64,000 nucleotides of DNA from an uncultured Rhodobacter sp. (lineage in GTDB: Bacteria > Pseudomonadota > Alphaproteobacteria > Rhodobacterales > Rhodobacteraceae). The stretch covers positions 62,001-126,000 of the forward strand of contig CAMFII010000006.1 of NCBI GenBank assembly GCA_945952585.1, written 5' to 3'. The translations under genes were made by a program, and so were the position numbers. How positions within the stretch are numbered: position 1 is the stretch's first letter; each line of letters opens with the position of its first letter. Under the pieces are notes generated by a model. The model searched no databases and was not told the origin of the DNA. It worked only from the letters and a program-made list of their open reading frames with translations. Positions 1-64,000 of the stretch are shown one piece after another.

Positions 1-126
1 CGGATCGGTCTGCGGTTGCGGCATCAACGGGGCAATATGGTGGCCGGCCGAACAGGCTTGGCCTTCACACTTTCTTGGAACCTCCGCAGCAAGACTGAGC
101 CGATGTCTCGGTTGGATTGATTTGGG

Positions 127-1614
127 ATGCGGGCGTCAGCGACACAGATGTTCATTCGGCTCCTGACCAGCTCTGGTCGGGCCCTGTTATGGCAGGCCCT
201 GTTTTCCTGCGCTGTGAACCTGCTGCTCTTCACCGGGCCGCTCTATCTGCTGCTTGTCTATGACAGGGTTCTTATCGCCCGGTCCGGTGTCATGTTGATC
301 TCGCTGTCCCTCGCGGTCGCAGGCGCCAGTCTCGCCTTCGGGCTGCTCGATCTGGCCCGGACGCGCCTTGCGGGCGTCATCGCCGCTGAGACGGCCCTGG
401 CCGCCATCCGTCGTGGTGCTTCGCCAGCCGAGGCGGCAGCCCTTCGTGCCGCGCTGGCGTCTCCGGCAGCACTTGCGCTGGTCGACCTGCCGTGGAGCCT
501 CATGTTTCTGGGCGGGCTCGCTGTCCTGCATCCGCTGCTCGGCGTCGCGGGTTTGTCGGCGCTGGTTCTGCTTGTGGCCCTGCAGGCCGTTCGCGGCCAG
601 CGGCCGGACAGGCTGGCGGCAGTGCAGCGGGCGCTCCGGATGGCGGTGTTCTCCGGTCTTGTCGGGCTAGGCGCCTGGCTGGTGATGGAAGGCGCGCTGT
701 CGGGCGGGGCGATTTTCGCCGCCTCGCTTCTGTTCGGCCGCGCGCTCGCGCCCTTTGACGTGGTAACGGCGCACGGGCCGCTCTTGGCCGCTGCCGGTCG
801 GGCACTGACGGCGATGTCGGCGCGGCCGGTTCCGCAGGAAAAGGGGCGTGCGCGCGAACCTGCGACACTGCCTGCCGGATCGACGCTACAGGTGCGACAG
901 ATGTCCTCTGGTCCGCCAGGTGCTCGGACGCCGGTTCTGCAGGATATCAGCTTCGACCTGCCGCCAAGTCGGATTCTCGGGCTCGCGGGGGATGCGGGTG
1001 CGGGAAAGACGGCGGTCATCCGGACCCTGGCCGGGGACTGGCCCGTGTTGCGGGGCGGCCTGGCCTTTCACGCGGGACAGGCCGGTTCCTCTGTCGCGCT
1101 CCGGTCGTTGTCGCCGATCGGGCTGCTCGCCCAATCCCCCTCCGCTGAAGGGGCGGGCCTCGCCGGGTTCATCGCCGGCGGGTCGGAATCGCCGGACGCC
1201 GAGGCGGTCCTGCGTGCGGCCCGGCGTGCGGGCGTGCATGACCGCATCCTGGCCCTGCCCGACGGCTATCGGACCCGGCTGATGCCGGACGGGGCGCCGC
1301 TTTCGCGGGCACAGTTCGCCGAGATCGCGCTTGCCCGCGCAGTTTACGGCGATCCACAGCTGCTTCTGCTTGACGAGCCGGATGCGGCGCTGGACGCAGA
1401 AGGCCTTGCCCGGCTCCATCGGCTTTTGCGACAGCATCGCGCCGACGGCGGATCTGCCATAGTGGCGACCAAACGCGCCTCGACTCTGCTCTGCTGTGAC
1501 GACCTGCTTGTCCTGTCTGGAGGACGGGCCGTGGCCCAAGGGCCGCGCCCGCAGGTCCTCGGCCGGACAACCGGACAGTCGCGACAGGCCGTCCACGACA
1601 AGGCCCGGGGATAA
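127..1614 (+). CDS. Type I secretion ABC permease/ATPase, PrtD-like, degenerate
   Basis: A 495-residue protein with the layout of inner-membrane ABC exporters of type I secretion: hydrophobic segments in about residues 20-240, then a nucleotide-binding domain from about 255. Walker A (GDAGAGKT, near residue 293) and Walker B (LLLLDEPDAAL, near 417) are present. The signature reads LSRAQ instead of LSGGQ, and the switch region reads VATKR where the family has a histidine. Compared with the usual 560-580 residues, about 65-70 residues of the cytoplasmic helices between the middle membrane segments seem to be missing. The stop overlaps the start of the fusion-protein gene by one base (TAATG), so they form one operon. 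The start at 127 is the first ATG; 148 is an alternative. No substrate or outer-membrane channel is in view. It may be a decaying exporter or a regulator-like relic. Confidence 0.75.
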   Translation: MRASATQMFIRLLTSSGRALLWQALFSCAVNLLLFTGPLYLLLVYDRVLIARSGVMLISLSLAVAGASLAFGLLDLARTRLAGVIAAETALAAIRRGASPAEAAALRAALASPAALALVDLPWSLMFLGGLAVLHPLLGVAGLSALVLLVALQAVRGQRPDRLAAVQRALRMAVFSGLVGLGAWLVMEGALSGGAIFAASLLFGRALAPFDVVTAHGPLLAAAGRALTAMSARPVPQEKGRAREPATLPAGSTLQVRQMSSGPPGARTPVLQDISFDLPPSRILGLAGDAGAGKTAVIRTLAGDWPVLRGGLAFHAGQAGSSVALRSLSPIGLLAQSPSAEGAGLAGFIAGGSESPDAEAVLRAARRAGVHDRILALPDGYRTRLMPDGAPLSRAQFAEIALARAVYGDPQLLLLDEPDAALDAEGLARLHRLLRQHRADGGSAIVATKRASTLLCCDDLLVLSGGRAVAQGPRPQVLGRTTGQSRQAVHDKARG

Positions 1615-2894
1615 TGACCGCCTCCCCCCCGCTTGCCCGCGCGGCCGATGATCCCATCCGGCTTGGGCAAGTCACACTCGTGGCTATCGCCCTGGCCGTC
1701 ATCCTTATGGCAAGCCTCGCCCCAATCGCCCAGGGCGTCTCGGGCACCGGCCGGACTGGCGCGCTGGCAGAGGCGGTGGCCCTTGGCCTGCCCGAGGGCG
1801 GTCGGCTTGATGCGGTCTTCGTGCGCGAAGGGCAGACCGTCGCGGCGGGAACGGCCCTCGCCCGCATCGACAGCCGGGCCGAATTGGCGGAGCTTGCACG
1901 GATCGACCTCCGCCTGAATGCGCTCGGCCTGCGCCGCGCGGTGCTTGAGGCGACGCGCGACAACCGTCGCGTCCTGATCGCTGATCCCGCGTTGATCCGC
2001 CTCGCCCGCCATGACCCTGGGATGGCGCGCCAGCTGATGTCAGCTGCCGTCGAGCTGACCCGGGCCCAGGCCTTTCGCGACCGCCAGATCGCCGTCTTGC
2101 GGCGCCAGGCGGCTCAGGCCGGAAGCGAGATCGCCGGCCTGGACGCCCAGCTTGCCGCCACGGCCCTGCAATCGGCGCTGATTGCCACCGAACGCGCGCG
2201 CCAGCAAAGGCTGCGCGACCGCGGCCTGACAGAAGAGTCCCGGGTTTTGGCGCTCGACCGCGAGGCGGCGCGGCTCGACGGGGAAGCGGGTGCAATCAGG
2301 GCGGCGCGGGCGGCGGCAGAAGGCCGCCGGCAAGAGGCGGGGGCGCAGGTGCTGGCGCTGACCACGGGCGCCGCAGCCGCAGCCGCGCGGGATCTGGCCG
2401 CGCTGGCAGAGACCGAGGCCGAATTGCGGGCCGAGCGCCACCGGTTGCGCGACCAGATCGCCACCATGACGCTGACCAGCCCTGTCGCCGGACAGGTTCT
2501 GGGCCTGCGCAGCCGGACCCCGGGACAGATCCTGCGCCCGGCCGAACCGGTTCTGAGCATTCTCCCGACGGCGAACTCCAACCGCATAACCGCCGAACTG
2601 CGCCCGGATGACCGGATACGCATCGCTCCCGGCCAGAAGGTCGACATCCGCCTGCCCGGACCGGGCGGGCACAGCCTGGCCGGCCAGGTCGCCTGGATCT
2701 CGGCCGACGCGGTCGAAGGCGTCTCCGGGACGTCCCCACATTTTGTTGCCGAGGTTACGCTCGATCCCGCCGCCCTGCCCGGACCGCTGCCCCGCGGCAT
2801 CCCCGTGAGCCTGTTCATCGAAACCGGCGAAGAGCCGCTTCTGGCCTGGCTGATCTCGCCATTGGCCGAACGGCTGGGCGGGACGGAAGACTAG
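1614..2894 (+). CDS. HlyD/PrtE-family membrane fusion protein of type I secretion
   Basis: The 426-residue protein would link the ABC exporter to an outer-membrane channel across the periplasm. It has one N-terminal membrane segment (about residues 20-45), a split lipoyl/barrel-sandwich domain (around PEGGRLDAVFVREGQ near 60 and TSPVAGQVLGLRSRTPGQ near 290), a long alanine-, arginine- and glutamate-rich coiled-coil hairpin in between (about 90-280), and a C-terminal beta domain. The length is normal for the PrtE/HlyD family. The ATG overlaps the upstream stop by one base, which implies translational coupling. Unlike its ABC partner, it shows no obvious lesions. Confidence 0.85.
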   Translation: MTASPPLARAADDPIRLGQVTLVAIALAVILMASLAPIAQGVSGTGRTGALAEAVALGLPEGGRLDAVFVREGQTVAAGTALARIDSRAELAELARIDLRLNALGLRRAVLEATRDNRRVLIADPALIRLARHDPGMARQLMSAAVELTRAQAFRDRQIAVLRRQAAQAGSEIAGLDAQLAATALQSALIATERARQQRLRDRGLTEESRVLALDREAARLDGEAGAIRAARAAAEGRRQEAGAQVLALTTGAAAAAARDLAALAETEAELRAERHRLRDQIATMTLTSPVAGQVLGLRSRTPGQILRPAEPVLSILPTANSNRITAELRPDDRIRIAPGQKVDIRLPGPGGHSLAGQVAWISADAVEGVSGTSPHFVAEVTLDPAALPGPLPRGIPVSLFIETGEEPLLAWLISPLAERLGGTED

Positions 2895-2983
2895 GAACCC
2901 CGGTTTCCCTTGCGATCGCGCGACGCTACACTCGGCCCGCGCGCCGGGCCACAGGACCGGCGGAAGGAGGATCCCTGGACAGG

Positions 2984-3889
2984 TTGGTCGCCGACCGGAT
3001 GTTTGCCGCCGTCATGGACACGGGCAGCTTCGCCGCAGCCGCGGCGCGGCTTGGCACCAGCCCGGGCCAGGCGTCAAAGCTGGTATCCCGCCTCGAAAGC
3101 GCGCTTGGCGTCCGCCTTCTGAACCGCACGACCCGCGCGCTGTCACCGACCGAGGCCGGGCAAGCCTATTACGACCGCATCAGGATCGTGCTGGACGAGA
3201 TCGAGGCAATCGACCAGTCGATCCGCCAGGAAAGCGAACGCCCGCGCGGGCGTCTGAGAATTTCCGCGCCGCTGACCTTGGGCGTTCATCAGTTGCGCTT
3301 TGCCTTGGCGGAATTCGCCAGCCTCTACCCCGAAATCGCGCTGGACGTGAACTTCACCGACCGGCTGGTGAACCTCGTCGACGAAGGCTTCGACATCGCG
3401 GTTCGGGTTGGCCGGCCAGTCGACAGCAGCCTGATCGCGCGACGCCTTTGCGATTCCCGCCTGCGGCTCGTCGCTGCCCCGTCCTATCTCGACCGCGCCG
3501 GACTGCCGCAGAGCCCGGCTGACCTGGCCCGCCATGACTGCATCATCGACACGAATTTCCGCGAACCCGGCACCTGGCCCTTCCAGACGGCCGAGGGGCT
3601 AAAGACAATCCAGGTCACCGGCCGTCTGCGCTTTTCCAACGCCGAGGTCTGCCTCGCCGCCGCTGAGCGCGGGCTTGGCCTGGCCTACCTGCCTGATTTC
3701 GTTGCCGCCGATGCCCTTGCCGCCGGCCGCATCCTGCCTGTCCTGGCCGACCTCGAGATCCCGCCCTACGGTATCTTCACGGTCTATCCGCCGGGCCGGC
3801 ACCTGGCCGCCAAGGTCCGGGCGCTGGTCGACTTCCTTTCGACGCGCTATCGGGGCGAAGTCGACTGGACACGGCCCGGCCAGGGTTGA
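2984..3889 (+). CDS. LysR-family transcriptional regulator
   Basis: A helix-turn-helix of the LysR type lies at the N-terminus (FAAVMDTGSFAAAAARLG, then a KLVSRLE recognition helix and LGVRLLNRTTR wing), followed by a two-lobe effector-binding domain to about residue 295. The 301-residue length is typical. No ATG fits the N-terminus: the frame opens with TTG at 2984, while CTG at 2975 would give the LDRL start common in close relatives. A strong Shine-Dalgarno (AAGGAGG, 2964-2970) precedes both. The gene is co-oriented with the DoxX / dioxygenase / glutathione-transferase genes behind it, whose promoter region contains a LysR-type palindrome. A role as their quinone- or catechol-responsive activator is inferred from this context. 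Confidence 0.88.
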   Translation: MVADRMFAAVMDTGSFAAAAARLGTSPGQASKLVSRLESALGVRLLNRTTRALSPTEAGQAYYDRIRIVLDEIEAIDQSIRQESERPRGRLRISAPLTLGVHQLRFALAEFASLYPEIALDVNFTDRLVNLVDEGFDIAVRVGRPVDSSLIARRLCDSRLRLVAAPSYLDRAGLPQSPADLARHDCIIDTNFREPGTWPFQTAEGLKTIQVTGRLRFSNAEVCLAAAERGLGLAYLPDFVAADALAAGRILPVLADLEIPPYGIFTVYPPGRHLAAKVRALVDFLSTRYRGEVDWTRPGQG

Positions 3890-3891
3890 TC

Positions 3892-3937
3892 CATTCCATT
3901 ATGGAAGGAATGTTCTTCCGGGCGGGCGGATTATAAT
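3892..3937 (+). promoter_or_regulatory. Candidate LysR operator and promoter of the doxX operon
   Basis: A perfect 13-bp palindrome (TTCCATTATGGAA, 3894-3906) is nested in a second dyad CATTCC (3892-3897) / GGAATG (3907-3912). A consensus -10 hexamer TATAAT follows at 3932-3937. The bases expected at -35 (AATGTT, 3909-3914) are poor, so the promoter would need an activator, and the dyad sits where a LysR activator binds. The implied leader to the ATG at 4013 is about 70 bases. The operator assignment is inference. Confidence 0.55.
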
Positions 3938-4012
3938 CCATCCCAGCATGAGGCATTTAAGCGGCATGCCCGTGAACCTTCGGGGCAGTATCGAAACAAA
4001 GGGATCTGATCC

Positions 4013-4429
4013 ATGACCGCTTCCATCGCTTCCACCTCGGGCAGCAACTCGGCTGATCTTGCCGCCTTCGTCCTGCGGGTTACCTCGGGCGTCCTCTTCC
4101 TGCTTCATGCCGGGCTGAAGATCTTTGTCTTTACCCCTGCCGGAACCGCCGGCTTCTTCCAGTCGATCGGCCTGCCTGGCCCGCTCGCCTATCTGGTGAT
4201 CCTGATCGAAGTCCTTGGCGCCATCGCGCTGATCGTCGGCTACAAGGTGCGCATCGTCGCGCCGGTCCTCGCCGTCCTGCTGGTTGGCACCATCGTCACG
4301 GTTCACGGTGCTGCCGGTTTCTTCTTCTCGAACCAGAACGGCGGCTGGGAATATCCGGCATTCTGGGCGATCACCCTGATCGCGACCGCGCTGCTTGGTG
4401 ACGGCGCCTACAGCATCGGCAAGAAGTAA
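4013..4429 (+). CDS. DoxX-family membrane protein
   Basis: A 138-residue protein with four hydrophobic helices (about residues 18-40, 48-75, 78-95, 105-128), matching the DoxX family of small inner-membrane proteins. Family members commonly sit in operons for quinone, thiol or sulfur redox chemistry, but their biochemical role is poorly defined. It is first in an operon with a two-domain VOC dioxygenase-like protein (35 bp downstream) and a glutathionyl-hydroquinone reductase. This arrangement recalls the quinone-responsive DoxX/dioxygenase modules of Firmicutes, so a part in quinone or catechol stress defence is likely. The start is the only good ATG and has AAAGGG upstream. Confidence 0.85.
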   Translation: MTASIASTSGSNSADLAAFVLRVTSGVLFLLHAGLKIFVFTPAGTAGFFQSIGLPGPLAYLVILIEVLGAIALIVGYKVRIVAPVLAVLLVGTIVTVHGAAGFFFSNQNGGWEYPAFWAITLIATALLGDGAYSIGKK

Positions 4430-4464
4430 GCCTCACCGCATCTGCCCCCTGAAAGGAGCCCATC

Positions 4465-5277
4465 ATGTCCACCAGCAGCGCCCCCGTCGAAATCGGCCGC
4501 GTCGCCCTGACGGTGAACGATCTTGGCCGGGTCGCCGACTTCTATCGCGCGCTTCTCGGGTTCGAGACAATCAGCGCCGACGGCGAAGTGGTCGTGCTGG
4601 GTGCCGGAGGCAAACCGCTTCTCGAGCTGCGCGGCGATCGCGCGGCTCGGGTCCGCTCGCGCCGCGAGGCCGGGCTGTTCCATACCGCCTTCCTCTTGCC
4701 CTCGCGCGAGGATCTGGGGGCCTGGCTGCGCCATGTCGCCGAAAAGCGGCTTCCGGTTTCCGGCGCGTCGGACCATTTGGTCAGCGAGGCGATCTACCTG
4801 GACGATCCGGAGGGCAACGGGATCGAAGTCTATTCCGACCGCCCCCGCCAAAGCTGGGCGGTCGACAACGGCCAGATCCGCATGTCGACCGAGCATCTCG
4901 ACCTCGACAGCCTGTTCGCGGCCGCCCGTTCCCCCTGGACCGGGGCGCCAGAAGGCACCGTGGTCGGCCATGTCCACCTTCAGGTCGGCAATGTCGACGA
5001 AGCCGAATCCTTCTACCACGACACGCTCGGCTTCGACATCAAGGCCCATTACCCCGGCGCCTCGTTCATGAGCAGCGGCGGCTATCATCACCACCTCGGC
5101 GCCAATGTCTGGCAGTCGCGCGGGGCCGGGCAACGGGCCTATCCTTCGACCGGCCTTGCCGACGTCGAGCTTCTGGCCGATGCCCCGTCTTACGACAGGC
5201 TGGTTGCCCGGACCGGCTCGGCGACCCCGGCCGATCCCTGGGGGACGCAGATCACCCTGACCCGGAAGGCCGCCTGA
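4465..5277 (+). CDS. Two-domain VOC protein, CatE-like catechol 2,3-dioxygenase family
   Basis: The 270 residues hold two vicinal-oxygen-chelate domains (about 8-130 and 165-270). The second has the metal-ligand pattern GHVHLQV near residue 170 and YHHHLG near 210, as in extradiol dioxygenases of the CatE/YfiE type. In the first domain the equivalent position reads VALTV without histidine, so only the C-terminal domain should bind metal. Expected activity is ring cleavage of a catechol or hydroquinone, or a related glyoxalase-type reaction. A GAAAGGAG Shine-Dalgarno precedes the ATG. The stop and the next start are one base apart, so it is tightly coupled to the hydroquinone reductase gene. 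Confidence 0.82.
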   Translation: MSTSSAPVEIGRVALTVNDLGRVADFYRALLGFETISADGEVVVLGAGGKPLLELRGDRAARVRSRREAGLFHTAFLLPSREDLGAWLRHVAEKRLPVSGASDHLVSEAIYLDDPEGNGIEVYSDRPRQSWAVDNGQIRMSTEHLDLDSLFAAARSPWTGAPEGTVVGHVHLQVGNVDEAESFYHDTLGFDIKAHYPGASFMSSGGYHHHLGANVWQSRGAGQRAYPSTGLADVELLADAPSYDRLVARTGSATPADPWGTQITLTRKAA

Positions 5278-5278
5278 G

Positions 5279-6232
5279 ATGCTGGTTCAAGGCAAATGGA
5301 CCGAGGACTGGCAGCCGGTCCAGGCGAAGGACGAGAAGGGCGGCTTCGTCCGCCAGATCTCGTCCTTCCGCAACTGGGTCACCCCCGACGGCAGCGCCGG
5401 CCCCACCGGGACCGGCGGCTTCAAGGCCGAGGCGGGGCGCTATCACCTCTATGTTGCGCTGATCTGCCCCTGGGCGTCACGGACGCTGATCGCGCGCAAG
5501 CTGAAGGGCCTTGAAGGCGCCGTCTCGCTGTCGATCGTCGAGCCGGCGCTCAGTGACCAGGGCTGGCAGTTCGGTGACTATCCCGGTTCAACCCGGGACG
5601 AGGTGAACGGCGCCACCTATCTGCACGAGCTCTATACCCGGGCCGAACCCAGCTTCACCGGCCGCGCCACGGTTCCGGTCCTTTGGGACAAACATCTGGG
5701 CACGATCGTCAGCAATGAATCCGCCGATATCCTGCGCATGTTCGACAAGGGGTTCGGCCCCCTCGCCCGTCCTGATGTCGACCTGCGGCCTACCGACCTG
5801 GCGGACGCGATCGACGCGCTGAACGACCGGATCTATCCGCGCCTGAACAACGGCGTCTATCGCGCCGGTTTTGCCACCACTCAGATTGCCTATGACGAGG
5901 CCTTTGCCGAGGTCTTCGCCATGCTCGACGAGCTGGAAGACCGCTTGGTGGACGGACGGCGTTTCCTCTTCGGCGACCGCTTCACCGAGACCGACATTCG
6001 CCTGGTCGTGACGCTGGTGCGGTTCGACGCGGCCTATCACGGCCTCTTCAAGTGCAACCTGCGCCGGATCGTCGACTACCAGCAGCTGAACGCCTACCTG
6101 CACCGGGTCCTGGCGATCCCCGGCATCCGCGAGACGGTCAATCTCGACCACATCAAGCGCGGTTACTACTCGGTCAAGGCCCTCAATCCGTTGCGGATTG
6201 TTCCAAATGGGCCATTGCTCGACTGGGCCTGA
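5279..6232 (+). CDS. Glutathionyl-hydroquinone reductase (YqjG/PcpF family)
   Basis: A 317-residue Xi-class glutathione transferase. The family signature around the catalytic cysteine is seen as CPWASRT (Cys63), followed by a thioredoxin-like fold and an all-helical C-terminal domain containing the RFLFGDRFTETDIRL motif. These cytoplasmic enzymes reduce glutathionyl-hydroquinones, releasing free hydroquinone and recycling adducts formed when glutathione traps quinones. Together with the dioxygenase-like protein and DoxX just upstream, it forms a coherent quinone/catechol detoxification operon. Length and motifs are normal. Confidence 0.9.
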   Translation: MLVQGKWTEDWQPVQAKDEKGGFVRQISSFRNWVTPDGSAGPTGTGGFKAEAGRYHLYVALICPWASRTLIARKLKGLEGAVSLSIVEPALSDQGWQFGDYPGSTRDEVNGATYLHELYTRAEPSFTGRATVPVLWDKHLGTIVSNESADILRMFDKGFGPLARPDVDLRPTDLADAIDALNDRIYPRLNNGVYRAGFATTQIAYDEAFAEVFAMLDELEDRLVDGRRFLFGDRFTETDIRLVVTLVRFDAAYHGLFKCNLRRIVDYQQLNAYLHRVLAIPGIRETVNLDHIKRGYYSVKALNPLRIVPNGPLLDWA

Positions 6233-6306
6233 AGCCAGACTCCAGTAGCCTTCAATGGCGCGAATTCAGGCGTCCCGGGACCCTGACCGTGCTAGGCTTC
6301 ACCTCT

Positions 6307-6339
6307 GAACACTGTTTCCCGAGTCGGAACAGGCTGTTC
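6307..6339 (+). promoter_or_regulatory. Two GAACA/TGTTC dyads upstream of the first sulfatase
   Basis: In the 188-bp gap before the sulfatase gene there are two related dyads: GAACACTGTTTC (6307-6318) and GAACAGGCTGTTC (6327-6339), the second a perfect palindrome around a central G. The centres are about two helical turns apart, which would suit a dimeric regulator binding twice. No regulator is assigned. The rest of the gap shows nothing recognisable. Confidence 0.35.
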
Positions 6340-6420
6340 GGAGATTGTGAAACCGATCATCGGCGGGACGGGGCTGTTTTCGGCTTCCTGCGATGCAGAT
6401 GTATTTGACTGGAGTCTGAT

Positions 6421-8100
6421 ATGTTGAACTTGCCTCGCTTTCTTTCTCTAGCCCTGGTGGCGTCCGGCGCGACGGCCTTCGGCCTGGCGGCGGAAGCCCA
6501 GGACAAGAAACCCAATATCCTGTTCATCGTCTCCGATGATACCGGTTATGGCGACCTCGGCCCTTACGGCGGCGGCGAAGGTCGCGGCATGCAGACGCCG
6601 ACCTTCGACAAGATGGCGAAGGAAGGCATGACCTTCTTCTCGTTCTACGCCCAGCCGAGCTGTACGCCCGGCCGCGCCGCGATGCAGACCGGGCGCATTC
6701 CGAACCGCTCCGGCATGACCACCGTCGCCTTCCAGGGCGAGGGCGGCGGCCTGCCGGCGGCGGAATGGACGCTTGCGTCAGTCCTGAAGCAGGGCGGATA
6801 CGAGACCTATTTTACCGGCAAATGGCACCTGGGCGAGGCGGACTTTGCGCTGCCGAACGCGCAGGGTTATGACGAGATGAAGTATGTCGGGCTCTACCAT
6901 CTGAACGCCTACACCTACGGCGATCCGACCTGGTTCCCGGACATGGACCCGGCGCTCCGTGACATGTTCAACAAGGTGACCAAGGGGTCCTTGTCCGGCA
7001 AGGCTGGTGAGCCCGCGAAGGAAGACTTCAAGATCAACGGCCAGTACATCGACAAGCCGGGCGAGAACATCACGATCGACGGGGTGAACTATCCCGACGG
7101 TGTCGTCGGCATCCCCTTCTTCGATGGCTATGTGGAGAAGGCCGCCGTCGAGTTCATCGACGAAGCCGCCAAGACCCCCGACACGCCCTTCTTCATCAAC
7201 GTCAACTTCATGAAGGTCCACCAGCCGAACCTGCCGGCGCCGGAGTTCCAGCACAAGTCGATGGCAAAGTCGAAATATGCGGACTCCATCGTCGAGCTCG
7301 ACACGCGCATCGGCCGTATCCTCGACGAGCTGAAGAAGACCGGCCAGGACCAGAACACCCTGATCTTCTACACCACCGACAACGGCGCCTGGCAGGATGT
7401 CTATCCTGACGCGGGCTATACCCCGTTCCGCGGCACCAAGGGGACCGTGCGCGAAGGCGGCAACCGCGTGCCGGCCATCGCCATCTGGCCGGGCCACACG
7501 CCGGCGGATACCAAGAACCACGAGATCATCGGCGGGCTGGACCTGATGGCCACCTTCGCTTCGGTCGCGGGCGTGCCGCTGCCGACGAAGGATCGCGAAG
7601 GCCAGCCGATCATTTTCGACAGCTACGACATGACCCCGGTGCTGACCGGCTCGGGCCCGTCGCCGCGGAACGAGTGGTTCTACTTTACCGAAAACGAGCT
7701 GACGCCCGGGGCCGCCCGTGTCGGCCACCTGAAGGCGGTCTTCAACCTGCGCGGTGACGACGGCGCCCAGACCGGCGGGCTGGCGGTGGACAGCAATCTC
7801 GGCTGGAAGGGTCCGGAAAGCTATGTCGCAACCGTTCCCCAGGTCTTTGATCTCTGGGCCGATCCGCAGGAACGCTACGACATCTTCATGAACAACTTCA
7901 CCGAGCACACCTGGGCGATGGTCTCGATCAGCGATGCCATCAACAAGCTGATGAAAACCTATATCGAATATCCGCCGCGCAAGCTGCAGAGCGCCAGCTA
8001 CAGCGGTCCGATCACGATCACCAACTACCAGAAATTCCAGTGGGTGCGTGACGCGCTGGCCAAGGGCGGGATCGATCTGGCCCTGCCGACCGGCAACTGA
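6421..8100 (+). CDS. Exported arylsulfatase-family hydrolase (formylglycine type)
   Basis: A 559-residue member of the sulfatase/alkaline phosphatase superfamily with a Sec signal peptide (cleavage near residue 27, after AAEAQ), so it acts in the periplasm. The metal-binding VSDDTGYGD motif (Asp39, Asp40) and the sulfatase signature CTPGR (Cys81, expected to become formylglycine) are intact, as is the later TTDNGAW metal site. Substrate cannot be read from sequence; sulfate esters are most likely, but related formylglycine enzymes hydrolyse phosphodiesters or phosphonate monoesters. It stands alone, convergent with a second, larger sulfatase across a shared terminator. No formylglycine-generating enzyme gene is in the window. 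Confidence 0.88.
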   Translation: MLNLPRFLSLALVASGATAFGLAAEAQDKKPNILFIVSDDTGYGDLGPYGGGEGRGMQTPTFDKMAKEGMTFFSFYAQPSCTPGRAAMQTGRIPNRSGMTTVAFQGEGGGLPAAEWTLASVLKQGGYETYFTGKWHLGEADFALPNAQGYDEMKYVGLYHLNAYTYGDPTWFPDMDPALRDMFNKVTKGSLSGKAGEPAKEDFKINGQYIDKPGENITIDGVNYPDGVVGIPFFDGYVEKAAVEFIDEAAKTPDTPFFINVNFMKVHQPNLPAPEFQHKSMAKSKYADSIVELDTRIGRILDELKKTGQDQNTLIFYTTDNGAWQDVYPDAGYTPFRGTKGTVREGGNRVPAIAIWPGHTPADTKNHEIIGGLDLMATFASVAGVPLPTKDREGQPIIFDSYDMTPVLTGSGPSPRNEWFYFTENELTPGAARVGHLKAVFNLRGDDGAQTGGLAVDSNLGWKGPESYVATVPQVFDLWADPQERYDIFMNNFTEHTWAMVSISDAINKLMKTYIEYPPRKLQSASYSGPITITNYQKFQWVRDALAKGGIDLALPTGN

Positions 8101-8118
8101 GACCCGACATCGAAACCA

Positions 8119-8147
8119 AAAGGGCCCCGTCTTGCGGGGCCCTTTCC
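8119..8147. terminator. Bidirectional intrinsic terminator
   Basis: The inverted repeat AAAGGGCCCC / GGGGCCCTTT (8119-8128 and 8136-8145, closed by one more G-C pair around a 5-base loop) has A-rich sequence before it and T-rich sequence after it. It serves the two convergent sulfatase genes. Confidence 0.85.
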
Positions 8148-8167
8148 ATTTCCCTTCGCAGCGACGG

Positions 8168-10693
8168 TCAGTCGGCCTGTTTCTGCATCGCCGCCTCGAG
8201 CTTCGCCTTGTCGGCGTCGCTCAATTCCGGGCGGCTGATCTTGAGCGTGAGCTTATCGAGCTTGGCGGTCAGCGGGAACGGCGGCTGGTAGTCCGCGTCG
8301 TTCACGCCAGTCAGCGTGTCCGAGCCGATGTCAAACGCTTCGTCCCATTGCAGGATCAGGGGCAGCGTGTGCTCCATCTTCTGCGTGGCGACCTCCTTGC
8401 CATCGACCTTGAGCACACCGGTTCCGCTCTGCCCGATGCCTTCGAAGCTGTTGAAGGCAAGTGTTGCTGCGCCCAGACCGTCATAGGTGAAGTCGAACTC
8501 AACCGTATGCTTGCCGGGCGTCAGTGCATCGGGCCCGTTCCAAGCGATCCGCTTCAGATCGACCAGGTTCCACAGGAAGACCGGCTTGCCGTCCTTCAGG
8601 TAGAAGCCGTAGCCGCCGAACCGTCCGCCCGAAGTGAGGATCATGCCCTGAGCCGGGGCGCCCTCCGGCACCTCGAGATCGGCCGTGATCGTGTAGGACG
8701 AGTTCAGGATCGACGGAGAGTCGCCCTGTGGCAGGCCCGTCATCGGCCGTGTATAGACGAACTCTGTCCGGCCCGCGGTGATGTTCGGCCGCGGAGCGGC
8801 AATGCGGGCGGCCACCGAAGCGTCCATCGGGAACACCTGGTATTTCTTCGCTTCCTCGATGAACTCTGCCTTCATCGCCTTGACCTTGTCGGGATGCTCG
8901 GCCGCAATGTCCTTGGTCTGGTTCATGTCGGTGTTCAGATCATAAAGCTGGAACACCTGGTTGTTGAGCGGATCGGGGTTTGCCGGTCCGGTCGCCTCCC
9001 AGGGCGCGCGGTTGACCTTGGTCGACAGCAGCCAGCCATCATCATACATCGCCCACTGGCCCATCATCTCGAAGTACTGCTTCTTGTGGTGGCTGGGTTC
9101 CTTGGCGTTCTTGGCGTCAAAGGTATAGGCAAAGCTCGTGCCCTCGATCGGCGCCTGCTTGATGCCGTCGACCTCTTCCGGGGCCTTGATCCCGGTCACC
9201 TCGAGGATGGTCGGCACCACGTCGATCACATGCATGAACTGGTCACGGCGCGAGCCCACATCGGTGATGTGCCCGGGCCAGGACACGACCATGTTCTGCC
9301 GGATGCCGCCCAGCCGCGAGGCATTCTGCTTGAACCAGTCGAACGGCGTGTCGAAGGCCCAGGACCAGCCCGCCGACATGTGGTTGTAGGTCTGGTCGGT
9401 GCCCCAGACATCGTACCACTTCATCTGCACATCGGCCGGGATCTCGTTCAGGCCGTTGAAGAAGGCGACCTCGTTCGGAGTGCCGAGCGGCCCGCCTTCG
9501 GCAGAAGTACCGTTGTCGCCGTTGATGTAGATGATGATCGTGTTGTCGAGCTCGCCGATGTTCTTGACTGCGTCGATCACCCGGCCGATCTCATGGTCGG
9601 AATAGGCGGAATAGGCCGCAAAGACGTTGACCTGCCTGATAAAGAGCTTCTTCTCGACATCGGTCAGCTTGTCCCAGGGCTTGATGTAATCCGCGGGCCA
9701 GGGCGACAGCGTCGCATCCTGCGGTACGAGACCCATCTTCTTCTGGTTCTCGAAAATGCGCTGGCGCAGCGCCTCGTAGCCGTCGTCGAAGAGGTGCATC
9801 GCCTCGATCTTGTCCACCCATTCCTTGGTCGGGTGGTGCGGGGCGTGGGTCGCGCCGGGTGCATATTCGATCATGAACGGCTTGGACGGATCGATCTGGT
9901 GCATGTCAGTGATCCAGTCGATCGCGTCATCCGCCATGCCCGTGATAAGGTTCCAGTTCGGATTGTCCTTGAACGGGTAGATCTGGGTTGTGTCGTTGAA
10001 CAGGTTCGGCTGCCACTGGTTGGCGTCGCCGCCGACGAAGCCGTAGAAGTGCTGGAAGCCCATGCCGGTCGGCCATTGGTCGAAGGGACCGGCCTGAGAG
10101 GCCTCGAAGGCCGGGGTGTTGTGATCCTTGCCGTACCAGGCTGTGTTATAGCCGTTGTCGAGCAGGATCCGCCCGATCGTCGCCTTGTCCTTCGAGATGA
10201 CCGAGTTGTAGCCGGGGAAGCCGGTCGACTGTTCGGAGATTACGCCGAAGCCGACGGAATGGTGGTTGCGACCGGTGATGAGCGCTGCCCGGGTGGGCGA
10301 GCAGAGCGCGGTCGAGTGGATATTGGTGTAGCTGATGCCGGTCTTGGCCAGCGCGTCCATCGTCTCGGTCGGGATCACCCCGCCGAAGGTCGAGGGCACG
10401 CCAAAGCCGGCGTCATCGGTGATGATGAGCAGCACGTTCGGCGCCTTCTTCGGCGGCACGACGCGCGGCTCCCACCACGGAGTGGACTGGAGCGCTTCCT
10501 GCTTGATCACCCCGCCGAACTTCATCGGCGGCGGCGGAAGCTGGTTGCCCTCCAACACGCGGGTCGCTGCCGGCGAGCCGACCGGCGCCTCTGACTGCGC
10601 CAGCCCTGCGGTCGCGCCCATCGCACCAAAGGCGATCGCAGCGACGACGGCGGACGCCATTCGCCCGCTCCATCGCGTCTTGTTTGTCGTCAT
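8168..10693 (-). CDS. Large exported arylsulfatase (AtsA-like, formylglycine type)
   Basis: An 841-residue sulfatase with an N-terminal Sec signal (hydrophobic stretch about residues 12-32, cleavage after GLAQ). The core has LLIITDDAGFG (Asp93, Asp94), the signature CSPTR (Cys131, formylglycine precursor) followed by AALITGRNHH, and YINGDNGTSAEGG. After about residue 620 there is an extra beta-rich C-terminal domain, as in the long arylsulfatases of proteobacteria. The start chosen is the ATG giving MTTNKTRW, since it directly precedes the signal peptide; a longer frame upstream is unlikely. It is transcribed divergently from pstS across a 339-bp gap, so it could share phosphate-starvation control. 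Substrate is unknown. Confidence 0.88.
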   Translation of the reverse strand: MTTNKTRWSGRMASAVVAAIAFGAMGATAGLAQSEAPVGSPAATRVLEGNQLPPPPMKFGGVIKQEALQSTPWWEPRVVPPKKAPNVLLIITDDAGFGVPSTFGGVIPTETMDALAKTGISYTNIHSTALCSPTRAALITGRNHHSVGFGVISEQSTGFPGYNSVISKDKATIGRILLDNGYNTAWYGKDHNTPAFEASQAGPFDQWPTGMGFQHFYGFVGGDANQWQPNLFNDTTQIYPFKDNPNWNLITGMADDAIDWITDMHQIDPSKPFMIEYAPGATHAPHHPTKEWVDKIEAMHLFDDGYEALRQRIFENQKKMGLVPQDATLSPWPADYIKPWDKLTDVEKKLFIRQVNVFAAYSAYSDHEIGRVIDAVKNIGELDNTIIIYINGDNGTSAEGGPLGTPNEVAFFNGLNEIPADVQMKWYDVWGTDQTYNHMSAGWSWAFDTPFDWFKQNASRLGGIRQNMVVSWPGHITDVGSRRDQFMHVIDVVPTILEVTGIKAPEEVDGIKQAPIEGTSFAYTFDAKNAKEPSHHKKQYFEMMGQWAMYDDGWLLSTKVNRAPWEATGPANPDPLNNQVFQLYDLNTDMNQTKDIAAEHPDKVKAMKAEFIEEAKKYQVFPMDASVAARIAAPRPNITAGRTEFVYTRPMTGLPQGDSPSILNSSYTITADLEVPEGAPAQGMILTSGGRFGGYGFYLKDGKPVFLWNLVDLKRIAWNGPDALTPGKHTVEFDFTYDGLGAATLAFNSFEGIGQSGTGVLKVDGKEVATQKMEHTLPLILQWDEAFDIGSDTLTGVNDADYQPPFPLTAKLDKLTLKISRPELSDADKAKLEAAMQKQAD

Positions 10694-10933
10694 GGAAAGT
10701 CCCCCAAATAACTGTAGGGCGCATAACCGGCCCACACCTGCAAGTTCCTTGGACCCTGGCACCGGTCAGCGAAATGCCCATTCGGCGCCGGAATCACATC
10801 ATGACACATTCGCGCGCGTCGATGTTGGAAGTTTGTGCGGCGAGCACTTTACTTTGCGCGCCAGCAACGGAGTCTTCGGTGGCGATGGACCTCCGGTCGG
10901 CGCGGGGGCGTGAGCGGACGCGAATTCATAAAA

Positions 10934-10968
10934 CTGTTACAAAACTATTACAAATGGTTTGCCATAGG
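10934..10968 (+). promoter_or_regulatory. Pho box and -10 element of the pst operon
   Basis: Two PhoB half-sites, CTGTTAC (10934-10940) and CTATTAC (10945-10951), are separated by AAAA, which matches the 11-bp repeat unit of a Pho box. A weaker third unit ending in CAT lies just upstream (10923-10929). A possible -10 (CATAGG, 10963-10968) follows 11 bp later, as in PhoB-activated promoters that lack a -35. The rest of the 339-bp divergent gap to the sulfatase gene (10694-11032) shows no other clear element. Confidence 0.8.
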
Positions 10969-11032
10969 CCCTTACGCCCCCGGACCAAGGTCGCCTCGGG
11001 GCGTCCTGACGCGAATCCATCAGGAGATCACA

Positions 11033-12064
11033 ATGACCATCATGAAGCTCACGGCCTCGGCGCTCGCGATTGCCGCCGTGTCGGCCACCGCGGCCGCCGC
11101 GCGCGATCAGGTTCAGGTGTCCGGTTCCTCGACCGTTCTGCCCTATGCCACCATCGTGGCCGAAGCCTTCGGCGAAAACACCGACTTCAAGACCCCCGTG
11201 GTCGAAGGCGGCGGCTCTTCGGCGGGCCTGAAGAAATTCTGCGAAGGCGTGGGCGAGAACACGGTCGATGTTGCGAACTCCTCGCGCAAGATCAAGGACT
11301 CGGAACTCGAGACCTGCAAGCAGAACGGCGTGACCGACATCATGGAAGTCCGCATCGGCTATGACGGCATCGTCTTCGCCTCGGACATCAAGGGCGCCGA
11401 TTTCACCTTCACCCCGGAAGACTGGTACAAGGCGCTGGCCGCCGAGGTTCTGGTTGACGGCAAACTGGTTCCGAACACCGCCAAGAACTGGAAAGACGTG
11501 AACCCGGCCCTGCCGGACCAGGAAATCCTGGCTTTCGTCCCGGGCACCAAGCACGGCACCCGCGAAGTGTTCGAACAGAAGGTCCTGGAAGCCGGCTGCA
11601 AGGCCTCGGGCGCCGAGGAAGTCATCACCGGCCTGAAGGGCGGCGATGCCAAGGCTGCGACCGAGACCTGCGTCAAGATGCGGACCGACGGCAAGTCGGT
11701 GGACATCGACGGCGACTATACCGAAACCCTGTCGCGCCTGGCCTCGGCCCCGCATGGCATCGGCGTGTTCGGCCTCGCCTTCTATGAAAACAACACCGAC
11801 AAGCTGAAGGTTGCCCCGATGGGCGGGATCGTTCCCTCGGTCGAAACCATCGCCGACGGCACCTACCCGGTGTCGCGTCCGCTCTTCTTCTATGTGAAGA
11901 AAGCGCATATCGGCGTCGTTCCGGGCCTGCAGGAATATGCCGAGTTCTTCGTGTCCGACGACATTGCCGGCCCTGACGGCCCGCTGGCCGCCTATGGCCT
12001 GGTTCCCGATCCGGAACTCGCCAAGACCCAGGCTGCGGTCGCAGCCCAGGAAACCATGAAGTAA
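11033..12064 (+). CDS. pstS: Phosphate ABC transporter substrate-binding protein PstS
   Basis: The 343-residue periplasmic phosphate-binding protein delivers phosphate to PstCA. It has a short Sec signal (residues 1-23, ending ATAAAA) and the phosphate-loop motif VSGSSTVLPYA, then VEGGGSSAG and VANSSRKI, all typical of the PstS/SphX type in alphaproteobacteria. The start at 11033 has AGGAGA six bases upstream; a longer open frame upstream runs through the Pho box and is rejected. First gene of pstSCAB-phoU-phoB. Confidence 0.95.
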   Translation: MTIMKLTASALAIAAVSATAAAARDQVQVSGSSTVLPYATIVAEAFGENTDFKTPVVEGGGSSAGLKKFCEGVGENTVDVANSSRKIKDSELETCKQNGVTDIMEVRIGYDGIVFASDIKGADFTFTPEDWYKALAAEVLVDGKLVPNTAKNWKDVNPALPDQEILAFVPGTKHGTREVFEQKVLEAGCKASGAEEVITGLKGGDAKAATETCVKMRTDGKSVDIDGDYTETLSRLASAPHGIGVFGLAFYENNTDKLKVAPMGGIVPSVETIADGTYPVSRPLFFYVKKAHIGVVPGLQEYAEFFVSDDIAGPDGPLAAYGLVPDPELAKTQAAVAAQETMK

Positions 12065-12074
12065 GATCGCGTGG

Positions 12075-12126
12075 CCCGGCTCAGCCGGGTCGCCGCATCT
12101 TCCGCGCGGGCGGGTTCGCCCGCGCG
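12075..12126 (+). other. Two strong hairpins in the pstS-pstC gap
   Basis: CCCGGC/GCCGGG (12075-12080, 12084-12089) and a perfect 10-bp stem CGCGCGGGCG/CGCCCGCGCG with a 4-base loop (12103-12112, 12117-12126). There is no T tract, so these are more likely mRNA 3'-end stabilisers or partial terminators that raise PstS above the permease subunits than full terminators. Confidence 0.6.
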
Positions 12127-12166
12127 TCTCCTTCCCTCCCGGACTCCCTTCCGCATCGGAGTGCAC

Positions 12167-13627
12167 ATGTCCGTCTTCTGGACCATCCTGATTGTCCTGG
12201 CCCTGGCTGCCCTGGGGTACATCCTCGGGCGCCAGAAGGCGCTGAATTCCGTCGGCGGCGATTCCCGCCGGATGCATTCCCTGCCCCGCTATTACGGCTG
12301 GAACGTCGCCATCTTCACGATGGTTCCGGCCTTCCTCGTGCTGATCGCCTGGATGTTCGCCCAGGCCGAATATGTCGAACGCCACGTCACCTCGATGATC
12401 GAGCCGGCCGACATCGGCGAGGGATCGAACCTGAGCCTCGTCATGGCCGATGTGCGCCGCCTCGCGAGCGGCCTCGAAACCGCGATCAGCACGGGCGCGA
12501 TGACCGCCGATCAGGTCATGGCCCTCGACGCGAGCAAGGACGACATCCGCGGGATGCTCGGCAAGGTCGGCGTCGCCTTCGGATCGGATGTCACGCCGCA
12601 TATCCTCGCCGCGGCCCAGAATTACCGCGAGATCGTCAGCGCCGCCTCGGTCTACCGCGCAATCGCGGTACTGGCCGTGGCGCTGATCGGCTTTGCCTAT
12701 GCCTATGCGCAGACGAACGGCAGCTTCTGGGCCCGCAACCGGGTCGAACAGGTGACGCTCGGCCTGCTTATCCTGTGTTCGATGATCGCCATCGCCACGA
12801 CGGTCGGCATCATCCTGTCGATGGTGTTCGAGACCGGCCACTTCTTCGGCCAGTATTCCTGGACCGAGTTCTTCTTCGGCACCACCTGGTCGCCGAACTT
12901 CCACGGCAACTCGCAGCTCGGGATGCTGCCGCTCCTCTGGGGCACGCTCTATGTCTCGGCGATCGCGCTGGCGGTGGCAGTGCCGATCGGACTCTTCGCC
13001 GCTATCTACATGTCGGAATATGCCTCGCCGCGCTTCCGCTCGATCGCCAAGCCGGCCATCGAGGTTTTGGCCGGCATCCCGACCATCGTCTACGGCCTGT
13101 TCGCACTCATCACCGTCGGTCCGCTCCTGCGCGACTGGCTGGCCCAGCCGCTCGGTCTTGGCAATTCCGGCTCCTCGGTGATGACGGCAGGCCTCGTCAT
13201 GGGCGTGATGATCATCCCCTTCGTCTCGTCCCTGTCCGACGATATCATCAACGCCGTGCCGCAAAGCCTGCGCGACGGCTCGCTCGGTCTGGGCGCCACC
13301 CCGTCAGAGACGATCCGCCAGGTGGTGCTGCCCGCCGCCCTGCCCGGCATCGTCGGCGCGGTGCTGCTGGCCGCTTCGCGCGCCATCGGGGAAACCATGA
13401 TCGTGGTCCTCGGCGCCGGCGCCGCCGCCAAGCTCAGCCTCAACCCGTTCGAGGCGATGACGACGATCACCGTCAAGATCGTGAGCCAGTTGACCGGCGA
13501 CACCGATTTCGCCGCACCGGAAACTCTTGTCGCCTTCGCCCTTGGCCTGACGCTCTTCGTCATCACGCTCGGGCTGAACATCCTTGCCCTCTACATCGTC
13601 CGCAAATACCGGGAGCAATACGAATGA
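12167..13627 (+). CDS. pstC: Phosphate ABC transporter permease PstC
   Basis: Inner-membrane permease subunit of the Pst phosphate importer, 486 residues. It has an N-terminal extension with two membrane segments and a soluble loop (about residues 60-160), which makes it longer than the E. coli protein, and then the core six-helix permease domain. The cytoplasmic EAA loop that contacts PstB is seen around LGLGATPSETIRQVVLPAALPG. The ATG at 12167 is chosen because GGAG (12158-12161) is correctly spaced; the frame extends 96 bases upstream through the hairpins. It overlaps pstA by four bases (ATGA). Confidence 0.93.
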   Translation: MSVFWTILIVLALAALGYILGRQKALNSVGGDSRRMHSLPRYYGWNVAIFTMVPAFLVLIAWMFAQAEYVERHVTSMIEPADIGEGSNLSLVMADVRRLASGLETAISTGAMTADQVMALDASKDDIRGMLGKVGVAFGSDVTPHILAAAQNYREIVSAASVYRAIAVLAVALIGFAYAYAQTNGSFWARNRVEQVTLGLLILCSMIAIATTVGIILSMVFETGHFFGQYSWTEFFFGTTWSPNFHGNSQLGMLPLLWGTLYVSAIALAVAVPIGLFAAIYMSEYASPRFRSIAKPAIEVLAGIPTIVYGLFALITVGPLLRDWLAQPLGLGNSGSSVMTAGLVMGVMIIPFVSSLSDDIINAVPQSLRDGSLGLGATPSETIRQVVLPAALPGIVGAVLLAASRAIGETMIVVLGAGAAAKLSLNPFEAMTTITVKIVSQLTGDTDFAAPETLVAFALGLTLFVITLGLNILALYIVRKYREQYE

Positions 13628-14970
13628 CCGACGCCACCGCCAACGCTTCGGCCCGGCGCACGGGCTCGCTTCTTGTCCCGGACGCGCGCACCCGCCGCCG
13701 CAACGCCGCCGAGGCCCGGTTCAAGATCTACGGCCTTGCCGCGACGCTGGTCGGGATGGTCGCGCTGGTCATGCTCCTCATCTCGATCTTTTCCAGCGGC
13801 ACCGGCGCCTTCTTCCAGACCTTCCTGCATATACCAGTCACGCTCGATGCGGCGGTGCTCGACAAATCCGGCAACCGCGATCCCGCGGAAATGCAGAAGG
13901 TCACGACCATCGGCTATGCAAAGGTTCTCAACGCATCGCTCCAGAAGGTCCTCGACGACAAGGGGATGGCGGTCGCGGGCCTGACGGACAAGGACGTGGC
14001 CGACATGATCTCGAAAGAGGCGCCGGCGCAAATCCGCAACATGGTCCTCGCCAATCCGGCGCTGATCGGCCAGACCGTGGACATGACCATCCTCGCGAAT
14101 GGCCGGATCGACGGATATTTCAAGGGTCGCGTCTCGATGGAGAGCGCCCAACTCGACAAGAACGTGAGCCCGCGCCAACTGGAGCTGGCCGACAAGATGC
14201 GCGCCGCCGGCATGCTGACCACCGATTTCAACTGGGGCTTCCTGACCTCGGGCGACAGCTCGGACCAGCGGCCGGAATCGGCTGGCCTTGGCGTGGCCAT
14301 CATCGGCTCGCTCTACATGATGATCGTGGTGCTGGTCCTGTCGCTGCCCATCGGGGTAGCGGCTTCGATCTATCTCGAGGAATTCGCCCCCAAGAACCGC
14401 TGGACCGACCTGATCGAGGTGAACATCGCCAACCTCGCGGCGGTGCCGTCCATCGTCTTCGGCATCCTCGGCCTTGCCGTGTTCATCAACTTCGCCGGCC
14501 TGCCGCAATCGGCGCCGATCGTCGGCGGTCTCGTGCTCACGCTGATGACCCTGCCGCGGATCATCATCCCGGCCCGCGCCGCGCTGAAGGCGGTCCCGCC
14601 CTCGATCCGCGACGCCGCGCTTGGCGTGGGCGCGTCAAAGATGCAGTCCGTCTTCGACCACGTCCTGCCGCTCGCCGCGCCGGGGATCCTGACCGGGATG
14701 ATCATCGGCCTTGCGCAAGCGCTTGGCGAAACCGCGCCGCTCCTGCTGATCGGCATGGTCGCCTTCGTGCGGGAGTTTCCGGGCGCGCCGCCGCAGGGCT
14801 TTTTCGATCCGGCTTCCGCCCTGCCCGTGCAGGTCTATAACTGGACGCAGCGGTCGGACCCGGCCTTTGTCGAACGGGCCTCGGGCGCGGTGATCGTGCT
14901 GCTCGTCTTCCTGCTCATCATGAATGCGGTCGCCATCATCCTGCGCCGCCGCTTCGAACGCCGCTGGTAA
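13624..14970 (+). CDS. pstA: Phosphate ABC transporter permease PstA
   Basis: Second permease subunit of the Pst importer, 448 residues. The N-terminal part (about 40-220) contains one membrane helix and a large soluble domain of the kind found in long PstA proteins of alphaproteobacteria. The permease core follows, with the EAA loop near LGVGASKMQSVFDHVLPLAAPG. The start overlaps the pstC stop (ATGA), indicating translational coupling. PstB follows 12 bp downstream. Confidence 0.93.
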   Translation: MTDATANASARRTGSLLVPDARTRRRNAAEARFKIYGLAATLVGMVALVMLLISIFSSGTGAFFQTFLHIPVTLDAAVLDKSGNRDPAEMQKVTTIGYAKVLNASLQKVLDDKGMAVAGLTDKDVADMISKEAPAQIRNMVLANPALIGQTVDMTILANGRIDGYFKGRVSMESAQLDKNVSPRQLELADKMRAAGMLTTDFNWGFLTSGDSSDQRPESAGLGVAIIGSLYMMIVVLVLSLPIGVAASIYLEEFAPKNRWTDLIEVNIANLAAVPSIVFGILGLAVFINFAGLPQSAPIVGGLVLTLMTLPRIIIPARAALKAVPPSIRDAALGVGASKMQSVFDHVLPLAAPGILTGMIIGLAQALGETAPLLLIGMVAFVREFPGAPPQGFFDPASALPVQVYNWTQRSDPAFVERASGAVIVLLVFLLIMNAVAIILRRRFERRW

Positions 14971-14982
14971 GGGGGCAACCAA

Positions 14983-15780
14983 ATGAATGACATGCGTATC
15001 GCGGAGCGTGACGTGGAAACCAACGAAAGCAAGATCTCGGCCCGGAAGGTTCAGGTCTATTACGGCACGAACCACGCGCTCAAGGACGTCGACGTCGATA
15101 TCCTCGACAAGACCGTGACGGCCTTCATCGGCCCGTCGGGCTGCGGCAAGTCCACCTTCCTGCGCTGCCTGAACCGGATGAATGACACGGTGGCCAGCGC
15201 GCGCGTCGAAGGCACGATCAAGCTCGACGGTGAGAACATTTACGACGCCAAGGTGGACCCGGTGCAGCTGCGCGCCAAGGTCGGCATGGTGTTCCAGAAG
15301 CCGAACCCCTTCCCCAAGTCGATCTACGACAACATCGCCTACGGCCCGAAGATCCACGGCCTGACCCGCTCGAAAAGCGAGCTTGACGGCATCGTCGAGA
15401 CCTCGCTGAAGAAAGCCGCGCTCTGGAACGAGGTGAAGGACCGGCTCGACTCGCCTGGCACTGGCCTGTCGGGCGGCCAGCAGCAGCGCCTCTGCATCGC
15501 GCGGGCCATCGCCACCCAGCCGGAAGTCCTGTTGATGGACGAGCCCTGCTCGGCGCTGGACCCGATCGCGACCGCGCAGGTCGAGGAACTGATCGACGAA
15601 CTCCGCAGCCAATTCTCGGTGGTGATCGTCACCCACTCGATGCAGCAGGCCGCCCGCGTCAGCCAGCGCACGGCCTTCTTCCACCTTGGCAACCTTGTCG
15701 AATACGGCGAGACGGGCCAGATCTTTACCAACCCCAAGGATCCCCGCACGGAGTCCTACATTACCGGCCGGATCGGCTGA
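14983..15780 (+). CDS. pstB: Phosphate ABC transporter ATPase PstB
   Basis: The 265-residue ATPase energises PstCA. Walker [10 protein letters not shown] (residues 50-58), signature LSGGQQQRL, Walker [13 protein letters not shown] and switch histidine [12 protein letters not shown] are all intact. The N-terminal 20 residues precede the domain, and an internal ATG at 14992 is an alternative start; AAGGGGG lies upstream of 14983. The protein should sit at the inner face of the membrane and also take part in repressing the Pho regulon when phosphate is plentiful. Confidence 0.96.
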
Positions 15781-15790
15781 GGGAGCATCC

Positions 15791-16510
15791 ATGAACAGCG
15801 ATCCCCATATCGTCACGTCCTTCGACCGCGATCTCGAGGCCATCCAGGCCATGATCATGAAAATGGGCGGGCTGGTCGAGGCCGCCATCCTCGACGCCGC
15901 CCAGGCGCTCGAGACCCGCGACGACGAACTGGCCGAGCGGGTGCGCCTTGCCGACAGGGCGATTGACGCGCTCGAGGACCAGATCCAATCGGAAGCCGCT
16001 CGGGTCCTGGCGCTGCGTTCGCCCACCGCGACAGACCTGCGGACCGTGCTGTCGGTGATGAAGATCGCAGGCACGCTGGAACGCTGCGGTGACTATGCCA
16101 AGAACCTGGCCAAGCGGTCCTCGGTCCTGAACCAGCTTCCCCCGGTGGGCGACACAGCCGGCACCATCCGCCGCATGGCCAAGGCGGTCGAGCAGCTTCT
16201 GAAGGACGCGCTCGACGCCTATATCCGCCGCGATGCGGAACTGGCCGAGGATGTGCGCCGCCGCGACCGCGATGTCGACCAGATGTACAACTCGCTCTTC
16301 CGCGTTTTCCTCACCCACATGATGGAAGACCCGCGCAACATCACCGCCTGCATGCACCTGCATTTCATCGCCAAGAACCTGGAACGGATGGGCGACCATG
16401 CGACCGGCGTGGCCGAGCAGGTAATCTACCTCGTGCGCGGCGCCCTGCCGGAAGATGCGCGCCCGAAGGAGGACACGACCTCGCTTTCCGGTCTTGACGG
16501 GATGAAGTGA
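15791..16510 (+). CDS. phoU: Phosphate signalling regulator PhoU
   Basis: A 239-residue, almost wholly helical protein with two PhoU repeats. The metal-cluster motifs ERCGDYAKNLAKR and ERMGDHATGVAEQ, one per repeat, are clear. PhoU links the state of the Pst transporter to the PhoR kinase and so dampens PhoB activity when phosphate is sufficient. The start at 15791 follows GGGAG by five bases; an in-frame extension into the end of pstB is rejected. The stop overlaps the phoB ATG by one base. Confidence 0.94.
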   Translation: MNSDPHIVTSFDRDLEAIQAMIMKMGGLVEAAILDAAQALETRDDELAERVRLADRAIDALEDQIQSEAARVLALRSPTATDLRTVLSVMKIAGTLERCGDYAKNLAKRSSVLNQLPPVGDTAGTIRRMAKAVEQLLKDALDAYIRRDAELAEDVRRRDRDVDQMYNSLFRVFLTHMMEDPRNITACMHLHFIAKNLERMGDHATGVAEQVIYLVRGALPEDARPKEDTTSLSGLDGMK

Positions 16511-17202
16511 TGGCAGCCGCCGAACAACCCACAGTGCTGGTCGTCGAGGACGAACCGGCACAGCGTGAAGTCCTGTCCTACAACTTCGAGGCCGAGGGCT
16601 TTCGCGTGTCGCAGGCCGGCAACGGCGAAGAGGCGCTGATCCTGGTCGAAGAGGTCGCGCCCGACGTGATCGTTCTCGACTGGATGCTGCCCAATGTCTC
16701 GGGGATCGAGGTCTGCCGGCGGCTGAAGTCGCGTCCCGAAACCCGCGGCGTGCCGATCATCATGCTCTCGGCCCGGTCCGAGGAAGTGGACCGGGTGCGC
16801 GGGCTTGAAACCGGGGCCGACGACTATGTGACCAAGCCCTATTCGATCGTGGAGCTTCTGGCCCGTGTCCGCGCCCAGCTGCGTCGCTCTCGCCCGTCTT
16901 CGGTCGGACTGACGCTGGCCTATGACGACATCCGGCTCGACCCCGAGACGCACCGCGTCTATCGCGCCGACAAGGTGCTCAAGCTCGGCCCGACCGAGTT
17001 CCGCCTGCTGTCGACCTTCATGGAAAAACCGGGCCGGGTCTGGAGCCGCGAGCAGCTTCTCGACCGCGTCTGGGGCCGCGACATCTATGTCGATACCCGC
17101 ACGGTCGACGTCCATATCGGCCGGCTGCGGAAGGCGCTCTGCGCCTTTGGCGGCGATGATCCGCTGCGCACCGTGCGCGGCGCCGGATACGCGCTCGGCT
17201 GA
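16510..17202 (+). CDS. phoB: Phosphate response regulator PhoB
   Basis: A 230-residue OmpR-type regulator. Its receiver domain has the acidic pocket EDE (14-16), phospho-acceptor Asp57 (VIVLDWMLP) and Lys109, followed by a winged-helix domain with the TVDVHIGRLRKAL recognition helix. The ATG at 16510 overlaps the phoU stop (TGATG); a GTG three bases earlier is also in frame. PhoB should bind the Pho box upstream of pstS, closing an autoregulatory loop. The cognate kinase gene phoR is not next to this operon, unlike many relatives where it precedes pstS. Confidence 0.95.
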   Translation: MAAAEQPTVLVVEDEPAQREVLSYNFEAEGFRVSQAGNGEEALILVEEVAPDVIVLDWMLPNVSGIEVCRRLKSRPETRGVPIIMLSARSEEVDRVRGLETGADDYVTKPYSIVELLARVRAQLRRSRPSSVGLTLAYDDIRLDPETHRVYRADKVLKLGPTEFRLLSTFMEKPGRVWSREQLLDRVWGRDIYVDTRTVDVHIGRLRKALCAFGGDDPLRTVRGAGYALG

Positions 17203-17221
17203 TCTGCCAACGGCTTCCGAC

Positions 17222-17255
17222 AACGCCTCCGTGCGCCCCGCGCCGGAGGCGTTTT
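17222..17255 (+). terminator. Intrinsic terminator of the pst-pho operon
   Basis: AACGCCTCCG (17222-17231) pairs with CGGAGGCGTT (17244-17253) around a 12-base loop, followed by TT. Confidence 0.85.
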
Positions 17256-17582
17256 CATCACGAAAACGCGATCGACCCCGCCCCCTGTCACCTGGGGAAC
17301 AGCGGCCCCGGCCAGGCCGTGGCAGGTTCGCGTCATGGCCCGATGAGGCGCCAAGAAAAAAGCCGGAAGACCAAGGCAAGGCCTGCCCCCAACTGGCCGT
17401 CACCTCGCACAAGGGACCGTCCCTTTCCCCTGATGCCCCGCCTGCGAGTGCCAAGGTCGACCAGCTTTTCGAATGCCCCCAGTAGGCATCGGGCCGCCGC
17501 GTTCCCCAAGCGTGGCGGCCCGCTTCGCTTTGGGCGAGATAGGTTGGAATGGCAGAACCCTGACCGGCGGGGGTGTCCCGGA
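17256..17582. other. Gap without a gene between phoB terminator and nrsF
   Basis: No convincing gene is seen in these 327 bases. A dyad GGGCCGCC/GGCGGCCC (17491-17498, 17514-17521) lies in it and could terminate transcripts arriving from nrsF on the minus strand, but it lacks a clear T tract. One plus-strand frame up to 17485 stays open but has no start codon. Confidence 0.5.
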
Positions 17583-18209
17583 TCACCAGCGCAACAGGCG
17601 CCGCCCCAGGACCGCACCGATCCCCGCCACGATCACGATGGCAAGCCCATACCAGGTCACGAAGAACAACGGATTGTCCTCGTTGCAATGGAGGGCATAG
17701 ATCGCGGTCGCAAGCGCGCCACAGGCCAGCCCGGTCAGCGCCCCGCTCCGCCCGGGGTCGGTGCTGGCGCCGGACCGCATCGCCCGCATCGCCGCCGCAA
17801 GCGGCAGAAGCGCGGTCAGCACGATTGCCGGCACGCAGAAGGCCGCCGACTGGCCCATCAGCCCACGCCCCCAGTCTGCCATCGGCATCTGGCTCAGCCC
17901 GTAGACAAAGAGCGCCAGCGCCACCAGCGGAAAGACGATCAACCCCGCGACCGGCGCCGTCGCGTCAGGCCGGGTCAGGCGGACGGCCAGAGCCAGCGCG
18001 GCAAGGCCCAGGGCCAGGGGAAGCAGGTTCTTCAACGCGGTAACCGGTGCCACCAGCGCCGCCGCCAGATCGGGCCGGATCCCGATGATCCCAAGAAGCG
18101 CGCCCCCCGCCAGCAAAAGCGCCAGTGGCAGCCACGCAAGCCGGGCACCGACCGAGGCGGGTTTCACCTCGTCGGCGGCAAGGGCGCGGATCAGATCGTC
18201 GGTCCTCAT
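17583..18209 (-). CDS. nrsF: NrsF-family membrane anti-sigma factor (DUF1109)
   Basis: A 208-residue protein with a short soluble N-terminus (about 1-24) and six predicted membrane helices, the layout of the NrsF/DUF1109 anti-sigma family. Cysteines occur at residues 125, 163 and 175; the 125/175 pair has the same spacing as the two sensing cysteines (131 and 181) known in Caulobacter NrsF. It would hold the adjacent ECF sigma factor at the membrane and release it when the cysteines react with metal or oxidant. It overlaps the sigma gene by four bases (ATGA), so the pair is co-translated. Confidence 0.88.
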   Translation of the reverse strand: MRTDDLIRALAADEVKPASVGARLAWLPLALLLAGGALLGIIGIRPDLAAALVAPVTALKNLLPLALGLAALALAVRLTRPDATAPVAGLIVFPLVALALFVYGLSQMPMADWGRGLMGQSAAFCVPAIVLTALLPLAAAMRAMRSGASTDPGRSGALTGLACGALATAIYALHCNEDNPLFFVTWYGLAIVIVAGIGAVLGRRLLRW

Positions 18210-18751
18210 GGCATCTGCCTTTCGCGCAACTCGGCCAGGCGTTTCAAGGCCCGGTGCAGCGCCACCCGCATCGCGCCTTCCGACATGCCCAGCCGCCGCC
18301 CGGTCTCGGCCGGATCTGCCCCGTCAAGGCTTACGGCCTTCAGCAATTCGGCCGAGCGCGGATCAAGCTGGCCCAGGATCTTGAGCGCGTCGCTGCGTTC
18401 GGTCGGATCGGCCTGCGGCTCGGCAGGAAGGACATCGGCGAAATCCTCGATCGGCACCTGGACATGCTGGCCGCGCGCGCGGAACGCGTCGATCACCTTG
18501 TAGCGCGCGATGGCGTAGAGCCAGGGCTTCACCGGGCTATCCTCGCGCCAGGTGTGGCGCTTGAGATGGATGGCAAGCAGAACGTCCTGCACGATGTCCT
18601 CCTGCGCCTCGGGAGAAAAGGCGCGTCCGCGCGCGCGGACGATCCCGCGCAAGACCGGGGTGACCAGATGCAGCAGACGGCCATAGGCGCGCGTATCGCC
18701 GCCATTGGCCGCACGCATCAGCGCGGACCAGTCTGCATCCGTCTCGGTCAT
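18206..18751 (-). CDS. sigF: ECF sigma factor, SigF type paired with NrsF
   Basis: A 181-residue extracytoplasmic-function sigma factor. Region 2 is seen around [18 protein letters not shown] and [16 protein letters not shown] (about 48-95), and region 4 around [16 protein letters not shown] and [21 protein letters not shown] (about 130-172). The ATG at 18751 gives the normal N-terminus; a longer frame upstream runs across the promoter region and is rejected. It forms a unit with nrsF and is divergent from the bufferin operon. By homology with Caulobacter SigF it should recognise GTAAC-type -35 and CGAA -10 elements; one such site precedes its own gene and one precedes bufA1. Confidence 0.93.
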
Positions 18752-18764
18752 GTCCGTTCGTCCA

Positions 18765-18789
18765 TTCGCGGCCGCGCGGGAATTGTTAC
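18765..18789 (-). promoter_or_regulatory. Candidate ECF promoter of sigF-nrsF
   Basis: Read on the minus strand, GTAACA (18789-18784) is followed after 15 bases by CGAA (18768-18765), 14 bases before the sigF ATG. It resembles the promoter in front of bufA1 and would give autoregulation. The spacing is one base shorter and the leader would be very short, so it is less certain than the bufA1 promoter. Confidence 0.5.
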
Positions 18790-18846
18790 AGGCTTTCCCT
18801 CGATACAGGGAAAAGCGCCGGTTTCGAACACCAAACCGTGAGCGGC

Positions 18847-18872
18847 GTAACAGCGGGCCGGACGCCCTCGAA
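18847..18872 (+). promoter_or_regulatory. Candidate ECF (SigF-type) promoter of the bufferin operon
   Basis: GTAACA (18847-18852), a 16-base spacer, and CGAA (18869-18872). This is the arrangement expected for SigF/NrsF-type ECF promoters. A leader of about 50 bases leads to GGAG (18920-18923) and the bufA1 ATG at 18930. Between this promoter and that of sigF lies a small dyad TTTCCCT/AGGGAAA (18794-18800, 18807-18813). Confidence 0.7.
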
Positions 18873-18929
18873 CGGTCCATGCAGGAACCGGTGGTCGGTT
18901 CCCCTGACACAAAGGATCTGGAGACAGAG

Positions 18930-19208
18930 ATGACCCACATGCCCACCGCCCTTGGCCTGACCGCCTCGCTCGCCGCCGCCCTGACCGCGGCCGCCGGCGC
19001 CGCCCATGCCGACGACATGAAGATGGAGAAATGCTACGGCATCGCGCTGGCCGGCCAGAACGACTGCGCCGCGGGCGCCGGCACCACCTGCGCGGGCACC
19101 TCGAAGGTCGATTATGACGGTGCGCATTGGAAGTATGTCCCCGCCGGTACCTGCGTGACCATGAAGACGCCGACCGGCATGGGGTCGCTCGAGCCGATGA
19201 AGTCCTGA
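18930..19208 (+). CDS. bufA1: Bufferin precursor BufA1 (DUF2282), copper-binding RiPP
   Basis: A 92-residue peptide with a Sec signal (about 1-27, ending AHA) and a core of about 65 residues with four cysteines (35, 46, 54, 75). The [15 protein letters not shown] segment and the PAGTC near the end are hallmarks of BufA1/DUF2282 precursors. In characterised bufferins some of these cysteines are turned into thiooxazole heterocycles by an MNIO enzyme, and the exported product sequesters copper. The start at 18930 is set by GGAG six bases upstream and by the signal peptide. First gene of bufA1-bufB-bufC-doxX and downstream of an ECF promoter. The precise modified residues are inference. Confidence 0.92.
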
Positions 19209-19218
19209 TCCGGACCCC

Positions 19219-19244
19219 CGCGGGCGATCCACCGGTCGCCCGCG
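19219..19244 (+). other. Perfect 9-bp hairpin between bufA1 and bufB
   Basis: CGCGGGCGA (19219-19227) pairs fully with TCGCCCGCG (19236-19244) around an 8-base loop. There is no T tract. It probably stabilises or partly terminates the precursor mRNA so that the peptide is made in excess over its enzymes. Confidence 0.6.
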
Positions 19245-19271
19245 CCCACCCCCTCCAGCGCGAGAGTTCCG

Positions 19272-20120
19272 ATGCCAAGCCCCCTGCCCGCCGCCGCCGG
19301 CCTCGGCTTCAAGCCCGAGCATTTCGCCGCGATCCACCAGACGCGTCCCACCCTCGGCTTCTTCGAGGTCCATGCCGAGAACTACATGGGCGACGGCGGA
19401 CGCCCCCATGCCCAGCTCACCGCGCTCCGCGCCGATTACGCGCTGTCGCTGCACGGCGTGGGCCTCTCGATCGGCGGGTCGGACCCGCTCGACCGCGACC
19501 ACCTCGCCCGCCTGCGCCGCCTGATCGACCGCTACCAGCCCGAGAGCTTTTCCGAACACCTCGCCTGGTCGAGCCATGGCGGCGAGTTCCTGTACGACCT
19601 CCTGCCGCTCCCCTACACCGACGAGACGCTTGGCATCGTCTGTGCCCATATCGACGAGGTGCAGCAGGCGCTCGGCCGCCGGATCCTGCTGGAAAACCCC
19701 TCGACCTACCTCCAATTCGCCCAGTCGACCTGGGCCGAGACCGATTTCCTGCGCGAGATCGCGCGGCGCACCGGCTGCGGCCTGCTTCTCGATGTGAACA
19801 ACGTCTTCGTCGCCTGCACCAACCGCCGCGAGGATCCCCGCGCTTGGCTCGCCGATTTCCCGCTGCATCTGGTGGGCGAGATCCACCTCGGCGGCCACGA
19901 CGCCGAAACCCTGCCGACCGGCCCCCTGCTGATCGACGCCCACGGCTCGCCCGTCGCCGACCCGGTCTGGGCGCTCTTCGCGGAGGTCCTGGACCGCACC
20001 GGCCCGCTGCCGGTCCTCATCGAATGGGACAACGACGTGCCCGAGTTCCCCGTGCTCCTTGCAGAGGCCCGCGCCGCGCAATCCTTCATCAACCGGAGCG
20101 GCCATGCACTCGCATCCTGA
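19272..20120 (+). CDS. bufB: MNIO-family heterocyclase BufB (DUF692)
   Basis: A 282-residue TIM-barrel protein of the multinuclear non-heme iron oxidative (MNIO, DUF692) family. The conserved metal-binding motifs appear in order: EVHAENY (32-38), LHGVG (60-64), SEHLAW (94-99), ENPSTY (141-146), DVNN (174-177), GEIHLGGH (202-209), DAHG (222-225) and EWDND (251-255). The enzyme is expected to oxidise cysteines of BufA1 in the cytoplasm before export. It follows the precursor gene by 63 bp and overlaps bufC by 17 bp, so the enzymes are translated together. Confidence 0.95.
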
Positions 20121-20868
20121 CCTGATCGGCGCCTTCCGCGACGGACTCGTGACCAGCACTCTCCCGCCCGGTTCCGCCGCCGACCCGGCCGAGATCGACC
20201 GCCGCTTCGGCGTCTACCGCAACAACGTCGCCCACAGCCTCACCGAGGCGCTGGCCGCACGCTTTCCGGTGGTCAAGGCGCTGGTCGGCGACGACTTCTT
20301 CCGCGCCACGGCCCGCCTCTTCATCGCCCAGCACGGGCCGAAAACCCCGATCCTGATGCTCTGGGGGGACGAGTTCCCCGGCTTCCTGCGCAGCTTTCCC
20401 CCGGCCGCCGGCCTTCCCTACCTCGCCGATGTCGCGCGCCTCGAATATGCGCGCGGCCTGGCTTACCACGCCGCCGACACGCCACCCCTGACGGCCGAGG
20501 CGCTGGCCCTCGCCGCCGCCGGGGCTGACACCGCCCGCCTCGCCCTCCACCCTTCGGTGCAGCTCCTGCGCGCCCGCCATGCCTTCGTGACGATCTGGGC
20601 CGCGCATCAGCCGGGCGCCGCCACGAGCGAGATCGACCCGTCGCAAGAAGAGATCGCGCTCGTCCTGCGCAACCGCCACCTCGATGTCGAGGTCTGGCGG
20701 ATGACCCGGGCCGAGTCGCTCTTCATCGCCAGCCTCGTCAAGACAGGACACCTCCTCGGCGCCGCCGGGGCCGCCCGCGTCGTCGATCCCCGCTTCGACC
20801 CGACCCACCTCATCCTGCGCCTCTCCGCAGCGGGCGCCCTTATCTCCCGGGAGACGACCGATGTCTGA
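20104..20868 (+). CDS. bufC: BufC, DUF2063-domain partner of the MNIO enzyme
   Basis: A 254-residue protein whose N-terminal half is a DUF2063 domain (about 5-95; [17 protein letters not shown] and [13 protein letters not shown] are typical). The C-terminal part (about 95-250) is the variable region of BufC/HvfC-type proteins. Such partners bind the precursor and present it to the MNIO enzyme. The start at 20104 lies inside the last codons of bufB and matches the domain start. It overlaps the DoxX gene by eight bases. Confidence 0.92.
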
Positions 20869-21328
20869 CTTGACCATGACCGCCGCACCGGCCCCGATCC
20901 TGCGCCGGATCAACACGCTTCTCGGCCGCCTGCCCTGGGAGGTTCCGGCGCTTTTCGCCCGCCTGATCCCCGCCTCGATCTTCTGGGCCTCGGGCCGGAC
21001 CAAGGTCGACGGCTGGTGGATCGCCGACAGCACCTGGTATCTCTTCGAGAACGACTACGCCCTGCCGCTGGTCCCGCCGCCGGTCGCCGCCGTAATGGCG
21101 ACTTTCGCCGAGCATTTCTTCCCGATCCTTCTGGCCCTCGGCCTCTGCACCCGCCTCTCGGCGCTGGCGCTTCTCGGCATGACCACGGTGATCGAGGTCT
21201 TCGTCTATCCCGACGCCTGGCCCACCCACGGCCTCTGGGCCGCCTGCTTCCTCGCCCTCATCGCCAAAGGTCCGGGCCGGCTGTCACTGGACTGGTGGTT
21301 CGGATGGGACGGCAAACACGATATGTGA
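20861..21328 (+). CDS. DoxX-family membrane protein of the bufferin operon
   Basis: A 155-residue protein with four hydrophobic segments (about 28-45, 68-88, 92-112, 120-140) that matches the DoxX family. A DoxX gene closes many bufferin operons; its exact role is unknown, though a redox link to the respiratory chain has been proposed for the family. It overlaps bufC by eight bases and is followed by a terminator. This is the second DoxX gene in the window and is not closely similar to the one at 4013. Confidence 0.88.
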
Positions 21329-21341
21329 ACCGAAAAAAGGA

Positions 21342-21374
21342 AAAGGCCCCCGCCGAACCTTGGCGGGAGCCTTT
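21342..21374. terminator. Bidirectional terminator between the bufferin operon and nrdJ
   Basis: AAAGGC-CCCGCC (21342-21354) pairs with GGCGGG-GCCTTT (21362-21374) with one internal mismatch; the T-rich end serves the plus strand and the A-rich start serves nrdJ on the minus strand. Confidence 0.8.
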
Positions 21375-21401
21375 CGCTCGGGTTAACCCCATCGGTTCCG
21401 A

Positions 21402-24400
21402 TCAGCTGCAGCCGCTCGTGCCGCCGCAGGTGTTGCACTTCATGCAGGTGCCGTTGCGGACCAGCGTGTAGTTGCCGCATTCGCCGCAAGGATCGCCTTC
21501 GTAGCCCTGCATCTTGGCCTTGGTCCGGGCGTCCATCGACACCGTACCCGTCGCCAGCGCCGTCGCGCCGATCGTCGTCTCGGTGAAGCTCAGCGATCCA
21601 TCCGAACCGAAAGCCGTCGCGGCGATCCCGCCCTGCAGCACCACCAGTTCCTGCGGCAGGCGCTTGCGGAGGTAGCCGGTCGAACTGATCGATTTCAGCA
21701 GTTCCACCGACTTCGACGCCTGCGACTCGCTCACCTCACCGATGTTGCGCTTGCCTTCCTCGTCGCCCCGGCCGAGGTCGTCGAAAGCCGCACCCTGAGG
21801 TTTCACATGCGCCAGGTCCGTGCGGTCGAGGTAGGAGACCGCCAGTTCCCGGAAGATGTAGTCGAGGATCGAGGTCGCGTTCTTGATGGAGTCGTTGCCC
21901 TGCACCATGCCCGCCGGCTCGAACCGGGTGAAGGTGAAGGCTTCGACGAATTCCTCCAGCGGAACACCGTATTGCAGGCCGACGCTCACGGCGATTGCGA
22001 AGTTGTTCATCATCGCCCGGAAGCCCGCGCCTTCCTTGTGCATGTCGATGAAAATCTCGCCGAGCGAGCCATCACCGTATTCGCCGGTGCGCAGGTAGAC
22101 CTTGTGCCCGCCGACGATCGCCTTCTGGGTATAGCCCTTGCGGCGTTCCGGAAGCTTCTCGCGGTGGCTGCGGACGATCTCCTTGACGATCACCTTCTCG
22201 ATGATCTTCTCGGCCACGACCTGGGCCTTCTCCGCCGGGGTGCCGGTGGCGAGGATTTCCTCGGCTTCCTCGTCATCCTCGACCAGGGCCGAGGCGAGAG
22301 GCTGGCTGAGTTTCGAGCCGTCGCGATAGAGCGCGTTGGCCTTCACACCCAACTTCCACGACAGTTCGTAAGCCGCGAGAGTATCGGCGATAGTCGCCGA
22401 GTTCGGCATGTTGATCGTCTTCGAGATCGCGCCCGAGATGAAGCTCTGCGCCGCCGCCATCATGTGGATGTGGCTCTCGACCGAGAGATAGCGCGTGCCC
22501 TTCTTGCCGCAGATATTGGCGCAGTCGAAGACCGGGTAATGCGCGACCTTCAGGTGCGGCGCACCTTCCAGAGTCATCGTCCCGCAGACATGGTCGTTGG
22601 CGGCCGCGACCTGCGCCTTGGAGAAGCCCAGATGCGCAAGCAGGTCGAAGGTCGGATCTGCCAGCTTTTCCGCGGGGATACCGAGCGTTCCTGCACAGAA
22701 CTCTTCACCGAGCGTCCACTGGTTGAAGACAAAGCGGATGTCGAAGGCCGTCGGCAGCGCCGCCTCGATCTTGGCGATCTCCGCCGCGCCGAAGCCGTGC
22801 CCGATCAGCGCGGTATGGTTGATCCCGGGCGCCTGGCCAAGGCTGCCGTGACCCACGGCATAGGCCACGATCTCGGCAATCTGGGCCGGGGTGTAACCCA
22901 GGGTTTCCAGAGCCGCCGGAACACTTTGGTTGATGATCTTGAAGTAACCGCCCCCGGCCAGCTTCTTGAACTTCACCAACGCGAAGTCCGGCTCGATCCC
23001 GGTCGTGTCGCAGTCCATCACAAGGCCGATCGTGCCGGTCGGCGCGATCACCGTGGTCTGGGCGTTGCGGTAGCCGTGGATTTCGCCCAGGCGCAGCGCC
23101 TCGTTCCAGGACTGCCGGGCCAGCGTGACCAGCGTCACGTCCGGGCAACCTTCAGCGTCGAGGGCAACCGGGGCGACGTTGACCGATTCATAACCGGTCG
23201 TTTCGGAAAACGCCGCGCGGCGATGGTTGCGGATGACGCGCAGCATGTGCTGGGCGTTGCGGGCATAGCCGGGGAACGGACCCAGCTCGCCCGCCATCTC
23301 GGCCGAGGTCGCATAGGTCACGCCGGTCATGATCGCGGTCAGCGCACCGCAAAGCGCACGGCCCTCACGCGAGTCGTAGCCGAGCCCCATGTTCATCAAG
23401 AGGCCGCCGATATTGGCGTAACCGAGACCCAGGGTGCGGAAATCATAGGACAATTGCGCGATTTCCTTCGACGGGAACTGCGCCATCATCACCGAGATTT
23501 CCAGCGTCACCGTCCAGAGCCGGGTCGCGTGGACATAGCCTTCGGCGTCAAACTTGCCGTCCTTGTAGAAGGTCAGCAGGTTCATCGAGGCCAGGTTGCA
23601 GGCCGTGTCATCGAGGAACATGTATTCCGAGCAAGGGTTGGACCCCCGGATCGGCCCGTCTTCCGGGCAGGTGTGCCAGGCGTTGACGGTGTCATGGAAC
23701 TGGATGCCGGGGTCGGCGCAGGCCCAGGCGGCGTGGCCGATCTGGTCCCACAGCTCGCGCGCCTTGATGGTCTTCGCGACCTTGCCATCGGTGCGGCGGA
23801 TCAGCTCCCAGTCGGCATCCTCGCGGACGGCCTTCAGGAAGGCGTCGGTGACGCGGACCGAGTTGTTGGAGTTCTGGCCGGACACCGTGATGTAGGCTTC
23901 CGAATCCCAGTCGGTGTCATAGGTCGGAAACTCAATGCTGCCAAAGCCTTGCGCGGCGTATTGAAGAACTCGGTTGATGTAGGTTTCCGGGATCATCGCC
24001 TTCTTGGCCGAACGGATCGCCGACTTCAGCGCCCCGTTCACCGCCGGATCGGTCGCCCCGGCTTCGCTGCCGTCGAAACCACGGATCGCCGCGAAGATCT
24101 CGTTCAGCTTCTGCTCGTGCATCTTGGAGCCGGCCACAAGCGAGGCGACCTTCTGTTCCTCGATGACCTTCCAGTTGATGAACTGCTCGATATCGGGGTG
24201 ATCCATGTCGCAGATCACCATCTTGGCCGCCCGGCGGGTGGTGCCGCCCGACTTGATCGCGCCCGCCGCCCGGTCGCCGATCTTCAGGAAGCCCATCAGG
24301 CCCGAGGATTTGCCGCCGCCGGACAATTTCTCGCCCTCGCCGCGCAGCGACGAGAAGTTGGTGCCGGTGCCCGAGCCGTACTTGAACAGCCGCGCCTCGC

Positions 24401-25058
24401 GGACCCAGAGGTCCATGATCCCGCCCTCGTTCACGAGGTCGTCCGAGACCGACTGGATGAAGCAGGCATGGGGCTGCGGATGCTCGTAGGCGCTGTCCGA
24501 TTTGGTCAGTTTGCCGGTCTTGTAGTCGACGTAGAAGTGCCCCTGCGACGGGCCGTCGATGCCGTAAGCCCAGTGCAGACCGGTGTTAAACCATTGAGGA
24601 GAATTGGGTGCCGCCATCTGGCATGCTAGCATGTAACGCATTTCGTCGTGGTAGGCGCGGGCATCCGCCTCGGTCGAGAAGTAGCCGCCCTTCCAGCCCC
24701 AATAGGCCCAGGCGCCGGCCAGACGGTCGAAGACCTGGCGGGCCGAGGTCTCGCCCACGAAGCGCTCATTCGCGGGCAGCGCGGCCAGCGCCTCCTCGTC
24801 GGGGACCGAGCGCCACAGGAATTCGGGCACGCCCTTTTCCTTCACGCGCTTCCTGCGGGCGGGCACACCGGCCTTGCGGAAATACTTCTGGGCAAGCACG
24901 TCGGACGCGACCTGGCTCCAGCCCTCGGGCACCTCGACCGCCTCGTTGCGGAAGACGATCTTGCCGTCCGGATTGCGGATCTCGGAGGTGGTGGTGGTGA
25001 AGGCCAGCGCGCCATAGGCGCCGGTCTCGGAGTTGGTGAATCTGCGCTCGATCTTCAT
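21402..25058 (-). CDS. nrdJ: Adenosylcobalamin-dependent (class II) ribonucleotide reductase NrdJ
   Basis: The 1218-residue enzyme makes deoxynucleotides with a coenzyme B12 radical and so works with or without oxygen. Class II features include GSNPCSEY with the active-site cysteine, [11 protein letters not shown] in the N-terminal catalytic half, and a C-terminal zinc-ribbon-like tail rich in cysteine (CGECG...CMKCNTCGG) that probably re-reduces the active site. The start at 25058 gives [13 protein letters not shown], usual for the family; the open frame continues 468 bases upstream through the promoter region and is rejected. An NrdR box lies over the promoter. Confidence 0.95.
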
Positions 25059-25546
25059 GCTGCCCCGTGCTCCCGTTTTGTGGCCGGCAGGGTGTCTCCC
25101 CCGTCCGGCAGTTGTCCCTTTTCCGGCTGCGAAAGAGACATGGAAACCGGGCCCGGGATGCGCCTGCACCCCAGCCATGCGCATCCTTTCGGAGGCGTCT
25201 TCGCGGTTATTCTTCTGTCCCTCCCGGCCAACACTATATCTAGTGTCTCGTCCGGCTACCGCGTCAATCTGCGGTAAGGACGGGGGCTCTGCAACGGATT
25301 TTTTACTGCCCGAGAGCAAAGATTGGCCTTGACGGCAACTCTGCCACATCTTGGCCGCAGTTGGCCGATTCATACCAGATGTGGGAAACCCTGTGCAGAA
25401 GTCGGGGGCCCGGTCCCAAGTGGCCAGGGTTTCTTGCGGTTTCCCCGCCGTTTGGCCGAATTGGCTCAGAAATCCGTCGAATTCTGCCGCAGGGTGGCAT
25501 CGCGCAGCCTGCCCTGCCGGCGGCAAGAAGGCGCCGATGCGGTTGC
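25059..25546 (-). other. nrdJ leader and upstream region
   Basis: This 488-bp gap holds the nrdJ promoter with its NrdR box (25231-25267) and a leader of about 165-170 bases. The leader contains a possible hairpin pairing GCCGG with CCGGC near 25085-25110. No gene is seen, and the stretch beyond the promoter (25268-25546) shows nothing I can assign. Confidence 0.5.
25231..25267 (-). promoter_or_regulatory. NrdR box overlapping the nrdJ promoter
   Basis: ACACTATATCTAGTGT (25231-25246) fits the 16-bp NrdR palindrome ACACWATATATWGTGT with one deviation. On the minus strand it follows a -35-like TTGACG (25267-25262), so it covers the -10 region. NrdR senses the ATP/dATP balance and would repress nrdJ. 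Only one box is seen, whereas many nrd promoters carry two. Confidence 0.8.
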
Positions 25547-26449
25547 CTAGTTATCGGGCAAGGGCCGACGCCGGTTGATGAGGATGATTCCCCCCGCGAC
25601 CAGGACGGCGGCGCCGAGAATCCCCGGCCCGATCGGCTCTCCAAGCAGAAGCCAGCCCAGGAACATCCCGATGACCGGGGTCAGGAAGGAAAAGCTCGCC
25701 ACAGTCGAGGCGGGATAGACCGACAGCACCCAGAGCCAGGCCACAAAGCCGCCGGTCACCACGACGACGGCCTGAAACAGCAGTCCCCAGATGTGCAGCG
25801 GCTGCAGTTCGCGCACCAGCGGTCCGAAAAAGGGGGCGACCGCGACCAGAATCGGCCCGGACACCAGGACCATCCAGAAGAGTTGCGTTTCGGGCCGCTG
25901 CCGCGCCATGGCTGACCCACGGGCCAGAAAGGCCGTCAACGCCCAGCCAAAGGCGCCGGCAACCGCGCAGATATCGCCGGTGAAGCTCGCCTGTCCAGTC
26001 GCGGCGCTGCCCTTGTCGAGAATCGCCCAGGCGGTGCCTGCGAAGGAAAAGACGAGGCCGAGCGCCTTCACCCGCGTCAGCCGCTCGCCCGGAAGGAAGA
26101 AATGCGCCAGAAGCGAGAACCAGAACGGCATGGTGTAGAACAGGATCGCGGCACGAACGACCGTTGTCAGGTCAAGCGCGATGAACAGGCACAGGAACTC
26201 GCCCGCGAAGGCCAGTCCCATCGCCAGCGCTGCCGGCAGCGCGTCGCGCGGGATGCGGGGAGAGATGCCGCGGAACCTCATCCAGCATAGCACCGACAGC
26301 ACGGCAATCAGAGACCGCAACCCGGCGAAGAAGACCGGCTGCAACCCGGCATTAACCAGCTTCACCACGATCTGGTTCAGCGCCAGGAGCGCGGAAATCG
26401 CCAGCAGCGCCGCCAGTCCGCGCGCATCCAACCTGTCCTTGCGCGGCAT
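25547..26449 (-). CDS. EamA/DMT-family transporter
   Basis: A 300-residue inner-membrane protein with ten hydrophobic helices in two EamA repeats (about 10-140 and 155-290), of the drug/metabolite transporter superfamily. The start giving [11 protein letters not shown] is chosen because AAGGTGAG precedes it; a longer frame reaches 26506. The substrate cannot be predicted. It lies upstream of nrdJ on the same strand but with a long gap and separate promoter, and is divergent from the fur-like gene. Confidence 0.85.
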
Positions 26450-26589
26450 TCTCACCTTCTCCCGACGCGGCGCGGCAACCCTTTGCGCTGCCTCCCCGAC
26501 TGTCAAGCCGGCGCGCGCTTGCCACTGGCGAGGCCCGCGCGAATCCCCTAAAGCCGAAGTCAGGAGCGGCTGACAGCCCGGAGACGCCG

Positions 26590-27003
26590 ATGACGGCCGA
26601 CATCATTGCCCGCTGCGAGGCCAAGGGCCTGCGCATGACCGACCAGCGCCGCATCGTGGCGCGGGTGATCGAACAGGCCGAGGATCACCCCGATGTCGAA
26701 GAACTGTACCATCGCGCCAGCCGGCTCGACCCGAAGATCTCGATCGCGACGGTCTACCGGACGGTGAAGCTGTTCGAGGAATCGGGGATTCTCGACAAGC
26801 TGGAATTCGGCGACGGCCGCGCCCGCTACGAGGATGCCGAGCGCGACCACCACGATCACCTGATCGACATGAACTCGGGCGAGGTGATCGAGTTCGTCGA
26901 CCCCGAGATCGAGGCCCTGCAGGAAAAGATCGCCGAGCGCCTGGGCTACAAGCTGATCGGGCACCGGCTGGAACTTTACGGCGTGCCGCGGAAGAAAGTC
27001 TGA
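26590..27003 (+). CDS. fur: Fur/Mur-family metal-responsive repressor
   Basis: A 137-residue Fur-family repressor with a winged-helix DNA-binding half (ISIATVYRTVKLFEESG, about 50-66) and a dimerisation half with the histidine cluster ERDHHDHLI. The CXXC zinc site after this cluster in E. coli Fur is absent (LIDMNSGEV), as in alphaproteobacterial Fur/Mur proteins, many of which respond to manganese or iron. GGAG lies upstream of the ATG. It is followed two bases later by a DMT-type transporter gene, so the two are probably co-transcribed. Confidence 0.9.
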   Translation: MTADIIARCEAKGLRMTDQRRIVARVIEQAEDHPDVEELYHRASRLDPKISIATVYRTVKLFEESGILDKLEFGDGRARYEDAERDHHDHLIDMNSGEVIEFVDPEIEALQEKIAERLGYKLIGHRLELYGVPRKKV

Positions 27004-27005
27004 CC

Positions 27006-29241
<2,236 letters not shown>

Positions 29242-29250
29242 GGACATCGA

Positions 29251-29285
29251 CGAGGCCGAGCGGATCATCGCTGCGCTCGGCCTCG
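29251..29285 (+). terminator. Probable terminator hairpin after eno
   Basis: CGAGGCCGAGCG (29251-29262) pairs perfectly with CGCTCGGCCTCG (29274-29285) around an 11-base loop, starting 10 bases after the eno stop. A T tract is lacking, so efficiency is uncertain. Confidence 0.55.
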
Positions 29286-29401
29286 CCCCATCGGATTTCC
29301 GCATTCCCGAATGACCCATCACGTTTCGTGAAGGCGCGACGCGGAATTGGTGATTGGCACTCCCCGCCCGAACCGGATAGACCCCGGCTTCGGAGGATCC
29401 C

Positions 29402-30319
29402 ATGGCCCAGACGACCGACCCGCAGCCTTCCGGCGACACGCTGCCGGGATTCCTGTATGCGCTTGCGGCCTATTTCCTGTGGGGCTTCCTGCCCATCTTC
29501 ATGAAGGCGCTGTCGCATATCACGCCGCAGGAGGTCATTGCCCATCGCGTGCTCTGGTCGGTCCCGATTGCGGGGGCGGTGCTCTTGCTGACCGGCCGTA
29601 CGGCAGATCTGAAGCGCGCCCTCACGACACCCAAGATGCTGGCGATGGGCGCGGTGACGGCCGCGCTGATCTCGGTCAACTGGGGGATCTATGTCTGGGC
29701 CATCGGATCCGGTCATGCGCTGGATGCGGCCCTTGGCTATTACATCAATCCGCTCTTCAGCGTCTTTCTGGGCGCCGTGCTTCTAGGCGAGAAGCTGACG
29801 AAGCCGCAGCTCGTCGCCATCACGCTGGCCGGCCTGGCCGTCGCCATTCTGACCATCGAGAACGGCCGCCTGCCCTGGGTGGCGCTGGCGCTGACCGGCA
29901 CCTGGGGGTTCTACGCCTATTTCAAGCGCTCGTTGCCGATCGGGCCCAACCAGGGCATCATGCTGGAAGTGCTGCTGCTGATGATCCCCGCCGTGACCTA
30001 CATCGCCTGGTTGCAGATCCAGGGTACCGGCCATTTCCTGCAGGGCAGCACTTTCGACACGGTGATGCTTCTGTCCTGCGGGATCGTCACCGCCGTACCG
30101 CTGATGCTTTATGCCAATGGGGCCAAGCTCTTGCGGCTGTCGACCATCGCCATGATGCAATACATCGCGCCGACGATGATCTTCCTGACCGCCGTCCTGG
30201 TCTTTCATGAGCCGATGGGGACGGCGCGGATGATCGCCTTCCCGATGATCTGGGCCGCGCTGGCGATCTATACCGGATCGCTGCTGACGAAGCTTCGGGT
30301 CAGCCGCCCGGCCGGCTGA
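29402..30319 (+). CDS. rarD: RarD-type EamA transporter
   Basis: A 305-residue inner-membrane protein with ten hydrophobic helices. The N-terminal [17 protein letters not shown] and the [10 protein letters not shown] motif are those of the RarD branch of the DMT superfamily. The function of RarD proteins is not established, despite a name taken from chloramphenicol sensitivity. GGAGGATCCC precedes the ATG. The last 20 bases overlap the 3' end of anmK on the opposite strand. Confidence 0.88.
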
Positions 30320-31400
30320 TCTGCCCGCCACCGACCAGCCCCGCGACCCCTGTGGTCGAGGGGCCGGAGGTCGGCATCCCCCGCGCCACGCGCACCGCGA
30401 GGAAGGCGAAGGCTTGCGCCTCGAGCATGTCGCCGTCCAGACCGACCGCTTCCACGGGCAGAACCTCGGCGGCGAGAGCCCGGTCGAGCATCTCCATCAG
30501 CGTGGCGTTGTGCCGTCCGCCGCCGGTCACGAGGACACGGGCGACCGGGGTCGGGAAATGCTCGACCCCGCGCGCCACGGCGCGGGCGGCCGCGGCGGTC
30601 AGCGTCGTGGCTGCATCGGCGTCGTTCAATGCGCCGACCGTCTGGACAAGAGTGATGAAATCGTTTCGGTCCAGTGACTTGGGCGGCATCCTGTGGAAAT
30701 AGGGATGGCGCAGGAAGGCCTCAAGGATGGCCTCGTCCGCCTTCCCGGTCGCGGCCAGTGCCCCGCCCTCGTCCTGCGCCTTGCCGAGCCGCGCCTGCAT
30801 CAGGTCGTTGACCGGGGCATTGGCAGGACCGGTATCGAAGGCCATCACTGCGCCGGGCTGCTCCGGCCCCGACTGGCGCGGATCGGTCCAGGTCAGGTTG
30901 CCGACGCCACCAAGGTTGAGGAAGGCCACCGGCAGGGTCGCGCCGATATGGCGGGCCAGTGCGAAATGGTAATAGGGCGCAAGCGGCGCCCCCTGCCCGC
31001 CGAGCGCCACGTCGGCCGAGCGGAAATCCCACACGACCGGCACGCCCAGCACCTCGGCCAGGATCGGGCCGGACCCGGCCTGATGCGTGCGCCGGTTCGC
31101 CGGATCATGGGCCAGCGTCTGGCCGTGAAAGCCGATGATCTCGGCCCCCGAGAAGCGCGACAGAAGCTCGGCATGGGCGGTCTCGACCACCTCGGCCGCC
31201 GACTCGACCGCCGGATCGCCCGGCCAGAGGCCAAGCGCGGCTTTCAGCACGGCTCGCTCGGTCGGGGAATAGGGGCGGTATTCAGAGGGGCCGAACTCGA
31301 GGATGCGCTCGCCATCGGTCAGGATCATCGCCGCATCCACCCCGTCGAGCGAGGTGCCCGACATGGTGCCCAAAGCCCAGACGGCGCGCGATGTCAGCAT
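30300..31400 (-). CDS. anmK: Anhydro-N-acetylmuramic acid kinase
   Basis: The 366-residue kinase converts anhydroMurNAc, released by lytic transglycosylases, to MurNAc-6-phosphate in peptidoglycan recycling. The family motifs are seen: [14 protein letters not shown] at the N-terminus (ATP/phosphate loop), [23 protein letters not shown] and [11 protein letters not shown]. Length is normal. It is divergent from tyrS, with only 62 bp between the starts, and its 3' end overlaps rarD antisense by 20 bases. Confidence 0.95.
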
Positions 31401-31462
31401 GGTCTTTCCCTTGCCCCCCTTGCCCGGTATATCCCACCCGTTCCTTCAAGCACGAGACGGCG

Positions 31463-32713
31463 ATGACCTACCACCCGAAATCGGACTTTCTGCGCGTGAT
31501 GATCGAGCGCGGCTTCCTGGCCGACTGCACCGATTATCAGGGGCTGGACGAGGCTTTGGTCAAGGGGGTGGTGCCGGGCTATATCGGTTTCGACGCGACG
31601 GCGACCTCGCTGCATGTCGGATCGCTGATCCAGATCATGATGCTGCGCTGGCTGCAGAAGACCGGGCACAAGCCGATCGTCCTGATGGGTGGCGGCACGA
31701 CCAAGGTCGGCGACCCGTCGTTCCGCGCCGAGGAGCGGCCGCTGCTGACCAACGAGCAGATCGACGGCAACATCGCCGGGATCAAGCGCGCCTTCGCGCC
31801 CTATGTCAGCTTCGGCGAGGGCCCAAGCGACGCGATCATGGTCAACAACGCCGAATGGCTGGATGGGCTGAACTACCTCGGCTTCCTGCGCGACATCGGC
31901 CGGCATTTCAGCGTCAACCGGATGCTTAGCTTCGACTCAGTGAAGTCGCGGCTCGACCGCGAGCAGTCGCTCAGCTTCCTCGAATTCAACTACATGATCC
32001 TACAGGCCTATGACTTCCTCGAGCTGCGCCGCCGCTACGGCTGCCTGATCCAGATGGGCGGGTCGGACCAGTGGGGCAACATCGTCAATGGCGTCGACCT
32101 GACGCGCCGGGTGATCGACGCCGAGGTGTTCGGCCTGACTTCGCCGCTGCTGACGACCTCGGACGGGCGGAAGATGGGCAAGTCGGCGTCGGGCGCGATC
32201 TGGCTGAACGCGGAGCTGCTGTCGCCTTACGAGTTCTGGCAGTTCTGGCGCAACACCACCGACGCCGATGTCGGGCGGTTCCTGAAGCTCTACACTGAAC
32301 TGCCGATCGCGGAATGCGAGCGGCTGGGGGCGCTGCAAGGCTCCGAGATCAACGGCGCGAAGATCGTGCTGGCCAATGCGGTGACGACGCTCCTCCACGG
32401 GGCTGAGGCGGCGGCGGCGGCGGAAGCGACGGCGCGCGAGGTCTTCGAGAAGGGCGGCGTGGGCGATGACCTGCCGACGCTGGTTCTTGGCCCCGGCGAC
32501 GTGGCCGAGGGCATTTCGGTGGCTCAGCTGTTTGTCCGCGCCGGCCTCGCCAAATCGGGCAAGGACGCGAAGCGGCTGATCGCCGAGGGCGGCGCGCGGC
32601 TGAACGACGACCTCGTGACCGATGCCGGGCTGATGCTGGGCGCGGGCGAACTGGTCGAGCCGGTAAAGCTGACCGCGGGGCGGAAGCGCCATGCGCTGGT
32701 GACGCTAGGCTGA
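31463..32713 (+). CDS. tyrS: Tyrosyl-tRNA synthetase
   Basis: A 416-residue class I synthetase that charges tRNA-Tyr. The HIGH-like motif is LHVGSL, with GFDATATS before it; the tyrosine-binding [13 protein letters not shown] and the KMSKS-like loop KMGKSASG are intact. A C-terminal S4 RNA-binding domain occupies about residues 345-410. The start at 31463 gives [10 protein letters not shown]; an in-frame extension upstream overlaps the anmK start region and is rejected. A strong terminator follows. Confidence 0.96.
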
Positions 32714-32718
32714 CAAAG

Positions 32719-32745
32719 AAAAAGGGGGCCTTGGCCCCCTTTTTT
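32719..32745. terminator. Bidirectional terminator after tyrS
   Basis: AAAAAGGGGGCC (32719-32730) pairs with GGCCCCCTTTTT (32733 onward), with a T run to 32745. It also serves the cyclophilin genes on the minus strand. Confidence 0.9.
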
Positions 32746-32772
32746 GCGGTATTTTCAGCGACTTGAAACGGC

Positions 32773-33387
32773 TTACTGGACCGTGACCTTGACCATGTAG
32801 TCGGGATCGTCGACCGCACCATTCGCGGCCTGGTCACCCTTCTTGATCGCATCGACCACGTCCATCCCCTCGATCACCTTGCCGACGACCGTGTACTGGC
32901 CGTCGAGATGCGGGGCGGGCGCGAACATGATGAAGAACTGGCTGTTGGCCGAGTTCGGGTCCATGGCGCGTGCCATGCCGACCGTGCCACGGTCGAAGGG
33001 CATCGACGAGAATTCGGCCGGAAGGTCGGGACGGGACGAACCGCCAGTCCCCGCCAGCGACAGATCGCCGCCCTTCTTGCCGTATTGCACATCGCCGGTC
33101 TGGGCCATGAAGCCATCGATGACCCGGTGGAAGACCACGCCGTCATAGGCGCCTTCCTTGGCCAGCGCGGTGATCTGCTCGACATGTTTCGGCGCGAGGT
33201 CGGGCATCAGGTCGATGACGATCTTGCCCTGCACCGATCCGCCGACCTCGATCACCAGGTTCGGGCCGGGGCCATCCTCGGCGGCCATGGCCGCGCCGGG
33301 GGTGGCGGCCAAGTGCAGCCCCCATCCCCCAAGGACGGCAAGGCCAAGACCGAGGACGCTTCCCAGAAAGACGCGGCGATCAGACAT
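32773..33387 (-). CDS. Exported cyclophilin-type peptidyl-prolyl isomerase
   Basis: A 204-residue cyclophilin with an N-terminal export signal. The stretch SDRRVFLGS followed by a hydrophobic run (about 8-32) resembles a twin-arginine signal, and cleavage is likely near AMA at about 38. The cyclophilin core has VVFHRVIDGFMAQTGD, the RPDLPAEFS region and NSANSQFFIMFAPAPHLDGQYTV (cited in parts: NSANSQFF, LDGQYTVVG). The usual tryptophan of eukaryotic cyclophilins is replaced by histidine (HLDGQYT). The start is the second ATG of the frame (MSDRR). It overlaps the cytoplasmic paralogue upstream by eight bases. Confidence 0.9.
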   Translation of the reverse strand: MSDRRVFLGSVLGLGLAVLGGWGLHLAATPGAAMAAEDGPGPNLVIEVGGSVQGKIVIDLMPDLAPKHVEQITALAKEGAYDGVVFHRVIDGFMAQTGDVQYGKKGGDLSLAGTGGSSRPDLPAEFSSMPFDRGTVGMARAMDPNSANSQFFIMFAPAPHLDGQYTVVGKVIEGMDVVDAIKKGDQAANGAVDDPDYMVKVTVQ

Positions 33388-33886
33388 CGGCAGCAACCTT
33401 CACCGAGATCATCTTGTCGGGATTCGCCGGCGGCTCGCCCCGGGTGATCTTGTCGACGTGCTCCATCCCCTCGATCACCTGCCCGTAGACGGTGTACTGG
33501 CCGTTGAGGAAGCCGTTGTCCTTGAAATTGATGAAGAACTGGCTGTTGGCCGAGTTCGGGTTCTGCGACCGGGCCGCGCCGAGCGAGCCGCGCTGGTGCG
33601 GCAGGCGCGAGAATTCCGCCGGCAGGTCCGGCAGGTCCGAGCCACCGGTTCCGGCGCGGCGCGGGTTGTAGTTCTTGGTGGTATTGCCGTGCTCGACATC
33701 GCCCGACTGGGCCATGAAGCCTTCGATCACCCGGTGGAAGATCACGCCGTCATAGGCGCCGGCGCGGGCAAGCGCCTTCATGCGTTCGACATGTTTCGGT
33801 GCCACGTCGGGCAGCAGTTCGATCACCACGCGGCCGTCTTTCAGCTCCATGATGATGGTGTTTTCGGGGTCCTTGATCTCGGCCAT
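33380..33886 (-). CDS. Cytoplasmic cyclophilin-type peptidyl-prolyl isomerase
   Basis: A 168-residue cyclophilin without a signal peptide. The core motifs are VIFHRVIEGFMAQSGD, NSANSQFFINF and LNGQYTVYGQVIEG. It should speed cis-trans isomerisation of prolyl bonds during protein folding in the cytoplasm. The start (MAEIKDPENT) is chosen because the longer frame upstream has no homology-like sequence and runs into the pgk promoter region. It is first in a two-gene operon with the exported paralogue and is divergent from pgk. Confidence 0.92.
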   Translation of the reverse strand: MAEIKDPENTIIMELKDGRVVIELLPDVAPKHVERMKALARAGAYDGVIFHRVIEGFMAQSGDVEHGNTTKNYNPRRAGTGGSDLPDLPAEFSRLPHQRGSLGAARSQNPNSANSQFFINFKDNGFLNGQYTVYGQVIEGMEHVDKITRGEPPANPDKMISVKVAADV

Positions 33887-34023
33887 TTGCCCAGCCTCTC
33901 CTCTTCGGTTCGGGCCGCAACCTAATGTCGCGGCCTTCCAAGGGGAAGGGCAAAGCGCGCCCCGGTTGACGTGAGCAAGCGGATGGGGTCGAAAGGAAGC
34001 GGAAATGCGCTGGAGGAACACCG

Positions 34024-35217
34024 ATGAGCTGGAAGACGATTGACGACCTCGACCTGAATGGAAAGGTGGTCCTGGTGCGCGTGGACGTGAACGTGCCGAT
34101 GGAGAACGGCGTCGTGACCGACACGACCCGCATCGACAAGATCGTGCCGACCATCGAGGACATCCTGTCGAAGGGCGGCAAGCCGGTCCTGCTGGCGCAT
34201 TTCGGCCGCCCGAAGGGCGAGGTCGTGCCGGAGATGAGCCTGAAGCTGATCGTCCCGGCGCTGCAGGCCGCCCTGCCCGGCCGCAAGGTGATCTTCGGCG
34301 AGGATTGCATCGGCGCCCCAGCCAAGACGGCAGTCGGCGCGATGGGTCCGGGCGACGTGGTGCTGCTGGAGAATACCCGCTTCCACAAGGGCGAGGAAAA
34401 GAACGACCCGCAACTCGCCGCCGGCATGGCCGCGCTTGGCGATGTCTATGTCAACGACGCCTTTTCCGCCGCGCACCGGGCGCATTCCTCGACCGAGGGG
34501 ATCGCGAAGCTGCTGCCGCATGCCGCAGGCCGCCTGATGGAGGCGGAGCTCAAGGCCCTGGAGGCCGCGCTTGGCAAGCCGCAGCGGCCGGTGGTGGCGG
34601 TCGTCGGCGGGGCCAAGGTTTCGACCAAGCTCGACCTCCTCGGCAACCTCGTGTCTAAGGTCGATCATCTGGTCATCGGCGGCGGGATGGCCAATACCTT
34701 CCTCGTGGCGCAGGGGGTCGAGGTCGGCAAGTCGCTGGCCGAGCGCGACATGGCGCCCACGGCGCTTGAGATCATCGAGAAGGCCAAGACGGCGGGCTGC
34801 CAGATCCACCTGCCGGTCGATGTCGTCGTCGCGCGCGAGTTCAAGGCGGGCGCGGCGAACGAGACGGTGGCCGCGGGCGATTGCCCGGCGGATGCGATGA
34901 TCCTCGATGCCGGCCCGAAGACGGTCGACGAACTGACCAAGGTCTTCGCCGCCAGCAAGACGCTGATCTGGAATGGCCCGCTCGGCGCCTTCGAGATCCC
35001 GCCTTTCGATGCGGCGACGGTTGCGGCAGCGCGGGCTGTGGCAGAGCTGACCCGGGCCGGAAAGCTGGTCTCGGTCGCGGGCGGCGGCGACACGGTGGCG
35101 GCTCTGAACCAGGCGGGCGTGGCCGACGATTTCAGCTACATCTCGACGGCGGGCGGCGCCTTCCTGGAATGGATGGAAGGCAAGGAACTGCCCGGGGTGG
35201 TCGCGCTGACCCAATAA
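34024..35217 (+). CDS. pgk: Phosphoglycerate kinase
   Basis: The 397-residue glycolytic enzyme transfers phosphate from 1,3-bisphosphoglycerate to ADP. Motifs are the N-terminal [18 protein letters not shown] (substrate-binding), [21 protein letters not shown], and the C-terminal GGGDTVAAL nucleotide loop. GGAGGA precedes the ATG. Class I aldolase follows 125 bp downstream with its own candidate operator. Confidence 0.97.
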
Positions 35218-35254
35218 AGGCATTGATGACGGCGGAAAAACGCGCTGTTGCAGC

Positions 35255-35270
35255 CTGTTAGCGCCAACAG
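35255..35270 (+). promoter_or_regulatory. Candidate LacI-family operator upstream of fbaB
   Basis: CTGTTAGCGCCAACAG is a near-perfect 16-bp palindrome with a GCGC centre (one mismatched pair), in the 125-bp pgk-fbaB gap. It resembles the TGTTAGCGCTAACA type of site that LacI-family central-carbon regulators such as CceR use in Rhodobacterales. The assignment is inference. Confidence 0.5.
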
Positions 35271-35342
35271 TGATTGCAGGGATGTCACGGGGCTTCTAGA
35301 CGCTTCCGTCAGGGGCCAAATGATTTCGAAAGGACCGAACGG

Positions 35343-36272
35343 ATGCGTGCGACCAGGACAGTGCAGAAGATCCTCGCGAATTACGAGGGCGAAACTCCCG
35401 GCGTGAAGGCGAACCTTTGCCGTATCCTCATGGAAGGCAAGCTGGGCGGGACGGGCAAGCTCATCATCCTGCCGGTGGACCAGGGTTTCGAACATGGGCC
35501 CGCGCGCAGCTTTGCGCCGAACCCGGCGGGTTATGACCCCCACTATCACTACCAGCTGGCGATCGACGCGGGCCTGTCGGCCTATGCCGCGCCGCTCGGC
35601 CCGCTGGAAGCCGGCGCCGACACCTTCGCCGGGCAGATCCCGACCATCCTGAAGGTGAACTCGGCCAACTCGCTGATGTCGGACACTGCGGGCAAGAACC
35701 AGGCGGTCACCGCCTCGGTCGACGACGCGCTGCGGCTTGGCTGCTCGGCCATCGGCTTTACCATCTATCCGGGGTCGGACATGGCGCTCGACATGTTCGA
35801 GGAGATCGTCGAGATGCGGCGCGAGGCCGCCTCGAAGGGCATCGCCACAGTGATCTGGTCCTATCCGCGCGGCGAGGCGGTGACCAAGGACGGCGAAACA
35901 GCGATCGACGTGGGCGCCTATGCGGCCCATATCGCGGCCCTGCTCGGCGCCCACATCATCAAGATCAAGCTGTCGACCGACCACCTGATGCAGCCGGAGG
36001 CCAAGAAGGTCTACGACAAGGAAAAGATCGACATCGGCACGCTGGCGGCCCGCGTGAAGCACTGCGTTCAGGCCTCGTTCAATGGCCGGCGCATCATCGT
36101 GTTCTCGGGCGGCGCGGCCAAGGGTGCCGACGCGGTCTATGACGATGCCCGCGCGATCCGCGACGGCGGCGGCAACGGCTCGATCATCGGGCGCAACAGC
36201 TTCCAGCGCAGCCGCGAGGACGCGCTGGCGATGCTGGGCAAGCTCGTGGACATCTACAAGGGCAAGGCCTGA
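35343..36272 (+). CDS. fbaB: Class I fructose-bisphosphate aldolase (DhnA/FbaB type)
   Basis: A 309-residue DhnA-type aldolase that cleaves fructose 1,6-bisphosphate through a Schiff base. The family motifs are LPVDQGFEHGP near residue 43, FTIYPGSD, the TVIWSYPRG strand, and HIIKIKL with the likely Schiff-base lysine at 207. FSGGAAKGAD and IIGRNSFQR form the phosphate site. The ATG at 35343 is preceded by AAAGGA; the frame extends further upstream through the operator and is rejected. The stop overlaps the next start (TGATG). Confidence 0.93.
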   Translation: MRATRTVQKILANYEGETPGVKANLCRILMEGKLGGTGKLIILPVDQGFEHGPARSFAPNPAGYDPHYHYQLAIDAGLSAYAAPLGPLEAGADTFAGQIPTILKVNSANSLMSDTAGKNQAVTASVDDALRLGCSAIGFTIYPGSDMALDMFEEIVEMRREAASKGIATVIWSYPRGEAVTKDGETAIDVGAYAAHIAALLGAHIIKIKLSTDHLMQPEAKKVYDKEKIDIGTLAARVKHCVQASFNGRRIIVFSGGAAKGADAVYDDARAIRDGGGNGSIIGRNSFQRSREDALAMLGKLVDIYKGKA

Positions 36273-36859
36273 TGCGGTTTGCGGCGGCCATTGGCATCCT
36301 GCTTCTGGCCGCTGCCCCCACCACGGCGCAGGTGGTGGTGGACGGCGGGGAAGACCTTCCCGCAAACTACCCACCGAAAATGGGTGACATCACCGGCACG
36401 CTGGACGGCAAGCCGGTGGCCTGGGCGACCTACGACTTCTCGATCGGTGCTTTCGACGCATCGGCCGGCGCGACGAGTGACTGGGACACCAAGGTCGTCA
36501 ACCTGCAGATCATTGGCTACACGCCCGGCGACCCGCAGAACGACAGGATGAGGGTCCGGCTCAAGGGCGATTTCGGCACCGTCCTGCGCCCCGGCCCGGC
36601 GACCGCTGCTGTCGAGATCGCCATTCTCCGGACCAGGGATTGGGATGGGGCGCGGCTGACCTCGGAGGGCAACCACGCGGAACTGGTGATCGACAGCATC
36701 GGCCCGAAAGTACCGGACAGCTATTCCCGTCACATGACCGGCCATGCCTCGGCCGAACTTTGCCCGAAGAAATGGCTTTTCAAATCCTGCAAGACGATCG
36801 AACTCCGCTTCGACACCGATGTGCAGGTCGGCAGCGAGCTGACCATCGAGACGAAGTGA
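36272..36859 (+). CDS. Hypothetical exported protein coupled to fbaB
   Basis: A 195-residue protein I do not recognise. It has a clear Sec signal (1-19, ending TTAQ), then a polar, beta-rich mature part with no membrane segment. Two cysteines near the C-terminus (ELCPKKWLFKSCKTIE, nine residues apart) could form a disulfide in the periplasm. Its start overlaps the fbaB stop by one base, so it is translationally coupled to a cytoplasmic glycolytic enzyme, which is an odd pairing. Base use is like that of the neighbours. No function is proposed. Confidence 0.75.
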   Translation: MRFAAAIGILLLAAAPTTAQVVVDGGEDLPANYPPKMGDITGTLDGKPVAWATYDFSIGAFDASAGATSDWDTKVVNLQIIGYTPGDPQNDRMRVRLKGDFGTVLRPGPATAAVEIAILRTRDWDGARLTSEGNHAELVIDSIGPKVPDSYSRHMTGHASAELCPKKWLFKSCKTIELRFDTDVQVGSELTIETK

Positions 36860-36930
36860 CCGCAAGAGGCCGGGATTCCTGACGAATTGGGATTCACAAG
36901 GTCATGCTTCTGTGACATGATTCGTTTCGA

Positions 36931-36954
36931 CCACCCCCGCAGAACGAGGGGTGG
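36931..36954 (+). other. Hairpin upstream of the divIC/ftsB gene
   Basis: CCACCCC (36931-36937) and GGGGTGG (36948-36954) can pair, ending 15 bases before the ATG at 36970. There is no T tract. It could end the fbaB transcript weakly or influence translation of the next gene. Confidence 0.4.
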
Positions 36955-36969
36955 CAGACTAGGCAGGAC

Positions 36970-37266
36970 ATGAGCAGACAACGCCCCGCCATCGGCGCAG
37001 CGATCTATTTCCTGATCGTTTTCACGCTTGGGTGCTATTTCACCTTCGCCGCCGTCCAGGGCGATTACGGCGTCTTCCGCCGCGTCCAGATCAATGCCGA
37101 GGCGCAAGAACTGACCAAGGAACGCGACAAGCTGAAGACTGAACTCGCGGTCCTGCAGAATAAGACCAAGCGCCTCTCGGACGGCTATCTTGATGTCGAC
37201 CTTCTGGATGAACAGGCCCGCGACGTCCTGGGCCTGCTCCGCGCCGACGAAGTCGTCATTCGCTGA
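36970..37266 (+). CDS. Septum formation initiator, DivIC/FtsB family
   Basis: A 98-residue bitopic membrane protein: a short cytoplasmic N-terminus, one membrane helix (about 9-30) and a periplasmic coiled coil (about 38-72; AEAQELTKERDKLKTELAVL) with a short conserved tail (YLDVDLLDEQARDVLGL). This is the FtsB/DivIC layout; FtsB joins FtsL and FtsQ in the divisome. In alphaproteobacteria such a gene typically sits between enolase or glycolytic genes and pdhA, as here. Confidence 0.88.
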   Translation: MSRQRPAIGAAIYFLIVFTLGCYFTFAAVQGDYGVFRRVQINAEAQELTKERDKLKTELAVLQNKTKRLSDGYLDVDLLDEQARDVLGLLRADEVVIR

Positions 37267-37366
37267 CCCGGATTTTCCGAACCCCCTCCGCCTTTCGCAC
37301 CGTTTTCTGACGTTGCGGAACGATGATGTTTGTCAGGCCCAACGATTTCCGTTATCCTTTCGATAG

Positions 37367-37386
37367 TTTAATGTTGAACCATTAAA
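37367..37386 (+). promoter_or_regulatory. Perfect dyad upstream of the pdh operon
   Basis: TTTAATG (37367-37373) and CATTAAA (37380-37386) form a 7-bp perfect dyad with a 6-base spacer, ending 23 bases before the pdhA ATG and upstream of its GGGAGGAGG. It is a candidate operator or leader hairpin. The 143-bp gap shows no clear sigma-70 promoter. Confidence 0.5.
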
Positions 37387-37409
37387 GGCAACAACGGGAG
37401 GAGGCGCCG

Positions 37410-38399
37410 ATGGCTACCAAGAAATCGCCCGAAAAATCAAACGTATCGAAGGATGAACTGCTCTCCTACTACCGGGAGATGCTGCTGATCCGTCGATTCG
37501 AGGAAAAGGCCGGCCAGCTCTATGGTATGGGCCTGATCGGCGGCTTCTGCCACCTCTATATCGGGCAGGAAGCGGTCGTCGTCGGTCTCGAGGCCGCGAC
37601 CAAGGAAGGCGACAAGCGCATCACCTCCTACCGCGACCACGGCCACATGCTGGCCTGCGGCATGGACCCGAAGGGCGTGATGGCGGAACTGACCGGACGC
37701 ATCGGCGGCTATTCCAAGGGCAAGGGCGGCTCGATGCACATGTTCAGCCGCGAGAAGCATTTCTACGGCGGTCACGGCATCGTCGGCGCGCAGGTGCCGC
37801 TTGGGGCGGGTCTGTCCTTTGCCGACAAGTACCTTGGCAATGACAACGTGACCTTCACCTATTTCGGCGACGGCGCCGCCAACCAGGGCCAGGTCTACGA
37901 GACCTACAACATGGCCGAACTCTGGGGCCTGCCGGTGATTTTCGTCATCGAGAACAACCAGTACGCGATGGGGACGAGCGTCAAGCGCTCGACCAAGTCG
38001 ACCACGCTCTTCGGCCGCGGCCTCGCCTACGGCATCCCGGGCGAGCAGGTTGACGGGATGGACGTGCTGGCGGTCAAGGCCGCCGGCGAGAAGGCCGTGG
38101 CGCACTGCCGCGCGGGCAACGGCCCCTACATCCTCGAGATGATGACCTACCGCTACCGTGGCCACTCGATGTCGGACCCGGCGAAATACCGGACCCGCGA
38201 GGAGGTCGAGAAGATGCGGTCGGAGAAGGACGCGATCGAGCATGTCCGCGACCTCTTGGTCAATGCCGGCCTTGCCACCGACGACGACCTGAAGGCGATC
38301 GACAAGGACATCAAGGCGATCGTCAACGACGCCGCCGAATTCTCGAAAGAAAGCCCGGAGCCGCCCGTCGAGGAGCTCTGGACCGATATCTACGCCTGA
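37410..38399 (+). CDS. pdhA: Pyruvate dehydrogenase E1 component, alpha subunit
   Basis: The 329-residue thiamine-diphosphate-binding alpha chain of the E1 heterotetramer decarboxylates pyruvate. The ThDP/magnesium motif runs from GDGAANQGQ to ENNQYAMGT. The [18 protein letters not shown] segment contains the phosphorylation-loop equivalent. A GGGAGGAGG Shine-Dalgarno precedes the ATG. First gene of pdhABC, with 13-bp gaps between the genes. Confidence 0.97.
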
Positions 38400-38412
38400 G
38401 GGGGGAAAGACG

Positions 38413-39786
38413 ATGGCAATTCAGGTTCTCATGCCCGCGCTTTCTCCGACCATGGAGGAAGGCACGCTGGCCAAGTGGCTGGTGAAGGAAGGCGATACGA
38501 TCAAATCCGGCCAGATCATCGCCGAGATCGAGACCGACAAGGCGACGATGGAGTTCGAGGCGGTCGATGAGGGGATCGTCGGCAAGCTGCTGGTTCCCGA
38601 GGGTTCGGCTGGGGTCAAGGTGAACACCCCGATTGCCGTGCTGGTCGAGGAGGGCGAAAGCGCCGATGCCTCTCCGGCAACTGCGGCCCCTGCCCCGTCG
38701 GCGGCACCCGCCGCTGCAGCAGCGCCTGCTCCGAACTACCCGGCGATCAGCGCACCGGTCGAGACCAAGGCCGACACCACGCCCGACTGGCCCGCTGGCA
38801 CGGCGATGAAGACCATGACCGTGCGCGAGGCTTTGCGCGAGGCGATGGCCGAAGAGATGCGCGCCAATGACCGCGTCTTCCTCATGGGCGAGGAGGTCGG
38901 CGAATACCAGGGTGCCTACAAGATCAGCCAGGGCCTTCTGGACGAGTTCGGGGCCAAGCGCGTCGTCGACACCCCGATCACCGAGCACGGCTTTGCCGGC
39001 ATCGCCGTCGGCTCTGCCTGGGGCGGGCTGCGGCCGATCGTGGAGTTCATGACCTTCAACTTCGCCATGCAGGCGATCGACCACCTGATCAACTCAGCCG
39101 CCAAGACCAACTACATGTCCGGCGGCCAGCTGGGTTGCCCGATCGTGTTCCGCGGCCCGAACGGCGCCGCCGCGCGCGTCGCCGCCCAGCATAGCCAGGA
39201 CTATGCGGCCTGGTACTCGGCCATTCCCGGCCTCAAGGTGGTGATGCCCTATTCGGCTTCGGACGCCAAAGGGCTGCTGAAATCCGCAATCCGTGATCCG
39301 AACCCGGTGATCTTCCTCGAGAACGAGATCCTCTACGGCCGTTCCTTCGAAGTGCCGGTGCTCGACGACTTCACCATCCCCTTCGGCAAGGCCCGCGTCT
39401 GGCGCGAGGGGTCCGACGTGACCATCGTCAGCTTCGGCATCGGGATGACCTTTGCGCTGGACGCTGCGGACCAACTCGCCAAGGAAGGCATCAGTGCCGA
39501 GGTGATCGACCTGCGCACCCTGCGCCCGATCGATTACGAGACGGTGATCGCCTCGGTCCGCAAGACCAACCGTTGCGTCACGGTCGAGGAAGGCTTCCCC
39601 GTGGGCTCGATCGGCAACCACCTGGCAGCGGTCATCATGCAGCGCGCCTTCGACTATCTCGACGCGCCGGTGGTGAACTGCACGGGCAAGGACGTGCCGA
39701 TGCCTTACGCGGCGAACCTCGAGAAGCTCGCGCTCATCACGACCGCCGAGGTGATCGAGGCGGTCAAGTCCGTCTGCTACCGGTAA
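38413..39786 (+). CDS. pdhB: Pyruvate dehydrogenase E1 beta subunit with N-terminal lipoyl domain
   Basis: A 457-residue beta chain. Residues 1-80 are a full lipoyl domain (lipoyl-lysine 43 in ETDKATMEF), followed by an alanine/proline linker (85-125) and the transketolase-like beta domain (about 135-455; [28 protein letters not shown]). Fusion of a lipoyl domain to E1 beta is a known alphaproteobacterial trait. The lipoyl region is nearly identical in DNA to that of pdhC, pointing to recent gene conversion. Confidence 0.97.
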
Positions 39787-39799
39787 GGGGGAAAGCGAT

Positions 39800-41116
39800 A
39801 TGGCAACCGAGATCCTGATGCCGGCCCTCTCCCCCACGATGGAAGAGGGCACGCTGGCCAAGTGGCTGGTGAAGGAAGGCGACACGGTGAAGTCCGGCCA
39901 GATCCTGGCCGAAATCGAGACCGACAAGGCAACGATGGAGTTCGAGGCGGTCGATGAGGGGATCGTCGGCAAGATCCTCATCCCCGAAGGCACCGCCGGC
40001 GTGAAGGTCAACACTCCGATCGCGGTGCTGGTCGAGGAAGGCGAAAGCGCAGATGCCGCGCCAGCTCCGGCAAAGGCCGTCGCTCCGGCTGTCGCTCCCG
40101 CCCCGGCGGCAGCACCGGCACCGGCAGCAACCACCGCAGCGCCCGCGCCTGTGACCGCCCCCGCCCACACCGGCACACGCGTCTTCGCCTCGCCGCTTGC
40201 CCGACGCATCGCGACGGAAAAGGGCATCGATCTTGCGACCGTTGCTGGCTCCGGCCCGCACGGCCGGATCGTGAAGGCGGATGTTGAAGGTCTGGCTGCC
40301 GGCGCGAAGCCCGCCGCCGCTCCCACAGCGGTGGCCGCTCCCGCAGCACCTGTCGCCGCCCCTGCCCCGGCTGTGGCGGCTCCGGCACCCTCTTCAGACG
40401 CGGTGGCCAAGCTCTTCGCCGACCGCGCTTACGAAGAGGTCACGCTGGACGGGATGCGCAAGACCATCGCCGCCCGGCTGTCCGAAGCCAAGTCGACCAT
40501 CCCGCATTTCTACCTGCGCCGGTCGGTGAAGCTCGACGCGCTGATGGCCTTCCGCGAGACACTGAACAAGCAATTGGAAGGCCGGGGCGTGAAGCTGTCG
40601 GTCAACGACTTCATCATCAAGGCCTGTGCGCTCGCCCTCCAGCAGGTCCCGAACGCCAATGCCGTCTGGGCCGGGGACCGCATCCTGCGGCTCAAGCCCT
40701 CTGACGTGGCGGTGGCCGTGGCAATCGAAGGTGGTCTCTTCACCCCGGTCCTGCGCGATGCAGACAAGAAGTCGCTCTCGGCACTGTCGGCCGAGATGAA
40801 GGACCTTGCCGCGCGCGCCAAGACCCGCAAGCTCGCCCCGCACGAATATCAGGGCGGCAGCTTCGCGATCTCCAACCTCGGGATGTTCGGGATCGAGAAC
40901 TTCGACGCGGTCATCAACCCGCCGCACGGCTCGATCCTTGCCGTCGGTGCGGGGCTGAAGCAACCCGTGGTTGGCGCCGATGGCCAGATCACGGTGGCAA
41001 CCGTCATGTCGATGACGCTTTCCGTCGATCACCGCGTGATCGACGGGGCACTCGGCGCGGAATTCCTCAAGGCGATCGTCGAGAACCTGGAAAACCCGAT
41101 CGGAATGCTGGCCTGA
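39800..41116 (+). CDS. pdhC: Dihydrolipoamide acetyltransferase, E2 of pyruvate dehydrogenase
   Basis: The 438-residue E2 core protein has one lipoyl domain (1-80, Lys43), an Ala/Pro linker, a peripheral-subunit-binding domain (about 131-168; [26 protein letters not shown]), a second Ala/Pro linker, and the trimeric acetyltransferase domain (about 205-438) with the catalytic [14 protein letters not shown]. It passes the acetyl group to coenzyme A. The E3 gene (lpd) is not adjacent in this window; a terminator follows directly. Confidence 0.97.
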
Positions 41117-41134
41117 CTAGTCCAGAAAAACGAA

Positions 41135-41162
41135 AAAAGGCCGGGCGAGCGCCCGGCCTTTT
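41135..41162. terminator. Bidirectional terminator between pdhC and cysE
   Basis: AAAAGGCCGGGC (41135-41146) pairs with GCCCGGCCTTTT (41151-41162) around a 4-base loop. Confidence 0.92.
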
Positions 41163-41181
41163 CCTTTTGAAGCAATCCGGC

Positions 41182-42003
41182 TCAGTCTTGGCCGCAGTCG
41201 CAATCGTCGAGCCGCTGATCCATGGAGATTGACGGCTGCGCGCATCCCGCCTCGCCAACGACCCGAGCGGGAACGCCTGCAACCGTGGTGTTGCGCGGCA
41301 CATCTTGCAGGACGACCGAGCCGGCAGCGATGCGGCTGCACTGACCTACATGGATATTGCCGAGGACCTTTGCCCCGGCACCGATCAATACGCCATCGCC
41401 AATCTTCGGATGGCGATCGCCGTCTTCCTTGCCGGTGCCGCCAAGCGTCACCGAATGAAGCATCGAGACATTGTCCCCGACCACGGCCGTCTCACCGATG
41501 ACGATCGAATGGGCATGGTCGATCATGATCCCGCGACCGACCCGGGCAGCGGGATGGATGTCGACCCCGAACACCTCGGAGACCCGCATCTGCACGAAAT
41601 AGGCAAGATCCTTGCGTCCTTGGGTCCACAACCAATGGCCGACCCGATAGGCCTGAACCGCCTGATAGCCCTTGAAGTACAGGACCGGCTGGATGAACCG
41701 GTGGCAGGCCGGATCGCGCTCGTACACCGCCATCACATCCGCCCGTGCGGCCTGGCCTAGTTCGGGATCGTGGCTGTGTGCTTCGTCTGCGATCTCGCGC
41801 AGGATCTGCTCGCTCATCTCGCCCGAGGCCAGCTTCTGCGAGAACCGATAGGCCAGCGCGCGCTCGAAGGTCGGGTGATGGAGCAGGCTCGAATGGACAA
41901 GGCCGCCCAACAGCGGTTCCATCCGGATGGCATCCACCGCCTCGTCACAGATGCGCTGCCAGACGGGATCTACAGCAGCAACTCTTGCACGGGTCTCGGC
42001 CAT
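41182..42003 (-). CDS. cysE: Serine O-acetyltransferase
   Basis: The 273-residue enzyme acetylates serine in the first step of cysteine synthesis. An N-terminal helical domain is followed by left-handed beta-helix hexapeptide repeats (about 165-250), including GVDIHPAARVGRGIMIDHA with the catalytic histidine and GGTGKEDGDRHPKIGDG. The ATG at 42003 has GGAGGC upstream; a longer frame to 42171 overlaps the GTA gene end and is rejected. A cysE gene directly downstream of GTA gp15 is typical of Rhodobacterales. Confidence 0.95.
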   Translation of the reverse strand: MAETRARVAAVDPVWQRICDEAVDAIRMEPLLGGLVHSSLLHHPTFERALAYRFSQKLASGEMSEQILREIADEAHSHDPELGQAARADVMAVYERDPACHRFIQPVLYFKGYQAVQAYRVGHWLWTQGRKDLAYFVQMRVSEVFGVDIHPAARVGRGIMIDHAHSIVIGETAVVGDNVSMLHSVTLGGTGKEDGDRHPKIGDGVLIGAGAKVLGNIHVGQCSRIAAGSVVLQDVPRNTTVAGVPARVVGEAGCAQPSISMDQRLDDCDCGQD

Positions 42004-42085
42004 TTCTGTGCCTCCGGTTGGAAAGGTGAACCCATGATATAGGACAGGACAGGCCGATACAAAGGAAAGCTGTCGCCTCCACCGA

Positions 42086-45000
42086 TCAGATGAAAGTCGC
42101 AGCAAATGGGCCGGGACCGAAACGCTCGGACAATTGCGCCACTTCGACCACGCCCCCACTTGCTGTTCCATCCGAAAGCCGCATCGCGGTAGGGTAAAGC
42201 CATTCTGGCGACGTCAGGCGCACCTCCCGCTTCAGAACAGACCCGTGCCAGACACGCAGCAAGTAAGCTTCGCGATCTTCGCCGACCGGAACTTCATAGG
42301 TTTCCCAGCTGTCCCCGTCGATCCGGCTGCGGCGGACCCACGACAGGGCCGTTCCTTCTGCAACCGACTGTGCCCGCAGGAAGGCCGGCCGATAGGGACG
42401 CAGCCCGATCCCGGCAAATGCCTCCAAACGGTGGACGACCTCCAGGTCGTCATAGCCGCGCCGGGCTGCCCCAATGCGGTAATGACGGCCAAGCCCACGC
42501 GCGGCCAAAGGCAGATCGATCTGGTCCGGACGCTCATCCAGGAAGACGACATAGCTGCCCACGGGCCAGGTCCGCTCCATCATGGGCTCGCTCCCCGCCT
42601 GCCCTCGCAAGCGCCCCTGAAGATCAAAGGTTTGCGGCGCCACGAGTTCGGCGGTCGCGAACTGGAAGACCTCCCAGGTACCGCTGCTACCGTCTCCGAT
42701 CGCTGCCAGATTCCGCCCGTTCAGCATCGCGGAAAGCGGCAAGCTCGACAGGACGCCCTCACCCAGCCTGACACGCAAGGCCGCTCCGCGGTCGATCAGC
42801 CCGGCCCTTGCCGGCGCGAGCGGCGTTTCCGAAACCCCGATCAGCGACGAGGAAGAAACAAGGCGGTTAAGGCGATACCCATCGTCAGAATCCGAACTCC
42901 AGACCGCAACCGGCCCCGGCCAGGGCTTCGCTGCCACAGCAATATGAGGCGCATGCGGAACTTCCGCTCCGTCGAGCAGCGGCAGATCAAGGAAAAGCGG
43001 CAGAACCGGGCCGGTGGAGGCTACCGGGCTGACCAGCGGTCGGACATCCGATGCATCGGATGGCTGGTGCGATGACGGTTCGACCCGAACGCCCTCAAAT
43101 TGCAGATAGTCCCCCTGCTCGACCCGGTCGATCCGGTACCGCAGCCCGTCAAGCCGGACGACATCTCCGGCACCAAGGCGCATATCCGACTTCGGCACAG
43201 CCAGGCGCACGCTGTCGCGGGCAACCCGCGCATCGGCCAGCCAACGCTCGGCGATGCCACGCCCTTCCACGCGTGTCAGGGTCAACGCCAATTCGGTCGT
43301 CGAAACCGCAAGGCTCTCTTCATCGGGAAAGATCGCTTCGACGGTCTTCGTCTCAAAATTGCCTTCGGCTTCGACAAAACCCAGCCGAACACGGCCCACC
43401 ATCTCTGCTTCCGCTGCCCGGACGCATTCGACGGGTCCGTCGATTTCTCCGCTGACCGCCAGTTCAGCCTTGTCCAGTTCGCCCCCGACCCGCGCCTCAC
43501 GCATTTTGAACAGGAGCTTTCCGCCCCGCTCGACGGCATCGAACCCGTAGGCGAGCATCAAGGGCTGCAGGGCGGCCCGGGCGGTATCGACCGATGCCAG
43601 CGCATAGCCACGAACGACGCCATAAAGCCCCGTCGTATCGGCCTCCTCAATGCCAGAGCGCTCGCAAAGATCGCCCACCACAGAGGCCAGTGGCTGGTTC
43701 GTCGCCCGACCGTTCAGCCAATGGCCAAGCGCATAGTTTCCCCCGTCGCTCCAGGCGCTTGTCAGGTTGGGAAAGACCGGAAACGGACGGCTGTCCCAGG
43801 CCCAGACATGCATCCGGCCGGCGTCGACCATGCGCTCGCCATAGATCTCTGAAACCGGATTGTTCGCCGGATCCTGCCAGTGTTCCCACTGTGCTCGCAG
43901 GTACTGCAGCTGAATGACGTCATCCCTTCGCCCCGATGAATGATGAGGCAACCGCGATTCCGAAGATTTCGGGTCGATGAACTTGTTCGGCTCGTTGGGC
44001 CCCTTGTCCACGGCCGGACAGCCTAACTCGGTGAAACGGATCGGCTTGGACCGCGGGACCCAGTCGCTCGACGCAATGCTGCGGACACCGTCGATCCTGT
44101 CGTGATGCGGCAGCGACCACCAGGAGACGATATCCTTGTAGCGGAACACCCAAGGTTCGGAATGCGCTCCGTCGGTGATCGGCACACGCCTCTGGCGTTC
44201 CAGACCGTCGGCATCGTCGTAAAACCAGTCGAACCCCTCGCCGCCGGCGATGTTCGACTTTAGGTAGCCGAGGTCATAGATCGAGGGCCAGTCCGCATCG
44301 GCGTGGTCTTCGCCGTCACGCCAGTCGGAGATCGGCATGTAGTTGTCGATGCCGATGAAATCGATGTTCGGATCCGCCCAGAGCGGATCAAGGTGGAACT
44401 GCACATTGCCGGACGCATCGTGATAGCCGAAGTATTCCGACCAGTCGGCGGCGTAGCTGATCTTGCAGCCCGGCCCGAGGATTGCCCGAACCTCACCCGC
44501 CAATTGGCGCAGCGCCGCCACCGCCGGAAAGCTGCCGCCCGCGCCGCGGATCTGCGTCACCCCACGCAACTCGGATCCGATGCAGAACGCATCGACGCCC
44601 CCGGCAAGGGCGCAAAGCTTGGCGTAATGCAGGATGAACCGCTTGTATCCCCAGTCGGCTGGTCCGCTGTAGCTGACCTGTCCGCCGGACGTCGTGAAGT
44701 CGGAAACCTGCGCCGAGCCGAAAAAGGCCGCAACCTCTGCCGTCGCGGCAGCCGTGCCATCAGGACTGCCGTCGCGCCCCGGCGCTACCGAAAGGGTGAT
44801 CCGTCCGCGCCAGGGAAAGCTCGGCTGCCTGGCTGCACCGCTCCAGGGGTCAGGCAGGGCGTTGTTATCAAGCTGCTCCATGAGGACAAAGGGATAGAAC
44901 ATCACCTCTTGTCCGCCTGACTGGATCGCCTTGATCGCCTCGATCACCGACTGGTCGCTTGGCGTGCCGCCATAAACCGGGCGGCCCTCCACTTGGGCGA

Positions 45001-45991
45001 TGACCTGCGCCGCAGAGCGGGCAATGCCGCCCGCCCGCCACGGCATCTTCGGTGCTTCGGTTTCTTTCTGCTCGACCTTCGGCCGCACCCGGCAGGCTCC
45101 ACAGCGAAGGTCATCCCCGAACCACGACACGACCAGAGAGACCGATCTGCAGTTCGGCAGTTCCTCGCGCAGGTGCAGAAGCGAGGTCGAAAAGTCCGTC
45201 ATGCCGGAGGGGAAGTTCATGTTGGCCGTGCGGCTGACACCAGGCGCCAACGAATAATGAACCGGCGTCGTCGCCAGCGCATATTCCCCGGTGCCCGGCA
45301 TCAGCGCCACCGCGCGCACGGCGTCGACGTAGTCCGAGGCCGCCGCCGCGGCATTCCCCTGAGCCGGACGCACAACCTCGAAGGAAAACTGCGGAACGCG
45401 GTTGCCGAATTGCCCGATCTGCAGGTCTTCGAACACGACATAAGGGATCCCGCGATAGGCAGGTGCGGCATCTGCACCCTCGACCGCCGCGATCTTCGGG
45501 TCTGGCAGCTGTGTCTCGTCCCCGTGGTAGACACGCAAGTTTACGGTGCTGCGATCGATTTCGACACCGTCAGCCCAGATCCTCCCGACCCGCAGGATGC
45601 GCCCTTCGCATAGCGCCACCGCAAGGCTGACCGAATAGCTGTAGCTGACGACCGTGGTTTCCGATCCGCGGCCAGTCCCCTTGCCACCTCCGCTTTCGCT
45701 TTCGCTCCTGGTCTCGAGAAAGCGCGTGGCCCAGATCACCTGTCCCGAGACACGGGCGCGGCCGAAGACCTGCACAACCGCCGCTCCCTCGCTTGCGCCA
45801 AGCAGGCGGAAACGTTCGATCCGTCCGACCTCGACCGTTTCAGACCCGGCGCCCATCAGGCGCTGGTCGATCACGCGTCCAAGCGTTGCTCCGATTGCCC
45901 GACCTATGACTGCGCCGGAAAGGCCAAGGACACTTCCGCCAAACCCGGCGCCGATAAGTCCGCCGACAGCTCCCAATACGATCGTGGCCAT
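42086..45991 (-). CDS. GTA gp15, host-interaction/tail fibre ('megatron') protein
   Basis: The 1301-residue baseplate and host-contact protein is the largest GTA product. It starts with a glycine-rich hydrophobic stretch (MATIVLGAVGGLIGAGFGGS), contains the TIM-barrel-like GTA domain (about 430-730, e.g. FIGIDNYMPISDWRDGEDH) and a phage-tail-like domain after about 800. In the Rhodobacter capsulatus particle the equivalent protein reaches the cell surface. It abuts gp14 without a gap and is the last gene of the cluster; cysE lies 82 bp beyond. Confidence 0.93.
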   Translation of the reverse strand: MATIVLGAVGGLIGAGFGGSVLGLSGAVIGRAIGATLGRVIDQRLMGAGSETVEVGRIERFRLLGASEGAAVVQVFGRARVSGQVIWATRFLETRSESESGGGKGTGRGSETTVVSYSYSVSLAVALCEGRILRVGRIWADGVEIDRSTVNLRVYHGDETQLPDPKIAAVEGADAAPAYRGIPYVVFEDLQIGQFGNRVPQFSFEVVRPAQGNAAAAASDYVDAVRAVALMPGTGEYALATTPVHYSLAPGVSRTANMNFPSGMTDFSTSLLHLREELPNCRSVSLVVSWFGDDLRCGACRVRPKVEQKETEAPKMPWRAGGIARSAAQVIAQVEGRPVYGGTPSDQSVIEAIKAIQSGGQEVMFYPFVLMEQLDNNALPDPWSGAARQPSFPWRGRITLSVAPGRDGSPDGTAAATAEVAAFFGSAQVSDFTTSGGQVSYSGPADWGYKRFILHYAKLCALAGGVDAFCIGSELRGVTQIRGAGGSFPAVAALRQLAGEVRAILGPGCKISYAADWSEYFGYHDASGNVQFHLDPLWADPNIDFIGIDNYMPISDWRDGEDHADADWPSIYDLGYLKSNIAGGEGFDWFYDDADGLERQRRVPITDGAHSEPWVFRYKDIVSWWSLPHHDRIDGVRSIASSDWVPRSKPIRFTELGCPAVDKGPNEPNKFIDPKSSESRLPHHSSGRRDDVIQLQYLRAQWEHWQDPANNPVSEIYGERMVDAGRMHVWAWDSRPFPVFPNLTSAWSDGGNYALGHWLNGRATNQPLASVVGDLCERSGIEEADTTGLYGVVRGYALASVDTARAALQPLMLAYGFDAVERGGKLLFKMREARVGGELDKAELAVSGEIDGPVECVRAAEAEMVGRVRLGFVEAEGNFETKTVEAIFPDEESLAVSTTELALTLTRVEGRGIAERWLADARVARDSVRLAVPKSDMRLGAGDVVRLDGLRYRIDRVEQGDYLQFEGVRVEPSSHQPSDASDVRPLVSPVASTGPVLPLFLDLPLLDGAEVPHAPHIAVAAKPWPGPVAVWSSDSDDGYRLNRLVSSSSLIGVSETPLAPARAGLIDRGAALRVRLGEGVLSSLPLSAMLNGRNLAAIGDGSSGTWEVFQFATAELVAPQTFDLQGRLRGQAGSEPMMERTWPVGSYVVFLDERPDQIDLPLAARGLGRHYRIGAARRGYDDLEVVHRLEAFAGIGLRPYRPAFLRAQSVAEGTALSWVRRSRIDGDSWETYEVPVGEDREAYLLRVWHGSVLKREVRLTSPEWLYPTAMRLSDGTASGGVVEVAQLSERFGPGPFAATFI

Positions 45992-46438
45992 TCAGTTTGT
46001 CCTGACAGGAAAGCGAAAACGCCCCGCGATCCGGCGCGTCCAGGGGGCGGAAAGCGGGCTTTCGACCACGCCATGACCCGAATAGGCATGGATCAGACTG
46101 GCTTGAGGGCCACCCTGCCCGACGATGCCCAGATGCTTGGCCACGCTGCCATCCCGCATCCGGAACAAAAGCACGTCACCGGGATGCGGCGGAACGACGG
46201 CAAGCTCTTCCAGCCATCGCCGCGCCGCAAGCATCAGCCGTTCTTCGCCCGATGCCTCGGACCAATCACGGCTGTAGGCAGGCATCTCTTCCGGCTCCGG
46301 CCCGATCACGGCACGCCACACTCCGCGCAGAAGGCCGAGGCAATCTGCGCCAGCCCCCCTGACCGACGCCTGATGGCGGTAGGGTGTGCCGATCCAGCGC
46401 CGGGCCTCGGCAACGACAGCGTCATCAAAGGCCCTCAC
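45992..46438 (-). CDS. GTA gp14, NlpC/P60-family cell-wall peptidase
   Basis: A 148-residue NlpC/P60 peptidase. The catalytic cysteine lies in GADCLGLLRG (near residue 33) and the histidine in KHLGIV (near 102). GTA gp14 is part of the tail tip and opens the peptidoglycan of the recipient cell for DNA entry. The start overlaps gp13 by four bases and the stop abuts gp15. Confidence 0.93.
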   Translation of the reverse strand: MRAFDDAVVAEARRWIGTPYRHQASVRGAGADCLGLLRGVWRAVIGPEPEEMPAYSRDWSEASGEERLMLAARRWLEELAVVPPHPGDVLLFRMRDGSVAKHLGIVGQGGPQASLIHAYSGHGVVESPLSAPWTRRIAGRFRFPVRTN

Positions 46439-47325
46439 GACCGCAGACTCCCCCCGTCATTACGCCCCGAACTGACCGGATAGGAGATCAGCCAATCCTC
46501 GCCCGGCACATGCGGAAAGCCCCGAAAGTTTATGAAGTTGTTGAACTTTGACCGGCAGGTTGCGGCGGCCCTGTCGCAACCTGCCTCCAGACGAACCAGG
46601 TCGCCGCTGGCGATGGCCGGGCCGATCTGCTGCCACAGCTCCACCACCCGCCCCCCCGCAAGGCGTTGATCCGACTTGATGAGCCCCACCAGCCCGACTG
46701 CCTCGCCGGACATGACCTTGAACCGTCCCTTCTCGAAATGATTTGCGGGATAGGACCCCGCGCCTTCGAAGGTGAACAGCCGATGTTCAGCGATTTCCTG
46801 CACCGGCCCCTCCCAATGGTAGGACGGATCGGACAGATCGACGCCACACTGCCGACCGCCCAGGATCGCCGCGCAGTCCCGCTGATAAGCGCGACCCTGC
46901 AGGCGGTTCAGGGCTTCGGTCAGCCCCCGCAACTCGGCCCGGAACATCCCGCCCGCGCGCACGATCTCGCCAAGCGATCCACGAAATTGCAGCAGCCTCT
47001 GCGTGACGTCCCGCCAGTTGACCAGCCAGGCCCTGACCTCGGCCCCGTCATACCGCCCTGCGATGATGTCATCCTCGGTCACAGCGGCAGAACTCAGCGC
47101 TCCGGCCGCTTCGCTGTTATCGACCGACAACCCGGTCGTCTGTTGCAACGCCCGCGCCGACAGGCCGGTTCCCGCCCGGAAAGCCACCCCTTCAAAGGCC
47201 AGATCCCGATCATGGTCGGTGAAGCCCAGGACGACCCCATCCATCCGCGTCACAGCCCAGGCCCGGCAGACCGTCGTGCAACCGGTGCCAAGATGATCAA
47301 GAAGCGCGTCTTCTCCTGCCGTCAT
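46435..47325 (-). CDS. GTA gp13, tail hub protein (DUF2163 / phage BR0599 family)
   Basis: A 296-residue hub protein of the GTA baseplate. The N-terminal MTDGVVLGFTDHDRDLAFEG-like segment (seen as DGVVLGFTDHDRDLAF) and the C-terminal part with CDRAAATCRSKFNN are typical of DUF2163 proteins. Four cysteines in the C-terminal half may form an iron-sulfur or disulfide site, as reported for the family. Four-base overlaps join it to gp12 and gp14. Confidence 0.92.
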   Translation of the reverse strand: MTAGEDALLDHLGTGCTTVCRAWAVTRMDGVVLGFTDHDRDLAFEGVAFRAGTGLSARALQQTTGLSVDNSEAAGALSSAAVTEDDIIAGRYDGAEVRAWLVNWRDVTQRLLQFRGSLGEIVRAGGMFRAELRGLTEALNRLQGRAYQRDCAAILGGRQCGVDLSDPSYHWEGPVQEIAEHRLFTFEGAGSYPANHFEKGRFKVMSGEAVGLVGLIKSDQRLAGGRVVELWQQIGPAIASGDLVRLEAGCDRAAATCRSKFNNFINFRGFPHVPGEDWLISYPVSSGRNDGGSLRS

Positions 47326-47954
47326 AGCCGCAGCTCCACCACCGGCACCTGTGGCACTTCCCCCGCCTGAAAATTGGCGACCGAGGTCTGGATACGGTCG
47401 GTATCGAAGCGGACGGGCACATCGAACTCGAACCCGGCCGTCACCCGAACGCCCACATCGGGCGGAAGCATGAACTCGATCTCTCCGGTCGTGGTATCGA
47501 CCGTCCAGTCGATGGTTTCGGTCACCGGCTCACCCGCCAGCGCCACCAGCACCGTACCCGCCACCGGTTTCAGGATCGGGCGGGTATAGCTTTCGCCGCC
47601 CGAGGCGTAGACCTTTTTCAGCGGGAATACTCGCGAGACCCCATCGCCCGACCCGATCAGCTGGTCCTCGAAACTGACCGGCTTCGAGGGAAGGCACGAC
47701 TTGTAGTCGGCCCAGTCCTTCCAGCGAAATCCGTGCAACTGCCCGCGCCGCGCCTCGAAAAAGGCGATCAGGGCTTCGACATCGTCCAGGCCCTGCAGCC
47801 CGACACCGGCATCATAGCGCCGCAAGGAATGTTCCCAGGGCGTGTTCCGCTCTTCGAAGCCATTCGTCAGCGTGACGATTTCCGTCCGACGCTCCGGTCC
47901 TCCGATCGAGCCGAAACTCAGCCGTGAGGGAAACCGAACCTCATGAAATGCCAT
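47322..47954 (-). CDS. GTA gp12, distal tail protein (DUF2460)
   Basis: A 210-residue member of the DUF2460 family, which forms the distal ring where the tail tube meets the hub. MAFHEVRFPSRLSFGSIGGP at the N-terminus and WKDWADYKSC in the middle are family signatures. The ATG at 47954 is chosen from homology of the N-terminus; the frame extends upstream without sense. It overlaps gp13 by four bases and follows gp11 by 10. Confidence 0.92.
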   Translation of the reverse strand: MAFHEVRFPSRLSFGSIGGPERRTEIVTLTNGFEERNTPWEHSLRRYDAGVGLQGLDDVEALIAFFEARRGQLHGFRWKDWADYKSCLPSKPVSFEDQLIGSGDGVSRVFPLKKVYASGGESYTRPILKPVAGTVLVALAGEPVTETIDWTVDTTTGEIEFMLPPDVGVRVTAGFEFDVPVRFDTDRIQTSVANFQAGEVPQVPVVELRL

Positions 47955-47964
47955 TCCTGCCTCC

Positions 47965-48618
47965 TCAGCGATTGCGCTGACCGCGCGACAGGACCCGCCC
48001 GACCTGCGCGGCAATCTGGCTCTGACTGCGCTGGAACCCCTGCACATCGGGGGTGGCGACGTTCATCACGACGTTGACCGTCCTCCCCTGCCCGCCGGCC
48101 TGGACGCCGAGCCGGCCGTCGGCCCCGCGGGCGAGCGGCAGGATCGCCTCCGGCCCCGCCTCGCCCATCAGCCCGGTTCCGCCGCGCATCGGGAAGGTCA
48201 TGGGGGAAGAAACGACGCCCCCTTTCGCGAAAGGCATCACCCGCCCCTGCGCAAAGGCACCGCCGTCGGCATAGCCCGAGAACGCCCCCATCAGCCCCTG
48301 CACACCCTGTGCCACCAGGCCGCCAAGCGCATCCGACATCGGTCTGGTCGCGATCTTGTAGACCGTGTCGAGGATGCTGGTCCCGACATCCGCCAGCGCG
48401 TCCCCCAGCTTTGCCCCATCCAAAGCCAATCCGTCGAAGGCGCGGCGCAGCCCGCTGCCAATGCCGCCCGAAAGTGAGGCCACCTCTCGCCCCGTCAGGT
48501 TCAGACTGTCCCGCATCCGCCCCAGCTCGCCGTCAAAGGCCGAAACCAGCCCGGTTGCGCCGCTCAACGTGCTTTCCAGCGCCGCGACCTGATCCTGCAA
48601 CGCCTCGATCTCGCTCAA
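47965..48618 (-). CDS. GTA gp11, tail tape measure protein
   Basis: A 217-residue protein: coiled-coil N-terminus (about 1-60; SEIEALQDQVAALE), a glycine/alanine-rich hydrophobic middle (about 100-135), and a glycine-rich C-terminal part. This is the short tape measure of GTA particles, which sets tail length. The start codon is TTG at 48618, with GGGGAG eight bases upstream. The first 86 bases lie inside the gp10.1 reading frame. Confidence 0.9.
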   Translation of the reverse strand: MSEIEALQDQVAALESTLSGATGLVSAFDGELGRMRDSLNLTGREVASLSGGIGSGLRRAFDGLALDGAKLGDALADVGTSILDTVYKIATRPMSDALGGLVAQGVQGLMGAFSGYADGGAFAQGRVMPFAKGGVVSSPMTFPMRGGTGLMGEAGPEAILPLARGADGRLGVQAGGQGRTVNVVMNVATPDVQGFQRSQSQIAAQVGRVLSRGQRNR

Positions 48619-48808
48619 TTCCGGTCTCCCCGTTCGTGTCAGGATAGGCGCGCGCCAGCTCGTCCAGCCGCGCCCGCGTCAGGGGCGGCACCCCAGCTGC
48701 CGCCCCCAGCATCACCCGCAACTCGACCGGCGTAAGCCGCCAGAAGGCATCCGGCGTCAGCCCAAGCCCCGCCAGCCCCACCCGCATCAAGCCCGCCCAG
48801 TCGATCAT
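48533..48808 (-). CDS. GTA gp10.1, tail assembly chaperone-like protein
   Basis: A 91-residue protein. Residues 1-55 (DWAGLMRVGLAGLGLTPDAFW, cited in part, then LTPVELRVMLGA and RARLDELARAYPD) match the small GTA tail-assembly chaperone that normally ends at about 60-70 residues. Here the frame continues 86 bases into gp11, giving an arginine- and glycine-rich tail that does not look like the family. Either the extension is real or a small indel has removed the usual stop. It overlaps gp10 by four bases. Confidence 0.75.
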   Translation of the reverse strand: MIDWAGLMRVGLAGLGLTPDAFWRLTPVELRVMLGAAAGVPPLTRARLDELARAYPDTNGETGIERDRGVAGSGRGAGKHVERRNRAGFGL

Positions 48809-49125
48809 CGATCGCCCGGGAGCGCGAAGGCCCGCGCAAGAAGCTCCGCCGCGACTCGCGCCGCCGCAACCGGCCCACCGGCAATGTCGGCGCGCCGCAG
48901 GTCCTCCGCGCTCCCATCCCAGCCACCGCCGCGCAGACCGGCCACGATCAACGCCAGCACATCACGCGTCGTGCAGCGCCGCTGCTCGAACCGTTCGACC
49001 AGCGCAACCAACCCGCCCGCGTCCAACGCCGCCTCAAGCTCGGCCAGCGCGCCGAGCGTCAGCTTGCAGACATGGCGCCGGCCGTCGATCTCCAGCCCGA
49101 CCTCGCCCGCCCAAGGGTTCGCCAT
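48805..49125 (-). CDS. GTA gp10 family protein, tail assembly chaperone
   Basis: A 106-residue member of the GTA gp10 (gene transfer agent family) group, seen by MANPWAGEVGLEIDG at the N-terminus and LTLGALAELEAAL in the middle. It lies between the tail tube and tape measure genes, the position of tail-assembly chaperones in siphophages. Overlaps: one base with gp9 and four with gp10.1. Confidence 0.9.
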   Translation of the reverse strand: MANPWAGEVGLEIDGRRHVCKLTLGALAELEAALDAGGLVALVERFEQRRCTTRDVLALIVAGLRGGGWDGSAEDLRRADIAGGPVAAARVAAELLARAFALPGDR

Positions 49126-49538
49126 CAGAGCGCCGTGAAGGTCAGGGCCCCGGCCGAGGCCAGCGTCAGCTCATAGGTCGCTTCGCCGTTGTAGGTCCCC
49201 GAATACTCGATCGCCGTGATCAGGAAAGGCCCCTGCACAACGCCGAAATCGGGCACGATCACCTGGTAATCCCCGACTTCACCGTCAAAGAACATCTGCC
49301 GCGCCCGCTCGTCGGTATCCTCGTCGCGGAACACACCGGATCCCGAGATCCCGGCCGTCTTGACCCCCGAGCCTCCCAGCAATTCCCGCCAGCCGCCCTG
49401 GCTTTCCAGCGTCGTCACGTCAACCGTCTCGGTGTTGAAGCTGATCCGCGTGGCCCTCAGCCCCGCGACAGTCTCGAACTGTCCGTCGCCGGTCAGGTCC
49501 ATCTTGACCAGCAGATCCTTGCCGCTCTGGGCTGCCAT
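49125..49538 (-). CDS. GTA gp9, major tail tube protein (TP901-1 family)
   Basis: A 137-residue tail tube subunit. The N-terminal GKDLLVKMDLTGDGQFETVAG (cited in part: GKDLLVKMDLTGDG) and the RATRISFNTETVDVTTLESQG-type segment (RISFNTETVDVT) are characteristic of TP901-1-like tube proteins in GTA clusters. The tube surrounds the tape measure. The gene is separated from gp8 by 23 bp, which contain a Shine-Dalgarno. Confidence 0.93.
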   Translation of the reverse strand: MAAQSGKDLLVKMDLTGDGQFETVAGLRATRISFNTETVDVTTLESQGGWRELLGGSGVKTAGISGSGVFRDEDTDERARQMFFDGEVGDYQVIVPDFGVVQGPFLITAIEYSGTYNGEATYELTLASAGALTFTAL

Positions 49539-49561
49539 CCGTCATTCCTCCAGTGAAAAAA

Positions 49562-49960
49562 TCAGCCCTCGACCCTTGCCCGGAAGGTCAGGTCAATGCG
49601 CCGCTGCCGCCCTTCATCCAGCCGCCGGGCCACGGCCCGCTGGAACCACAGCCCCACCATCCGGCCGCGCTCCAGCGCCAGCACCCCTTCGCCAAGCGCA
49701 TCCGAGATCGCCACCGCCGCTGCCTTGGCCGCCTGGAAACCCGCAGCATCGCTGATGACACTGACGGTAAAGCGATGCTCTGCCCCTGCCCCTGTCTTGT
49801 CCGACCGGTCGATCACCTCTTCCGGTCCGATCAGCACAAAGCTCGCCTCGCCTTTTCCGCGGGGCGGAGCGTCCAGCACCGGCCAATCCGCCAGCGCATC
49901 CAAATGCGACAGGCGCGCAAAAAGCGCGGCCTGCAACGCGGCCGCCATGCCATAGCTCAT
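49562..49960 (-). CDS. GTA gp8, tail terminator protein (DUF3168)
   Basis: A 132-residue DUF3168 protein, the GTA tail terminator that caps the tube at the head side. MSYGMAAALQAALFARL at the N-terminus and RFTVSVISDAAGFQAAKAAA are family features. The start overlaps the end of gp7 by four bases. Confidence 0.9.
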   Translation of the reverse strand: MSYGMAAALQAALFARLSHLDALADWPVLDAPPRGKGEASFVLIGPEEVIDRSDKTGAGAEHRFTVSVISDAAGFQAAKAAAVAISDALGEGVLALERGRMVGLWFQRAVARRLDEGRQRRIDLTFRARVEG

Positions 49961-50295
49961 GCCGCCCCCTCCTCGCGCGCAAAGCAGATCAGGTAGCGCC
50001 CCCCGGCATCGCGCTCGGCCACCGCCTCGATCAGGAACAACCGGCTCCCGTCGCGAAACCGCTGTCCCTGCCGGGGCCGCCCGCCGAACTCGGGCGGAAC
50101 GGCGCGCACGGTGATGCGATAGGTCACCCTCGCCAGCGCCCTCTCCTCGCCATCTGCCTCGCCCCCCGCGCCCGTTCGGATCTCGGCCCAGAGCGTCCCC
50201 AGCGCCACCCAGTCCGAGGTCTGGCCGCCCATGCCGTCCGGCAAATCGACCCGCGTTTCCAGCACCAGCGGCCGCGACAGGCGCACCAAGCTCAT
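49957..50295 (-). CDS. GTA gp7, head-tail stopper/adaptor
   Basis: A 112-residue head-closure protein of the phage head-tail adaptor family (VLETRVDLPDGMGGQTSDWV at the N-terminus, beta-rich throughout). The ATG at 50295 (MSLVRLSRP) is the conserved start. Four-base overlaps with gp6 and gp8 show tight coupling. Confidence 0.9.
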   Translation of the reverse strand: MSLVRLSRPLVLETRVDLPDGMGGQTSDWVALGTLWAEIRTGAGGEADGEERALARVTYRITVRAVPPEFGGRPRQGQRFRDGSRLFLIEAVAERDAGGRYLICFAREEGAA

Positions 50296-50891
50296 GCCGC
50301 TCCCCCGCCCAGAACCCGGACCGTCCGCCACTTCTCGATCAGCGCCATCACCCCGAAGGACAGCCCTGCCTCACGCAGCCCCATTTCGCTGCGCCGCTCG
50401 TAGAATTCCCCGGCCAGCAGGATCACCGCTTGCCGCAGGTCAACGGGCACATCCGACCAGTCGGGGCCGAAGCCTGCCTCGAACCGCACCCGGACCTGCC
50501 CATCCACTGGGACCGCCGGCAACAGCAGCCCCCGGGCCGCCAGACGCGGGCGATGAGCGTCTTCCGCCAGCCGATACCGCGCCGGATCGACCGTCACGAC
50601 CCCTCCTGCAGCATCAACCAGTTCCACGGCCTCGATCGCCCTCACTGGCGCGACCGGCAAGGCCTGCGCCGCGGCATCGCGCCAGTCTTCCAGGGCCCAC
50701 AGGAACCGCCGCGCCAGCAGCGCCTTGCCGATGCGCGCCTCGATCGCCGCCATCGCGGCGCGAAGGTAGCTCTCCAGCAGTCCGTCCTGCATCCCGTCCT
50801 CGGCGAACCCCGTGCCAAGGCGCAGATGCTCGCGCAGTTCCATCAGAGGCAGCGCCTCGCGCGCCACCACCGTTTCCTCGCTCAACACCAT
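50292..50891 (-). CDS. GTA gp6, head-tail connector/adaptor
   Basis: A 199-residue, mainly helical protein (e.g. LLESYLRAAMAAIEARIGKAL) of the phage head-tail connector family that binds the portal. The ATG at 50891 is chosen for its GGAGG Shine-Dalgarno; the frame extends 45 bases further upstream. It is separated from the capsid gene by 190 bp, the longest internal gap of the head genes. Confidence 0.9.
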   Translation of the reverse strand: MVLSEETVVAREALPLMELREHLRLGTGFAEDGMQDGLLESYLRAAMAAIEARIGKALLARRFLWALEDWRDAAAQALPVAPVRAIEAVELVDAAGGVVTVDPARYRLAEDAHRPRLAARGLLLPAVPVDGQVRVRFEAGFGPDWSDVPVDLRQAVILLAGEFYERRSEMGLREAGLSFGVMALIEKWRTVRVLGGGAA

Positions 50892-51044
50892 TCCGAATTC
50901 CTCCGATCGCGACAGTTCCCCGATCCGGGCGCGCACCCCGCGTCGCTCGGACGGAGGGGGAGCAGCTGGACGACGCCGGGGCGCGAAACCCCCGGGGCAC
51001 GCGCCCTTCGCCCCCGACAGCTTGCACCGCCGGGCACCTGGCTG

Positions 51045-51068
51045 GCCCGACCCCGGACGGAGTCGGGC
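51045..51068 (-). other. Hairpin 14 bases after the capsid gene
   Basis: GCCCGAC (51045-51051) and GTCGGGC (51062-51068) pair around a 10-base loop just downstream (minus strand) of... the gp6 side of the cluster: note that the capsid gene ends at 51082 and transcription proceeds to lower coordinates. No T tract follows. It may protect the capsid mRNA 3' end or cut transcription into tail genes. Confidence 0.5.
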
Positions 51069-51081
51069 ACCTGTCAGCCGA

Positions 51082-52272
51082 TCACGAGGTGGCGAATTTC
51101 AGCAGCTTGATCGCCGCATAGTCGCTGATGTCGCCGCCCACGCGCTTGCTGGCGTAGAACAGCACATGCGGCTTGGCCGAGAACGGGTCACGCAGGATGC
51201 GCAGGTCCGGCCGCTCGGCGATGGTGTAACCCGCCTGGAAGTCGCCAAAGGCGATGGCATAGGCATTGGCGGCGATGTCGGGCATGTCCTCGCAGATCAG
51301 CACCGGATAGCCCATCAGCCGCGCTGGTTCGGCCGCAGCCAGCCCGTCCGACCACAGGAAGCGCCCGTCGGCGTCCTTCATCTTGCGCACCGCACCGGCG
51401 GTCTTCGAGTTCATCACGAACGTGCCGTTCACCCGATAATCGGCCGCCAGCGCGTAGACGAGGTTAACGATGCAGTCGACCGCGTTCGTCGTCGGGAAGT
51501 CAGACGCCGCACCCGAGGCGACATAGCCGATATTGCCCCAGGTCCAGCTGGTATTGGCCACCTTGGTCGGCAGCAGGAACCCCTTCGGCTTGTCCACGCC
51601 ATCGCCGTTCACAAAGGCCGCAGACTCCGCACGGATGAAGCGCGTGGCGATCTTGCCCGCGAGCCATCCCTCGACATCGAAGGCGCTGTCATCCAGCAGT
51701 CGCTGGCTCGCCTTCGGCATCGCGCTCAGTTCATGCAACTTGATCGAGATGCGTTCGATCAGCGGCGAGGCCGTCTCGGTGATCGCGGCAGCTTCCGTCG
51801 CCCAGCCCGAGCCTACGTCCGAGCGGTCGATCAGCACGTCGAACGAGCTCGAATCCACATTCACGACGTTGGCGATTGACCGGATCGACGAGGTCGAGCC
51901 CAGCATCGACCGGATCGTATCCGCCGTCTGCGGATCGACCAGATAGCCACCATCCGCCGCCACCGCCACGGTCATGCCTTTGCCCTCAAGGCTCAGGCCA
52001 CGCAGCGCATCATCATCGCCGGTGCGCAGATAGGCGTTGAACGCCTTGCGATGCGGCGCCTCGGTCTCGGCAGCCGTCGCCAGCGCGGGGCGCCCGTAGG
52101 TCATGGTCTTGGTCGTCAGCATGGTCAGCCGCTCATCCTGTTGTTGCATCACCGATTTCACCTCGTCCCGGAAGCCCCGGAATTCCTTCAGGAACCCCGC
52201 CACCGCCTCCAGGGCCGCAGCCGGTCCTTCGGCGCGGAGGTCATCCCCCGGCCGTCCCGTCATCTCGTTCAT
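51082..52272 (-). CDS. GTA gp5, HK97-fold major capsid protein
   Basis: A 396-residue HK97-family capsid protein. The N-terminal 95 residues form the coiled-coil scaffold (EAVAGFLKEFRGFRDEVKSV) that the protease removes; the mature shell protein begins about residue 100-110. RKAFNAYLRTGDDDAL and DSSSFDVLIDRSDVGSGWATE (cited in part: LIDRSDVGSGWA) are typical. The ATG at 52272 follows AAGGG. In GTA particles it forms a small head that packages about 4 kb of random host DNA. Confidence 0.95.
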   Translation of the reverse strand: MNEMTGRPGDDLRAEGPAAALEAVAGFLKEFRGFRDEVKSVMQQQDERLTMLTTKTMTYGRPALATAAETEAPHRKAFNAYLRTGDDDALRGLSLEGKGMTVAVAADGGYLVDPQTADTIRSMLGSTSSIRSIANVVNVDSSSFDVLIDRSDVGSGWATEAAAITETASPLIERISIKLHELSAMPKASQRLLDDSAFDVEGWLAGKIATRFIRAESAAFVNGDGVDKPKGFLLPTKVANTSWTWGNIGYVASGAASDFPTTNAVDCIVNLVYALAADYRVNGTFVMNSKTAGAVRKMKDADGRFLWSDGLAAAEPARLMGYPVLICEDMPDIAANAYAIAFGDFQAGYTIAERPDLRILRDPFSAKPHVLFYASKRVGGDISDYAAIKLLKFATS

Positions 52273-52300
52273 GTCACCCTTTCCTTCTCCGGCGCCGGCG

Positions 52301-52870
52301 TCAGAGCCGCGCCGCGCCCTCCGCCACCGCATCGCGGAACAGGTCCGCCATGCTCCGCCAGAACCAGTCGCCACCCGGCGCCTCTGCCTTTGCCGCCACC
52401 CGAGCTTCGGCAAGCATCGGGAAGGTCACCAGCGACACTTCCCAAAGCTCGACCTCCGACAGAAGCCGCTGCCCCTTGGCGTCCCGCTCCGAGCGGACCG
52501 TGCGATAGCCGATCGACAGCCCGTCGATCGCCCCGGCGCCGAGCAGCGCCGCCGCCTCCCGCCCCTTCTCGACCTCGGCCAGGAGCCGCCCCTTGACCCA
52601 AAGTCCGGTCGCATCCTCCCGCACCTCGTCCCAGATGCCGATCGGCTGCGCCGGATCGTGCTGCCACAGCATCTTCACCGATCCGCCCCGCGCCCTTAGC
52701 GCCGCCAGCGAGGCCGCATAGGCCCCCGGCAGCACCACATCGCCACCCTGGTCCTTCTTCCCGAAGAGCGAGGCATAGCCCTCGATCCGCCCTTCGCTCA
52801 GCACCAGCCCCGCCTCGGGCCGGTGAAACTTCCGCTCCGGTGCTCCGAACATCCCCAATCCCTCCTTCAT
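52301..52870 (-). CDS. GTA gp4, HK97-family prohead protease
   Basis: A 189-residue serine protease of the HK97 prohead family. It starts with EGYASLFGKKDQGGDVVLPGAY, seen here as IEGYASLFGKKDQGGD; the active-site histidine lies in MLWQHDPAQPIG and the serine in IDGLSIGYRT. It cleaves the scaffold from gp5 during head maturation. The ATG at 52870 overlaps gp3.5 by four bases; the longer open frame upstream is a shadow. Confidence 0.93.
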   Translation of the reverse strand: MKEGLGMFGAPERKFHRPEAGLVLSEGRIEGYASLFGKKDQGGDVVLPGAYAASLAALRARGGSVKMLWQHDPAQPIGIWDEVREDATGLWVKGRLLAEVEKGREAAALLGAGAIDGLSIGYRTVRSERDAKGQRLLSEVELWEVSLVTFPMLAEARVAAKAEAPGGDWFWRSMADLFRDAVAEGAARL

Positions 52871-53109
52871 CGCCCTGCCGCCCGGATCAGCGCCTCGGCC
52901 CCCTGCGCCAGCAGGAAGGCCGCCACACCATAGACCCCCAGCCAGATCCGCCGCTCCAGCCGGTCCAGCGTCACCTCGATCTGCCCCAGCCGGTACTCGA
53001 GCCCGTTCCAGCGCTCCTCGGCCACCCGTTCGTTCGCCTCGATCCGCGCCGCCGCCGCATCGAAACTGTCGAACAGAAACCGCGACCCGCCCGGCACCCG
53101 CCCCGCCAT
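52867..53109 (-). CDS. GTA gp3.5, small membrane-anchored protein
   Basis: An 80-residue protein with a helical N-terminal part (RIEANERVAEERWNGLEYRLGQI) and one hydrophobic helix near the C-terminus (about 55-72; LGVYGVAAFLLAQGAEAL). A gene of this kind lies between portal and protease in GTA clusters; its function is not known. It overlaps gp3 by one base and gp4 by four. Confidence 0.82.
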   Translation of the reverse strand: MAGRVPGGSRFLFDSFDAAAARIEANERVAEERWNGLEYRLGQIEVTLDRLERRIWLGVYGVAAFLLAQGAEALIRAAGR

Positions 53110-54290
53110 CAGCGCCCCGCATCAGGCAGCGGCGGCAGGCCCAGTGCGGCCCGCTTCTCTGCCGCCGTCAGGAAATCCGCCGCCCCGACCCGCGCCCAAA
53201 GCTGGTCCCGCTCCGCCGCCAGCGCCGGCACCTGGTCGAGGTCGGGCCGCAGGTCCACGACCTCCCCCGTAAACCCCGACAGCCAATGCGACAGCGCCGC
53301 CATCACCCGCTGCGCGAGCGGCAGCACCGTCAGCCGGTAGAAGGCCCGGTGTGCCTCCTGGTAATTGGCATAGGTCGCCTCTCCCGGGATCCCGAGCAGC
53401 ATGGGCGGCACCCCGAAGGCCACCGAAATCTCCCGCGCCGCCGCCTCCTTGGTCTTCTGGAACTCCATGTCCGAGGGCGAAAAGCCCATCGGTTTCCAGT
53501 CAAGGCCCCCTTCCAGCAGCATCGGCCGCCCGGCATTGCGCGCGCCCTGGTGATGTGCCTCCATCTCGGACAACAGGCGATCGTACTGATCGGACGACAG
53601 CGAACCCTGACCGTCCACTCCCTTGTAGACGATCGCCCCCGACGGCCTTGCCGCATTGTCCAGAAGCGCCTTCGACCAGCTCGACGCCGCATTGTGCACA
53701 TCCACCGCCACCGCCGCCGCCTGCAACGCCGACAGCCCGTAATGGTCATCCTGCGGATGGAAGGTCTTCACATGGCAGATCGGCTGCACCGCCCCGGTCA
53801 TGTCAAACCGATGCGTCCGCCCGCCCACCGCATAGTCATAGGCCACCGGCCAGCCATCCGCCCCCGGCACCACCGCCATCCGGTCTGACCTGAGCACATG
53901 CAGCTCCCCCGGCAACCGCCGCGCCCCCGGCGCGGCCTCGAGATAGGCATTCCCGGTCAGGAGCAGATAGCCATAGACCGCCTCCAGGAGTTCCGCCCGC
54001 CCCTGCGCCGCATTCGGTCGCCGGATCAGCTCCAGCACCGGATGCAGGTCATAGCGCCGGGCATGGTCCTGTAGCACCAGCGGCAAGGCCGCCGCGGCTT
54101 CCGAGATCAGCCGCACCGCCCGATGCCCGACCGGGTTCGTCAGGAACCCGCTCTTGCCCATCGACAGCACGTCCCGCCCGCTCCAGACCGGTCGCCCCGA
54201 TCCCCGGAACGCCACCACCGCCCCTGTCGCCGAGGCCTTGGCCTCTGGCGCGGCCGATCCCGCTCCGCGCCGCAGGAAGTCGAACACCAT
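53109..54290 (-). CDS. GTA gp3, portal protein
   Basis: A 393-residue HK97-type portal protein. Signatures are SMGKSGFLTNPVGHRAVRLI near the N-terminus, YGYLLLTGNAYLEAAPG, and FGVPPMLLGIPGEATYANYQEA, all typical of phage portals. The dodecameric ring is the channel for DNA packaging. The start has GGGGGAATGGG upstream. A 191-bp gap with a tandem palindrome separates it from the terminase gene. Confidence 0.94.
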   Translation of the reverse strand: MVFDFLRRGAGSAAPEAKASATGAVVAFRGSGRPVWSGRDVLSMGKSGFLTNPVGHRAVRLISEAAAALPLVLQDHARRYDLHPVLELIRRPNAAQGRAELLEAVYGYLLLTGNAYLEAAPGARRLPGELHVLRSDRMAVVPGADGWPVAYDYAVGGRTHRFDMTGAVQPICHVKTFHPQDDHYGLSALQAAAVAVDVHNAASSWSKALLDNAARPSGAIVYKGVDGQGSLSSDQYDRLLSEMEAHHQGARNAGRPMLLEGGLDWKPMGFSPSDMEFQKTKEAAAREISVAFGVPPMLLGIPGEATYANYQEAHRAFYRLTVLPLAQRVMAALSHWLSGFTGEVVDLRPDLDQVPALAAERDQLWARVGAADFLTAAEKRAALGLPPLPDAGR

Positions 54291-54426
54291 CCCATTCCCC
54301 CTTCGCTCAAGACCGACCGCGACGCCCCCAAGAAGGAAAGCGCCCCTGCCCGTCTCGCCTGATCCAAATATCCCCGCCGGAGGCTACCGAACTCTCCCCC
54401 AGCCCCGCTGCCACCGGTGAGGACCC

Positions 54427-54474
54427 GCAAATTCCTTCGAAGGAATTTGCCAAAAGCCTTCGAAGGCTTTTGGC
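54427..54474. repeat. Tandem palindromic repeat, copy 1
   Basis: Two adjacent perfect palindromes, each centred on CCTTCGAAGG: 54427-54450 (arms GCAAATTCCTTC) and 54449-54474 (arms GCCAAAAGCCTTC). They lie between GTA gp2 and gp3. A diverged copy occurs at 62879-62924, so this is a dispersed element. Confidence 0.8.
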
Positions 54475-54481
54475 CCCGCCC

Positions 54482-55852
54482 TCAGAGCGTCCGCACCTGC
54501 GGCCGCCGCCAGCTCCGCGCCGGCTCCACCATCAACTCGGTCAGCGCCCAGACAAGCGCATCCAGCCGGTCTGGGCTGCCCGAACCGACATAGCCGCGCA
54601 CCGTCATCCGGCACATCTCATCCTCGAGGCGCGTCAGCCCCCGCACATGCGCAACCCGCCCCTGCTCGTACAAGGCCGCCACCGGTTCAGCCCGCAGCCG
54701 CTTGCCCTCCACCGCCCTAACCGCCCGGAACGGCACCAGCGCGTCGAACTGGCGGATCACCGTCTCGACCATCTCGCCGCCCTGGTTGACCTCGGCGACC
54801 ATCCGGTCGGCGCCGTGGCGATGGAACGCCTCGATCGCCGCCCGCGCCCAGTCCTGCGGCGAGGCCGCCGTAACGCTCGCATCCTCCAGCACCACCGCCC
54901 GCCAGTCCTGCGGAGGCCCCTCCGTCACGGCCCCCACCACCACGATCCCGCAGGCATCCGACCGCGAATGCCCCGTCGCCGGCGGATCGACCGCCACCAC
55001 CACGCGGGACAGCCGCGGCACCTCCTTCAGCCGCGCCGCCTCCAGCATCGCGGTGGTCCAGAGCGCCCCCTCGGCATCCTCCAGCAGCTCGCCCTCAAGC
55101 TCCTGCCGACCGAGCCGCGTTCCACCATAGCGATTGCGGACCTCCTCCAGGAACGAGGCCGCCAGATAGGCCCGGTTCGCCTCGGTCGGGGCATGGGTCA
55201 CGACCGTCGACGGGTTCCGCAGGATCGCCTTCAGCACCTCGACATTCTGCGGCGTCGTCGTCACGACCTGCCGCGGATGGCTCCCCAGCCGCAGCGCGAA
55301 TTGCAGCATGTCCCAGCTCTCCTGCCCGCGCTTCCATTTCGCCAGCTCGTCCACCCAGGCCGCATCGAACTGCGGCCCGCGAAGGCTCTCCGGCTCGTGC
55401 GCCGAAAAGACCTGCGCCATCGCCCCGTTCGGCCAGACGAGGCGCTTCCGCCCCGCCTCCCATTCGGGTTTCCGGTCAGGCGGCGAACAGGCAAGGATCC
55501 CGCTGTCGCCGAAGATCATCACCTCCCGCACCTGCTCGATCGTCTCGCCCACCAGCGCCACGCGCTTGGCCGCGCCAGGGTCCATCGGACGTGCCCCCTC
55601 GACCTGCGCCCGGACCCATTCCGCCCCGGCGCGGGTCTTGCCCGCGCCGCGCCCACCCATGATGACCCAGGTCTTCCAGGCCCCCTCGGGCGGCAACTGG
55701 TGCGGCAGCGCCCAGAACTCGAACATCCAGGGCAGGGACAGGAACGCATTCTCGTCCAGCCCCTCCAGGAACTCGTCAACCTGCTCCGGCGTCGCGGAGG
55801 CGAGCCAGGCGGCGCCCGATCTCAGTTCGCGCGGTGTCGAAGTCGAGCGCAT
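54482..55852 (-). CDS. GTA gp2, terminase large subunit
   Basis: A 456-residue packaging motor. Walker A is GGRGAGKT (66-73), the Walker B-like strand is FDAAWVDEL, and the C-terminal RNase H-like nuclease starts at VVVAVDPPATG with further acidic residues in VAEVNQGGEM and DRLDALVWAL. It moves host DNA into the capsid by a headful mechanism. The ATG at 55852 lies inside gp1 (77-bp overlap); a TTG at 55894 is also in frame. The domain starts after about residue 25, so both are possible. Confidence 0.92.
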   Translation of the reverse strand: MRSTSTPRELRSGAAWLASATPEQVDEFLEGLDENAFLSLPWMFEFWALPHQLPPEGAWKTWVIMGGRGAGKTRAGAEWVRAQVEGARPMDPGAAKRVALVGETIEQVREVMIFGDSGILACSPPDRKPEWEAGRKRLVWPNGAMAQVFSAHEPESLRGPQFDAAWVDELAKWKRGQESWDMLQFALRLGSHPRQVVTTTPQNVEVLKAILRNPSTVVTHAPTEANRAYLAASFLEEVRNRYGGTRLGRQELEGELLEDAEGALWTTAMLEAARLKEVPRLSRVVVAVDPPATGHSRSDACGIVVVGAVTEGPPQDWRAVVLEDASVTAASPQDWARAAIEAFHRHGADRMVAEVNQGGEMVETVIRQFDALVPFRAVRAVEGKRLRAEPVAALYEQGRVAHVRGLTRLEDEMCRMTVRGYVGSGSPDRLDALVWALTELMVEPARSWRRPQVRTL

Positions 55853-56099
55853 AGTCGTGAACGACCCCGGCAACCTGCTTGCGGAGTTTGTCAATTCGCG
55901 TCCTTTCGTCCATCACCAGCTGGAAGGCGGCCTTGAGGTCGCGGACCGCCTGCATGGCCGCCTGCGCCTCTTCCGTGCTCCCGGCGCGCAGCCTGTCGCG
56001 CGCCCGGATCAGCTCCTCGGCCACCTCACGGTAAAGTCCCTCCGTCGCCGCCAGCAGATCCGGCGGCGGCGCGTCTCCTTCGGAGAACCTGATTGTCAT
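55776..56099 (-). CDS. GTA gp1, terminase small subunit-like protein
   Basis: A 107-residue, strongly helical protein (LLAATEGLYREVAEELIRARDRL, cited in part: EELIRARDRLRAG) in the position of the GTA small terminase. The ATG at 56099 is chosen; a GTG at 56111 is in frame and could serve instead. No strong Shine-Dalgarno is seen for either. It is the first gene of the cluster and overlaps gp2 by 77 bases. Confidence 0.82.
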   Translation of the reverse strand: MTIRFSEGDAPPPDLLAATEGLYREVAEELIRARDRLRAGSTEEAQAAMQAVRDLKAAFQLVMDERTRIDKLRKQVAGVVHDYALDFDTARTEIGRRLARLRDAGAG

Positions 56100-56145
56100 C
56101 GACTGCTGCACCCGCTCTCATGCACCCTCCGCCCTCGAGCGACAT

Positions 56146-56183
56146 GAAAAAGCAGCCTCCGGGTCGCCCCGGGGCTGCTTGCC
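56146..56183 (-). terminator. Intrinsic terminator in front of GTA gp1
   Basis: Read on the minus strand, AAGCAGCC (56180-56173) and GGCTGCTT (56157-56150) close a longer stem of about 13 pairs with one mismatch and a 4-base loop, followed by five Ts (56150-56146). It lies between a sigma-70-like promoter and gp1, and would stop transcription before the GTA genes unless read through. Confidence 0.75.
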
Positions 56184-56205
56184 CACCTCTTCCAGCATGT
56201 CACAA

Positions 56206-56234
56206 GTGATACATCGGACCGCCCGGAAGGTCAA
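56206..56234 (-). promoter_or_regulatory. Candidate sigma-70 promoter upstream of the GTA cluster
   Basis: On the minus strand, TTGACC (56234-56229), a 17-base spacer and TATCAC (56211-56206). The predicted start near 56199 is about 20 bases before the terminator stem. It is the only good promoter in the gap. Confidence 0.6.
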
Positions 56235-56299
56235 GCGAAAAATCTATATGGACCAAAGGGTTATGGAACGGTGGGTTAAGAATTTGGCAAGGTTCGCGT

Positions 56300-56779
56300 T
56301 CAGCCGCGACGCGCCGCCTCGATAGCCGCCACGTCGATCTTGCGCATCTGCATCATCGCATCAAACGCCCGCTTGGCTTCGTCGCCACCCGCCGCCAGGG
56401 CGTCCGTCAGCGCCCGTGGAGTAATCTGCCACGACAGCCCCCAGCGATCCTTGCACCAACCGCATGCGCTCTCCTGCCCGCCATTGCCGACAATCGCATC
56501 CCAGTAGCGGTCAGTCTCGGCCTGGTCCTCGGTGGCGATCTGGAACGAGAAGGCCTCACTCTGCTTGAAGGCCGGTCCGCCATTCAGCCCAAGGCAGGCC
56601 ACACCGCAAATGGTGAATTCCACCGTCAGAACGTCGCCTTCCTTGCCCAAGGGATAGTCCGAAGGTGCGCGGTGCACCGCGGTCACGGAACTGTCGGGAA
56701 AGACCGAGGCATAGAACCGCGCCGCCGCTTCGGCATCCCGGTCGTACCAGATGCAGATTGTGTTCTTCGCCGCAGTCAT
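56300..56779 (-). CDS. VOC-family protein, PhnB/3-demethylubiquinone methyltransferase-like
   Basis: A 159-residue single-domain VOC protein. The pattern ICIWYDRDAEAAARFYASVFPDS and the central GWCKDRWGLSWQITP belong to the PhnB-like group, often mislabelled as 3-demethylubiquinone methyltransferase. The reaction is unknown. The ATG at 56779 is preferred because AAAAGG is spaced 8 bases before it; the ATG at 56788 touches the Shine-Dalgarno. It lies upstream of the GTA genes on the same strand, beyond the GTA promoter and terminator. Confidence 0.83.
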   Translation of the reverse strand: MTAAKNTICIWYDRDAEAAARFYASVFPDSSVTAVHRAPSDYPLGKEGDVLTVEFTICGVACLGLNGGPAFKQSEAFSFQIATEDQAETDRYWDAIVGNGGQESACGWCKDRWGLSWQITPRALTDALAAGGDEAKRAFDAMMQMRKIDVAAIEAARRG

Positions 56780-56962
56780 CGCATTCATCCTTTTCTATGG
56801 ACTATCTGTCAGGAACGGCACCGCGCAGATGGCTCTACCTGTTCCCGAAAGGTATGGCGCTACCTGATGTGACCCCGCCCAAACAATATCACAAGGTCAG
56901 CGGCTAACCGCGGGTGGGCGCCCAGGGATTCTAAGGCGCCATGCATCTGGCAAGTCTTAGGA

Positions 56963-57409
56963 TCATTCGACGCCAATCACCCTATTACTGGCGTATTGCA
57001 GCAAGGAGATAAAACTTGTCGATCCAATTAGGTAGCCAAAATACATCAAAGCAAGCTCGTCCAGTGTATCTCCGCGCAAGAATGATCCCAGCATGATGCA
57101 AAATGGGATCCCCCAAAAAAGCAGAGTTGCCAGAATGTCCTTGTATAAATAGCCGCGCTTCGCCCGTTCATGCGGTGGAAAGGCCAGATGCCGGCCCAAC
57201 TGGGAACTGAATTTCACGTTCGTATCGGATTTACTCAGATAAAAGGAGAAAAGGCATGAAGCGAGGATCGAGATTGCCGTACAGCAAGCAAGCGCCCAAG
57301 CCGATTGCAGCATGACTGTCAGCCAAAAGCAAAGCTGCCAAATCGCAAATGTAGCCAAGCCAAGTTGCCTATGGGGTTGGCTAGTCAGGAAAAACACGAA
57401 CAAGGCCAC
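56963..57409 (-). CDS. Hypothetical membrane protein, AT-richer than its surroundings
   Basis: A 148-residue protein with four hydrophobic segments (about 15-35, 38-58, 95-112, 118-138) and no recognised family. The frame starts with GTG at 57409. The sequence is clearly lower in G+C than the flanking genes and uses rarer codons such as TTA, ATA and AGA, which points to recent transfer. It sits between the GTA-linked VOC gene and mltG in a stretch (56880-57480) that shares this composition. It may not be expressed. Confidence 0.5.
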   Translation of the reverse strand: MALFVFFLTSQPHRQLGLATFAIWQLCFWLTVMLQSAWALACCTAISILASCLFSFYLSKSDTNVKFSSQLGRHLAFPPHERAKRGYLYKDILATLLFWGIPFCIMLGSFLRGDTLDELALMYFGYLIGSTSFISLLQYASNRVIGVE

Positions 57410-57479
57410 TATCCCACATCATTCTACCTACAGCCAGTCCTGCTTGGCCGAACTGTCCCAGCTATGCCAGCCGAAATCT

Positions 57480-58655
57480 TTAGGGCTGCGTGGCCCCCTG
57501 ACCCTGCTCCTGCTGCTGCGCCTCGATCGCCCGCCATTTCGTGACATTGGCGTTGTGCTCGGCCAGCGTCGCGGCAAAGACATGGCCACCGGTGCCGTCG
57601 GCAACGAAATACAGGTAATCCGTCACCTCGGGATTCAGCGCCGCCTTGATCGACTCCCTGCCGGGATTGGCGATTGGCGTCGGCGGCAATCCATCGATCA
57701 CATAAGTATTGTAAGGGGTTGAACGGCGAAGTTCACTCTGCCGCAAACCGCGGCCAAGGCTACCCTGACCCTTGGTGATCCCGTAGATCACCGTCGGGTC
57801 GGTCTGCAGGCGCATGCCGTCCTTCAGCCGGTTCAGGAACACGCTCGCCACGCGGGGCCGTTCCTCGGCCACGCCGGTTTCCTTCTCGACGATCGAGGCC
57901 ATGACCATCGCCTCTTCCGGGGTCTTGTAGGGCAGGCCGGCGGCACGCGCCGCCCAAAGGTCGGCAAGAATTTGCGCCTGCTGGGCCTGCATCTCGCCGA
58001 TCAGAGCGTTCCGGTCCTCGCCCTTGGTCACCTCGTAGCTGTCCGGAGACAGGCTGCCCTCCGGCGGCACATCCTTGATCTCCCCAGTCAGGAACGCGGC
58101 CCGCTTCAGGCTGTCCACGACCTGCCAGCTGGTCACGCCCTCGGCCAGCGTCACGCGCCAGCGCATGTCGCTATCGTCCAGCGCCGCCTTGTATTCCGCC
58201 GGCGCCTGTTCGGCAGAGGGATCGAACTTCACCACCTCGACAAAGGCATTCGTCGCCGGGTCCAGCTCGCGCAGTACGATATCCGCCCCAGTGACGCCGA
58301 TGCGGAAGTTCACCTCGCGCCCGCAGGTCGACTGGCCGCCCTCGGTCAGCACCGCAAGGATCTCGGCCATCGAGGCCCCGGGCGGCACAAGGTAACTCCC
58401 GAATTTCAGCTTCGCGGCCCGATCGGCATAGTCCGCGCCGATCCGGAAGATCCGCGCATCGCTGATCGCGCCCTGCGTCTCAAGCTGGCGGCTCACCACC
58501 GCAAGCGTCGCCCCCTTGTCCACCCGGACACAGACTGCTTCTGCAAGCGGCCCTGGCCCGGTGAACTGCTGCCGCCCCCAGGCCAGGATGCCGGCCGCAA
58601 AGACCAGCACCACCAGAATCAGCGTCAGCGAATTGGAGGCGAGCGAGCGCCACAT
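57480..58655 (-). CDS. mltG: Endolytic murein transglycosylase MltG
   Basis: A 391-residue YceG/MltG protein: one N-terminal membrane helix (about 8-28), a LysM-like region, and the catalytic domain (about 190-370) with MASIVEKETG carrying the catalytic glutamate, and LQTDPTVIYGITKG. It cuts nascent peptidoglycan strands and may set glycan chain length. The gene overlaps fabF by one base and closes the fab operon, an arrangement common in alphaproteobacteria. Confidence 0.94.
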   Translation of the reverse strand: MWRSLASNSLTLILVVLVFAAGILAWGRQQFTGPGPLAEAVCVRVDKGATLAVVSRQLETQGAISDARIFRIGADYADRAAKLKFGSYLVPPGASMAEILAVLTEGGQSTCGREVNFRIGVTGADIVLRELDPATNAFVEVVKFDPSAEQAPAEYKAALDDSDMRWRVTLAEGVTSWQVVDSLKRAAFLTGEIKDVPPEGSLSPDSYEVTKGEDRNALIGEMQAQQAQILADLWAARAAGLPYKTPEEAMVMASIVEKETGVAEERPRVASVFLNRLKDGMRLQTDPTVIYGITKGQGSLGRGLRQSELRRSTPYNTYVIDGLPPTPIANPGRESIKAALNPEVTDYLYFVADGTGGHVFAATLAEHNANVTKWRAIEAQQQEQGQGATQP

Positions 58656-59917
58656 CAGGCGCCGACCTTGCCCAGCACCAGCGAGGCATTGGTCCCGCCA
58701 AAACCGAAGGAGTTCGACAGGGCCACGTCGATCTTGCGCTTCACCGCCTTGTTCGGGGCGAGGTCAAGCTTCGGCTCCACCGCCGGATTGTCGAGGTTGA
58801 TCGTCGGCGGCGCGATCTGGTCACGGATCGCCAGCACGCAGAAGATCGCTTCGACCGCACCCGCCGCACCCAGCAGGTGACCGATCGCCGACTTGGTCGA
58901 GCTCATCGTCGCCTTCTTGGCCGCATCCCCCATCAGCCGCTCGACCGCGCCCAGCTCGATCGTGTCGGCCATGGTCGAGGTGCCGTGCGCGTTGATGTAG
59001 TCGATCTGCGACGGCTCCAGCCCCGCCCGCTTCAGCGCCATCTGCATGGACCGATAGCCGCCATCGCCATCCTCGGACGGCGCAGTGATGTGGTAGGCGT
59101 CGCCGGACAGGCCATAGCCCAGCACCTCGGCATAGATCTTGGCGCCGCGCGCCTTGGCGTGCTCGTATTCCTCCAGCACCACCACGCCCGCGCCCTCGCC
59201 CATGACGAAGCCATCGCGATCCGCGTCATAGGGGCGGCTCGCCTTTTCCGGCTCGTCCGGGCGCTTGGTCGACAGCGCCTTGCAGGCGTTGAACCCGGCA
59301 ATTCCGATCTCGCTGATCGGCGCCTCGGCGCCCCCCGCCAGCATCACGTCGGCATCGCCCCACTGGATCAGCCGCGCCGCATCGCCGATGGCATGGGCGC
59401 CGGTCGAGCAGGCGGTGACGACCGCGTGGTTCGGCCCCTTGAATCCGAAGCGGATCGAGACCTGCCCCGAAATGAGGTTGATAAGCGCGCCCGGGATGAA
59501 GAAGGGCGACACCCGCTTCGGACCCTTTTCCTTGATGAGCACGGCTGTCTCGGCGATCGAGGACAGCCCGCCGATCCCGGACCCGATCATCACGCCGGTC
59601 CGGCAGCGATCCTCTTCCGTCTGCGGCTCCCAGCCGGAATCCTTCACCGCCTGAACCGCAGCGGCCATCCCGTAAAGGATGAAGTCATCGACCTTGCGGC
59701 GATCCTTCGGCTCCATCCAGTCGTCGGGATTGAAGGTGCCGTCCGTGCCGTCTCCGAAGGGAATCTCGCAGGCATATTGCGTCACCACGTTCGACGTGTC
59801 GAAGCGCGTGATCTTCCCCGCGCCGGATTTTCCCGCGATCAGTCGCGACCAGGTTTCCTCCACCCCGCACGCGAGCGGCGTGACCATTCCCAGTCCGGTG
59901 ACAACGACCCGACGCAT
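58655..59917 (-). CDS. fabF: Beta-ketoacyl-ACP synthase II
   Basis: A 420-residue condensing enzyme of fatty-acid elongation. The catalytic cysteine is Cys170 in VTACSTGAHAI, with histidines in NAHGTST and [17 protein letters not shown] precedes the ATG at 59917; the frame continues upstream without homology. It follows acpP after a terminator and the small acetyltransferase gene, and is coupled to mltG. Confidence 0.96.
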   Translation of the reverse strand: MRRVVVTGLGMVTPLACGVEETWSRLIAGKSGAGKITRFDTSNVVTQYACEIPFGDGTDGTFNPDDWMEPKDRRKVDDFILYGMAAAVQAVKDSGWEPQTEEDRCRTGVMIGSGIGGLSSIAETAVLIKEKGPKRVSPFFIPGALINLISGQVSIRFGFKGPNHAVVTACSTGAHAIGDAARLIQWGDADVMLAGGAEAPISEIGIAGFNACKALSTKRPDEPEKASRPYDADRDGFVMGEGAGVVVLEEYEHAKARGAKIYAEVLGYGLSGDAYHITAPSEDGDGGYRSMQMALKRAGLEPSQIDYINAHGTSTMADTIELGAVERLMGDAAKKATMSSTKSAIGHLLGAAGAVEAIFCVLAIRDQIAPPTINLDNPAVEPKLDLAPNKAVKRKIDVALSNSFGFGGTNASLVLGKVGA

Positions 59918-59981
59918 TCGGCGCCCTCCTGCCTTTTTGCATGTCCGCGCGGTGATACACGGGCCTGCCGCGCCGCGCAAC

Positions 59982-60542
59982 TCAGCCAGGCGGCTCTTCC
60001 GGCCCCGGGCGGCGCAGCAGGGCAAGTCCCCGCTCCCCGCCGGTCACATCTCGCATCCGCCGGAACCCCATCCGCGCCGCCAGCGCGAGCGACGCGGCGT
60101 TGCCGCGGTCGATCTGCGCCACCAGCGGCCCGGCATGGTCGGACGCGTCAATCCAGGCCAGCATCGCCCTGACCGCCTCGGTGCCGATCCCTCGCCCCTG
60201 CGCCGCCCGGGCCAGCACCCAGCCCGCCTCGGCAACGCTGTCGAAGTCCTCCCCATGTCCCCGCATCGCCCGGAAGATGCCGGCATGGCCCAAAAAGGTT
60301 CCGGCGGACCGGTCGCGGATCGCCCACTGCCCGTAGCCCAGCAGCGCCCAGGAACCGGCATTGCGCAGGAAGGCGGCCCAGGAGTCAGCTTCGTCCCGCG
60401 CCGGAACACCGACGCGCGCGGTCACCTCCGGGTCGGACCAGAGCTTGGCAAAGGTCGGAAAATCTCCTGCCCGCATGCCGCGCAAAACCAGGCGCGGGGT
60501 CACGAGTTCGGGAATGTCGGCGCCACCGGACCCCGGAATCAA
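59982..60542 (-). CDS. GNAT-family N-acetyltransferase, RimJ-like
   Basis: A 186-residue acetyltransferase with TPRLVLRGMRAGDFP at the N-terminus and the acetyl-CoA loop ARAAQGRGIGTEAVRAML, as in the RimJ/RimL group that acetylates small molecules or protein N-termini. The substrate is unknown. The frame starts with TTG at 60542, inside the T tract of the acpP terminator; a GTG 12 codons later is an alternative. It lies between acpP and fabF in an otherwise conserved fab cluster. Confidence 0.8.
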   Translation of the reverse strand: MIPGSGGADIPELVTPRLVLRGMRAGDFPTFAKLWSDPEVTARVGVPARDEADSWAAFLRNAGSWALLGYGQWAIRDRSAGTFLGHAGIFRAMRGHGEDFDSVAEAGWVLARAAQGRGIGTEAVRAMLAWIDASDHAGPLVAQIDRGNAASLALAARMGFRRMRDVTGGERGLALLRRPGPEEPPG

Positions 60543-60573
60543 AACAGCGCCCCCCGGGTTGCGGGAGGCGCTG
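60541..60573 (-). terminator. Terminator after acpP
   Basis: On the minus strand, CAGCGCC (60573-60567) pairs with GGCGCTG (60551-60545), with additional G-C pairs inside, followed by TTTT (60544-60541). It starts 25 bases after the acpP stop and touches the start of the acetyltransferase gene. Confidence 0.75.
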
Positions 60574-60597
60574 CGACCGGCGTCATGCCAGCTGCAA

Positions 60598-60831
60598 TCA
60601 GGAGGCTTTGGTGATGAACTTCACCGCATCGCCGAAGGTCTGGATGGTCTCGGCGGCGTCATCCGGGATCTCGATGCCGAACTCTTCCTCGAACGCCATC
60701 ACCAACTCGACGGTGTCGAGGCTGTCCGCGCCCAGATCGTCGATGAACGAGGCGTTCTCGGTCACCTTGTCCGCTTCCACGCCCAGATGCTCCACGACGA
60801 TCTTCTTAACGCGATCCGCGATGTCGCTCAT
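60598..60831 (-). CDS. acpP: Acyl carrier protein
   Basis: The 77-residue carrier holds growing acyl chains on a phosphopantetheine arm attached to Ser37 ([11 protein letters not shown]). The acidic helical sequence and length are typical. The ATG at 60831 gives MSDIADRV. It lies 179 bp downstream of fabG with room for its own promoter, as is common for this highly expressed gene. Confidence 0.97.
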
Positions 60832-61010
60832 GTCAGTCCCTCTCAAAGCGCGGGCCGTGCCCGCAGTGTCTGTTTCGGTCCCGCTGACCCGGCGCAAGGC
60901 CCAAGGCAACGGGCGGCCCAAAGCGCTCTCGCCACTCTGGCCTGTCCTGCGCGCCTATAGCAAGGCCCCATCGCCAAGGCAAACCCTTTCCGGCGACGCC
61001 TTGCCGGCGC

Positions 61011-61748
61011 TCAGATCATCGCCATGCCGCCGTTCACATGCAGCACCGCGCCGGTGACGTAACCCGCCTCGGGGCTTGCCAGATACAGGACCGCCGCGCC
61101 GATCTCGTCGGCGTCGCCCATCCGTCCCGCCGGTACCTGGGTCAGGATTCGCGCCTTCTGCTCGTCGTTGAGCTTGTCGGTCATCGCCGTGGTGATGAAG
61201 CCCGGCGCGACGCAGTTCACCGTGATGTTGCGGCTCGCCACCTCGGCGGCGAGGCTTTTCGACATGCCGACCATCCCGGCCTTCGAGGCGGCATAGTTGC
61301 CCTGTCCCGGATTGCCTGTCGCGCCCACGACCGAGGAGATATTCACGATCCGCCCCCACCGCGCCTTCATCATCCCCCGCAGCACGCCCCGGCACAGACG
61401 GAAGGTCGAGGTCAGGTTCACGTCGATCACCGACTGCCATTCCTCGTCCGACATCCGCATGAACAGGTTGTCCCGGGTGATTCCGGCGTTGTTGACGAGG
61501 ATGTCGACCGCCCCCATCACCTCCGCCGCCTTTTTCGGCAGCGCCTCGACCTCCTCGGCAACCGAGAGGTTGCAGGCGATCACATGGGCGCGCTCGCCCA
61601 GTTCCGCCGCCAGTTCCTCCAGCGGCTGAACCCTCGTCCCCGACAACGCCACCGTCGCCCCCGCGCCATGCAGCACCCGCGCGATCGCGCCGCCGATCCC
61701 CCCCGAAGCGCCGGTTATCAGCGCCGATTTCCCTGTCAGGTCGAACAT
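61011..61748 (-). CDS. fabG: 3-oxoacyl-ACP reductase FabG
   Basis: A 245-residue short-chain dehydrogenase that reduces 3-oxoacyl-ACP with NADPH. The nucleotide loop is TGASGGIG (12-19), followed by NNAG (86-89), and the catalytic Ser139, Tyr152 and Lys156 (NYAASKAG). The ATG at 61748 has GAGGGA upstream. Between fabD and fabG lie 112 bases with two small hairpins. Confidence 0.96.
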   Translation of the reverse strand: MFDLTGKSALITGASGGIGGAIARVLHGAGATVALSGTRVQPLEELAAELGERAHVIACNLSVAEEVEALPKKAAEVMGAVDILVNNAGITRDNLFMRMSDEEWQSVIDVNLTSTFRLCRGVLRGMMKARWGRIVNISSVVGATGNPGQGNYAASKAGMVGMSKSLAAEVASRNITVNCVAPGFITTAMTDKLNDEQKARILTQVPAGRMGDADEIGAAVLYLASPEAGYVTGAVLHVNGGMAMI

Positions 61749-61826
61749 GTCGGTTCCCTCGATCTGTGGGAGGCTGCCTTGCGCCCCCCCTGCATTTTCC
61801 GTTCTCAAATATCCTCGGGGGTGAAT

Positions 61827-61861
61827 GGGCCGAAAGGCCCAGAGGGGGCGGAAAGCCCCCT
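61827..61861 (-). other. Two hairpins between fabD and fabG
   Basis: GGGCC-GAAA-GGCCC (61827-61840) and AGGGGGC/GCCCCCT (61843-61861, 5-base loop), right at the fabD stop. They may end or protect the fabD mRNA. Nearby CAAATATCCTCG (from 61806) is close to CAAATATCCCCG at 54364, another short shared motif. Confidence 0.45.
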
Positions 61862-62793
61862 TACCCCGCCACCGCCGCCTGGACGTCCTCGGGCGTTCCG
61901 ACCGCCCGGGTCGCGATCCCTGGCGCGATGCGCTTGATCATCCCCGACAGCGCCTTGCCCGCGCCGATCTCCCAGGCCTCGGTCACGCCTTGGGCCTCCA
62001 TCCACAAAACCGATTCCCGCCAGCGGACGGACCCCGTCACCTGCTCGACCAGAAGCCTGCGGATCACCTCGGGGTCGCTGACCGCCTCGGCCCGGACGTT
62101 CGCCACCACCGGCACGGTGGGCGCCTTGATCGTCACGCCCGCGAGCGCCGCCGCCATCGCTTCGGCCGCCGGCTGCATCAGCGCGCAATGGAAAGGGGCG
62201 GAGACTGGCAACAGCAGTGCGCGCTTGGCGCCCTTGGCCTTTGCGATCTCGACCGCCCGCTCGATCGCTCCCTTATGGCCCGAGACCACCACCTGCGCCG
62301 GGTCGTTGTCATTCGCCGCCTGGCAGACCTCGCCCTGCGCCGCTTCTGCCGCCACTTCGGCAGCGGCGGTGAAATCCAAACCGAGCAGCGCCGCCATCGC
62401 GCCGACGCCCACCGGCACCGCCGCCTGCATCGCCTGCCCGCGCAGCCGCAAAAGCCGCGCCGTATCGGCCAGCGTCAGCGACCCGGCAGCGCAGAGCGCC
62501 GAATATTCGCCAAGCGAATGGCCCGCCACGAAGGCCGCCGAAGTCACCCCGACCCCTTCCGCTTCTAGCGCCCTGAGCGCCGCGATCGAGGTGGCCATCA
62601 GCGCCGGTTGCGCATTCTGCGTCAGCGTCAGCGTTTCGGCATCGCCTTCCCAGATCAGCGCCGAAAGCTTCTCGCCAAGCGCGGCATCGACCTCGTCGAA
62701 CACCGCCTTGGCGGCCGGATAGGCCTCGGCCAGCGCACGGCCCATGCCGATGGTCTGGGCGCCCTGCCCCGGGAATACGAATGCGCGGCTCAT
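61861..62793 (-). CDS. fabD: Malonyl-CoA:ACP transacylase
   Basis: The 310-residue transacylase loads malonyl groups onto ACP. The N-terminal FPGQGAQ, the nucleophile Ser93 in GHSLGEYSAL, and PFHCALM with the catalytic histidine are present. First gene of the fabD-fabG-acpP-fabF series. The start is the first ATG of the frame, with GAGGG upstream. Confidence 0.96.
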   Translation of the reverse strand: MSRAFVFPGQGAQTIGMGRALAEAYPAAKAVFDEVDAALGEKLSALIWEGDAETLTLTQNAQPALMATSIAALRALEAEGVGVTSAAFVAGHSLGEYSALCAAGSLTLADTARLLRLRGQAMQAAVPVGVGAMAALLGLDFTAAAEVAAEAAQGEVCQAANDNDPAQVVVSGHKGAIERAVEIAKAKGAKRALLLPVSAPFHCALMQPAAEAMAAALAGVTIKAPTVPVVANVRAEAVSDPEVIRRLLVEQVTGSVRWRESVLWMEAQGVTEAWEIGAGKALSGMIKRIAPGIATRAVGTPEDVQAAVAG

Positions 62794-62878
62794 CTCTGGC
62801 CCTCCCTCGATCTGTCGCCTTCCCGCTTAGCGCGCCGTCCCGTCCTTCGCAACGGCGCCGACCAGCGAGAGCGACACG

Positions 62879-62924
62879 CAAATTTCTTCGAAGAAATGTG
62901 CCAGAAGCCTTCGAAGGCTTTTGG
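62879..62924. repeat. Tandem palindromic repeat, copy 2
   Basis: A diverged copy of the element at 54427: a first palindrome with a perfect core ATTTCTTCGAAGAAAT (62882-62897) and a second, CCA(G/A)AAGCCTTCGAAGG type, at 62901-62924. It lies in the divergent gap between fabD and rpsF. Confidence 0.75.
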
Positions 62925-62946
62925 TCCCGTCCCTGCCCGCCACCGC

Positions 62947-62974
62947 TTGCATCCCCGGCGCGCCCGTGTATAAG
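62947..62974 (+). promoter_or_regulatory. Candidate promoter of rpsF-rpsR-rplI
   Basis: TTGCAT (62947-62952), a 16-base spacer and TATAAG (62969-62974). The TTG-type -35 and TATAAG are common in strong alphaproteobacterial promoters. The leader to rpsF would be about 105 bases. Confidence 0.6.
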
Positions 62975-63019
62975 GCCGCATCCTTCCGCCGGAGCAATGG
63001 CTCATCGGCGCATACCCTC

Positions 63020-63053
63020 GTGGACGGGACCAGCGGAAGGTCCACCCCCGTCC
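63020..63053 (+). promoter_or_regulatory. Structured rpsF leader with alternative pairings
   Basis: GTGGAC (63020-63025) can pair with GTCCAC (63040-63045), while GGACGGG (63022-63028) can instead pair with CCCGTCC (63047-63053). The two stems share bases and exclude each other. Position in the rpsF leader suggests autogenous control by S6:S18, but this is inference. Confidence 0.45.
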
Positions 63054-63084
63054 TATGAAATGCGCCCTGAAAACTGGAGTGCAC

Positions 63085-63558
63085 ATGCCGCTTTACGAGC
63101 ATGTCTTCATCTCGCGTCAGGATCTGTCCAACGCGCAGGCCGAAGGTCTTATCGAACATTTCTCCACCGTCCTCGCGGACAACGGCGGCAAGGTCGTTGA
63201 AAACGAGTACTGGGGCGTCAAGACGATGGCCTACAAGATCAACAAGAACCGCAAGGGTCATTACGCCTTCCTGAAATCAGACGCGCCCGCCGCTGCCGTT
63301 CAGGAAATGGAGCGCCTGATGCGCCTCCATGACGACGTGATGCGTGTGCTGACCGTCAAGGTCGACAGCCACGAGGAAGGCCCGTCGGTCCAGATGCAGA
63401 AGCGTGACGACCGCGGCGACCGCAGTGAGCGCGGCGACCGTCCGGAGCGTGGCTTCGGCGATCGTGGCGACCGTCCGAGCTTCGGCGGCGACCGTGGCGA
63501 GCGGTCGGGTGACCGTGGGGGCGACCGGGGCGGCTTCGGCGCCGACCGTCGTCGTTGA
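63085..63558 (+). CDS. rpsF: 30S ribosomal protein S6
   Basis: A 157-residue S6. Residues 1-100 are the ribosomal domain ([20 protein letters not shown], cited in part: [33 protein letters not shown] region). The last about 50 residues are a low-complexity tail of Arg, Gly and Asp repeats ([14 protein letters not shown] type), seen in S6 of many Rhodobacterales. The ATG at 63085 is set by GGAG and the conserved N-terminus. First gene of rpsF-rpsR-rplI. Confidence 0.97.
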
Positions 63559-63583
63559 TCGGTTGAGGAAAGGACAGTAAACC

Positions 63584-63811
63584 ATGGCGAACAAACCGTT
63601 TTTCCGCCGCCGCAAGGTCTGCCCGTTCTCGGGCGACAACGCTCCGGCGATCGACTACAAGGACACCCGTCTGCTGCAGCGCTACATCTCCGAGCGCGGC
63701 AAGATCGTTCCGTCCCGCATCACCGCCGTCTCGGCGAAGAAGCAGCGTGAACTGGCCCGCGCCATCAAGCGCGCCCGCTTCCTCGCCCTGCTCCCCTACG
63801 CCGTGAAGTAA
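63584..63811 (+). CDS. rpsR: 30S ribosomal protein S18
   Basis: A 75-residue S18 with the [13 protein letters not shown]-terminus, [18 protein letters not shown] and the basic [18 protein letters not shown] end. It binds S6 on the small subunit platform. The ATG follows AGGAAAGG by a short gap; it lies 25 bp behind rpsF. Confidence 0.98.
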
Positions 63812-63823
63812 GGAGAGAGACCC

Positions 63824-64000
63824 ATGCAAGTCATTCTTCTCCAGCGCGTGGCCAAGCTCGGCCAGATGGGCGAGGTCGTGAACGTCAAGGACGGCTACGC
63901 CCGCAACTATCTCCTGCCGCAAGGCAAGGCGCTGCGTGCCAACGAGTCGAACATCAAGTCGTTCGAAGCCAAGAAGGCGCAGCTCGAGGCCCAGAACCTC
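63824..64000 (+). CDS. rplI: 50S ribosomal protein L9, 5' part only
   Basis: The first 59 codons of L9 ([19 protein letters not shown], then [16 protein letters not shown]), cut off by the window end. L9 binds 23S rRNA and spans the subunits. AGGAGAG precedes the ATG, 12 bp after the rpsR stop. Confidence 0.96.

Follow-up and report, generated by a model that had tools for sequence, protein, structure and literature searches.

What system does the divergent gene block at positions 17583-21328 of the window (the whole stretch of 64,000 nucleotides from an uncultured Rhodobacter sp. analysed here) encode, and what controls it? The block consists of six genes with open frames. On the minus strand lie nrsF (17583..18209), encoding a 208-aa anti-sigma factor with conserved Cys125 and Cys175, and sigF (18206..18751), encoding a 181-aa ECF sigma factor; the two frames overlap by 4 bp. 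Divergent from them, across a 178-bp intergenic region, the plus strand carries bufA (18930..19208), for a 92-aa bufferin-1 precursor, bufB (19272..20120), for a 282-aa MNIO bufferin maturase, bufC (20104..20868), for a 254-aa DUF2063 partner protein (PME type 1), and doxX (20861..21328), for a 155-aa DoxX-family membrane protein. The bufB and bufC frames overlap by 17 bp and those of bufC and doxX by 8 bp. Downstream, a 14-bp hairpin (21341..21375) stands between doxX and a convergent class II ribonucleotide reductase gene; the terminator scan returned it as a minus-strand entry only.

In a profile search, all six proteins scored above the Pfam family cut-offs: NrsF (PF06532, 158.6 bits, cut-off 26.8), SigF (Sigma70_r2 and Sigma70_r4_2, together with NF009165 at 221.3 bits, cut-off 198), BufA (DUF2282, PF10048, 90.6 bits, cut-off 22.4), BufB (PF05114, 355.9 bits, cut-off 25; NF050167 MNIO_BufB, 386.1 bits, cut-off 310), BufC (PF09836, 82.7 bits, cut-off 27.2) and DoxX (PF07681, 67.3 bits, cut-off 23.6). 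A preliminary description of this DNA had called the block a complete six-gene bufferin system with a four-cysteine precursor, and both statements hold. The BufA cysteines (residues 35, 46, 54 and 75) were kept in all 81 sequences compared. Its single N-terminal hydrophobic stretch (residues 7-25, by hydrophobicity only) is compatible with a Sec signal peptide. BufB aligned with the 3bww and MbnB chains, and the invariant histidine, acidic and cysteine columns were retained in the alignments. The locus thus contains these features of bufferin 1 (Buf1): a DUF2282 precursor with four cysteines, a BufB-type MNIO, a DUF2063 partner and a DoxX gene. Counting against this assignment, three proteins fell below NCBIfam equivalog cut-offs although they exceeded those of Pfam: BufC against HvfC (55 bits, cut-off 142), DoxX against HvfX (51 bits, cut-off 80) and NrsF against AntiSigF_NrsF (NF042994; 88.9 bits, cut-off 300). 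NrsF is therefore assigned here to its Pfam family only, and we do not class it with that equivalog.

A search of the whole genome at an E-value of 0.001 found a single gene each for DUF2282, NrsF and MNIO, and all three lie at the bufferin locus. Among the loci of the 80 nearest BufB relatives (the best 80 of at least 583 confirmed candidates), a BufA frame was found in 80, BufC in 79, DoxX in 77, SigF in 74 and NrsF in 74, and the SigF frame lay on the strand opposite bufA in 65; the models behind these gene counts were made from those very loci. The gene set shared with the relatives is more than chance. It is highly improbable that the operon has decayed or fallen silent, a reading for which we found no supporting point and against which stand the open frames, the tight overlaps, the retained histidine, acidic and cysteine columns, and the conserved promoter elements.

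These promoter elements were located by a genome-wide pattern search. A SigF-type promoter, GTAACA-N15-CGAA, precedes sigF-nrsF (18765..18789, minus strand), and another, GTAACA-N16-CGAA, precedes bufA-bufB-bufC-doxX (18847..18872, plus strand). Both were among five strict matches in the 3.9-Mb genome, where the reversed pattern gave 16; the two sites of the window were already known when the strict pattern was chosen. In the 80 relatives, it occurred upstream of bufA in 35 (reversed, 1) and on the other strand in 30 (reversed, 3). As the upstream DNA of the relatives also showed rhizobial -10 variants (CGTA) plus CGAC and CGTC forms, the pattern was widened after inspection of the data to GTAA[CT]-N16/17-CG[AT][ACG], which matched upstream of bufA in 74 of 81 cases, against 1 of 81 for the reversed control; the count of 74 is therefore partly fitted. 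On the sigF side, a widened site was found in 65 of 66 cases (the window plus 65 relatives), counted without a reversed control. The NrsF cysteine pair was likewise conserved (C125 in 74 and C175 in 73 of 75 sequences), with a spacing of 50 that equals that of C131/C181 in Caulobacter (PMC3511200). The locus thus has an NrsF-family protein with two conserved cysteines. It also has GTAAC-N-CGAA promoters at the two divergent operons, and such elements, present in relatives as well, support the predicted SigF control.

The looser pattern GTAACN-N15/16-CGAA had 14 sites in the genome (reversed, 43). None of the 12 outside the locus stood out in an ORF listing, used without a family search, as an intergenic stress-gene promoter. 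An inverted repeat upstream of the sigF -35, TTTCCCT-cgatac-AGGGAAA (18794-18813), was dropped, as it was absent by eye from the sigF promoters of relatives.

The Pfam matches, the SigF sites at both starts and the relatives' loci agree with the earlier identification of a SigF/NrsF-controlled bufferin-1 system. We consider it highly probable (about 0.87) that the block is an ordinary operon of this kind, including the proposed release of SigF by metal, modification and copper chelation. Its gene content, gene order, conserved cysteines and promoter elements are plain; the functional steps are predicted by homology. Without stress, membrane NrsF would keep SigF bound. Excess metal would act, directly or indirectly, via the conserved cysteine pair of NrsF and free SigF, which with RNA polymerase would transcribe both divergent units from the GTAAC-N-CGAA promoters. 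BufB and its partner BufC would then oxidise the two central BufA cysteines in the cytoplasm, and the Sec system would export the modified BufA, which would chelate copper in the periplasm. DoxX may have an accessory membrane role. Homology thus suggests metal sensing by the window system and release of SigF upon metal stress, as it does cysteine modification, export and copper binding of the window BufA.

Such a system is of a known type: Caulobacter crescentus CC3252-CC3257, where SigF/NrsF was characterised in 2012 (PMC3511200), comprises the same genes, and a 2025 MNIO survey lists sigma-factor and NrsF genes in Buf1 clusters (PMC12452194). The linked sensor-response block, to which the preliminary description had drawn attention, was therefore not newly visible here. 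In the Caulobacter reports, induction of CC3254-CC3257 depends on SigF (PMC3511200), copper induction is listed under each of the four Table 2 conditions, and a sigF::Tn5 mutant is copper-sensitive (PMC8224329). Cu, Cd and Cr elicit a response of the regulon (PMC8224329; PMC3511200), and H2O2, t-BOOH, paraquat and diamide changed it no more than twofold (PMC3511200), which contradicts, for Caulobacter, the oxidant induction that the preliminary description had expected. There, sigF is described as weakly autoregulated at most under Cr or Cd, with a second, unnamed regulator (PMC3511200). Also counted against the bufferin-1 reading were the 15-nt spacer of the window's sigF promoter, instead of 16 nt, and reported resistance results: a section heading describes sigF, and likewise CC2906/CC3255, as dispensable for metal-stress resistance in Caulobacter (PMC3511200), and the gig cluster of C. 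metallidurans, as recounted in PMC8224329, had no effect on copper resistance, which other determinants could mask.

The main signal sensed by SigF/NrsF might instead be related to sulfur or redox state, sulfite for example, with metal induction of bufferin secondary. DoxX and the SigF target YedY/MsrP carry sulfur-linked annotations (PMC3511200; PMC8224329), and sulfite elicits a response from RpoE4 of S. meliloti, an ECF factor that has a putative anti-sigma partner (PMC3511301). We regard this as unlikely: the published list of the RpoE4 regulon includes sorT but names none of its members as a bufferin gene (PMC3511301), the Caulobacter regulon answers metals and not diamide or peroxides, and none of the 14 SigF-pattern sites in the window's genome coincided, by contig position, with its three Oxidored_molyb matches.

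Control by SigF/NrsF alone is another matter. An offset scan with controls placed a palindromic element, ACACCAAACCGTGA (18828..18841, plus strand), 5 nt upstream of the bufA SigF -35; it is a degenerate TCACG-N4-CGTGA that agrees at 8 of 9 scored positions. A palindrome (at least 7 of 9) stood at offset 5 in 35 of 74 bufA-side promoters, compared with counts of 0-2 for the remaining offsets between 0 and 15, 0 of 65 at offset 5 on the sigF side and a shuffle mean of 0.10. In 37 Rhodobacterales bufA promoters, the arms averaged 1.04 bits, the 4-nt centre 0.12 and DNA further upstream 0.13. The palindrome was first spotted by eye and then scored on those same loci, which are related by descent, so the counts are not independent. 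A looser search allowing two mismatches gave about as many matches as its reversed control and was not used. As a footprint of sequence conservation, the palindrome is a new element in the putative control region of Rhodobacterales bufA. The earlier claim of a complete system under SigF/NrsF thus stands as to the SigF promoters at both starts, and as to SigF/NrsF acting alone it may be wrong in Rhodobacterales, because a second conserved operator-like element abuts the promoter.

NrsF is a minority arrangement in the family, with a match in 34 of 211 sampled genomes that have a DUF2282 gene. We examined 20 bufA loci (L109-L128) from genomes in which scoring of all candidates gave no NrsF match (0 of 20). 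All 20 had the same bufA-bufB-bufC-doxX genes, and none had a SigF or NrsF frame or a strict SigF site. In 12 of these loci, CACGN3-6CGTG lay upstream of bufA; shuffling gave a mean of 0.5, and the pattern in reverse matched 1 of 20. A triple half-site, CGTGN3CACGN4CGTGA, was matched in 96 of 295 genomes and, in at least 32 of those 96 (two listings, by eye), stood approximately 150-210 nt upstream of the listed DUF2282 gene; 31 of these lacked an over-cut-off NrsF. In one further genome (G063, locus L129), it stands before the MNIO gene. Identical copies of CGTGAACCACGGCCACGTGA were found inside a gene that we take to be that of ribosomal protein S4. Upstream of bufA, four of the five loci in an ORF listing had a 588-659-aa ORF, presumably threonyl-tRNA synthetase.

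The related half-sites before bufA in NrsF-less genomes suggest a second, candidate regulator. We lean slightly towards two inputs, SigF plus a candidate dimeric regulator that would bind TCACG-N4-CGTGA a few nucleotides before the SigF -35 and act alone where SigF/NrsF is missing. The fixed offset, the conserved arms and the half-sites of NrsF-less loci favour this. Against it, no protein was identified: for ten ORFs representing clusters common to the 20 NrsF-less loci, the sole Pfam matches were to a cold-shock domain and an ArsC-family protein, and 15 of 30 palindromes in the window's own genome, when inspected, indicated none. The strict palindrome was missing from 8 of the 20 loci, the window copy is degenerate, the related loci yield non-independent counts, and Caulobacter CC3254 is reported to be under sole SigF control (PMC3511200). 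Chances are about even that Rhodobacterales bufferin operons are under this second candidate factor and that, in NrsF-less members, half-site arrays replaced SigF control while the biosynthetic operon stayed unchanged.

The new lead is regulatory, resting on the minority status of NrsF and the conserved palindrome beside the bufA promoter. If a second factor does replace SigF, this would amount to a handover of control, with the biosynthetic genes kept as they were. Most sampled family genomes with a DUF2282 gene have no NrsF match, and the palindrome could serve as a defined DNA bait to find their candidate controller. The window genome, with one precursor, one maturase and one NrsF, is a clean single-copy case, so that paralogues would not complicate a test of the SigF circuit.

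Among known systems, the SigF/NrsF-controlled bufferin-1 operon of the window is most like Caulobacter sigF-nrsF/CC3254-CC3257 (CCNA_03362-03366; the bufferin 1 locus), with the same six gene families; NrsF is given as CCNA_03273 in PMC8224329. The Caulobacter SigF consensus, GTAACC-N16-CGAA, resembles the window promoters, and both systems have a DUF2282 precursor and an NrsF whose two conserved cysteines are spaced by 50 residues. The divergent orientation in Caulobacter is deduced from gene numbers and operon order. Unlike Caulobacter, which has CC2907-CC2905, the window genome has no second bufferin operon, and none of its SigF-pattern sites lies at a gene of the YedY/MsrP type. In the window, the bufA promoter has a palindrome ahead of it; Caulobacter upstream DNA lay outside this comparison. 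The NrsF-less operons differ from the window in having CACG/CGTG half-sites upstream and neither a SigF/NrsF frame nor a strict SigF promoter. The gig operons of Cupriavidus metallidurans and Legionella pneumophila are, by their descriptions, similar gold/copper-responsive bufferin clusters or homologues. Finally, fontiphorin/oxazolin captophorins (EGKCG, Lys-Cys) share the MNIO, the DUF2063 partner and the 5-thiooxazole class (PMC13097082), the modification also assigned to Caulobacter bufferin 1, whereas their precursor family differs from that of the window.

The region 17583-21328 comprises six genes, all with open frames. The minus-strand genes nrsF and sigF share 4 bp, and the plus strand carries bufA, a 63-bp gap, and then bufB, bufC and doxX, each overlapping the next. 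Scores exceeded the curated Pfam cut-offs for NrsF, sigma-70 regions 2 and 4, DUF2282, MbnB_TglH_ChrH, DUF2063 and DoxX. In NCBIfam, BufB scored over the cut-off as 'MNIO family bufferin maturase', the equivalogs for NrsF, HvfC and HvfX were matched below their cut-offs, and no model matched BufA. Profile searches of the source genome (3.9 Mb, 21 contigs, 99.96% complete) found one gene each for DUF2282, NrsF and MNIO. Beyond nrsF (14983-17202) lie a PhoB-like response-regulator gene, found by family search, and genes that we take from their sequence to encode a PstB-like ATPase and a PhoU-like protein. A class II (vitamin B12-dependent) ribonucleotide reductase gene (21402-25058) is convergent with doxX, a 14-bp hairpin separating the two.

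The locus was compared with those of the best 80 of at least 583 confirmed BufB candidates from named genomes, which are thus nearest relatives with common ancestry and not a random sample. Among these 80, frames were found for BufA in 80, BufC in 79, DoxX in 77, and SigF and NrsF in 74 each, with SigF on the strand opposite to bufA in 65; in 23, a tandem pair of BufA frames precedes bufB. All four BufA cysteines were retained in 81/81 sequences, window included, as were BufB H61, H96, E141, D174, H205, D222, H224, E251 and D253, presumably the iron-site positions. BufB could also be aligned to 3bww and MbnB chains. In NrsF, Cys125 (74/75) and Cys175 (73/75) were kept, and Cys163 was not conserved (3/75).

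The SigF site described in Caulobacter crescentus is GTAACC-N16-CGAA (PMC3511200). The window carries GTAACA-N16-CGAA on the bufA side and GTAACA-N15-CGAA on the sigF side. The pattern GTAACM-N15/16-CGAA, defined with these two sites in view, occurred five times genome-wide versus 16 for its reverse, and two of the five lay within the 178-bp sigF/bufA intergenic region; with any base permitted after GTAAC, there were 14 sites versus 43 reversed. Across the window and its relatives, a widened pattern, adjusted on the same loci that it scored, was present upstream of bufA in 74/81 (as GTAA[CT]-N16/17-CG[AT][ACG]; reversed control, 1), and a widened SigF-type site upstream of sigF in 65/66, a figure without reversed control. 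These sites, shared by the window and its relatives, support SigF control of both divergent operons. In many rhizobial loci, the promoter on both sides reads GTAAC-N-CGTAG, CGTA replacing CGAA at the -10. The bufA promoter region of one contig titled Novosphingobium sp. MW5 closely matches the Pararhodobacter zhoushanensis one, differing very little, and the contig's assembly is possibly mislabelled or contaminated.

A second element, the palindrome TCACG-N4-CGTGA, was observed upstream of bufA, with 5 nt between it and the SigF -35 that follows; the window's copy (18828-18841) matches at 8/9 positions. Scored on the loci in which it was discovered, the palindrome reached at least 7/9 at this offset in 35/74 promoters (shuffle mean, 0.10), compared with 0 to 2 of 74 at each of 15 other offsets and 0/65 at offset 5 on the sigF side. 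Besides the window, this group included 29/39 Rhodobacterales loci and 5/41 others, with orders read from record titles; rhizobial loci had, by eye, an A/T-rich tract at this position. Of 40 Rhodobacterales sequences, among them the window, three lacked a SigF site and were dropped; in the remaining 37, information content per column was 1.04 bits in the arms, 0.12 in the 4-nt centre, 0.44 in the 5-nt gap, 0.27 in the -35/-10 spacer and 0.13 further upstream. Conserved arms, a free centre and fixed spacing are the pattern left by a dimeric DNA-binding protein, making the palindrome a candidate binding site.

The same kind of palindrome occurred at loci without NrsF. In 295 genomes of the window's family, NrsF exceeded its cut-off in 41, a survey that scored at most ten first-look candidates per genome and may have missed some genes, and DUF2282 was found in 211; comparing the two listings by eye, DUF2282 was present in 34/41 NrsF genomes and 177/254 others. 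Twenty loci from genomes listed towards the top of those 177 all had bufA, bufB, bufC and doxX frames; a SigF frame, an NrsF frame and a strict SigF site were each found in 0/20, and rescoring every candidate in these genomes gave NrsF in 0/20. Upstream of bufA, CACGN3-6CGTG was present in 12/20 (mononucleotide-shuffle mean, 0.5; reversed, 1/20). For ten ORFs representing clusters common to these 20 loci, family matches were limited to a cold-shock domain and an ArsC-family protein. The source genome contained 30 palindromes (control, 16), and the 15 that were readable indicated no regulator. None of the titles among the literature matches listed reported a palindrome at the bufA promoter.

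The preliminary description had anticipated induction by oxidants. This expectation was not borne out in Caulobacter, where peroxides, paraquat and diamide gave no more than twofold induction (PMC3511200). The same study describes sigF as lacking strong autoregulation under Cr or Cd and, in a section heading, as dispensable for resistance to these metals, both of which count against a simple SigF model. It also reports that dichromate causes a fraction of SigF to leave the membrane and that both NrsF cysteines were substituted experimentally. In the tabulated data of another study, the CC3252-CC3257 genes rose with copper in all four conditions, two single values passing by a laxer test only, and a sigF::Tn5 mutant was copper-sensitive (PMC8224329). 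By homology to Caulobacter, the window locus would be expected to sense metal, to modify and export BufA, and to bind copper. A 2025 MNIO survey identifies the central cysteines of Buf1 as the modified ones (PMC12452194), and a further source assigns 5-thiooxazoles to bufferin 1 (PMC13097082). The survey places sigma-factor and anti-sigma genes in Buf1 clusters and not in Buf2 (PMC12452194), and C. crescentus CC3252-CC3257 comprises matching gene families under SigF control (PMC3511200); the window locus therefore belongs to a known kind.
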